DNA of 40,414 nucleotides from an uncultured Gilliamella sp. (GTDB lineage: Bacteria; Pseudomonadota; Gammaproteobacteria; Enterobacterales; Orbaceae). The notes beneath the pieces were generated by a model. The model saw nothing but the letters and a program-made list of their open reading frames with translations, did not search any database and was not told where the DNA came from. Below are positions 1 through 40,414 of this stretch, piece by piece; the stretch's first letter is position 1; each line of letters starts with the position of its first letter. The position numbers and the translations under genes are program-made. The DNA is taken from the NCBI GenBank assembly GCA_946481345.1, contig CAMLMY010000017.1, forward strand, positions 1 to 40,414. The letters run 5' to 3'.

Positions 1-2
1 TT

Positions 3-119
3 ATAGGCACTTTAAATTTTACTGCAAGTGTTTATTGCTATTTTTTTTCTGTTTGCATTTTTTTTGTCCTAATTCTTTTATGGAAAACCTTTCAAACTAG
101 TAATAAAAATGAAAATTAA
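3..119 (+). CDS. C-terminal end of a membrane protein, cut by the window edge
   Basis: An open frame enters from the left edge and stops at TAA 117-119, giving 38 residues. About residues 8-27 form one hydrophobic, aromatic-rich segment (YCYFFSVCIFFVLILLW), followed by a short polar tail (KTFQTSNKNEN). This is what the last transmembrane helix and cytoplasmic tail of a polytopic transporter, for example an MFS protein, look like. The fragment is too short to name a family. The other two plus-strand frames close at once or carry no convincing pattern. The reading is inference from hydrophobicity only. Confidence 0.4.
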   Translation: MGTLNFTASVYCYFFSVCIFFVLILLWKTFQTSNKNEN

Positions 120-616
120 ACAATAAAAAACACTACTTTACACACACAAACCAAGTGAAATTTAACTATGCACGCATTTTTCTAATTTTTGAGATAAATA
201 ATAGAACGAAAAGATTAGATGACTACTAGGCTTTTGTAGTTTTTAGTAGAAAAGCATTTAATCGAATAAAATTGTATATAAAAATTATATAAGAACATAA
301 TTTTTTAATGCTCTGGTTATTACTGACCATGTTTTACATTATTCAATGCTCAAAGTTTTTCTTATCAATATTTATATAATGATACTAAACTGGCTAATCG
401 GATAGTTTTATTACAATCAGTAAAAAAGTTATTTTTGGAAAGATTAAGTGCCACCCATATGATAATTAATGGGTGGTAGTTTTTTCTGCTAATGTGAAAA
501 TAATATTCAATATATAATAAGCTTCAGATATTTTCTTATCTAATGGACTCATAGGGACGCTAAATAAGCAAATTTATTTTAAAACTGTTAACGTTGTAAG
601 TTTATTAAATCTGTTT
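120..616. other. Gene-poor stretch with one isolated terminator
   Basis: No convincing coding frame lies in these 497 bases. A weak hairpin (ACTAC 222-226 with GTAGT 236-240, followed by T4) could end transcription of the membrane protein before it. A much better plus-strand terminator sits at 451-486, over 330 bases past that gene's stop, with a TATAAT hexamer at 375-380 just ahead of it but no good -35 element. The stretch could hold a small RNA or be plain spacer. Confidence 0.4.
451..486 (+). terminator. Rho-independent terminator
   Basis: CCACCCAT (451-458) pairs perfectly with ATGGGTGG (469-476) around a 10-base loop, followed by TAG and a run of six T (480-485). The GC-rich stem stands out in very AT-rich DNA. 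It points in the plus direction, and the minus-strand acyltransferase gene ends only at 617, so it does not serve that gene. Confidence 0.7.
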
Positions 617-1687
617 TTAACGCATTCCTCCAATAAGATATTTTGCTTTATCTTTGAAAACTAATTTTATTATGTTAGCAATGATAACACTTATCACTAA
701 AGTTGAAACTAAAAAGCTAATTGCTCCTAATGATGCTAATTCACCATTACTTGTCTTAATAATATCACCCATTGGTGACATAGAAAGCTGACGCTCAAGT
801 TCTATAACTATAATTTCATGAATGAAATAGATAGGAAAACTCACGTTTGCCATATAAGAAAAGAATTTATAAATCTTTCCTTCATTTACTTTATGATTTA
901 ATCCATCTAAAAAATAAAGGGCAAGTATAAATAAAATAATTTTTTGCAAAGTATCAAAATAAAGATTTTGAATACCAAAATAATCCATATAACGATAGGC
1001 AAATGGAATAAAAAAACATAAACCGAAAAGAAAGATAATTAATAACAAGTTATCTTTCACAGATTTCATAATAGTTTCATAATTTTGTTTAAGCATCATA
1101 CCAATTAAATAAACTGGACCATAATGTAACAAGTTTAGAAGTGGCTTTGTAAAATCAGGTTTAGTAAACATTACCACCCAAAACATAGCTATTAGACCTG
1201 CCACAATTAAATTCTTTTTCGACCAATAAAAAAGAAGTGGTCCCATTAGGTATACAATAATTATCATTGGCATAAACCACAAAGGTAAAAGCTGCGTGCC
1301 AGTTAACATCATTTTAATTATTGAGCTGATAATGCTAGGTTCAGTTGAGGAGTACCATGGTAATCCCGATAGATATTGATAGTGATAAAAGAAAAAACAA
1401 AAAATAGACACTGAAATATAAGGGCATACTACTGTTTTAAATTTTGATAAATAGTATGTTTTAGTATCATATTTGTACGTCAAATGTTGAAACAAAAAAC
1501 CAGCAATTAACACAAAAAAAGTTGTGAAATTAAATGCAAACAAATTTAAAAAAGAGAATAAATAACTATTCGCAATTAGACTAGAGTTTTTAAACACACC
1601 TAAACAGTGGCTAAAAACAATCATAATAATTGCAACACCACGCAATACGTGAATAGAATAAATTTTTTGAGGTTTGGCAGATTCCAT
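617..1687 (-). CDS. Acyltransferase 3 family membrane protein
   Basis: This 356-residue, very hydrophobic protein has about ten predicted membrane segments. It opens with the family signature: a basic N-terminus, then RG (about residues 16-17) and a first helix ending in SH (about 26-27), matching the R-G-x-A-I...H motif of acyltransferase family 3 (OafA/WecH-like). Such enzymes move acetyl or other acyl groups from a cytoplasmic donor onto surface sugars such as O-antigen, exopolysaccharide or other glycans. There is no C-terminal SGNH domain, so it is the short form. The ATG has no clear ribosome site, only TTTTAAG. No glycan biosynthesis genes flank it, so the acceptor is unknown. Family assignment is firm; substrate is not. 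Confidence 0.8.
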   Translation of the reverse strand: MESAKPQKIYSIHVLRGVAIIMIVFSHCLGVFKNSSLIANSYLFSFLNLFAFNFTTFFVLIAGFLFQHLTYKYDTKTYYLSKFKTVVCPYISVSIFCFFFYHYQYLSGLPWYSSTEPSIISSIIKMMLTGTQLLPLWFMPMIIIVYLMGPLLFYWSKKNLIVAGLIAMFWVVMFTKPDFTKPLLNLLHYGPVYLIGMMLKQNYETIMKSVKDNLLLIIFLFGLCFFIPFAYRYMDYFGIQNLYFDTLQKIILFILALYFLDGLNHKVNEGKIYKFFSYMANVSFPIYFIHEIIVIELERQLSMSPMGDIIKTSNGELASLGAISFLVSTLVISVIIANIIKLVFKDKAKYLIGGMR

Positions 1688-1835
1688 CTTAAAATCAAAA
1701 TACTATGCTAAGATATATATAGTTATACATTAGCACATATTCAAATAACTGGAACTAACATTTAAAAAAATAATATTTAAAATAAAACTTGACAATTTGT
1801 TAATTAAAATCTGTAAATTATTTAAGTTAGTAGAT

Positions 1836-2093
1836 TTAATTTTGTTTGTTCAATTTTTTAATAGCAAAAGAGCAAATAGGAATAATTTTACGGTTTTCTT
1901 GTTGTAATTTTTTGACAACAAGATCTAATAATTTCTCAGCAATACCTTGACCTCGATAATCGGGATCTATGTAAGTGTGATTGATAGTAGCTTGATTCTC
2001 TCCTATTCGAGTAAAAGTCATCTCGGCTATCTGTTTATTATTTGTATCACAGACATAAAAGCGTTCGTTATCTTCTAAATAACTCAATGACAT
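1836..2093 (-). CDS. Small GNAT-family N-acetyltransferase (YidJ/Gcn5-like)
   Basis: The protein has only 85 residues. It carries the acetyl-CoA pyrophosphate-binding motif PDYRGQGIAEKLL (about residues 43-55) and ends with the ICSFAIKKL element typical of the minimal GNAT fold (Acetyltransf_CG type). These small proteins keep the cofactor site but lack the N-terminal substrate-binding part of full GNATs; their acceptors are mostly unknown. The start has a clear ribosome site (AGGAAAA, 6 bases before ATG). It lies between the acyltransferase and pfkA on the same strand but 148 bases from the former, so it is probably transcribed alone. Confidence 0.8.
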   Translation of the reverse strand: MSLSYLEDNERFYVCDTNNKQIAEMTFTRIGENQATINHTYIDPDYRGQGIAEKLLDLVVKKLQQENRKIIPICSFAIKKLNKQN

Positions 2094-2239
2094 AATGTTT
2101 TCCTGCTATTTAAACTATTATTTGGAATTTGAAATTTAATAAACTGAATAAAAAAATACATATCAATAAGTGAATATAAAATTATTATCAAAAAGATAAA
2201 TTAAGTTTATTGATAGTATGTAAATTAGCTGAACATTAA

Positions 2240-2289
2240 GAAAAAATTTAATAAATGAATGATTGAAAATGCGTTCTATCAATCATTCA
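2240..2289 (-). terminator. Probable terminator of pfkA
   Basis: TGAATGATTGA (2256-2266) is an exact inverted repeat of TCAATCATTCA (2279-2289) with a 12-base loop. Read on the minus strand it lies 66 bases past the pfkA stop and is followed by a T-rich tract (2240-2255, reading TTTATTAAATTTTTT on the minus strand). The stem is AT-rich, so strength is uncertain. Confidence 0.5.
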
Positions 2290-2355
2290 ATTCTTAAAAA
2301 TGTTTTATAATTATTTATAGTTATGTAGATTATTTAATCGACATAATATTAATAA

Positions 2356-3318
2356 CTAAAATAAACGTTTTGCAGTATTATAAAGATCTACATCAAATGG
2401 ACGCTTCATATTATTAATAGCGTCGATTATATCATGATGTACCAATTTACCATTTTGAACGCCTACACATCTTCCTGCATGACCTTGTTGTAATAATTCA
2501 ACAGCATAAGCACCCATGCGTGAACCTAAAATACGATCGTAAGGAACAGGAGAACCACCTCGTTGAACATGACCTAATACTGTTGCACGAGTCTCATGGT
2601 GAACAGCTGCTTCAATGTCTGCTGCAAGCTGGTTAACATCACACATATGCTCTGTAACGGTTACAATTGCATGTTTTTTACCTTTTGCAAAACCTAATTT
2701 AATTTCTTCGATTAAATCTTCTTTCGTATAAGACATTTCTGGAATAATCATGAATTCACAACCACCAGCAACTGCAGCATTTAATGTTAAATCACCACAA
2801 TCTCGCCCCATAATTTCAATCACAGATATTCTATGGTGTGAAGAACAGGTATCACGTAATCTATCAATAGCTTCAACAGCAGTACTTAGTGCGGTGAAAT
2901 AACCAATCGTATAATCGGTTCCGCGAATATCATTATCAATGGTACCTGGTAAACCAATACATGGGAAACCTTCTTCTGTTAAACGCATAGCCCCCATATA
3001 AGAACCATCACCACCAATCACGACTAAAGCATCAATTTGATGTTTTTTCAAATTTTCAATAGCTTTTTGTCTTACTGCTTTATCTTTAAATTCTGGGAAT
3101 CTAGCAGAACCGAGAAATGTACCACCACGAGTAATGATATCTGACACGCTAGAACGTTCTAACTTAGTAATTCGATCTTCACAAAGCCCTAAGTAACCAT
3201 CATAAATACCAAAAACTTCTAACCCTTCCGTTAAAGCAGTTCTAACTACTCCTCGTATGGCTGCATTCATCCCTGGTGCATCACCACCACTAGTCAAAAT
3301 ACCTATTTTTTTTATCAT
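2356..3318 (-). CDS. pfkA: 6-phosphofructokinase I
   Basis: This is ATP-dependent phosphofructokinase, which phosphorylates fructose 6-phosphate to the 1,6-bisphosphate in glycolysis. At 320 residues it equals the E. coli enzyme. Visible signatures are the nucleotide-binding [13 protein letters not shown] (about 11-23), the GGDGS loop near 102-106, the catalytic GTIDNDI segment (about 125-131) and the allosteric RGG/MGR segments. The ATG is preceded by AGGAG at about 9 bases. fieF lies upstream 92 bases away on the same strand, an arrangement shared with E. coli (fieF-pfkA). A hairpin follows the stop. Assignment is secure. Confidence 0.97.
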
Positions 3319-3410
3319 AGAAAATAACTCCTAATAATTAACTTTTGATTATTATAGAGTCTTAACAGATTTCTAACAATAGATGATAAAAGGTATTTTG
3401 GTGTTTTTTT

Positions 3411-4307
3411 CTACCGTGTCGTTTCAATTAGTACAACAGAAATTGGATCTTGATGAATAATTACTGTTGCAGGAGAAAAGATCTCAGCAATATGCTTTTC
3501 TATTGAATCAGCTATAGCATGTGCTTTAACTAAAGGCATATTATCATCAAGTTCTATATGCAATTGAATAAATTTTATGGGACCTGCTTGCCTAGTTTTT
3601 AAATCATGAAAACCATGAACATTCGGATATGATTCAACAATATTAGCAATTTTCTCGTTATCACTTTCTGGTAATGCTCTATCAAGTAAATCCTGTATCG
3701 CATTGTAAGATATCTTATAAGCATTATAACAAATATATAAAGCAATCAAGAATGCAAATGCAGCATCTGCAAAAGATATTCCATACCAGCTTAAAAAGAG
3801 AGCAATGATAACTGCAATATTCATTAACATATCAGAAGAATAATGTAGCATATCAGCTTGAATGGCCTTACTTTGAGTAAGTTTTACAACATACCTTTGA
3901 TATAAAACAAGTATAGAAGTAATTACCGTAGATATGGCAGAAACAGTAATTCCCAACAATGGTGCTTGTAGTTCACTAGGATGAACAATAGACTTAATAC
4001 TTGAAAGTAATAAAATTGTCGCTGAACCTATAATAAATGTACTTTGCGCTAGCGCTGCAAGTGATTCAGCTTTACCATGACCAAAGGTATGATCATCATC
4101 AGCCGGTTTTAAAGCATAACGTACCAAAAAGAAATTAAGACCAGAAGCAAGTAAATCAATACTTGAGTCTAACAATGATGCAAATAAACTTATTGAACCT
4201 GTTATCCAACAGGTAATAAATTTTATAAAAATTAGAAAGATAGATATTAAAACAGCAATTAATGTTGCTCTTTTAACTAATTTTTCGTACAAATGTGAGT
4301 TTGACAT
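3411..4307 (-). CDS. fieF: Cation-efflux pump FieF (YiiP), CDF family
   Basis: This inner-membrane cation diffusion facilitator exports Zn(II)/Fe(II) in exchange for protons. The 298 residues match the E. coli length (300). Site A ligands are visible as D47 and D51 in LLDSSIDLLASG and the H/D pair in LHYSSDML of helix 5. The HTFGHGKAESLAAL motif carries the second metal site. About six membrane helices are followed by a cytoplasmic metal-sensing domain with HIELDD and the C-terminal HQDP. The ribosome site is AAGGTA. yajL ends 11 bases upstream, so the two are probably co-transcribed, and pfkA follows as in E. coli. Confidence 0.93.
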   Translation of the reverse strand: MSNSHLYEKLVKRATLIAVLISIFLIFIKFITCWITGSISLFASLLDSSIDLLASGLNFFLVRYALKPADDDHTFGHGKAESLAALAQSTFIIGSATILLLSSIKSIVHPSELQAPLLGITVSAISTVITSILVLYQRYVVKLTQSKAIQADMLHYSSDMLMNIAVIIALFLSWYGISFADAAFAFLIALYICYNAYKISYNAIQDLLDRALPESDNEKIANIVESYPNVHGFHDLKTRQAGPIKFIQLHIELDDNMPLVKAHAIADSIEKHIAEIFSPATVIIHQDPISVVLIETTR

Positions 4308-4318
4308 TTGGTACCTTT

Positions 4319-4894
4319 TTATTGATAGGATTCAACTCCCATTGGAAGGACTAATTGCTGAGCAACCTCAGCTGCCTTTTTTTGCCCTACCAAAACATCA
4401 ATAATTTTTAAAGCAAAATCAATTGATGTCGCAGGGCCTTGACTAGTAATAACTTTATTTTGCTCATCAAAATATACTCTATCCGTTTTCCAAAGTTTAA
4501 ATGCACTTTTAGTAGATGGGTAACCTGTCATATATGCATTTGGAAATAAATTGTGATGTTGCAGAACTATTGCAGGAGAAGCACAAATTGCCGCTATAAC
4601 ACCACCAGCCTGATGAGTTTTTTTCAATATTTCGATTAATAACGAACAATCTCGAAAATTTTCTGCGCCTTTCACACCACCAGGTAAAATAACCACATCA
4701 AAATTTTCATTTTGAATTTCTGAAATAGTTTTTTGGGCTAAAATTGTTACTCCACGAGAGCATTTAACTTCACAACAATTTGAAATACTAGCAGTTATGA
4801 CCTTAATGTCAGCTCTGGTGAGTAAATCAATTGTTGTTACTGCTTCTGTTTCTTCACAACCTTCAGATAAAAAGACTAGTGCTTGTTTCATCAT
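4319..4894 (-). CDS. yajL: DJ-1/PfpI family protein YajL
   Basis: This DJ-1/ThiJ/PfpI-fold protein resembles E. coli YajL, a protein of oxidative and carbonyl stress protection whose exact reaction is disputed. The nucleophile-elbow cysteine sits in AAICASPA and the partner glutamate in EGCEETEAV near the N-terminus; PGG and GPAT segments also match. I start at the tandem ATG at 4894-4892 because AAGGAGT lies about 7 bases before it; an in-frame upstream start at 4915 would place that ribosome site inside the gene. This gives 191 residues against 196 in E. coli. It lies between murA and fieF, all on the minus strand with short gaps. Confidence 0.88.
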   Translation of the reverse strand: MMKQALVFLSEGCEETEAVTTIDLLTRADIKVITASISNCCEVKCSRGVTILAQKTISEIQNENFDVVILPGGVKGAENFRDCSLLIEILKKTHQAGGVIAAICASPAIVLQHHNLFPNAYMTGYPSTKSAFKLWKTDRVYFDEQNKVITSQGPATSIDFALKIIDVLVGQKKAAEVAQQLVLPMGVESYQ

Positions 4895-4950
4895 TATTGT
4901 ACTCCTTTCAACCAATAAATAACTTATTTAAGTTTTAATTATGATGAATT

Positions 4951-6213
<1,263 letters not shown>

Positions 6214-6382
6214 CTAATAAATAATAAATTGGTTAATATTATAAAAGTTATTTAATAATATATAAATCAATTTAGTAAAATATATTTAATTCATTAAAAG
6301 AGTTTAGGAAAAATTTTATCGATTATTATTCAATAATATTGTCGTTTTTTATGTAATGTTATAAATTACTTAAAATCAAGGA

Positions 6383-6411
6383 TTGACTCAATTTAGATAG
6401 CACCTTATATT
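6383..6411 (+). promoter_or_regulatory. Sigma-70 promoter for the ybdD-like/GTPase unit
   Basis: TTGACT (6383-6388) and TATATT (6406-6411) are separated by exactly 17 bases, each differing from consensus at one position. Transcription would begin near 6418, about 80 bases before the ybdD-like ATG at 6499. Confidence 0.6.
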
Positions 6412-6498
6412 GAAAATGTGTTAATTATTAATACAGTCGCTTACGAAAAAAAATTAGAACTTCTAATATTCTTATTCAAAATAATTAAGAGATATAAC

Positions 6499-6696
6499 AT
6501 GTTCGATTCACTTGCCAAAGCAGGAAAATATCTCGGCCAAGCTGCTAAGCTTATGGTCGGTATCCCTGATTATGATAATTATGTTCAACACATGAAACTA
6601 ACCCATCCTGAACAAACGCCTATGACTTATGAGGAATTTTTTAAAGAACGACAAGATGCACGTTATGGTGGTAAAGGTGGATTTAAATGTTGCTAA
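6499..6696 (+). CDS. ybdD: YbdD/YjiX family small protein
   Basis: This 65-residue protein matches the YbdD/YjiX family (DUF466) end to end: the N-terminal [18 protein letters not shown], the PDYDNY motif, MTYEEFF, and a C-terminal ARYGGKGG...CC. Its function is not established; in enterobacteria ybdD follows the peptide/pyruvate transporter gene cstA, and yjiX lies between btsT and yjiA. The start at ATG 6499 matches the family; an upstream in-frame GTG would add 27 unrelated residues. It reads closer to YbdD than to YjiX, yet its neighbour 16 bases downstream is the YjiA-type GTPase. No CstA/BtsT transporter is next to it. Confidence 0.88.
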
Positions 6697-6712
6697 AATT
6701 TAGAGATAACAA

Positions 6713-7753
6713 ATGACAAACCCAATTATTTTACAACCGCTACCTGTCACTTTATTAACAGGATTTCTCGGTTCAGGTAAAACGACATTAATCAATTATT
6801 TATTAGAAAATAATCGTAACGAAAAAATAATCATTATTGAAAATGAATTTGGTCAAATAAATCTTGATAGCGATTTATTAAATACCCATTGCGATATTCA
6901 AATTGTTGAGATGACCAATGGTTGCATCTGCTGCACCGTACAAGGTGAGCTTACTGATGCGCTTCATAAATTACATGCACAGCGCATAGCTGGTGAATTA
7001 ACATTTGATCGTCTTATTATTGAAACAACAGGACTTGCCGATCCGGCCCCGATTATTCAAACATTTTTTATTGACGACTTGATTCGTGAAACGATTAAAC
7101 TTGATGCTATTATTACTTTAGTTGATGCTCAACATATTTTGCAACACTTAAATGAACATCGAGTAGCACTTTCTCAGATTGGATTTGCAGATCGAATTAT
7201 CGTTACTAAAACTGATTGTGTAAGTGAACAGCAAAAAAATGAGATTATTAGTAGAATTAATAAAATTAATAATAAAGCTGCAATCATTGTTGCGATAAAT
7301 GGACAAATACCAAAATCACAATGGATTGATATTCATTCATTCGATTTAAATGATGATTTAATCATTAATAAAGGGTTTTTTGTTATCAATCCATTAAAAA
7401 AAATTGAAACTAACTTTAAAATTCTTCCATTACAAAATCAAACTCAATCATGGACAGATAATATCTGTTCCTATCTTTTTGAAGCTGGCGAACTTAATTT
7501 GAAAAAGATAGGTTCATTTATGGAAAACTTGGTTGAGCAATATGGTAATGACATGTTACGGTATAAAGGTGTATTAGCGATTAAAGATAACCCGCAACGT
7601 TTGATTGTTCAAGGAGTACATAAAGTTGTTGGTTTCGATTATGGTTCTTCATGGCAAGATCCTTCTGAAAAAATATCTCGATTAGTCGTCATTAGTCGTA
7701 TTTTGCCATTTGATGATTTGAATCAAGAATTTTTAAAAACTATTGCTAGCTAA
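6713..7753 (+). CDS. yjiA: G3E family GTPase, YjiA/CobW type
   Basis: This is a P-loop metal-chaperone-type GTPase of the G3E (CobW/YjiA/UreG) class, 346 residues. The Walker A motif is GFLGSGKTT (about 17-25), switch II holds ENEFGQ, the metal-binding CxCC motif is GCICC (about 71-75), Walker B is the ETTGLADP region, and the base-recognition motif reads TKTD instead of NKxD. The C-terminal CobW_C domain (about 245-340) includes MLRYKGVL and IVQGVH. Such proteins bind zinc or cobalt and are thought to deliver metal using GTP. The preceding ybdD-like gene ends 16 bases upstream; the ribosome site is AGAG. Family is certain; the YjiA orthology is likely but not certain. Confidence 0.85.
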   Translation: MTNPIILQPLPVTLLTGFLGSGKTTLINYLLENNRNEKIIIIENEFGQINLDSDLLNTHCDIQIVEMTNGCICCTVQGELTDALHKLHAQRIAGELTFDRLIIETTGLADPAPIIQTFFIDDLIRETIKLDAIITLVDAQHILQHLNEHRVALSQIGFADRIIVTKTDCVSEQQKNEIISRINKINNKAAIIVAINGQIPKSQWIDIHSFDLNDDLIINKGFFVINPLKKIETNFKILPLQNQTQSWTDNICSYLFEAGELNLKKIGSFMENLVEQYGNDMLRYKGVLAIKDNPQRLIVQGVHKVVGFDYGSSWQDPSEKISRLVVISRILPFDDLNQEFLKTIAS

Positions 7754-7958
7754 AAATTAGAAAATGTTTCACACAATAAAAAATAACTTCTTTATTGGTG
7801 ATTTGACCATCTGTTTTTATACTGAAACGTATAGTTAACCTGAAAGATCTTTACAAAAATCTAAATTAACAAGAGTATAACCATAATAGTCATTTTTTAT
7901 TTTATATATGATAATATGACAAGCTTTTTTAAATTTATTGAGTAAGTAATATAATAAT

Positions 7959-9017
7959 ATGGATTACGATATTGCAATCATTGGTCTTGGCCCTGCAGGT
8001 AGTACGTTAGCACGTTTACTTAACCCATCTTTTAAGATTATTGCTTTAGATAAAAAACATCGAACTGGTAATAAAGGTTTTCATAAACCTTGTGGAGGAT
8101 TATTGGCAAATGATGCTCAAAAATCTTTCATTAGACAAAAATTAAATATTCCAACTGATATTTTAACCAATCCACAAATTTTTAGTGTCAAAACTATAGA
8201 TTTACAAACTAAATTAGTCCGTAACTATCAACGTAGCTATATTAGTTTTGATAGACATAAATTTGATCTATGGTTAAAGTCACTTATTCCTACCACAGTT
8301 ACAGTTTTACATAATACTCTGTGTAAAGAAGTAAGAAGAATCATTGATGGTTATCAAATTACTTTTGTCGATGAAAATCAAATAGAACAGAATGTTACCG
8401 CTCGATATGTAATTGGTGCTGATGGTGCAAATTCAGTTGTTAGACGAATGCGCTATCCCAATCATTCCATCAGACAATATGTAGCAATTCAACAATGGTT
8501 TACTGAAAAACATTCAAATCCTTTTTATTCTTGTATTTTTGATAACCAATTAACCAATTGCTATGCTTGGAGTATGTCTAAAGATGGCTATTTTATACTT
8601 GGTGGAGCATTTCCCAAAAAAAATGCCAATAAACATTTTGAGCAATTAAAACAAAAATTAACACAACAAGGTTTTATCTTTGGCGAGCCGATGAAAGCTG
8701 AAAAATGTTTAGTTATCTATCCTAATCGTTTCCGTGACTTTTATACTGGCAATGAAAATATATTTTTAATAGGTGAAGCGGCAGGATTTATTAGTGCAAG
8801 TTCTTTAGAGGGAATCAGTTACGCACTTGACAGTGCTGAAATTTTAAGCAAAATATTAAATAGTGGTCAACCGAAACCAAATAAGCGATATTATCAAAAA
8901 ACAATACCATTACGCCTTAAACTATATAGCAAGATTATTAAAGCCAAAATATTAACTACTCCAATTTGGCGTAAACTTATTATGAAAAGTAAGATTCAAC
9001 ATATAAAAACGAATTAA
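7959..9017 (+). CDS. cbrA: CbrA, geranylgeranyl-reductase-like flavoprotein
   Basis: This FAD-dependent oxidoreductase of 352 residues closely resembles E. coli CbrA (YidS, 354 residues), named for colicin M resistance in the E. coli CreBC regulon. The dinucleotide motif GLGPAGS (about 9-15), the PCGGLLA motif (about 44-50), the internal GADGANS (about 153-159) and the FAD-closing [18 protein letters not shown] segment (about 272-289) are all visible. In E. coli it is thought to alter lipid-carrier or surface metabolism, but its substrate is unknown. It stands alone between the GTPase (205-base gap) and the carbonic anhydrase gene (70-base gap), with no cbrB or cbrC next to it. Confidence 0.88.
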
Positions 9018-9087
9018 TTAGTGTAGAATTTATACCAATTAAATAACTCAATAATAATAAATATCTAAAAAATAAGGAATAGTTGCG

Positions 9088-9750
9088 ATGTTTGATGTTA
9101 ATGATTTAATCCGTTTTAATCACGAATGGTCAGAAAAAATAGAGCAAGAAGATCCCGAATTTTTTAAACAACTTGCCATTGCACAAAATCCAAAATTTTT
9201 ATGGATTGGTTGTTCAGATAGCCGAGTTCCTGCTGAAAAATTAATTAAGCTAAAACCTGGCGAATTGTTTGTTCATCGAAATGTCGGTAATTTGGTTATT
9301 CATACAGATCTTAATTGTCTATCTGTTGTGCAATATGCCGTTGATGTACTAAAAATAGAAGATATTATAGTATGTGGACATTTAGGATGTGGTGGAATAC
9401 GAGCTGCGGTTGAAAACCCCGACATAGGATTAATTAATAACTGGTTGCTGCATATTCGTGATTTATGGTTTCGTAATAGTTCTCTTATTGGTGAGTTTCC
9501 ACCAGAGATCAGATTAGATATTTTGTGTGAACTTAATGTTATTGAACAAGTTTATAATTTAGGTCATTCAACGATTATTCAATCAGCATGGCAACGCGGT
9601 CAAAGAGCAAATTTACACGGCTGGGTTTATGGTATTGATAATGGCAAAATTACAGATTTACATATCACATCATCTAGTAGTGAAAATCTCGAAATTAATT
9701 ATCGAGAAGCAATTTCTTATCTTTTAAATTTACATAAATCACAACAATAA
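9088..9750 (+). CDS. can: Beta-class carbonic anhydrase
   Basis: It interconverts CO2 and bicarbonate, supplying bicarbonate for biosynthetic carboxylations such as purine, pyrimidine and fatty acid synthesis. At 220 residues it has the same length as E. coli Can. The four zinc ligands of the type II (allosteric) beta class are at the same numbers: C42 and D44 in [10 protein letters not shown]98 and C101 in GHLGCGG. R46 of the Asp-Arg dyad is present. AAGGAA precedes the ATG by about 9 bases. It converges on nrdG, whose stop is 10 bases away. Assignment is firm. Confidence 0.95.
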
Positions 9751-9760
9751 TTCTAAAGCT

Positions 9761-10225
9761 TTACTTAAAACGGTAAATGATTTGATTGCTGCTTCCTCGC
9801 CATAACAGTCGAGGATCAGCTAATTCTTGAACAAATTTACCATCAATTAGTACATCAATATAAGATACAACTTCTTGCTGATCGGCACTTAATTCATCAA
9901 GTTTATATCCAGTCCATAACCAAATATCTTTGTTATCGCATTCAGATTTAACACGTTTAACAAGTTTTAATATTGCTGGAACATTTTTTGGATGTAAAGG
10001 ATCACCGCCAGAAAGCGATAATCCTTGACGTTTTATTTCTGTGTCTTGTAAATCTTTAATGATTTGATCTTCAAGTGATTGTGTAAACGGCGAGCCTGAA
10101 TTAACTCCCCATGTACTTTTGTTATAACAACCCGGACATTGATGTTCACAGCCAGCAACAAAAAGTACACAACGGGTTCCTTCGCCATTTACAACATCAA
10201 CAGGATAATAGCGATGATAATTCAT
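9761..10225 (-). CDS. nrdG: Anaerobic ribonucleotide reductase activating protein (radical SAM)
   Basis: NrdG is the radical-SAM activase that makes the glycyl radical on NrdD under anaerobic conditions. The 154 residues match the E. coli length. The iron-sulfur motif CxxxCxxC is seen in AGCEHQCPGCYN (about 26-37) and the SAM-binding GGDP motif near residues 73-76. It begins 18 bases after the nrdD stop with no visible ribosome site, so it is probably translated by coupling from nrdD. NrdR boxes upstream of nrdD should control both genes. Confidence 0.96.
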   Translation of the reverse strand: MNYHRYYPVDVVNGEGTRCVLFVAGCEHQCPGCYNKSTWGVNSGSPFTQSLEDQIIKDLQDTEIKRQGLSLSGGDPLHPKNVPAILKLVKRVKSECDNKDIWLWTGYKLDELSADQQEVVSYIDVLIDGKFVQELADPRLLWRGSSNQIIYRFK

Positions 10226-10243
10226 ATTTTTTTAAAACAATGA

Positions 10244-12379
10244 TTAACCAATTTGACCATTATTTAAATGTTTAACTCGACGTTTGACTTCTTCTTGTTT
10301 TCCAGCATTAAATGGACGGGCATCAGGACTACCTAAGTAACCACAAACACGACGAGTTACTGAGACTTTAGATGAATCATGATTACCACAACTTGGGCAA
10401 ACAAAGCCTTTACTTGTGCAAGAAAATTCACCCGTATAACCACATTCATAACACTCATCAATAGGTGTATTAGTACCATAGTAAGGTACTCGGCTATAGC
10501 TATAGTCCCAAACATCTTCTAATGCTTTAATATTATTTATCATATTAGGATATTCTCCATAACAGATAAATCCGCCATTTGCTACTGGTGGATAAGCTTT
10601 CTCAAACTCAATTTTTTCGTATGGATTAACTTTTTTCTCAACATCAAGATGAAAACTGTTTGTATAATAACCTTTATCAGTGACACCAGAAATAATGCCA
10701 AACTCAGCAGTATCAAGTCTACAGAAACGATCACACAAATTTTCGCTTGGCGTACTGTACAAGCTAAAACCATAACCAGTCTCATCTTTCCATTGTTCTA
10801 CTGCTTTACGTAAATGTTCAACAATGGCAATACCTTTTTGACGTAAAGTTTCATTATCAAATGGATGAGTTTGATTACCATAAAGTGCATTTAGAGTTTC
10901 ATGAATACCGATATAGCCTAATGAAATAGAAGCACGACCATTTTTGAATATTTCAGACACGCTATCATCTTCTTTTAGTCGCACACCACAAGCGCCTTCC
11001 ATATATAAAATAGGTGCAACACGGGCTTTAACCCCTTCTAAACGAGCAATACGTGTCATTAAGGCCTTTTTGCATAGAGCTAAACGGTTATCTAAAATTT
11101 TCCAAAACTGCGATTCATCGCCATGCGCTTCAATTGCAATACGTGGAAGATTTAAACTAATTACGCCTAAATTATTACGACCGTCATGAATTTTATGACC
11201 ATCTTCTTCATAAACACCTAAAAAGCTTCGACATCCCATTGGCGTTTTGAATGAACCAGTAACTTCAACGACTTTATCGTAATTTAATATATCTGGGTAC
11301 ATACGTTTGCTTGCACACTCTAATGCAAGTTGCTTAATATCATAATTTACATCGTTTGGTTTATGATTAATTCCATCTTTAATTGCAAAAACTAATTTTG
11401 GAAAAACAGCGGTTTTATGATTTTTACCTAAACCTTTTATACGAACTTTAAGAATTGACTCTTGAATTAAGCGTGACTCCCAGCTTGTCCCTAGACCAAA
11501 GCCAAAAGTAACAAATGGAGTTTGACCATTAGCAGTATGTAAAGTATTAACCTCATATTCTAAAGATTGAAAAGCATCATAACACTCTTTTTGAGTACGA
11601 CTTTCAGCATAAGCTTCTGGATTTGAAATATTCCATTCTTCTGCTACTTGTTTATGTTTTTGATAACTGATAGTGACAAATTTAGCTAAAATTTCATCAA
11701 TACGATTTATAGTTGTTCCACCATAAATATGACTAGCAACTTGAGCAATAATTTGCGCTGTTACTGCCGTAGCCGTTGCAATTGATTTTGGCGGTTCAAT
11801 TTCAGCATTACCCATTTTGAAGCCATTTGTTAACATACCATCTAAATCGATTAGCATACAGTTAAACATCGGGAAAAATGGTGCATAATCGAGATCATGA
11901 TAATGAATTTCACCACAATCATGGGCTCGTGAAATTTCTTTAGGTAATAGATATTGTTTAGCGTAATGCTTTGCCACAATTCCCGCAAGCAAGTCTCGTT
12001 GCGTAGGAATAACTTTACTATCTTTATTAGCATTTTCATTTAAGATTGCAACATTACTTTGTTCAATTAAACCACGAATATCCTGAGTTAATCGACTGCG
12101 TTGTTCACGTTCTCGATCGCGATCATGTCTATACTCAATATAGGTTCTTGCTAACTTTTTATAAGGACCTGACATCAGCTGATTTTCAACTGCGTTTTGA
12201 ATTTCGTTAATATCGACACTCTCACGCTCAGCCATTTGCTTAGTAATCTCTTGGGCAACAGCAGCACAATAATCTGGATCATTAACATTAGCAGCAACTG
12301 CTGCCTTAACGATAGCATCTCTGATTCGACCTTCATTAAATGAGGTCTGGCAACCATCACGTTTAATTACTACAGGCAT
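10244..12379 (-). CDS. nrdD: Anaerobic (class III) ribonucleoside-triphosphate reductase
   Basis: This enzyme reduces NTPs to dNTPs using a glycyl radical and formate, giving DNA precursors without oxygen. At 711 residues it is one shorter than E. coli NrdD. An N-terminal ATP cone (about 1-95, beginning VVIKRDG) precedes the catalytic barrel. The C-terminal zinc site is two CxxC pairs (CYECG and CPSCG), and the radical glycine is G680 in RRVCGYLG. GAGGAG sits 5 bases before the ATG. Together with NrdG it indicates the organism replicates anaerobically. A 385-base region with NrdR boxes lies upstream. Confidence 0.97.
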   Translation of the reverse strand: MPVVIKRDGCQTSFNEGRIRDAIVKAAVAANVNDPDYCAAVAQEITKQMAERESVDINEIQNAVENQLMSGPYKKLARTYIEYRHDRDREREQRSRLTQDIRGLIEQSNVAILNENANKDSKVIPTQRDLLAGIVAKHYAKQYLLPKEISRAHDCGEIHYHDLDYAPFFPMFNCMLIDLDGMLTNGFKMGNAEIEPPKSIATATAVTAQIIAQVASHIYGGTTINRIDEILAKFVTISYQKHKQVAEEWNISNPEAYAESRTQKECYDAFQSLEYEVNTLHTANGQTPFVTFGFGLGTSWESRLIQESILKVRIKGLGKNHKTAVFPKLVFAIKDGINHKPNDVNYDIKQLALECASKRMYPDILNYDKVVEVTGSFKTPMGCRSFLGVYEEDGHKIHDGRNNLGVISLNLPRIAIEAHGDESQFWKILDNRLALCKKALMTRIARLEGVKARVAPILYMEGACGVRLKEDDSVSEIFKNGRASISLGYIGIHETLNALYGNQTHPFDNETLRQKGIAIVEHLRKAVEQWKDETGYGFSLYSTPSENLCDRFCRLDTAEFGIISGVTDKGYYTNSFHLDVEKKVNPYEKIEFEKAYPPVANGGFICYGEYPNMINNIKALEDVWDYSYSRVPYYGTNTPIDECYECGYTGEFSCTSKGFVCPSCGNHDSSKVSVTRRVCGYLGSPDARPFNAGKQEEVKRRVKHLNNGQIG

Positions 12380-12535
12380 ATATACTCCTCAACATTCATT
12401 AATAAATAGTAGTTAGCATAGGATTTATATCAATATTAATACTCATGTTAATTGTAATGATTAAAACAATTGATTTTTTTATTAGAATATTAGACTTTAT
12501 TCGATATAGACCGGAATTTTCACATTGCTTAGATG

Positions 12536-12582
12536 ATACTACATATAGTAAATATAATTAAATTATACACCATATATTGTGT
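12536..12582. promoter_or_regulatory. Tandem NrdR boxes upstream of nrdD
   Basis: The box at 12567-12582 reads ACACCATATATTGTGT and matches the NrdR consensus ACACWATATATWGTGT at 15 of 16 positions. A second at 12536-12551 reads ATACTACATATAGTAA and matches 12 of 16, including the central core. They start exactly 31 bases apart, the three-helical-turn spacing known for paired NrdR boxes. NrdR represses ribonucleotide reductase genes when dATP is high. The nearer box lies 157 bases from the nrdD start codon. Confidence 0.85.
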
Positions 12583-12705
12583 TTTTCCAGATTTTTTAGT
12601 AAATAAAATTACTTGACAAAGCAAAGTTCAAGCACTACAAGTCTTTTTATAGGTAGCTTAAAAAATTTGAATGAATTTATTGGATGACAAGAAAACAATT
12701 CTTAT

Positions 12706-12732
12706 AAGAGTGTAAGGTAATCTTACACTCTT
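12706..12732 (-). terminator. Hairpin after gnd, possibly bidirectional
   Basis: AAGAGTGTAAG (12706-12716) and CTTACACTCTT (12722-12732) form a perfect 11-bp stem with a 5-base loop, 32 bases past the gnd stop. The tract following on the minus strand is only moderately T-rich (ATAAGAATTGTTTT); on the plus strand the stem ends in CTCTTTT. It could therefore work in either direction. Confidence 0.55.
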
Positions 12733-12764
12733 TTAACAAAAATTATTGCTTACATTAAAAATAA

Positions 12765-14180
12765 TTATGACTCAATGTTTAACCAATCAGTATGGAAAAC
12801 ACCCTCTTTATCGATACGTTGATAAGTATGAGCACCAAAATAATCTCGCTGTGCTTGAATTAAATTAGCTGGTAATACAGCAGAACGATAACTATCATAA
12901 TAAGCTATAGCTGCCGAAAGCGTTGGCACCGCAATACCTTGTTGGATAGCTAACGAGACTACATCACGCAATGACTGTTGATAAACTTCGACAGTTTGAT
13001 TGAAATAAGGTGCTAATAACAAATTATCAATCTCATTATTATCTGCATAGGCATCTGTAATTTTTTGCAAGAATTGTGCGCGAATAATACATCCAGCCCT
13101 AAAGATTTTGGCTATTTCTCCATAATTTAAATTCCATTGATATTTATGAGAAGCAGCTTTTAACTGTGCAAACCCTTGTGCATAGGAGATAATTTTACCC
13201 ATATACAGTGCTTTACGCACTTTTTCTATCAACTCTTTCTTGTCACTAGCATAAGGATTCTGTTTAGGACCTTTTAATACTTTTGATGCAGCCACACGTT
13301 GATCTTTAATTGCAGAAAGATAACGAGCAAATACCGATTCAGTTATCAATGATAAAGGTTCGCCAAGATCTAAAGCACTTTGACTCGTCCATTTACCCGT
13401 ACCTTTATTACCTGCAGCATCTAAAATCACATCAACAAGATAATTGCCTTCTTCATCTTTAAATTTAAAAATATCAGCCGTAATCTCAATTAAATAGCTA
13501 TTTAATTCACCCTTATTCCAGTCAGAAAAAACATTAGCTAATTCATCATTGGTTAGGCCTACAACATGTTTTAAAACTGAATAACTTTCAGCTATAAGCT
13601 GCATATCACCATATTCAATCCCATTATGCGCCATTTTAACATAATGACCCGCGCCATTTGGACCAATATAAGCAACACATGGTTCACCATTAGCTTTAGC
13701 AGCTATTTTTTCTAAAATAGGTGCAACTAATGCATATGCTTCTTTTTGACCTCCAGGCATAATTGAAGGACCTTTTAATGCACCTTCTTCACCACCAGAA
13801 ACACCGGCTCCAATAAAATTAAAACCTTCATCGGAAAGCATTTTATTTCGGCGAATGGTATCTTCAAAATACGCATTTCCACCATCAATAATAATATCAC
13901 CTTTATCTAATAGTGGACGTAACTCATCAATAACGGCATCTGTTCCTTTACCGGCTTGAACCATAATAAGGATACGGCGAGGTTTTTCTAATGAATTTAC
14001 AAAATCTTCAATAGTGAAGTAAGGAACCAATTGCTTATCAGAATGCTCCGCCATTACTTGTTCTGTTTTATCTTTAGAACGATTATAGATAGCAACAGAA
14101 AATCCACGACTTTCAATATTGAGAGCAAGATTGCGCCCCATAACTGCCATTCCAATAACACCGATTTGTTGTTTAGACAT
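12765..14180 (-). CDS. gnd: 6-phosphogluconate dehydrogenase, decarboxylating
   Basis: Gnd oxidises and decarboxylates 6-phosphogluconate to ribulose 5-phosphate with NADP+, the last oxidative step of the pentose phosphate pathway. The 471 residues are the standard length. The N-terminal Rossmann motif [17 protein letters not shown] (about 7-23) has the NR-S-K segment that binds NADP phosphate (YNRSKDK). The substrate-binding [16 protein letters not shown] (about 129-144) and the catalytic [13 protein letters not shown] (about 183-195) are intact. AGGAG precedes the ATG by about 8 bases. It is a single-gene unit between rho and nrdD, with a terminator hairpin on each side. Confidence 0.97.
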
Positions 14181-14283
14181 GATTTGGCTCCTATATTAAA
14201 TCTATATATAACCTTAAACACTAAGGCTTTTTAACAATACCTAAAACTTATTTAAGTTTTTTAAATTACGCTATATTTTTCCA

Positions 14284-14318
14284 CAAAAAAACCGTATCAG
14301 ATATAATACGGCTTTTTT
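14284..14318 (-). terminator. rho terminator (bidirectional-looking)
   Basis: CCGTAT (14292-14297) pairs with ATACGG (14306-14311) around an 8-base loop. It is flanked by A-rich DNA on the left and T6 at 14313-14318, so on the minus strand the stem is followed by a seven-T tract. It is 37 bases past the rho stop. Confidence 0.75.
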
Positions 14319-14354
14319 AGCAACTTTAATGATATTTAGTATTCATTACGCAAA

Positions 14355-15617
14355 TCATGAACGCTTCATCATTTCAAAAAACTCATCATTCGTTTTAGTC
14401 ATGGCAAGTTTATCAATTAAAAATTCCATCGCGTCGATTTCACCCATTGGGTTAAGAATTTTGCGCAAAATCCACATTTTCTGTAATTCATCTGGTGAAG
14501 TCATTAAATCTTCTTTACGTGTGCCAGAACGATTAAAGTCAATTGCAGGGAATACACGTCGCTCTGCAATTTTACGAGATAAATGTACCTCCATATTACC
14601 AGTACCTTTAAACTCTTCGTAAATAACTTCATCCATTTTTGAACCAGTATCAATCAGTGCAGTTGCAATAATAGTTAAACTACCACCTTCTTCTACATTA
14701 CGCGCAGCACCAAAAAAACGTTTTGGACGATGTAATGCATTTGCATCTACACCACCAGTTAATACTTTACCTGATGATGGAACAACCGTATTATAGGCTC
14801 GAGCTAGGCGAGTAATCGAATCGAGCAAAATAATGACATCTTTTTTATGTTCTACTAAACGTTTAGCCCGTTCAATAACCATTTCAGCAACCTGAACATG
14901 CCTTGCAGCAGGCTCATCAAAAGTTGATGCAACTACTTCACCTTTTACTAAACGTTGCATTTCAGTGACTTCTTCTGGACGTTCATCAATCATCAATACC
15001 ACAAGTTCACACTCAGGATGATTTACAGCCAAACTTTGTGCAATATTTTGCAGAAGCATGGTTTTACCAGCTTTTGGAGGTGCGACAATCAAACCACGTT
15101 GACCTTTACCAATCGGTGAAGCTAAATCAAGTACTCTAGCAGTAATATCTTCAGTAGAACCATTACCGCGTTCCATACGTAATCGAGAGTTTGGATGAAG
15201 TGGGGTTAAGTTTTCAAAGAGGATTTTATTGCGAGCATCTTCAGGTTTATCATGATTAACTTCGTTAACTTTAAGTAAAGCAAAATAACGTTCGCCTTCT
15301 TTTGGTGGTCTGATTTTACCAGCAATTGTATCACCTGTTCTTAAATTAAATCGCCTAATTTGGCTTGGTGATACATAAATATCGTCAGGTCCAGCTAAAT
15401 ATGAACTATCGGCAGAACGTAAGAAACCAAACCCATCTTGCAAAATTTCAAGTACGCCATCGCCAAAAATATCTTCACCGCTTTTAGCATGCTGCTTTAA
15501 AATTGCAAAAATAATGTCTTGTTTTCTAAGACGAGCAAGATTTTCAAGACCCATTGTTTTTTCGCCAAGCGTTACAAGCTCGGAGACAGAAGTGTTTTTT
15601 AATTCAGTTAAATTCAT
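14355..15617 (-). CDS. rho: Transcription termination factor Rho
   Basis: Rho is the hexameric RNA-dependent ATPase and helicase that ends transcription. The 420 residues are nearly identical in layout to E. coli Rho (419): the N-terminal helical domain MNLTELKN, the RNA-binding cold-shock-like fold with DGFGFLRS, primary-site residues in SPSQIRRF, Walker A in PPKAGKT (about 179-185), Walker B before DERPEEVTE, and the Q- and R-loop segments ([20 protein letters not shown]). No Gram-positive-type insertion is present. The ATG has no good ribosome site. trxA lies 348 bases upstream, and its own terminator intervenes, so rho has a separate promoter and a long leader. Confidence 0.98.
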
Positions 15618-15904
15618 AATTTTAAAAATTCTTGAGGATAAAATTGATATGTTTGCAATTACCGCTATTTATTTTTTGTATATTTTTTAATTTACTTATA
15701 AAAACCTCTTTCTGGCAATAAACAAACGCAATCAATTATTAATTTCTTATGATAATATGCGTTTAGATATAAACTGTTTACCCACTTAATCAATAAAAAC
15801 AATGGATTGCAGAAAGGAGTTCTTGTAAGAGGTTAGCAATGTACACTAAAAAAAGTACTATGTCTATACTTAATTATACTTTATGTACAGAGATATATTT
15901 ATTT
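15618..15904 (-). promoter_or_regulatory. Long rho leader with possible Rho-utilisation site
   Basis: Between the trxA terminator and the rho ATG lie nearly 290 bases with no coding frame I trust, and no RhoL-like leader peptide. A minus-strand TATAAT (15873-15878) is a candidate -10. Just downstream, the minus-strand transcript at about 15805-15840 is rich in C and poor in G (AACCTCTTACAAG, ACTCCTTTCTGC), unlike the surrounding A/T sequence. That composition suits Rho binding and would allow autogenous attenuation as described for E. coli rho. The role is inference. Confidence 0.45.
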
Positions 15905-15941
15905 AAAATAAAAAATAAGAGTAATTTTCATTACTCTTATT
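15905..15941 (-). terminator. trxA terminator
   Basis: AATAAGAGTAA (15914-15924) and TTACTCTTATT (15931-15941) make a perfect 11-bp stem with a 6-base loop, 24 bases past the trxA stop. On the minus strand it runs into TTTTATTTT. This separates trxA from rho. Confidence 0.8.
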
Positions 15942-15965
15942 ATTTGTAATAATTATTTAACACAA

Positions 15966-16292
15966 CTAAAGTTGCTCATCAATAAAGCTTTTAAGCTGTG
16001 CTTTAGATAAGGCTCCAACTTGTGTTGCAACAACTTTACCTTGTTTGAAAATCAATAATGTAGGGATTCCACGTATATTAAATTTAGGGGCTATTTTTGG
16101 ATTTTCCTCAATATTTACTTTAGCAAAGATCACTTTATTACCATATTCTTGTGCAACTTCTTCTAAAATTGGTGCTATCATTTTACAAGGTCCACACCAT
16201 TCAGCCCAGAAATCAACCAATACTGGTTTTTCAGCATCATTGATTTGTTTGTCAAATGTCGCTTCAGAAAGTGAAACAATATTATTACTCAT
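15966..16292 (-). CDS. trxA: Thioredoxin 1
   Basis: Thioredoxin is the small dithiol reductant that serves aerobic ribonucleotide reductase, methionine sulfoxide reductase and general cytoplasmic disulfide reduction. It has 108 residues, with the active site WCGPC (C33, C36), the buried D27 in VDFWAEWC, and the cis-proline in RGIPT. I start at ATG 16292: a GGGGGA ribosome site lies 7 bases upstream, whereas an in-frame TTG at 16307 would put that site inside the gene. It is divergent from rhlB, as in E. coli, and ends at a strong terminator. Confidence 0.97.
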
Positions 16293-16404
16293 TTGTTTAT
16301 CCCCCAATAAATATTTATTTTTATAATATTAATAAATTTTCTGTTTTTCCACTAGTAATTAGTATAATAGGACATAATTATTAGTGATGTCTGTATGACT
16401 AATA

Positions 16405-16413
16405 TGCTATAAT
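16405..16413 (+). promoter_or_regulatory. Extended -10 promoter of rhlB
   Basis: TGCTATAAT is a perfect extended -10 element (TGn plus TATAAT). No good -35 is needed for this class and none is obvious. Transcription would begin near 16420, about 27 bases before the rhlB ATG. Confidence 0.55.
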
Positions 16414-16446
16414 TCTCAAACTTTGATAATTACATTTGAAACCACA

Positions 16447-17676
16447 ATGATTCCATCTTATCTTACCAAAACAACTTTTAGTCAATTTCCATTACATCCT
16501 CTAGTGATAAAAGCACTTGATAAGAAAGGCTTTACTTATTGCACGCCAATCCAAGAACAAACATTACCGTTAACAACAAATGGAGTTGATATAGCTGGGC
16601 AAGGACAGACAGGAACAGGTAAAACCATTGCTTTTTTGGCCTCAACGTTTAATCATTTATTAAATCATGAGCCGTTACCAGATCATAAAGCAAACCAACC
16701 TCGAGCAATCATTATAGCCCCAACTCGAGAGCTTGTGGTACAAATTTATCACGATGCAGAAGTATTGTCTCAAGAAACAGGTCTTAAATTAGGATTAGCT
16801 TTCGGTGGTGATGGCTATGATAAACAATTAAAAATGTTATCAGCTGGCGTAGATATTTTAATTGCTACCACAGGGCGATTAATCGATTATGCCAAACAAA
16901 ATTATATAAATTTAGAAGCAATTCAGGTTGCCGTTTTGGATGAAGCTGATCGTATGTTTGACTTAGGATTTATTCGTGATGTTCGCTGGATTTTTAAACA
17001 CATGTCTCCTCCGTCAAAACGATTGACCATGTTATTTTCAGCAACATTAACGCATAATGTACGTGAATTAGCTTTTGAGCATATGAATAATCCACAATAT
17101 GTTGAAGTTGAGCCTGAGCAAAAAATTGGTCACCGTATCAAAGAAGAGCTATTTTTTCCATCCAATGAAGATAAACTTGCCCTACTACAAACACTTATTG
17201 AAGAAGAATGGCCCGATCGCTGCATCGTATTTGCTAACACTAAAGTGGCCTGTGAAAAAATATGGCGACATTTAATTGCAGATGGTCATCGTGTAGGGCT
17301 ATTAACCGGCGATATTGCTCAGAAAAAACGTTTGTCTATTTTAGAACAGTTTACTTCTGGTGATCTAGATATTTTAGTCGCAACGGATGTTGCCGCACGT
17401 GGTTTACATATTCCTGATGTTACCCATGTTTTTAATTATGATCTACCGGATGATTGTGATGACTATCGTCATAGAATTGGAAGAACAGGACGTGCAGGAG
17501 CTGAAGGTTATTCAATTTCACTTGCTTGTGAACGTTATTCTCAAAATTTGCCTGCAATTGAAAAAGCAATTGATCATACCATTCCTGTTAGTCAATATGA
17601 TCCATCTGCACTGTTAGTTGATTTACCCACTCCAAAAACTTTTAAACGTGCACCTCGTAGAAGGTCATCCACATAA
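16447..17676 (+). CDS. rhlB: DEAD-box RNA helicase RhlB
   Basis: RhlB is the ATP-dependent RNA helicase of the RNA degradosome, where it unwinds structured mRNA for RNase E and PNPase. The 409 residues contain the Q motif ([10 protein letters not shown]), motif I GQTGTGKT, Ia PTREL, Ib [19 protein letters not shown], and the second RecA domain with [13 protein letters not shown] and [10 protein letters not shown]. The C-terminal tail is short and basic (RAPRRRSST). I start at ATG 16447 because the upstream in-frame TTG at 16423 would leave almost no leader after the extended -10 promoter. The divergent trxA neighbour matches E. coli. Confidence 0.95.
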
Positions 17677-17716
17677 TACAGTAATATAGAGTTTGTATAT
17701 ATTATTATAATCAAAT

Positions 17717-17757
17717 ACAGTTATCTTAATAAGATTAACCATAATTAAGATAACTGT
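17717..17757. terminator. Long perfect hairpin between convergent rhlB and tfoX
   Basis: ACAGTTATCTTAAT (17717-17730) is an exact inverted repeat of ATTAAGATAACTGT (17744-17757) with a 13-base loop. It sits between convergent genes, 40 bases past the rhlB stop and 30 bases past the tfoX stop, so a shared terminator is likely. It lacks a clean T-run on either side, so the terminator reading is tentative. Confidence 0.5.
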
Positions 17758-17786
17758 TAACAAAATTACTATAATTATTTAAATAA

Positions 17787-18401
17787 TTAATTTTCGTTTT
17801 TGTCTTTTAAAAAATCTTTATATGCTAATTCAATTTGTTTTTTAGTTGCCTTAGATAATGATGCAACATGACGATGATTCAATGAGCCATATAAAATAAA
17901 TAAAACATTACTCGAAATACGAGAGTTTTTATTTTTCATCCGGTGATATGCTTCTAAATATCCTACTTTATAAAATATTTCTAGATTATTGATACCAACA
18001 CTAAATAGTAATTTTTCTAATGATAGTGTTATATTGGGAAGTGTTTTAATTCGCTGCTTTTTTAACTTGAGTTTCTCATCTTGTTCTAACTGAGCATATT
18101 TAATAACCATTTTAACCATGGAATGAAATGTTTGTGAATCCTCAAATAATTCATCACTTACTTTGTAATAATCTAACGATTTTGTAGAAATACCGGAAGG
18201 TAAGGTTAAAGTTTTCATACCTAACTCGATAAAAACTGATCGATAATGTGAATGACCTCTTAAATAAAACTCTTGTTCGCCAATCCAACCGAACATTACT
18301 CCTTTGCTATTAATACTAAATCCCCCAAAAAAAGTTTTGATTGAAATATCATCAAAGGTAGATAAATCCTTAAGGATTTTATTTGTAAATGTTGAACTCA
18401 T
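17787..18401 (-). CDS. tfoX: Competence regulator of the TfoX/Sxy family
   Basis: The 204-residue protein has the two-domain Sxy/TfoX layout: an N-terminal TfoX_N domain (about 8-100) with the signature FFGGFSINSKGVMFGWI and a YY/F-rich patch, and a C-terminal TfoX_C domain (about 108-195) beginning LPNITLSLEKLLFSVGI. In Haemophilus, Vibrio and E. coli this protein works with CRP to switch on DNA-uptake genes at CRP-S sites. AGAGAT precedes the ATG by about 7 bases. It is a single-gene unit, divergent from a secreted protein gene. The family call is secure; whether the organism is naturally competent depends on uptake genes not in this window. Confidence 0.9.
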   Translation of the reverse strand: MSSTFTNKILKDLSTFDDISIKTFFGGFSINSKGVMFGWIGEQEFYLRGHSHYRSVFIELGMKTLTLPSGISTKSLDYYKVSDELFEDSQTFHSMVKMVIKYAQLEQDEKLKLKKQRIKTLPNITLSLEKLLFSVGINNLEIFYKVGYLEAYHRMKNKNSRISSNVLFILYGSLNHRHVASLSKATKKQIELAYKDFLKDKNEN

Positions 18402-18739
18402 AATTTATCTCTACTTAACTTAATTGATTGAATAACATAAATAACTTATTTCTTAAATTAAGTTATAGTAAATAATTTAATAATCAAACTGTTTTTTTTA
18501 ATAAATTCATATTTTTGGGATCTATCTTCCATAAATAAACATAAATGATATTAATACTTGATAAAATATATTTTTATATTTCTAATATTTGTTTCCAATA
18601 AAAAAACTAATTATAAATAAACAAATCTTAATAATTCTTTAAAAAGAAAAGATGCTTTAACATTGTTATTATGTTGTAAAAATTATACAATCAACGTACT
18701 AAGAATTATATGGTTTCAATATTGTCAATTCACATTAAC
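18402..18739. other. Divergent control region of tfoX and a secreted-protein gene
   Basis: These 338 bases are very AT-rich. A possible plus-strand promoter is TTGTTA (18663-18668) with TATACA (18684-18689), though the spacing of 15 is short. I find no CRP site (TGTGA-N6-TCACA) for tfoX and no other feature. Confidence 0.35.
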
Positions 18740-19363
18740 ATGATCAAAATTGCTGTTATTTTGTTTGTTTTGTTTTGTTCATCTGCTGCAACTGCAGATA
18801 AACTTGCATTAATACAATCATTGACTCTTTGTAATCCTAATTTTTTCAAAGAAGTCTATGCCAACAAAAGTGAATTGCAAAAATATACAAATATCCGAAC
18901 CTTTGATAAGAATAAAGCTTATATTTCTGTCGAAAATCGTACAGATACCAATAAAAACTATACTTACTTCAAAATTCCTATGACTTATAAAAATTTAACA
19001 ATTAAAGGCTATTATGATAGTGCCATGGATCTAGGAAAAATGGGAAAATATTATTTTTGGGGCTTTATTATTGACAATGATATTAACGAAATTAAAGATA
19101 CGTTGGATTTCATTGATTGGAAAAATATGGAAGACAATTTGCTTTATATTGCTAATCCTATGATTCGTAATATCAATGATGAAATACATGTATGGAATGA
19201 AAATACCGGTACCGTAGTTGGTGTAAAAACCATTCCTGCACCGGATACAACTGAAAAGCTATTATTACTTGAAAAAGGGGCAAATATGAATCTGCTAATT
19301 TGTTCAATTCAAGGTATTGTCACTGTAGAATTACTTAAACAAGAACGCCCTGATATCAAATAA
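18740..19363 (+). CDS. Secreted protein of unknown function
   Basis: I do not recognise this gene. The product has 207 residues with a clear Sec signal peptide: K3, a hydrophobic core IAVILFVLF, and a likely signal-peptidase I site after ATA at residue 19 (before DKLAL). There is no lipobox. The mature part, about 188 residues, is polar with many Asn, Asp and Tyr and two cysteines (SLTLCNP near its start, LLICSIQG near its end), which could pair in the periplasm. An alternative ATG at 18710 would add MVSILSIHIN before the signal peptide; neither start has a strong ribosome site. The gene is divergent from tfoX and ends 6 bases from the glnB stop. Confidence 0.7.
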   Translation: MIKIAVILFVLFCSSAATADKLALIQSLTLCNPNFFKEVYANKSELQKYTNIRTFDKNKAYISVENRTDTNKNYTYFKIPMTYKNLTIKGYYDSAMDLGKMGKYYFWGFIIDNDINEIKDTLDFIDWKNMEDNLLYIANPMIRNINDEIHVWNENTGTVVGVKTIPAPDTTEKLLLLEKGANMNLLICSIQGIVTVELLKQERPDIK

Positions 19364-19369
19364 ATTTAA

Positions 19370-19720
<351 letters not shown>

Positions 19721-19731
19721 TCAATTCGAGA

Positions 19732-21336
19732 TCACCAATTTTTAAATCCAAATGCAGATGTTATTGGATAACGTCTACCTTTTCCAAAATTACGTATTGT
19801 AATTTTTGGGCCAACAGCTGACTGACGTCGTTTATACTCATTAATGTCAACCAGTTTAATAACACGTCTAACTGTAATTTCATCATAACCTTGCTCAATG
19901 AGTTGTTCAACAGAAAGATCTTGTTCAACATAACCTCTCAATATTCCATCTAAAATATCATATGGCGGTAAACTATCTTCGTCTTTCTGATCTGGAGCCA
20001 ATTCAGCTGATGGAGGACGGGTAATTACCCTTTCAGGAATAACATATGAACGGGTATTTCGATATTTTGATAATGCAAACACCATAGTTTTAGGTACATC
20101 TTTGAGCACATCAAAGCCTCCAGCCATATCTCCATAAAGCGTAGCATAACCCACTGACATCTCACTTTTATTACCAGTTGTTAATACCAGACGTCGTCTT
20201 TTATTAGATAAAGCCATTAAAATAACGCCACGACAACGCGCTTGTAAATTTTCTTCTGTAGTATCTTTTTGTGTCCCTGCGAACATAGGTTTTAAAGATG
20301 ACATAAACGCATCAAACATTGGTTCAATCGAAATAATATCAAATTCCACGCCTAATATTTCAGCTTCTTCTTTGGCATCAGCAATACTAATGTCAGCCGT
20401 GTAACGAAATGGCATCATAACAGCCTGCACCTTATCTTTGCCTAGTGCATCAACCGCAATAGCTAATGTTAGCGCTGAATCAATGCCACCAGAAAGACCC
20501 AATACTGCTCCTTGAAAACCATTTTTGGTAATATAATCACGTGTTGCAAGTACCAACGCATCATATATAGACGCTAAACAATGATTTTTATCTTCAGCAA
20601 GGGTAGTTTGGTTAGGTATACCTAATTCAAAACGAGTGACTTGTTCTACAAAAGATTTTAGTTGGCAAACAATATCACCATATTCATTGCAAACAAAAGA
20701 CCCGCCATCAAAAACAAGTTCATCTTGACCACCAACTTGATTAACATAAATAATAGGTAATCGGGTTCGAATGGCATGGGCTTTGATTAAATCGTGTCGA
20801 CGCTGCTGTTTTTCATAGTCATAAGGAGAAGCGTTAATAGTTATTACTAAATCTGCATTCTGAGCACTAATTTGATCGATAGGCTGATTTTGCCAAAGAT
20901 CTTCACAGATTAATAAACCAATTCTTTTACCTTTAAAATCGACAATACAACTCTGATTATCTGCGGTAAAATAACGCTTCTCATCAAAAACATCATAATT
21001 AGGTAGCTGTTGTTTGTGATATCGCGTTAATAACTTTCCTGCATAAAAAAAGGATAATGCATTAAAGATATGTCCATCTTGCCAATGTGGATGACCGATA
21101 ATTACAGCACAATCAGTGCTAGCCTGTTGAACTAAAGATAGCGCTTTTTCACACCTATCTTTAAAATCAGCACGATAAATTAAATCTTCTGGCGGATAAC
21201 CGCAGATAGCAAGTTCCGAAAAAATAATAAGGTCATTAGATGAATGGCAATGTATTAACTCAACAATTTGTTCAGTATTACCCTCTATATCGCCAACTCG
21301 CCAATTCTTTTGTGCTAAAACAGTAGATAAAGACAT
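19732..21336 (-). CDS. nadE: Glutamine-dependent NAD+ synthase
   Basis: It makes NAD+ from deamido-NAD+ with ATP and glutamine. The 534 residues are the two-domain form: an N-terminal nitrilase-like glutaminase (about 1-250), with glutamate in FSELAICGYPPEDL, a lysine near HKQQLP and the cysteine in LLICEDLWQ as catalytic triad, then the ammonia-dependent synthetase (about 270-534) with the ATP pyrophosphatase loop SGGIDSALT. E. coli has only the second domain in a 275-residue enzyme, so this form resembles Haemophilus. No ribosome site is seen before the ATG, and the N-terminus is slightly short. Co-transcription with glnB links NAD synthesis, which consumes glutamine, to nitrogen status. 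Confidence 0.95.
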   Translation of the reverse strand: MSLSTVLAQKNWRVGDIEGNTEQIVELIHCHSSNDLIIFSELAICGYPPEDLIYRADFKDRCEKALSLVQQASTDCAVIIGHPHWQDGHIFNALSFFYAGKLLTRYHKQQLPNYDVFDEKRYFTADNQSCIVDFKGKRIGLLICEDLWQNQPIDQISAQNADLVITINASPYDYEKQQRRHDLIKAHAIRTRLPIIYVNQVGGQDELVFDGGSFVCNEYGDIVCQLKSFVEQVTRFELGIPNQTTLAEDKNHCLASIYDALVLATRDYITKNGFQGAVLGLSGGIDSALTLAIAVDALGKDKVQAVMMPFRYTADISIADAKEEAEILGVEFDIISIEPMFDAFMSSLKPMFAGTQKDTTEENLQARCRGVILMALSNKRRRLVLTTGNKSEMSVGYATLYGDMAGGFDVLKDVPKTMVFALSKYRNTRSYVIPERVITRPPSAELAPDQKDEDSLPPYDILDGILRGYVEQDLSVEQLIEQGYDEITVRRVIKLVDINEYKRRQSAVGPKITIRNFGKGRRYPITSAFGFKNW

Positions 21337-21456
21337 ATAAAATTCAAAATCACAAATAAAAATTGGCGTTAAGTTTAAATGATTCTAAGTTGCGCTGCCA
21401 CTTTTTTATCGTTAACATGAAGTAATAAATTAGCTTTGACTGGATTGGAAATTATT

Positions 21457-22536
21457 ATGCAAAAGATTTTAAATGTAGCACTCGCCAAACGTAGTTATCC
21501 TATAATTATTGGTGAAAATTTACTAAATGAATTCCACCATTTTAAACTTCAGGCAGGTCAGCGCGTGTTAATCGCTACCAATGAAACTATTGCTCCACTT
21601 TATTTACAACCATTAATTGACATGCTAGAAAAGAATGGTGTGAAAACGGATTCCATTATTGTTCCAGATGGAGAAAAATATAAAACCATGGAAACATGGA
21701 ATACTATTTTAACTGCTTTGCTTGCTAATAATCATACACGTAACAGCATACTTATTGCTTTAGGTGGTGGCGTAATAGGTGATGTTGCAGGTTTTGCGGC
21801 ATCGGCATACCAACGAGGAATTAAGTTTATTCAAGTGCCTACGACACTATTATCACAAGTTGATTCTTCAGTCGGTGGTAAAACAGCTATTAACCATCCA
21901 TTAGGTAAAAATATGATTGGTGCCTTTTATCAACCTCAATCAGTTGTTATTGATTTAAATTGCTTAAAAACTCTACCTCAACGTGAATTTTCCGCAGGTC
22001 TGGCCGAAGTCATAAAATATGGGATTATTTTAGATGAAGATTTCTTTAATTGGTTAGAAATACATATTGAAGAATTACTCAATCTAGATGTCAAAGCACT
22101 CAGTTACTGTATTTATCGCTGTTGCCAACTTAAAGCCCAAATAGTTGCAGCTGATGAAACTGAACAAGATATGCGAGCTATATTAAATCTAGGTCATACT
22201 TATGGGCATGCAATTGAGGCTGAACTTGGATATGGCAATTGGTTACATGGTGAAGCTATCAGTGTTGGTATACTCATGGCAGCTCAAACTGCTAAATTAT
22301 TAAATAAATTAACAGATAATGATATTGATCGTATAAAAAACTTATTAATTAAAGCTAAACTTCCTGTAATAAGACCTAAACAAATGTCCATAGAATCTTA
22401 CCTTCCACATATGATGCGCGATAAAAAAGTCCTATCAGGACAATTACGCCTGGTAATACCAACTAAAATTGGACATGCTGAAATTATTGATGGAATTGAA
22501 AAAGAGATAGTATTTGAATCTATACAACGAGTTTAA
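21457..22536 (+). CDS. aroB: 3-dehydroquinate synthase
   Basis: AroB is the second shikimate-pathway enzyme; it cyclises DAHP to 3-dehydroquinate using NAD+ and a divalent metal. The 359 residues match the E. coli 362. The NAD motif [14 protein letters not shown] (about 97-110), the [12 protein letters not shown] segment (about 135-146) and metal ligands (E in LAEVIKYG, H in [10 protein letters not shown] and H in LHGEAI) are intact. ATG 21457 fits the family N-terminus (MQKILNV); an in-frame TTG at 21436 is an unneeded extension. It is divergent from nadE with 120 bases between. The pathway's first gene, aroF, also lies in this window. Confidence 0.97.
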
Positions 22537-22578
22537 CTCTCTATTTTTAATAACATTAAATATTTCTATTATAAAATA

Positions 22579-22610
22579 AAAGGCGTGATACATTACGCCT
22601 TTCATTTTTT
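22579..22610 (+). terminator. Bidirectional terminator between aroB and the MFS gene
   Basis: AAAGGCGT (22579-22586) pairs with ACGCCTTT (22595-22602) around an 8-base loop, followed by CATTTTTT on the plus strand. On the minus strand the stem is followed by TATTTTAT. It sits 42 bases past the aroB stop and 20 bases past the MFS gene stop. Confidence 0.8.
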
Positions 22611-22630
22611 ATAACAAAAATAACCTAATT

Positions 22631-23851
22631 TTACATTCTTGTTTTTTTAATCTGTTTATAAATAAGATTTAATATTAGCCCCAAAAATGCCACCGCAATT
22701 GCAATATAAAATGCTTTAGTATAATCGCCAGCATTATTGACTAGAATATCAGCAGTTAGTTTTGGCGCAAAAAATGCAGCTGTAGAATAACCAACAAAGA
22801 TAATGCCATAGTTAACACCTTGGTTGATAGGACCATAATTTTCCATCACCATTGGTGGGAAAACACCCATTACGCCTCCAAAACATAAGCCAAGTGCGAT
22901 TATCCCAATGGCAAATCCTGCTTGTGATGGAATAAATAAAAACGAAATAAAAGCAAATATAATTACCGAAAAGATAATATCTAATGTTTTATTTCTTCCT
23001 AATTTATCTGATACAGTGCCCCATACTACTCGCCCAGTACAATTACTTAATGAATATAAACTGACATAAAAAGCAGCAAGGGCAGATGTTAATCCAAACA
23101 TATTTTGTCCAATACCCGAAGCATTTGAAGCAATCATCAATCCGGAAAAAGCGCCAGTACCTAACATAAAGAAAATTAGATAAAAATATGGCGTTTTTAA
23201 CATCTCTTGCCAGTTTTTATTAATAATAGGTTTACTTTGTTGACTGTTTGCTTGAACCCAACCTTCAGGTTCATAATTGGCTGGTGCTACTTTGATAAAA
23301 AAACTAGCAACCATAACAATCATGATATAGGTACAACCTAAAATTTTAAATGCATACAGCACATCAAAACTTTCAATCAAATAGTTACCGATTGGTGCAG
23401 CAATAATTGCTGCACCTCCCATACCAGCAGTAATAATGCCTGATGCAAGTCCACGTTTATCTGGAAAGAATTTAATTGTATTACTTAAGCAACCTGAATA
23501 AGCTAATCCTTGTCCAAAACCACTTAATAAACCATAAGTAATATAAAGCATCAAAGGACTGGTCACATAACCACTCAGATAAAACCCAAGCCCAAACAAC
23601 AAACCACCAATAACACTAGACCATTTAGCTAAACCTTTATCCGTTAAAAAACCACCTAATATCATAGGAATTGGTCCAACGGCTGAATTTATGCCAAATG
23701 CAATCATAACATCTGACATACTCCAATTTTTTGCAATACTTAACGGTCCTGCAAAAACACTAAAGGCATAAATAGCACCAGTACAAAGTAATATTGATGT
23801 TGATGCAACTAGAATAATCCATCTGTTAACATAATTTTTCGCTTTTACCAT
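22631..23851 (-). CDS. MFS transporter, OFA (oxalate/formate, monocarboxylate) family
   Basis: This inner-membrane carrier of 406 residues has about 12 helices. The sequence follows the oxalate:formate antiporter/lactate-type branch (OxlT, YhjX-like): an early [13 protein letters not shown] helix, the loop 2-3 motif GGFLTDKG, the [11 protein letters not shown] helix, [12 protein letters not shown], and the second-half loop GTVSDKLGR. The family moves small mono- and dicarboxylates. Its start lies 26 bases inside the 3' end of the flavoprotein gene, with GGAGT 7 bases before the ATG, so the two are translationally linked. I infer that it imports the reductase's unsaturated acid or exchanges it for the reduced product. 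The substrate is not determined. Confidence 0.85.
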
Positions 23852-26291
23852 TATTAGACTCCATTCTTAGATTTATATCCTTTAATGCAGTCTTGCCAGC
23901 AATTCGACCGAAAGTAAAAATATCGGTTAATGAATTACCACCAAGCCTATTACCGGCATGAATACCGCCAGCAACTTCACCTGCGGCATATAAGCCTTTA
24001 ATTTTTTGTCCTGATTTATCTAACACATGGGTTTGTGTATCAATCCTTAGTCCCCCCATAGTATGATGAACGGCTGGTTTTCTTGGTGTAGCATAAAATG
24101 GAGCAATTTGGACTTTTAAATCAAAAACATCTTTTCCAAATTCAGGATCGTTTCCAGCATCAACATAACTATTATAATTAGTTATAGTTTGTTTGAAGAC
24201 GTTTGCATCCATACCCAGTTTTTGTGCTAACTCTTCTAAAGTATTAGCACAAAATAATGTGCCAGCCGCAATTTGTTTATCAATTTTTTCTTGAGAAGTG
24301 TTATAAGCAGTTTTCTTGATTGCTTCATCAGCAATTAAATAAAATAACCCACCATTATCAATTGCAGCTTGGGTAAGTTTGTCTCGACTACCATACTCAT
24401 TAACAAAACGCCTACCTTGCTTATTAACCATAATGAAGTTTTGTGGAGGAACTTGTAATCCACTAAATAACGCTCCTGTTTCAGGATCAGAAACAGGCAT
24501 CATTTGTGAAAAGCCCATACCAACAAGATCAGCTCCAACACTTTGACCTAAAACGATACCGTCGCCAGTAATAGCTGGCGAATTAGATGTTTTAATATCA
24601 TCGTCGATTTCTGTCCAATAGGTATTATATTCTTTTAACATTTTGGTATTAGCACCAAAACCACCAGAAGCTAAAATAACTGCATCAGCATTCACAGTAA
24701 CTTTTTTACCATTTAAACCACTGCCAATCACTCCTGAAACTTGTCCATTTTCAACAATAAGCTCTTTTACTGCTGTATCAGTAATGATTATACCACCATG
24801 CTCTTCAACATATTTTTGTAATGCTGAAACATAAGCATAACCTTCACTTTTTAGTGGTTTATGACCTCTACGCCATAATGCCCCAACAGGCATTGTCACA
24901 TCATGTTTATCAAATTCAACACCAATATCTTCCAACCATTTAACGGAATCTAACGCTTCATCAGTTAAAATTTTAACTAAATCATATTGGCCATAAATTA
25001 CATTGCCTAACTGGTCAGTTCTTTTACCGCCAAGATAGGTTTGGATACGATGCAACAACGCAGAATCAAATAAATAACCAGTCTTATCTTTATTTTCAGC
25101 CAGATAATCATTAATTTGCTGTCTTAATATTTTAAAATCATCAAGATATTCAGAATCAATAGTCGACTCATCCATTGTCGCAATTTCTTGTAAAGTATGA
25201 CTCTCACCAGCAATAGCAGCAAACGTATTTTGCCATTTTGGATTAGCCGCATTCATTGGTCCTCCCGTACGGACAGTATTACCACCGACAGCAGGGAACT
25301 TTTCAACAACTATAACTTTTTTACCTTCTTGTAAAACACTTGCTGCAGCGGATAAACCAGCACCACCAGCACCCACGACAACCACATCAGTTTCATATTG
25401 CACATCGCTATTATCAATCGCACTTGGAGCTTTTGGTCGTTTACGTAAAACATCAGGATTAGCACCAGCCATCTTAATTGCTTTAGCCACACCATCAATC
25501 ACACCATTACTGGTGATAGAGGCACCTGATAAAATATCCACATTAAGAGTTTGTCCTTCAAGGATTTGTGATGGAATACGTTTAAATACCACATCAGCAA
25601 TGCCTTCTGATTCACCTTCAGTATCAATATCAATTGACTCAATACGATCATTCGACAGTACAACCACCATTGGTAAATCACCGTTATGACCTGGTGCTGT
25701 AACGCAATATCTTCCCGGTTCAAAAGAGATTTCCTCTGGAACATTAAGTAAGCTAACAACTTGGGTAAAGCGAATAAAACGGAAAAAACAACTATCTAAA
25801 AAATCAATAGTACGTTCTGATTTGAGATCACCTTTTTCATCAAATGCTTCATGTGCTCGTCCAAGCAAGAATTCATAGCCTGGCATAACAGTGGCATTTA
25901 CACCTGGCGCATCAAGTATTTGTCTTAGATGTAATTGTGCTCTTGATGAACCTTGTACATCATAAGAAGCACCTACAATCATCACTGGTTTGCCATCAAA
26001 TGGATGTAAATTAAATGATAGCCATTCAATAATGCTTTTTAGTGCCGATGGAATAGAATGATTATGTTCTGGAGTAGCAATAATTACACCATCTGCTTGT
26101 ATAATTTTATTATTAAAATTCTGAATAACCGGATTATTAGATTGATCATCTGTTTCATTAAACATTGGCACATCAATCAATTCTAATATTTCAATTTCAG
26201 CTTTATTAGCAAAATGTTTTTGCATAAATTGTAATAAGATACGGTTATAAGATTCCTGAGCATTTGTTCCAACAATTCCAATTAATTTCAT
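23826..26291 (-). CDS. CrdB-like NADH:enoate reductase (FMN_red + FMN_bind + fumarate reductase FAD domain)
   Basis: The 821-residue flavoprotein has three domains. Residues 1-180 are an NAD(P)H:FMN reductase domain ([31 protein letters not shown]). Residues 190-280 are an FMN_bind domain with the flavinylation motif SGAS at 255-258, so FMN is probably linked through S258. Residues 300-805 are a flavocytochrome c/fumarate reductase FAD domain with GAGGAG (307-312), R636 in GSRDKLT matching the proton-donating arginine of that family, HHTMGG (742-747) and NRLGGN (781-786). There is no signal peptide or heme motif, so it is cytoplasmic and draws electrons from NAD(P)H. This order matches CrdB of the Vibrio ruber NADH:cinnamate reductase. 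Cinnamates, acrylate, urocanate or fumarate are possible substrates. Confidence 0.85.
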
Positions 26292-26914
26292 TATAGTGCT
26301 CCTTCTTCAGCTGCTTGTTTCCAACTAAATTTCTTATTTTGTTCCGTATTAAATTTTGCTTTCTTGAGTAATTCATTAGTAAGAGTAACAAACAAAATGA
26401 ACTCATCGAAACATTCATCTAATTCTTTAACTTTATCGTGGTAGATAAGATCACCATTTTCATCAAAAGCTTGGAGAGAATGCCCTAAAAGAAATTCTGA
26501 ACTTGGCATAATTCGTGCTTTTAACTCTGGTGCATCTAAAATTTGCCGTAAATGCGCCTGTGCTCTTGAAGAACCTAACGAGCCATGAGAAGCCCCCACA
26601 ATCATTACACATTTATTAATGAGTGGACGAGTTGTGTAAGACAACCACTCAATAGCACTTTTTAAAGCTGCAGTAATTGAATGATCATATTCTGGTGTGG
26701 CAATAATTACCCCATCAGCATTTTCAATTTTATCTGATAACTCTTTTACTGTTGAAGGTGGCGTTTTATCTTTAGGTTCATTAAATGCGGGCAACGACTT
26801 TATTTCACAGACTTCAATTTCTGCTTTGTCTGCAAAATGCGCTTTCATAAAATGGAGTAATTTTCTATTAGTTGAACGATCCGAATTTGTGCCAACTATG
26901 CCAATAAATTTCAC
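26291..26914 (-). CDS. NAD(P)H-dependent FMN reductase, CrdA-like partner subunit
   Basis: This 207-residue flavodoxin-fold protein of the NADPH:FMN reductase/azoreductase family shows [18 protein letters not shown] and [16 protein letters not shown]. It is plainly paralogous to the first 180 residues of the next gene, with long shared stretches. In the Vibrio ruber enzyme a single-domain CrdA pairs with CrdB through such domains, and I infer the same here. The start is GTG (26914-26912), 7 bases after GAGG. Its TAA overlaps the next gene's ATG by one base (TAATG), so the two should be made in linked amounts. The C-terminal 35 residues are an extra basic tail. Confidence 0.85.
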
Positions 26915-27110
26915 TTTAAAACCTCACTTAGTACCTTTCAGTACAAATTTTATTAATATCTAACTTTTTCAAAATAAATTCTTTAGAAATCCCGCAAAAC
27001 AGTTGTATATTTAATTATTAGATTTAGTATGTTTATTTTTGGGTAATATGCTTATAAAAGTTAGTTTAGAACAGAAAAATCCATTTGTGAAATAGCTGAT
27101 TAATTATAGG

Positions 27111-27132
27111 GTTATAAGCAATTTGTTATAAC
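27111..27132. promoter_or_regulatory. Inverted repeat, candidate LysR operator
   Basis: GTTATAA (27111-27117) and TTATAAC (27126-27132) are exact inverted repeats separated by 8 bases, 27 bases before the lysR start and about 200 bases from the divergent reductase operon. LysR regulators commonly bind such dyads next to their own gene. It is not a textbook T-N11-A site, so the role is inference. Confidence 0.45.
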
Positions 27133-27159
27133 ATAGTAAAACAGGAAATGAGATATAAA

Positions 27160-28104
27160 ATGACTAAAATAAATTCATTAAATATGCTGCAATACATTGA
27201 TGTTTTACTTAAACATGGCAATTTTACCAAAGCTGCAAAAAATCTTTATATTTCTCAATCATATTTAACGCAAACAATAAAAAAAGTAGAAAACCAAATT
27301 GGTATTGAAATCATTAATCGTCAAACGATTCCTTTACAATTAACAGAAGCAGGTAAAATTTATTATCAATATCTAGTTTCACTGGTGGACAAACAAGAAC
27401 AATTTAAACGAAAAATCAAAAAGTACACGGATACAAATTACACCGTAATTCAAATAGGTGTATTACCTAGTTTAGGTACATATTTACTGCCACTATTTTT
27501 GCCTGCATTTATGCAAAAATATCCAAATATAAAAATTGAATTACATGAATATACGCCAACAAGTCTTGAAGAAAAAACAGAAAATAATATGTTGGATTTT
27601 TTTATTGGACAAAATCCCGAAACAATATCACAAAACTTAATTAGTCATGCTTGTGGCAAACATTGCTATTATGCGCTAATCCCGCAAAGCTCAAAACTTT
27701 ATCAAGAAAATCCTAAAATGCTTGGATGTAATGATGATTTTATAAAAAAGTTACTACAAGAAAAACTTATTTTAACAGCGCATGGCTCTGCAATTCGTCA
27801 TCAGATTGAATATCTAATTCAAAAATATAAAATTGAACCCCAAATAATTCTTGAAAGTAGTAATATTTTCACTCTTGTTGAGTTAGCCAAAAAAGGAATT
27901 GGTATCACTTTCATTCCAGAAAGTGTCAATATTTGTAATAAAAAAAATGATCAAGCTTATAATTTATTACCACTGCCATTAGAACTGATTTCGGTTAATT
28001 ACTTTATTGCGTACTCTGCAAATAAAACTTTAAATTCAGCGGAAAAGGGACTTGTTGATATTTTTATATCATCCCTTAATCGTGAAGCGATGTCATTTAA
28101 CTAA
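27160..28104 (+). CDS. LysR-family transcriptional regulator
   Basis: The 314-residue protein has an N-terminal winged helix (about 5-65) with the family pattern NFTKAAKNLYISQSYLTQTIKKVE and a substrate-binding-like effector domain (about 90-305). I take ATG 27160, with TGAGA 7 bases upstream; ATG 27148 is possible but AGGAA directly abuts it. It is transcribed away from the reductase operon and is the only regulator in the locus, so it probably senses that operon's substrate or a metabolite. It converges with apbE, whose stop is 27 bases away. The effector is unknown. Confidence 0.9.
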   Translation: MTKINSLNMLQYIDVLLKHGNFTKAAKNLYISQSYLTQTIKKVENQIGIEIINRQTIPLQLTEAGKIYYQYLVSLVDKQEQFKRKIKKYTDTNYTVIQIGVLPSLGTYLLPLFLPAFMQKYPNIKIELHEYTPTSLEEKTENNMLDFFIGQNPETISQNLISHACGKHCYYALIPQSSKLYQENPKMLGCNDDFIKKLLQEKLILTAHGSAIRHQIEYLIQKYKIEPQIILESSNIFTLVELAKKGIGITFIPESVNICNKKNDQAYNLLPLPLELISVNYFIAYSANKTLNSAEKGLVDIFISSLNREAMSFN

Positions 28105-28130
28105 TACAATTTAATTTATAAAATAATTTA

Positions 28131-29051
28131 TTAAATAGGTAAACCATCTGAGCAAGCAAACTTATGATTAACTGTAACAATCATTCCTTCAATGTTAGGT
28201 ATTTTATTTATAGCTGATATAGCATACTGAGCACTTGCACCATAAAGCTGAGTAGTCCAAATTTCACCGTCTAGCGATTTTTTTGACACAATACTAATAC
28301 TGGTTAGATCTGTTTCTACAGGGTAACCGGTTTGGCTATTAAAAATATGATGATAGGTTTTGCCATTATAATTAAATGTTCGTTCATAGATACCTGATGT
28401 TACCACTGACTGATTTTTAATTTTTAGCGCAGTGATAACATTTCCTCTCGGTTGAAAAGGATTCTGAATACCAACCCGCCAATATCCATCATCATGAAAA
28501 GGACAATCACCAAAAGTTAGAACATTTCCGCCTAAATTAATAAATGCTGCTTTGGCATTTTGTTGTTTAAAAAACTCAATGATTTTATCAGCAAAAAAAC
28601 CTTTAGCTAATGCACCTAAATCAATAGCCATTCCCGGTTGAGTGAGAAAAACTGAATGATTAGATTCATCTAAAACAATGTTTTTAGGATTAATAAGCTT
28701 TAATTTTTGTTGTATTTCTATATCAGAAGGATATCTAGCATCATAAAAACCAACTCGCCAAGTTTGAATTAAAGGCCCTATTGCAATATTTAAAAAACTA
28801 TTATCAATAGTACTTTGGATTTTACCAATCCTAATTAATGCAAAAAGGTCTGCTGACACTGGCACAAATTTAACACCAGCATTATGATTTATCTTCATTA
28901 ATTCTGATTTAGGATTGTTGGCACTAAAACGGCGCTCATAATCCATCAATCGGTTTTCAGCTTCATTTAATAACACTTCTGCATTATCGTCCAACAACCA
29001 TATTTCAATTATAGTTCCCATTATATGAATATATCGTCTTTGTTGATGCAT
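28131..29051 (-). CDS. apbE: FAD:protein FMN transferase, cytoplasmic form
   Basis: ApbE attaches FMN from FAD to Ser/Thr of target proteins through a phosphoester. The 306 residues show the family motifs: GTIIEI near the N-terminus, SELMKIN, AIDLGALAKGF (about 164-174) and NLGGNV. The protein starts MHQQRRYIHIMG, with no signal peptide or lipobox, unlike E. coli ApbE, so it stays in the cytoplasm where the flavoprotein of this locus should be. The segment usually holding a Mg2+-binding Asp reads LDGEIWTTQLYG here. AGGA lies 9 bases before the ATG. It very likely flavinylates the FMN_bind domain of the CrdB-like protein. NQR/RNF subunits elsewhere in the genome are alternative targets. Confidence 0.92.
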   Translation of the reverse strand: MHQQRRYIHIMGTIIEIWLLDDNAEVLLNEAENRLMDYERRFSANNPKSELMKINHNAGVKFVPVSADLFALIRIGKIQSTIDNSFLNIAIGPLIQTWRVGFYDARYPSDIEIQQKLKLINPKNIVLDESNHSVFLTQPGMAIDLGALAKGFFADKIIEFFKQQNAKAAFINLGGNVLTFGDCPFHDDGYWRVGIQNPFQPRGNVITALKIKNQSVVTSGIYERTFNYNGKTYHHIFNSQTGYPVETDLTSISIVSKKSLDGEIWTTQLYGASAQYAISAINKIPNIEGMIVTVNHKFACSDGLPI

Positions 29052-29158
29052 TGCTTATTGTTCCTAAATTAACAATTTTACACATTACAACTATTTGTTA
29101 ACAAAAACCAGTCGCTACTAATGTCCATTATCCATGATAAATTAAGAAGCAGATCATT

Positions 29159-29176
29159 TGTAAACTTTTTATTACA
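29159..29176. promoter_or_regulatory. Possible third, upstream TyrR box of aroF
   Basis: TGTAAA-N6-ATTACA matches the TyrR consensus TGTAAA-N6-TTTACA at 11 of 12 positions. It begins 133 bases upstream of the first of the paired boxes. E. coli aroF also has a distal box, but a single match in AT-rich DNA may be chance. Confidence 0.4.
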
Positions 29177-29291
29177 TCACTGACGGATAACTTATAAATT
29201 TACTAATTTATAAAAAACGCCATTATATAGCGTATAAAACATTATAAAAACATCATAATAATATAAAAATTAAAAATTCTATTTACTATTA

Positions 29292-29340
29292 TGTAATTCT
29301 GTGTTTACATAGTGGGCGTTTATGTAATTAATATTTTACA
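29292..29340. promoter_or_regulatory. Paired TyrR boxes of aroF
   Basis: Two boxes, 29292-29309 and 29323-29340, both read TGTAAT-N6-TTTACA, 11 of 12 matches to the TyrR consensus. They begin 31 bases apart, about three helical turns. The second ends 37 bases before the aroF ATG, so TyrR bound there would block the promoter. This supports tyrosine-mediated repression of aroF. Confidence 0.8.
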
Positions 29341-29377
29341 TATAAAATGTTTAAAAGATTTTCATAAGGAAAGCAAA

Positions 29378-30463
29378 ATGTTAAAAGATACTTTGAATAA
29401 TGTTCGAATTAGAGATGAGCATATGTTAATCACCCCTGATGAAATAAAACAACTTTATCCACTTTCTCCAGAATTAGAAAACCAAATTGCCTTATCACGC
29501 AAAACTGTAGTTGATATTCTAGAAAGAAAAGATCCGCGATTACTTATTGTCTGTGGCCCATGTTCTATCCATGATCCTCAAGCAGCCATTGAATATGCAC
29601 ATAAATTAAAAAAATTATCTGACGAAGTCAGTAATGATTTATTTATTGTTATGCGTGTTTACTTTGAAAAACCTAGAACAACTGTTGGTTGGAAAGGTAT
29701 GATAAACGATCCACATATGGATAGTTCATTTGATATTGAGCATGGACTGAAAAAAGCCCGTAAATTATTACTTGATATCACTAAAATTGGTTTACCTATC
29801 GCTACCGAAGCATTGGATCCAAACACACCACAATACATTGCCGATTTAATTAGCTGGTCTGCCATAGGTGCAAGAACCACAGAATCACAAACCCATCGTG
29901 AAATGGCATCAGGTTTATCCATGCCAGTCGGTTTTAAAAATGGTACCGATGGTAATTTAGATGTCGCAATTAATGCCATGAAGTCAGCTTCTATGCCTCA
30001 CCGCTTTGTAGGTATCAACCAGCAAGGTCAAGTGACGGTTTTACAAACTGTCGGTAATTCGCATGGACATGTGATCTTACGTGGGGGTAAAGCTCCAAAT
30101 TATGATGCTGAAAATGTCGCACTATGTGAAATACAGATGAAAAAAGCAGGGTTGTTACCAAATTTAATGATCGACTGTAGTCATGCCAATTCTAATAAGG
30201 ATTACCGTAACCAACCAATTGTTGCCGATTCAATTATTGAGCAAATCAAACATGGCAATAACTCAATTATTGGAGTGATGATTGAAAGTAATTTGGTTGA
30301 AGGTAATCAATCTTCTGAGCAACCAAAAGAAAACTTTAAATATGGAGTATCCGTGACCGATGCTTGTATCAACTGGAATGAAACGGAAACATTACTTCGA
30401 AAAATGGCAAGTACGTTATCACAACCACTTGTAGCAAGACAAACACAAGATGCTAGCGTTTAA
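29378..30463 (+). CDS. aroF: DAHP synthase, tyrosine-regulated type
   Basis: DAHP synthase joins PEP and erythrose 4-phosphate in the first shikimate-pathway step. The 361 residues fit the AroF/G/H class: the metal-binding cysteine in CGPCSIHDP (about 58-66), VYFEKPRTTVGWKG, IGARTTESQTHRE, PVGFKNGTDG and the SSEQP tail region. The N-terminus (KDTLNNVRI..EHMLITP) and many internal choices read as AroF, the tyrosine-inhibited isozyme, rather than AroG or AroH. ATG 29378 follows AAGGAAA by about 6 bases; upstream in-frame starts add unrelated sequence running into the TyrR boxes. Those boxes agree with the AroF assignment. A strong terminator follows. Confidence 0.93.
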   Translation: MLKDTLNNVRIRDEHMLITPDEIKQLYPLSPELENQIALSRKTVVDILERKDPRLLIVCGPCSIHDPQAAIEYAHKLKKLSDEVSNDLFIVMRVYFEKPRTTVGWKGMINDPHMDSSFDIEHGLKKARKLLLDITKIGLPIATEALDPNTPQYIADLISWSAIGARTTESQTHREMASGLSMPVGFKNGTDGNLDVAINAMKSASMPHRFVGINQQGQVTVLQTVGNSHGHVILRGGKAPNYDAENVALCEIQMKKAGLLPNLMIDCSHANSNKDYRNQPIVADSIIEQIKHGNNSIIGVMIESNLVEGNQSSEQPKENFKYGVSVTDACINWNETETLLRKMASTLSQPLVARQTQDASV

Positions 30464-30483
30464 TGTAACCATTTTCACTTAAC

Positions 30484-30517
30484 AAAAAAAACGCCGACAA
30501 ATGTCGGTGTTTTTTTA
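30484..30517 (+). terminator. Bidirectional terminator between aroF and purL
   Basis: ACGCCGA (30491-30497) pairs with TCGGTGT (30504-30510, one G-U pair), preceded by an A7 run and followed by a run of T (30510-30516). It lies between convergent aroF and purL, 21 bases past the aroF stop and 16 bases past the purL stop. Confidence 0.85.
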
Positions 30518-30525
30518 TATTACAT

Positions 30526-33500
30526 TTACCCTAATTGTTTACGTGCATTACGAAATATTCGCATCCATGGACTATCTTCACCCCAATTATCAGGATGCCA
30601 TGAATTAGTTACAGTTCTAAATACTCGTTCTGGGTGAGGCATCATAATAGTTGCACGACCATCACTTGAAGTTACGGCCGTAATACCATTTGGTGAGCCA
30701 TTGGGATTAGCAGGATACTGCTGCGTTACATCGCCGAAATGGTTAATGTAACGAACAGTAATTAATCCTGATGCTTCTAAATTAGATAAGTGAACATCAT
30801 CACGAACTTCAACTCGCCCTTCTCCATGTGATACCGCAATTGGCATATGTGAACCCTCCATATCAGTAAACAGTAATGAAGGGCTAGATTGAATTTGAAC
30901 TAAACTAAAACGTCCTTCAAATCGTTCTGATAAATTACGCACAAAGCGAGGCCACAAATCAGCACCAGGAATTAGCTCTTTCAAATTCGACATCATCTGA
31001 CAACCATTACAGACACCGAGTGATAAAGTATCATTGCGATGAAAGAATTGTTCAAATTCATGTCTAACTTTTTCATTAAATAAAATTGATTTAGCCCAGC
31101 CTTCTCCTGCTCCTAAAACATCACCATATGAGAAACCACCACAAGCAACAAGAGTATTAAATTGATCCAATGTCACCTGACCTGATAATAAATCAGTCAT
31201 ATGGACATCAATTGATTCAAAACCAGCTCGATCAAATGCAGCCGCCATTTCAACATGAGAGTTAACACCTTGTTCACGTAAAATTGCAACTTTCGGTTTC
31301 ACTCCTTTTGCAATATAAGGCGCGGCAATGTCGCGCGTTGGATCAAACGTAAGTCGTACATTCAAGCCCGGATCGTCCTCATTTTGTTTAGCCTGATGTT
31401 CTTCATCGGCACACACTGGATTGTCGCGTAAACGCTGCATTTGCCATGTGGTTTCTGCCCACCACGTTCTTAACGTTAAACGAGATTCACTATAAACTAC
31501 AGCAGCATTATTACGTATAATGAATTGCTGCCCTGCTTCAGCTTTACCTAACGTATGAATCGCATGAGAAAGTCCAAAGCGTTTAAAGCATGCTATTACC
31601 TTATCTAAATCCCTACTATGAATTTGAATAACGGCACCCAGTTCCTCATTAAATAGTGAAGCAATCACATCACTACCTAGCGTATGAATATCAACATCAA
31701 TACCACAATGCCCGGCAAATGCCATTTCCGCTAAGGTAACCAATAAACCACCATCCGAACGATCGTGATAAGCAATCAACATATTTTCAGCGATTAATGT
31801 TTGGATAGCTTGATAAAAAGCTGCTAATTCATTAGCATCATGGACATCAGCTGTTCTTTGCCCTAAATGACGATAAACTTGAGCTAATGCAGTTGCTCCT
31901 AATGCTTGATGACCTTTGGATAAATCAATAAGCAATAATAAATTATCTTCATCTGTACATAATTGTGGTGTGACAGTTTTACGAACATCCTCAACTCGAG
32001 CAAATGCAGAAATCACTAAAGATAACGGTGAAATAACTGTTTTTTGTTCCCCATCTTGTTGCCATGTTGTTTTCATTGACATTGAATCCTTACCAACAGG
32101 AATTGCTAACCCTAAAGCAGGACATAGCTCTTCACCAATAGCTTTAACTGCTTGATACAAACCGGCATCTTCACCTGGATGACCCGCAGCAGCCATCCAG
32201 TTAGCCGAAAGCTTAATCCGTTTAATATCGCCAATGTTAGTCGCCGCGATATTGGTAATTGCTTCACCAACAGCCAATCTTGCTGATGCAGCAAAATTAA
32301 GCAGAGCAACTGGAGCACGTTCACCAATAGACATGGCTTCACCATAATAACTGTCTAAACTAGCTGTAGTCACCGCACAATCAGCTACAGGCACTTGCCA
32401 AGGTCCAACCATTTGATCGCGTGCGACCATTCCTGTTACTGATCGGTCACCAATGGTAATTAAAAAAGTCTTTTCAGCAATAGTTGGCAAATGTAAAACA
32501 CGTTTAACCGCATCATATAAATTAATGTCATCTGTTGAAAAGTTATCACCATGAGCTTGTTGAGATTTAACTTCTCGTAGCATTTTTGGGGGTTTACCTA
32601 ATAAAACATCTAACGGTAAATCTATCGGATTATTATTAAAATGTTCATCATGTAAAACTACTGATTTATTAACTGTTGCTTCACCGATTACTGCATAAGG
32701 AGCACGCTCACGTTGGCAAAGTTCATCAAACAATTCAAGGCTTTCTGGATGTATTGCCAATACATAGCGCTCTTGTGATTCATTACACCAAATTTCTAAC
32801 GGTGACATGCCTAGCTCATCACTTAATATTTTACGCAGTTCAAACTGACCACCACAGCCACCATCACTAACTAGTTCCGGCATAGCATTAGATAGGCCAC
32901 CAGCACCAACATCATGGATAAACAAAATAGGGTTTTCATCACCAAGTTGCCAGCAACGATCGATTACTTCTTGGCAACGACGTTCCATTTCAGCGTTATC
33001 ACGTTGAACTGATGCAAAATCAAGATCAGCATGAGATTGCCCTGATGCCATTGAAGAGGCCGCCCCTCCTCCTAAACCGATATTCATGGCTGGTCCACCA
33101 AGAACAATTAATTTTGAGCCGATAGGGAATTCCCCTTTTTGGATATGTTCACGACGAATATTTCCCAAACCACCAGCTAGCATAATAGGTTTATGATAAC
33201 CTCTAACTTCTTCACCATTAAAGCTATTTACTTTTTCCTCATAGGTACGAAAATAGCCTAACAACGCGGGACGTCCAAACTCATTATTAAATGCGGCACT
33301 ACCTAAAGGGCCATCCATCATAATGTCAAAAGCACTTACAATTCTGTCGGGTTTACCAAAATCTTGTTCCCATGGTTGTTCAAAATTCGGAATTCGTAAA
33401 TTTGAAACGGAAAAACCAACTAATCCAGCTTTTGGTTTAGCGCCTTTTCCTGTTGCACCTTCGTCACGAATCTCCCCACCGCTACCCGTTGCTGCGCCCG

Positions 33501-34428
33501 GCCAAGGGGATATTGCTGTTGGGTGATTATGAGTTTCAACCTTCATTAAAATATCAGCATACTCCTGATGATAACTGTAAATTCGATTACCATAATCTGC
33601 AAAAAATCTGCCTACTTTAGAACCATCCATAACCGCAGCATTATCTTTATAAGCAGATGACACATAATCAGGTGTATTTTCAAAAGTGTTTTTGATCATT
33701 TTAAACAAAGATTTAGGTTGCTTAACACCATCAATAATCCAATCTGCATTAAAAATTTTATGCCGACAATGCTCTGAGTTTGCTTGAGCAAACATATACA
33801 GCTCAACATCTGTCGGATTACGATTTAATTTTTGAAAATTTTCAACTAAATACTCAATTTCATCAGATGCTAACGCTAAACCTAACTTAAGATTAGCCCC
33901 CTCCAGTGCTTGACGCCCTTGACCTAATAAATCCACAACAGTTACTGGCGCTGGTTCATCGACTTTAAATAATTGTTCAGCTTGATCAAAACTGGTTAAT
34001 ACGGTTTCCATCATACGATCATGAATCAACTCGGCAAATTTATCTTGCTGAGGCTGCGTCAAAGGCGAACGTGTTACAACATAATAAGCAATACCTCGCT
34101 CAATACGATGAATTTGAGTTAATCCACAATTGTGAGCAATATCCGTTGCTTTTGATGACCATGGGGAAATCGTACCGGCACGTGGGGTGACTAAAAAAAG
34201 TTGTTTGTTGGTATTACAATCTTTATCTATGTGAACAGATTTGGGACCATATTGTAATAACTTATCAAGTGTTAATTGTTGCTCAACTGTGAACTCACTA
34301 ATTGAATCAATAAAATGGACAAATTGTGCTTCAAGGTTAATAACAGGAATGGATTTTTCATGACAAACAGATAGGATTTTACTAATACGAAATGCGGATA
34401 AAGCAGAAGAACCAGCTAAAATTTTCAT
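30526..34428 (-). CDS. purL: Phosphoribosylformylglycinamidine synthase
   Basis: PurL makes FGAM from FGAR, ATP and glutamine in purine synthesis. This is the large single-chain form, 1300 residues (E. coli 1295): an N-terminal PurS-like domain, a linker, the two-part synthetase (about 170-1020, with [20 protein letters not shown] and GKDSMSMKT) and a C-terminal glutaminase with the nucleophile in LGVCNGCQ and the histidine/glutamate in [11 protein letters not shown] start at ATG 34428 because the family begins MKILAGS and AGAG lies about 8 bases before it; an upstream in-frame ATG at 34473 would add [16 protein letters not shown] see no PurR box (ACGCAAACGTTTGCGT) upstream. Confidence 0.97.
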
Positions 34429-35139
34429 ACTAATTACTCTTTTTGAAACCAAAACAGGTAAAAAATAGAACAATAGTATAAAAGAAACTGTACATTATGG
34501 CTATCTTAAAAACAGTTTATATTGAGTTGATAAAAAAATATTAAATTACATAAATTTTTGATAAACACTGAATATAAAATAATAGAGAAATTCACAACAT
34601 CATGTTTTAATTATTTTTATAAATAAACATTAACCCTTTATTCTACTTTATACATATTATTTAATTATACAGAACTAAACCCAAAGTAGTTGCAGTGTTA
34701 ATCAACAAGATTCTATTTATATGTTAAATAAATTTCTACTAGACAAAGTTAGCCCTACCTAATTTACGACAAAGAAGTACACCTGTTTTGCTATTAGAAA
34801 ATCTAACCTAAGTTACTCAATAAAAAAACATCGATTAATGAGAAAAAATACTTGATTTAAATGAAAATTTTTAGGCAATCGAGAAAAAGAGGCTACTTTT
34901 GAAAAAGTGAAAATCGTAATCAAACATTGCAGATAATATTACTTGACCAGCTAAATAGATAGCACCATGATAGAAACTGATATCTAAAGCACTACAAATT
35001 TAAAAAAATGATATCAAAATTAACTAAATATAAGTAAATTAATGCAAAAATATTAATTTACTATAAAATAAAATACATATTACTGATAAAAACTATAAAC
35101 AGTAATTATTATTTTTATGAATCATAAGGAAAATTTAAA
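34429..35139. other. 711-base region without a recognised gene
   Basis: This is the longest non-coding stretch in the window. It holds the purL leader, a candidate plus-strand promoter TTGACC (34943-34948) with CATGAT (34966-34971) at 17-base spacing, and an 11-bp inverted repeat at 35033-35062. The central part (about 34680-34930) is less extremely AT-rich than its flanks, as a decayed gene or small RNA might be. I find no continuous frame or protein similarity there. Confidence 0.4.
35033..35062. repeat. Perfect 11-bp inverted repeat before the DUF2339 gene
   Basis: AGTAAATTAAT (35033-35043) and ATTAATTTACT (35052-35062) match exactly around GCAAAAAT. It lies 77 bases before the GTG start, inside the likely leader. 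It could be an operator or an mRNA hairpin. It is all A/T except the outer pair and part of the loop, so chance is possible. Confidence 0.45.
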
Positions 35140-38100
35140 GTGGAATTTATTTTTTTATTCCTCATTATTATCGCTCTATTTATTGGAGTATTTGTTAATA
35201 TTTCTAATTTAAAAGAACAAATTTGGGTATTACAAAATCAACTGACGGAATTACAAAAACATCTTTTATCTTTTACGCAGCAACATTATGTATCAAATAA
35301 AGCTAATGTTGAAGAAGAAGAAAGTTATACAGATCAAACATCTTCTACCCCTACAGTTAATAACAATCTTGATTCCCAAAACAAAAACAATTCTATTGAA
35401 ATTAAACAAAGTGCCGAAATAACTCAATCAATGATTAATACTCATTGTGATGAAACAGAAAACTTTTCGGAATCATTAATACCAGAAATAGAAGTAAAAC
35501 AGCCTTTAAGTCACTACCATCAAGAATCAACATTCTCAACTTTGGCATTTAATGAAAAAAATGATCAAGCTTTAGATGACTTAGTTAATCAAACTAATTT
35601 AGAACCAATAGCTGAAAAAGTAGTGGGTGTTGAACATAATGAACAATATTCTGAAAAACAAAAAGTTACAGAGCAAGCATCATCAATACCTATAACCAAC
35701 TCAGATAGTCAACCTGAAATTAAAGAGGTGTCACAAGATACATTTAATTCAAACCATAAACAATCAGACGACAATGAAATCAATATCGGTTATGTTTTTT
35801 TCAATTGGTTAATTAAAGGTAATATCATTGCGAAAGTTGCAATTGTGATCCTGTTTTTAGGATTATCTTATCTATTTAAATATAGTATTGAGCATAACTA
35901 CATGTCACCTGAAATCAGAATTTTAGGTGCCGTAATATTAGGTATTGGATTATTAGCTGCTGGATGGAAATTACGCTTAAAACGCCAAATTTATGCCCTT
36001 ATTCTACAGGGAGGGGGGATTGCTGTTTTATATCTTACTATTTTTGCGGCTTTCAAGTTATATGAATTAGTTCCAGCTTTATTTACATTTGCTATTTTAG
36101 TTGTTATATGTTCTACCAGTATTTTATTTGCAATATTACAAAGAGCGATGAGCTTGGCAATTATTGCTTGTGTTGGGGGATATGTAACACCAATTTTATT
36201 ATCTAACGGTTCTGGTAACCATATTGCATTATTTAGTTATTATTTAATGATTTCAGCAGCAATATTGGTAATCAGTATCACACAATCTTGGAGAAGTCTT
36301 AATTTATTAGGATTTTTATTTACTTTTGTCATCTCGTTAGTTTGGGGAATAAATAATTTTACCTCAGAATTTTATATTGAATGTCAAATATTTATATTTG
36401 CTAATTTAGTTATCTACGGGATTTTAGCTGTATTATTATCAGTCCGAAGCATACGTAGAGAAGAGTATCAAAATATAATTGATTTGCTGTTACTGTTTGG
36501 TGCACCATTATGTGGGTTTGGATTACAATATGCTATCACTCAACGGTGGGAATTTGGTCCTGCATTTTCATCATTAGGATTTGGATTATTCTATCTCGCT
36601 GGTGCCTATATTATTTTACATAAATGGAAATCACTAGCTAAAACAATATCATTATTTTGGCTAGCTATTGGGGTTTCATTTATTACATTATCTATTCCGC
36701 TGGCACTTAGCGCCAATTGGACCGCTTTATTATGGATGTTTGAAGGAACAGCCATTACTTGGATTACGCTATCTCAAAAATATTACCGAACAGCTTTATT
36801 TGGTGTATTAATCACGTTACTAGGTATCATTTCGGTATTGATATCTTTAGCATATAATCAAATAACCCCAATATTATTCACTTTACTTTCAGGAATAAGC
36901 AGTATTATTTTATTTATTAATGCTTGTTTGTGGCATTACTATGGACAAAAAACTGAAATAACTAGAGTGATAAAATTATCTTATTTATCTATTTCTATTA
37001 TTAGTTGGATATTATGGATTTTATTGAGTGTTCCACTATTTTTAGATCAAACCCCTTTTGAAATTTCATTAATTTTATTATGTGAAACTGCTTCAGTTTG
37101 GTTATGGTATTTCATAGGTAGAAAAATTAATTGGAGTATTATATGTAATGGGATGTTATTACTCTGGATTGCACTGATTATAAGCTTATATAAAAGTGAG
37201 AGCGCCTCATGTTATTATTTATCAGACTATTGGATTTGCAGTTTAGCTTGGATCATAACGTTCATAAGCTGTTATGTTTATTTATATAAAATAAATTCAG
37301 CAAAAATTAATAATAATCTAATAAATGATAACCATCTAATTTTACTACATATTAGCCTGTTTTGGATGCTATTATACTGGTTACTTCAAGAATTAATTCA
37401 TATATTCGATGCCTTACCATGGGGATATGAAGTCATAAAATGGAGTTTAATGGCAACCATCGCATGTAGTATTATTTTACTGTTTTATTTTCTTATTAAA
37501 CGCCAATATATTACTTCATTCTTATTAATAAAAAGTTATTGGGCTGTGGGCTTACTTCCCCTAATTGGATACATTGCATACTATTTGGTTGCGGGTCTAA
37601 GCATGAGTGGTCAAATTATCTATTGGAGTTATATTCCAATTATTAATCCACTTGAAGAAAGTGCTATTTTTAGCTTACTCATGTTTAGCGTTTGGATAAA
37701 ATTAATGACAAATTATGTGCAATTTGACAATAAAACAACTAACTTTGTTAGCTGGAACATTCCATTACCTAATTGGATTTTAATATCGTTAGCAACCTTA
37801 ACATTTCTTTGGGGTAATAGTGTCGTATTGCGCTGTTTGAGTCAAATATTTGATATCACTTGGAACACACATACTTTGTGGCACAATAATATTGTACAAA
37901 TGACCGCATCGCTCCTCTGGATGCTAAGCGCTGTAATTTTAATCGCCATTGGACACCGTTATTCTTTTCGTAAAATATGGTATAGCGGACAGTTAATTCA
38001 AATCACCGTAATTATTAAACTAATATTTGTTGATATACAAGAAACTGATGGTTTATTACGTGCATTTGCATTTATTGGTATAGCATTATTAATGTTATTA

Positions 38101-38163
38101 ATCGGTTATTTAGCACCTATACCGCCAAAACAAAGTGATGAAGATATAACCATAAAAAATTAA
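35140..38163 (+). CDS. DUF2339 polytopic membrane protein
   Basis: The 1007-residue protein matches the DUF2339 family, which has no known function. Residues 1-20 are a membrane anchor, 22-45 look like a short coiled coil (LKEQIWVLQNQLTELQKHL), and about 50-220 form a polar, acidic, Gln/Asn/Ser-rich, low-complexity linker. From about residue 224 to 1000 it is almost continuous transmembrane helix, over twenty segments, beginning with the family hallmark GNIIAKVAIVILFLGLSYLF. The start is GTG, about 8 bases after AAGGAA. The next gene encodes a DUF3999 protein, a frequent partner of this family. They probably act together at the inner membrane and periplasm. Confidence 0.85.
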   Translation: MEFIFLFLIIIALFIGVFVNISNLKEQIWVLQNQLTELQKHLLSFTQQHYVSNKANVEEEESYTDQTSSTPTVNNNLDSQNKNNSIEIKQSAEITQSMINTHCDETENFSESLIPEIEVKQPLSHYHQESTFSTLAFNEKNDQALDDLVNQTNLEPIAEKVVGVEHNEQYSEKQKVTEQASSIPITNSDSQPEIKEVSQDTFNSNHKQSDDNEINIGYVFFNWLIKGNIIAKVAIVILFLGLSYLFKYSIEHNYMSPEIRILGAVILGIGLLAAGWKLRLKRQIYALILQGGGIAVLYLTIFAAFKLYELVPALFTFAILVVICSTSILFAILQRAMSLAIIACVGGYVTPILLSNGSGNHIALFSYYLMISAAILVISITQSWRSLNLLGFLFTFVISLVWGINNFTSEFYIECQIFIFANLVIYGILAVLLSVRSIRREEYQNIIDLLLLFGAPLCGFGLQYAITQRWEFGPAFSSLGFGLFYLAGAYIILHKWKSLAKTISLFWLAIGVSFITLSIPLALSANWTALLWMFEGTAITWITLSQKYYRTALFGVLITLLGIISVLISLAYNQITPILFTLLSGISSIILFINACLWHYYGQKTEITRVIKLSYLSISIISWILWILLSVPLFLDQTPFEISLILLCETASVWLWYFIGRKINWSIICNGMLLLWIALIISLYKSESASCYYLSDYWICSLAWIITFISCYVYLYKINSAKINNNLINDNHLILLHISLFWMLLYWLLQELIHIFDALPWGYEVIKWSLMATIACSIILLFYFLIKRQYITSFLLIKSYWAVGLLPLIGYIAYYLVAGLSMSGQIIYWSYIPIINPLEESAIFSLLMFSVWIKLMTNYVQFDNKTTNFVSWNIPLPNWILISLATLTFLWGNSVVLRCLSQIFDITWNTHTLWHNNIVQMTASLLWMLSAVILIAIGHRYSFRKIWYSGQLIQITVIIKLIFVDIQETDGLLRAFAFIGIALLMLLIGYLAPIPPKQSDEDITIKN

Positions 38164-38312
38164 AAAATGATATAAAAAGATTATAAAAACAATTTAACTT
38201 AATGACTTTAAGTGATTATTTTGAAAAATTCAGGAAAAATAAAATTGATTTGTTCGTAGTTAAAAGAAAATTAAATTCCTGAATAATTATTTATATTAAT
38301 GGATAGAAAATT

Positions 38313-39707
38313 ATGAAAAAAATCTTATTCAGCTCCCTTTTGCTAATAAGTGGTTTGTGTCAAGCAACTGATCAAACTAATCAATATGCTTATGGCGCTA
38401 TAATAGAAATTAGTGATAATACTAGCATGTATAATCGAATAGACTTGACCAGTGAAGTTTATACTCAAACATTATCAAACACATTAGATGATATACGCGT
38501 TTTCAATCATAAAGGTCAACTAGTGCCTTTTGCCTTAGTGAATGTTTATCAACAATATGATGAAAATGACACCTTTCCTGTCACTGTATACTCATTAGAT
38601 AATACTCAACAATCTTATAAAAAAGAGGAACAACAAAATAAGCCTCCAATAGATCAATACAGTATTAATATCAATAATAAAAATGTGCAAATTTACCTTG
38701 ATAACACGAGTAAACAGGAGGAATATAGTGCAACCTACTTGTTACAAATCCCTAATGAAATTAAATTAGAACAACCATTCAGTCGTTTATCTATTGATTT
38801 TGATACATCCAAAAATCTAAATTGGCAAGCAACAGCTAACCTACTTTATAGTAATGATTTAAAAAAATGGCAAACTGCAATTAATGACATTCCTATAATG
38901 TCCTTGATAGATAACAACAATAATCAATCATTAAAAGTTAATACTATCGATTTACCGTCCGGTATTAATTTCAAATCTAACTATTGGATTTTACGATTAA
39001 AATCCGATAAGAAAATAGTTCCTAGTATTAAAGGAGTTGAATTTACGTCAAGAAAACAAATGCCAACAAAGGCTCTTTATCCTATTAATTTCGATTTAAT
39101 TTCTGCAAATGAGCAAGAGGCTATTTATCAATTACCAACATCACTACCAATAAAAGAACTCTCAATTAAACTAAAAAATGAGCGAACTGTCTTACCTGCA
39201 AGTATCTATTATAAAATTAGTGATAATGATAAAACGTGGCATAAACTTGATGATTATATTTTTCGGCGTATAAATGATGATAAAGGTCAATCAATTAAAA
39301 TTGATAATTCAGTACTAAATATTAAACAGCTAAAAATCAAAGCAATTAATGCTTCTTTAAATGATGCTCCTCTCGTGACTGCTTATCGCTATCGAATGAG
39401 TGTTATTTTCAACAGTGCCAATAATGGACCTTTCATTCTTGCTTGGGGGTCAGCCAATGCTCAACCCGCTTCATTAAGCGAAAAAGCTCTACTTAATGAC
39501 TCAATATCCCCTCAAAATGTGCCTGAAGCTTATTTAGGTGATAATGTCAAGTTAGGCAACAAAAAAGTATTATCTAAAACAGAAAATGTTTCAACTAAAT
39601 CACCTATATTATTAAAATTGTTAATTTGGGGTGTTTTAATTGCAGGTTCAATATTTTTAATGTTTTTAGCTTTGAAATTATTAAAAGAAATGAAAAAGGT
39701 AGAATAA
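38313..39707 (+). CDS. DUF3999 membrane-anchored periplasmic protein
   Basis: The 464-residue protein fits the DUF3999 family. A Sec signal peptide (KKILFSSLLLISGLCQA) probably ends near residue 18; a large extracytoplasmic beta-rich part (about 20-430) contains DDIRVFNHKGQLVPFAL near its start; one membrane helix (about 436-456) and a short basic tail (KLLKEMKKVE) close it. The C-terminal anchor would leave the bulk of the protein in the periplasm. It follows the DUF2339 gene by 149 bases on the same strand, and the pair recurs in other Gammaproteobacteria. Function is unknown; a link to envelope polymers would be speculation. Confidence 0.82.
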   Translation: MKKILFSSLLLISGLCQATDQTNQYAYGAIIEISDNTSMYNRIDLTSEVYTQTLSNTLDDIRVFNHKGQLVPFALVNVYQQYDENDTFPVTVYSLDNTQQSYKKEEQQNKPPIDQYSININNKNVQIYLDNTSKQEEYSATYLLQIPNEIKLEQPFSRLSIDFDTSKNLNWQATANLLYSNDLKKWQTAINDIPIMSLIDNNNNQSLKVNTIDLPSGINFKSNYWILRLKSDKKIVPSIKGVEFTSRKQMPTKALYPINFDLISANEQEAIYQLPTSLPIKELSIKLKNERTVLPASIYYKISDNDKTWHKLDDYIFRRINDDKGQSIKIDNSVLNIKQLKIKAINASLNDAPLVTAYRYRMSVIFNSANNGPFILAWGSANAQPASLSEKALLNDSISPQNVPEAYLGDNVKLGNKKVLSKTENVSTKSPILLKLLIWGVLIAGSIFLMFLALKLLKEMKKVE

Positions 39708-39813
39708 TAAAAAAGATTATATTATTAGATTTGATAAAACCATATTAACATTTTGATATTGTAAAAATATCAATACTATTGACTTATAAAATAACTTAGG
39801 GAAAATAAGATAA

Positions 39814-40332
39814 ATGATTCTTGCAATTGATGTTTATTATATAAATAACCAAGCAAAATCTGTAGGTATTTTATTTAATCATTGGACTGATAATAAATCA
39901 GATATTGAAAAAATCATTATTGACTATCAAAATAATGTTGCCCCCTATCAATCAGGTCAATTTTATCAACGAGAACTACCTTGCATAATGTCACTTTTAA
40001 ATAAAATTGATTTAAGTAAAATTACCACTATTGTTATTGATGGATATGTACACTTGAATAACGGTAAGATAGGGTTGGGAGGCTATTTATATAATACATT
40101 AGATAAGAAAATACCCGTTATTGGAGTAGCTAAAAAACCCTTTTATGAAAATAATGAATATTTAATTGAAGTAGCTCGAGGGCAAAGTAAGCATCCTTTA
40201 TATGTCACCGCGTTAGGTATATCATTAGAAGAGGCTGCGGAAAATATAAAATTAATGGCAGGTAAATATAGGATGCCCGATTTGCTTAACTATTTAGATC
40301 AACAAACAAAGTTATTTAAATTTGAAGATTAA
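39814..40332 (+). CDS. Short endonuclease V family protein
   Basis: At 172 residues it is about 50 shorter than E. coli Nfi (223), which cuts DNA next to deaminated bases such as hypoxanthine. Aligned by eye, key elements are kept: D6 in AIDVYY (for D35), the wedge-like PYQSGQFYQRE with P44, Y45 and E54 (for P79, Y80, E89) at the same spacing, D76 in VIDGY (for D110), and IGVAKK with K107/K108 (for K139). The C-terminal TGH histidine (H214) is not evident; the matching place reads TALGIS. The first 30 residues of Nfi are missing. It may be a true repair enzyme or a divergent RNase H-fold nuclease. It stands alone, 106 bases after the DUF3999 gene. Confidence 0.75.
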   Translation: MILAIDVYYINNQAKSVGILFNHWTDNKSDIEKIIIDYQNNVAPYQSGQFYQRELPCIMSLLNKIDLSKITTIVIDGYVHLNNGKIGLGGYLYNTLDKKIPVIGVAKKPFYENNEYLIEVARGQSKHPLYVTALGISLEEAAENIKLMAGKYRMPDLLNYLDQQTKLFKFED

Positions 40333-40349
40333 AGATAAAATTATTGATA

Positions 40350-40373
40350 ATTCGCCGATCTAAATCGGCGAAT
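40350..40373. terminator. GC-rich hairpin between convergent genes
   Basis: ATTCGCCGAT (40350-40359) and ATCGGCGAAT (40364-40373) form a perfect 10-bp stem with a four-base loop, 18 bases past the stop of the endonuclease V-like gene. No long T-run follows on either strand (TATCAATAATTTTATC on the minus strand), so it may be a bidirectional terminator of modest strength. Confidence 0.6.
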
Positions 40374-40390
40374 ATCATACATATTATAGC

Positions 40391-40414
40391 TTAAGCATCG
40401 TTCCAGCTATCTCT
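40391..40414 (-). CDS. Possible C-terminal end of a gene entering from the right edge
   Basis: Read on the minus strand, the last bases give RDSWNDA followed by TAA at 40391-40393. The position just beyond the hairpin at 40350-40373 fits a convergent gene end. Seven residues are not enough to recognise it. Confidence 0.3.
   Translation of the reverse strand, partial: RDSWNDA

Follow-up and report, generated by a model that had tools for sequence, protein, structure and literature searches.

A five-gene locus of a bee-gut Gilliamella, at positions 22631 to 29051 of the window (the whole stretch of DNA analysed, 40,414 nucleotides), appears from its sequence to encode a hydroxycinnamate reductase of the HcrRAB type, horizontally acquired and accompanied by a carrier and a flavin transferase of its own; we put the probability of this reading at about 0.8. 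Since this system has been described before in Lactiplantibacillus, what is new is the host, not the enzyme. A preliminary description of this DNA had proposed a cytoplasmic NADH:enoate reductase, probably for hydroxycinnamates or related acids, and such an enzyme acting on hydroxycinnamates is still the reading that the sequence supports best, the HcrB being about 70% identical to HcrB of the L. plantarum type. The features are:

21436..22536, plus strand: aroB, flanking the insertion site on the left (TIGR01357, 393 bits)
22631..23851, minus strand: OFA-family MFS carboxylate transporter (NCBIfam NF049980, MFS_1), a probable hydroxycinnamate and/or phenylpropionate carrier
23826..26291, minus strand: HcrB/CrdB-type reductase, 821 aa (Pfam FMN_red, FMN_bind and FAD_binding_2)
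25518..25538, minus strand: flavinylation motif D-I-L-S-G-A-S, residues D252 to S258 of the reductase, read from the sequence; an FMN-phosphoester on Ser258 is predicted
26291..26914, minus strand: HcrA-type single-domain FMN reductase subunit, 207 aa (PF03358, E 3.3e-36)
27148..28104, plus strand: HcrR-type LysR regulator, divergent from hcrA (HTH_1 and LysR_substrate)
28131..29051, minus strand: cytoplasmic ApbE FAD:protein FMN transferase (PF02424, E 1.7e-71)
29312..30463, plus strand: aroG-type DAHP synthase, flanking the insertion site on the right (TIGR00034, 546 bits)

The MFS, reductase, FMN_red, LysR and ApbE genes that had been described as lying side by side were all found in those positions. 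The FMN_red and reductase genes have one base in common, and the overlap between the reductase and MFS genes is 26 bp; because of these overlaps hcrA, hcrB and mfs look like one operon. The apbE gene, although on the same strand, probably has a separate transcript because lysR intervenes. The identical order of five intact genes recurs in 12 non-Gilliamella loci among the 73 loci listed, which places the clustering far beyond chance. When 50 stretches of the lysR-hcrA gap were searched for T-N11-A palindromes, the window had none and, in the first 25 stretches listed, none was common past near relatives. Promoter-like sites showed no excess (32 vs 37.4 expected from shuffles), and there were 6 terminator-like sites where shuffles gave an expectation of 3.5.

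The reductase has the domain structure expected of HcrB, a protein of about 812 aa, namely FMN_red at residues 1-147 (family E 3.7e-37), FMN_bind at 201-273 (1.2e-12) and FAD_binding_2 at 302-788 (2.7e-68), and the protein aligns end to end with 43 relatives. The preliminary description of a three-domain flavoprotein with an SGAS motif is borne out by these Pfam matches and by D252-I-L-S-G-A-S258, the flavinylation motif being given elsewhere as D-x-x-[S/T]-G-A-[S/T] (PMC12052999). No signal peptide is visible by eye at the N-terminus of the reductase or of ApbE, as had also been claimed. The FMN acceptor is Ser in 111 of 113 HcrB rows (101 distinct sequences) and Thr in the other two, while it is Thr in 16/16 rows of the fumarate reductase FRD; the catalytic Arg636, His742 and Arg782, together with Gly785, are kept in all 113 HcrB rows. 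The closest folds to an AlphaFold model of the reductase (pLDDT 79.9) are FccA and UrdA, the latter with a TM-score by target of 0.87. In a plasmid search, seven records matched the FMN_bind/FAD half at 55-66% identity, with none spanning 80% of the protein.

In L. plantarum, HcrR is needed in hydroxycinnamate reduction, and HcrB is reported to use NADH and FMN to reduce hydroxycinnamates (PMC10295242). The HcrRABC system of this species (lp_1422 to lp_1426) has in common with Gilliamella the three-domain HcrB, HcrA, a LysR regulator, the flavinylation motif and the active-site set, and the Gilliamella locus fits the Hcr layout in which HcrA is encoded directly upstream of HcrB. One Lactiplantibacillus locus (L171) encodes R, A, B and C proteins of 315, 204, 812 and 186 aa, equal to the published L. 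plantarum lengths, and it is by these subunit lengths within the Lactiplantibacillus search that it was assigned to L. plantarum; Gilliamella HcrR, HcrA and HcrB are 50%, 69% and 70% identical to its products. The two arrangements differ in that Gilliamella has no HcrC (186 aa), and in that L170 and L171, the plantarum-like loci, lack within ~6 kb both the OFA carrier that follows hcrB in Gilliamella and the ApbE beside its lysR. A review places hcrR downstream of hcrB (PMC10295242), whereas in Gilliamella, as at L170-L173, lysR is divergent from hcrA. The same review cautions that presence or induction of hcr genes does not guarantee the phenotype, and describes cinnamic acid as an inducer of hcrB that is nevertheless not a substrate (PMC10295242).

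The parallel drawn in the preliminary description, with the Crd system of Vibrio, holds in part: probable Vibrio homologues of HcrB are 67-68% identical (full length in 11/227 genomes of that genus), but the closest known system is HcrRAB. Crd of Vibrio ruber is reportedly a two-subunit NADH:cinnamate reductase that depends on ApbE. It appears to share the layout of an FMN_red subunit, an FMN_red/FMN_bind/FAD_binding_2 subunit, a LysR and an ApbE; at the 11 probable Vibrio loci, unlike in Gilliamella, ApbE runs with lysR and there is no OFA carrier within ~6 kb. The Klebsiella-type Frd, present in most Gilliamella genomes searched, likewise has an ApbE-linked FMN_bind and FAD_binding_2 core, and NADH is described as its donor (PMC11325843); it differs from HcrB in its length (~930 aa), its N-terminus, its His/Glu/Arg fumarate site and its Thr FMN acceptor. 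UrdA of Shewanella oneidensis has the FAD_binding_2 fold in common with HcrB, in which the counterparts of UrdA Arg411, His520 and Arg560 are kept, but is described as consisting of FMN and FAD domains plus a clamp, without the FMN_red domain of HcrB (PMC7921117). FarAB of Weissella cibaria uses ferulate as a fermentation electron acceptor, like the role proposed for Hcr, but by a route via feruloyl-CoA and with proteins that its authors regard as unrelated to Hcr (PMC13101492).

The nearest homologues from Enterococcus, Amphibacillus and Vagococcus are 79-81% identical to the Gilliamella HcrB, and the five-gene order matches that of Enterococcus and other Bacillota. In an HcrB tree of 56 rows selected by hand, a 52-row hcr group stands against four OYE-fused rows (SH-aLRT 100), and one 44-row group holds Lactiplantibacillus, the probable Vibrio homologues and Gilliamella (SH-aLRT 94). 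Within the tree the Gilliamella clade nests among Bacillota and the probable Vibrio homologues branch with Clostridia. A clade of Gilliamella and Vibrio fails the AU test on a quick tree (p 2e-5), so that descent from a gammaproteobacterial ancestor in common with the Vibrio-type system was rejected; a sister relation to Lactiplantibacillus, a group named after seeing the tree, also fails on the quick tree. Together these rejections narrow the donor only to an Enterococcus/Vagococcus-like part of Bacillota, and the sequences suggest that the cluster was probably acquired horizontally from lactic-acid-type bacteria. The hcr clade also includes streptococci, a point against the hydroxycinnamate reading, as are the lack of HcrC at the Gilliamella locus and the carrier found in pieces in two of 13 carrier genomes.

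The cluster sits between aroB and aroG, which are neighbours in 16/18 non-carriers examined, and apbE lies beside aroG in 11/11 other carriers examined. It is present in 13/35 Gilliamella genomes, a patchy spread that makes direct comparison of carriers with non-carriers possible. The carrier passes the NCBIfam cut-off for the SfMCT L-lactate MFS transporter (NF049980, 424 bits, cut-off 320), matches MFS_1 (E 2.7e-36) and fails that for the oxalate/formate antiporter OxlT (TIGR04259, 167.5 bits vs 335). In a set of 44 Orbaceae genomes, 13 Gilliamella carry the cluster; 11 of these have the transporter intact and two, G016 and G032, have only fragments of it, and its sole match beyond Gilliamella is in another genus (G043, 55% identity). 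The OFA transporter of the preliminary description is thus present as an MFS protein, but NCBIfam places it with the L-lactate carriers and, because it is in pieces in two of 13 carrier genomes, it would seem helpful rather than essential. ApbE, whose domain scores 241 bits vs a curated cut-off of 25.6, does belong to the locus as described, but its co-transcription is improbable, and HcrB may not be the only enzyme that it serves. In three near-complete carriers (G003, G015 and G032) the counterpart of the cluster ApbE is the only ApbE found and the NADH:fumarate reductase is still present. An FMN_bind-type reductase was matched in 34/34 Orbaceae genomes with ApbE and in 0/10 without.

An active-site comparison had been proposed as a check, and by it HcrB resembles neither fumarate nor urocanate reductases, whose recognition residues are replaced in Gilliamella by Met598, Gln613 and Pro615; both identities were rejected by these columns. 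From the fumarate set His365/Glu378/Arg381 (FccA/Frd), HcrB has Met598 for His and Pro615 for Arg, and the stretch aligned to Glu378 (Gly611-Leu612-Gln613) holds no Glu, whereas the separate Orbaceae FRD keeps the whole set in 16/16 rows, 15 of them from Gilliamella. A second NADH:fumarate reductase, acting as a redundant fumarate sink, is therefore scarcely credible, although the reductase passes the cut-off of the flavocytochrome c family (TIGR01813, 341.6 vs 285.45 bits) and fumarate reductase folds are among its best structure matches; the existence of another enzyme for fumarate, bearing His, Glu and Arg (PMC11325843), was counted for the hydroxycinnamate reading of HcrB. It is very unlikely that HcrB makes imidazole propionate from urocanate (imidazole acrylate) supplied by host or neighbours. 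Urocanate is likewise a 3-aryl acrylate, the nearest solved structures include UrdA, and HcrB has the non-His residue at UrdA position 373 that one survey uses as its criterion for true UrdA (PMC7676231). Against this, UrdA Tyr373, Asp388 (reported as required for urocanate reduction; PMC7921117) and Arg390 become Met598, Gln613 and Pro615, the histidine ammonia-lyase family PF00221 was found in 0/35 Gilliamella genomes, some of them incomplete, and the close relative that has been tested is a hydroxycinnamate reductase (PMC10295242).

The grouping of the carrier with L-lactate carriers would suit a short-chain or broad enoate reductase of the acrylate type, with acrylate, methacrylate or another small acid entering by a lactate-like carrier, and Met598 and Pro615 are common to the nearest non-hcr relatives (5/5 rows), proteins of about 1000 aa with an OYE-type N-terminus. 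The acrylate reductase of V. harveyi is presumably of this kind. Such an activity is nonetheless highly improbable: the reductase half is only 54-57% identical to the OYE-type group, columns beside the aligned substrate site differ from it (Phe609/Leu, Gln613/Ile and Ser595/Val), and the tree puts the Gilliamella reductase with the hcr clade, apart from the OYE-fused rows (SH-aLRT 100). Oleuropein and gallic acid also induce L. plantarum hcrAB (PMC10295242), which suggests that hydroxycinnamates may not be the whole range of the family and that another hydroxycinnamate-like compound, such as a conjugated pollen phenolic or a phenolic of the oleuropein/gallate type, might be reduced. We consider this unlikely, as the substrates reported are hydroxycinnamates only (PMC10295242) and gallic acid gave no induction of hcr genes in another study (PMC11126511).

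For the hydroxycinnamate reductase we infer as follows which acid is the substrate, in what order electrons move, which way the carrier works and how bacterium and bee benefit. HcrR would sense p-coumarate, caffeate or ferulate and switch on hcrA-hcrB-mfs, and the OFA carrier would take the acid inward and/or the phenylpropionate product outward. NADH would reduce the flavin of the HcrB FMN_red domain, with HcrA stabilising or assisting, and electrons would then pass to the FMN bound covalently to Ser258 by ApbE and on to FAD. Hydride transfer from FAD to the beta carbon and protonation of the alpha carbon by Arg636 would give the phenylpropionic acid. The net effect would be to regenerate NAD+ without lactate or ethanol and to remove an inhibitory plant acid.

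The genus Gilliamella is said to be restricted to fermentation and microaerobic respiration, and a survey reports 'oxlT' in 32/95 Gilliamella genomes without oxalate metabolism (PMC11325843); this 'oxlT' could be the cluster carrier. p-Coumarate occurs in pollen and nectar, and in Apis cerana fed p-coumarate the core genera, Gilliamella included, are reported as unchanged, a point against (PMC13115751). In the literature containing both Gilliamella and hydroxycinnam-, Gilliamella is mentioned once or twice per paper at the level of the listing. It is possible, although the odds lie somewhat against it, that Gilliamella, a core symbiont of the bee gut, took a complete sensor-reductase-carrier-ApbE module for the respiration of plant acids from Bacillota, and that the imported ApbE displaced the native one in some species and flavinylates both HcrB (on Ser) and the resident Frd (on Thr), with pollen acids as an electron sink and phenylpropionates as gut metabolites in carriers only. 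The three genomes with the imported but without the native apbE offer a natural test of ApbE interchangeability. The cluster represents a route by which bee-gut bacteria could turn pollen p-coumarate, caffeate and ferulate into phenylpropionates, gaining NAD+.

The five genes that the preliminary description assigned to a cytoplasmic NADH:enoate reductase system (window 22631..29051) were all recovered where it had placed them by gene calls, Pfam and NCBIfam. The 821-amino-acid reductase (HcrB) carries FMN_red, FMN_bind and FAD_binding_2 domains, the 207-amino-acid protein (HcrA) is one FMN_red domain alone, and there were strong domain matches for ApbE, LysR (HcrR) and MFS (OFA carrier). The overlapping minus-strand genes hcrA, hcrB and mfs appear to form a single operon, from which lysR diverges. 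On the far side of lysR, also on the minus strand, apbE probably has a transcript of its own. The genes around the cluster are aroB, purL, nadE and one of aroG type. Elsewhere in the window a DUF2339 membrane protein (1007 amino acids) is followed on the same strand by a DUF3999 protein (35140-39707), and a 217-amino-acid open reading frame (18710-19363) matched nothing in Pfam or NCBIfam at the limit used. The assembly that contains the window (G000) is a 75% complete bin of 97 contigs with two aroG-type genes, 100% and 88% like the window copy:

G000:C17:29312-30460, aroG-type gene
G000:C1:109415-110524, aroG-type gene

One aroG-type gene each was found in the other 43 Orbaceae genomes at the limit used, and the G000 bin may mix two Gilliamella species.

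Enzymes of this kind are already known. In Lactiplantibacillus, 16 of 21 genomes match the reductase at E <= 1e-100, 14 of these at full length. Two of the six loci fetched from this genus (L170 and L171) encode a LysR of 315, an HcrA of 204 and an HcrB of 812 amino acids, counted from conserved starts, with a 186-amino-acid protein encoded after hcrB. These are the lengths printed for HcrR, HcrA, HcrB and HcrC of L. plantarum WCFS1 (PMC11126511), and they suggest that both loci belong to that species. Compared with the plantarum-like locus, the window proteins are 50% (HcrR), 69% (HcrA) and 70% (HcrB) identical. In L. plantarum, HcrB has been described as the smallest unit that suffices to reduce hydroxycinnamic acids, a reaction dependent on NADH and FMN, with HcrA improving HcrB production and activity being lost without HcrR (PMC10295242).

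The active-site comparison proposed in the preliminary description was carried out against the urocanate reductase UrdA and the fumarate reductase FccA, using a profile of 44 HcrB sequences with positions counted on the printed alignment, which is gap-free between UrdA 373 and 411. Arg411, His520, Arg560 and Gly563 of UrdA correspond to Arg636, His742, Arg782 and Gly785 of the window HcrB, and these are conserved in all 113 HcrB rows (101 distinct sequences). UrdA Tyr373 is replaced by Met598 (111 of 113 rows; Leu in two), Asp388 by Gln613 and Arg390 by Pro615 (both 113/113). The D388A variant of UrdA is reported to be inactive, and a His at position 373 to be a mark of fumarate reductases (PMC7921117). 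The separate Orbaceae fumarate reductase of about 930 amino acids has His, Glu and Arg at these three positions in 16/16 rows (15 from Gilliamella), in agreement with the NADH:fumarate reductase described for this genus (PMC11325843). Both a urocanate reductase, with its Tyr, Asp and Arg, and a fumarate reductase, with its His, Glu and Arg, were thus rejected for the window enzyme, since its substrate-site columns differ from both. Any urocanate would moreover need an outside source, since the ammonia-lyase family PF00221 was found in none of 35 Gilliamella genomes, some of them incomplete (one hit in another Orbaceae genus; 5 of 14 control genomes positive). An AlphaFold model of the reductase (pLDDT 79.9, pTM 0.66) has FccA and UrdA as its nearest folds. 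Because its confidence falls below 50 at residues 779-785, around Arg782, as it does at 565-574, the active-site argument rests on the alignment. The flavin acceptor motif is D-x-x-S-G-A-S with Ser258 as predicted acceptor; this residue is Ser in 111 of 113 HcrB rows and Thr in two, and Thr in 16/16 fumarate reductase rows and 5/5 rows of reductases fused to an OYE-like domain.

A scan of genome contigs with the reductase gave 243 relatives. The best 80 of these comprised seven named Gilliamella relatives (90-99% identity), which place the window in this bee-gut genus, and 73 others, Bacillota by their titles. The best segment of each of the 73 is 69-80% identical, and coverage is almost complete, one locus being cut by a contig end. 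The intact order of the window (apbE, divergent lysR, hcrA, hcrB, OFA carrier) recurs in 12 of the 73 (loci L052, L054, L056, L057, L060, L063, L065, L067, L076, L077, L078 and L117). In the clostridial loci apbE shares its strand with lysR and no carrier adjoins; one of them (L125) has a single 34% MFS homologue at a distance of 1.3 kb. Most streptococcal loci have a divergent carrier, with neither LysR nor ApbE matched in the vicinity. When 56 selected rows were placed in a quick tree, Gilliamella formed a single group (SH-aLRT 100) within the Bacillota rows, its branch lying in an unsettled fork that also includes Enterococcus, Vagococcus and Amphibacillus, among others. Grouping Gilliamella with Vibrio (p-AU 2e-5) or with Lactiplantibacillus (9e-6) was rejected on this tree. 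Taken together with the common gene order, the tree and AU tests support transfer of the cluster from a Bacillota donor.

Among 227 genomes of one genus, a full-length homologue (67-68% identity) occurs in 11, and in G939 of the same genus it is in two pieces. This genus is probably Vibrio, in part because its genomes have two chromosomes and because matches to Vibrio plasmids at 81-85% cover a quarter of the DNA around one locus (L161); a second stretch from the genus (L036) had no plasmid match. All 11 loci read hold apbE, lysR, hcrA and hcrB, with no carrier within about 6 kb, which is the layout that the preliminary description had assigned to Crd of V. ruber.

Related domains were also seen in other combinations. 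Two Lactiplantibacillus genomes (G966, G967) and Streptococcus sobrinus (G968) encode further proteins whose N-terminal FMN_red domain resembles that of HcrB (50-61% identity) and whose lengths differ (open frames of 423-451 and 771-788 amino acids). Reductases of about 1000 amino acids with an OYE-like N-terminus (L015, L035, L032-L034), possibly of the acrylate-reductase type, are 54-57% identical to HcrB in their other half. They occur in Gilliamella (two genomes, G006 and G013) and in further genera of the same order. Seven plasmid records from Aerococcus, Limosilactobacillus fermentum, Lactobacillus amylolyticus, Staphylococcus epidermidis and Vibrio encode the FMN_bind/FAD half at 55-66% identity but no FMN_red domain that matches, two of the seven being:

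CP127381.1:92326-94179, FMN_bind/FAD half
CP033373.1:154862-156718, FMN_bind/FAD half

HcrF, which is mentioned in PMC11126511, may be this L. fermentum protein.

Within Orbaceae, 13 of 35 Gilliamella genomes were found to have full-length hcrB, as against none of the nine genomes outside the genus. The aroG neighbourhood was viewed in 29 other Gilliamella genomes among the matches listed, five being left out. Here apbE lies beside aroG in 11/11 carriers, and no gene of the cluster was found within the roughly 1.5 kb viewed in the 18 non-carriers, 16 of which have aroB adjoining aroG (gap <= 417 bp in 12); in G019 and G026 aroB was not within the stretch viewed. As the trait needs at least four changes on an aroG tree of 30 genomes, the cluster was either gained once and later lost in some lineages, or passed between genomes by exchange at the aroB-aroG site.

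In three carriers that are 99-100% complete (G003, G015, G032) no ApbE gene other than the cluster apbE was found. They have an intact fumarate reductase with the motif D-T-I-S-G-A-T, and the apbE that usually adjoins it is missing:

L212, G003, fumarate reductase without adjoining apbE
L213, G015, fumarate reductase without adjoining apbE
L214, G032, fumarate reductase without adjoining apbE

Across 44 Orbaceae genomes an FMN_bind-type reductase match was found in 34 of 34 with ApbE and 0 of 10 without, two of the ten having only FrdA-like matches (601-615 amino acids). On the simplest reading, both HcrB and the fumarate reductase of the three genomes would now be served by the imported ApbE, which shares 40% identity with its native counterpart. 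Against a clean pattern, nine other carriers hold at least two ApbE genes, including G036, whose hcrB is 99% identical to that of the window. The G036 bin may be mixed, as it is 81% complete and its fumarate reductase resembles that of genome G028 more closely (91%) than those of G003, G015 and G032 do (83-85%). G000, itself incomplete, has one ApbE and no fumarate reductase was found in it.

Of the 13 carrier genomes, 11 have an intact OFA carrier gene and two have it in fragments:

G016:C3:269252-269912, OFA carrier fragment
G032:C1:870660-870863, OFA carrier fragment

Since hcrB is intact in both, the reductase can outlast its carrier. A published survey of 95 Gilliamella genomes reports oxlT in 32, with no oxalate metabolism (PMC11325843); the gene meant could be this OFA carrier (window 22631-23851). 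The main text of that survey contains no cinnam-, coumar- or ApbE terms, and no report of an hcr-type system in Gilliamella was found in the open-access literature.

p-Coumarate occurs in pollen and nectar, and feeding it left core genera including Gilliamella unshifted, which speaks against a strong effect (PMC13115751). In the mechanism that we consider most likely, hydroxycinnamates would enter the cell in part via the OFA carrier and HcrR would induce hcrAB-mfs. NADH would reduce the FMN_red domain, from which electrons would pass through covalent FMN on Ser258 to FAD, and a hydride from FAD and a proton from Arg636 would be added across the double bond. The phenylpropionate product would then leave the cell, and the bacterium would gain NAD+ and detoxification.
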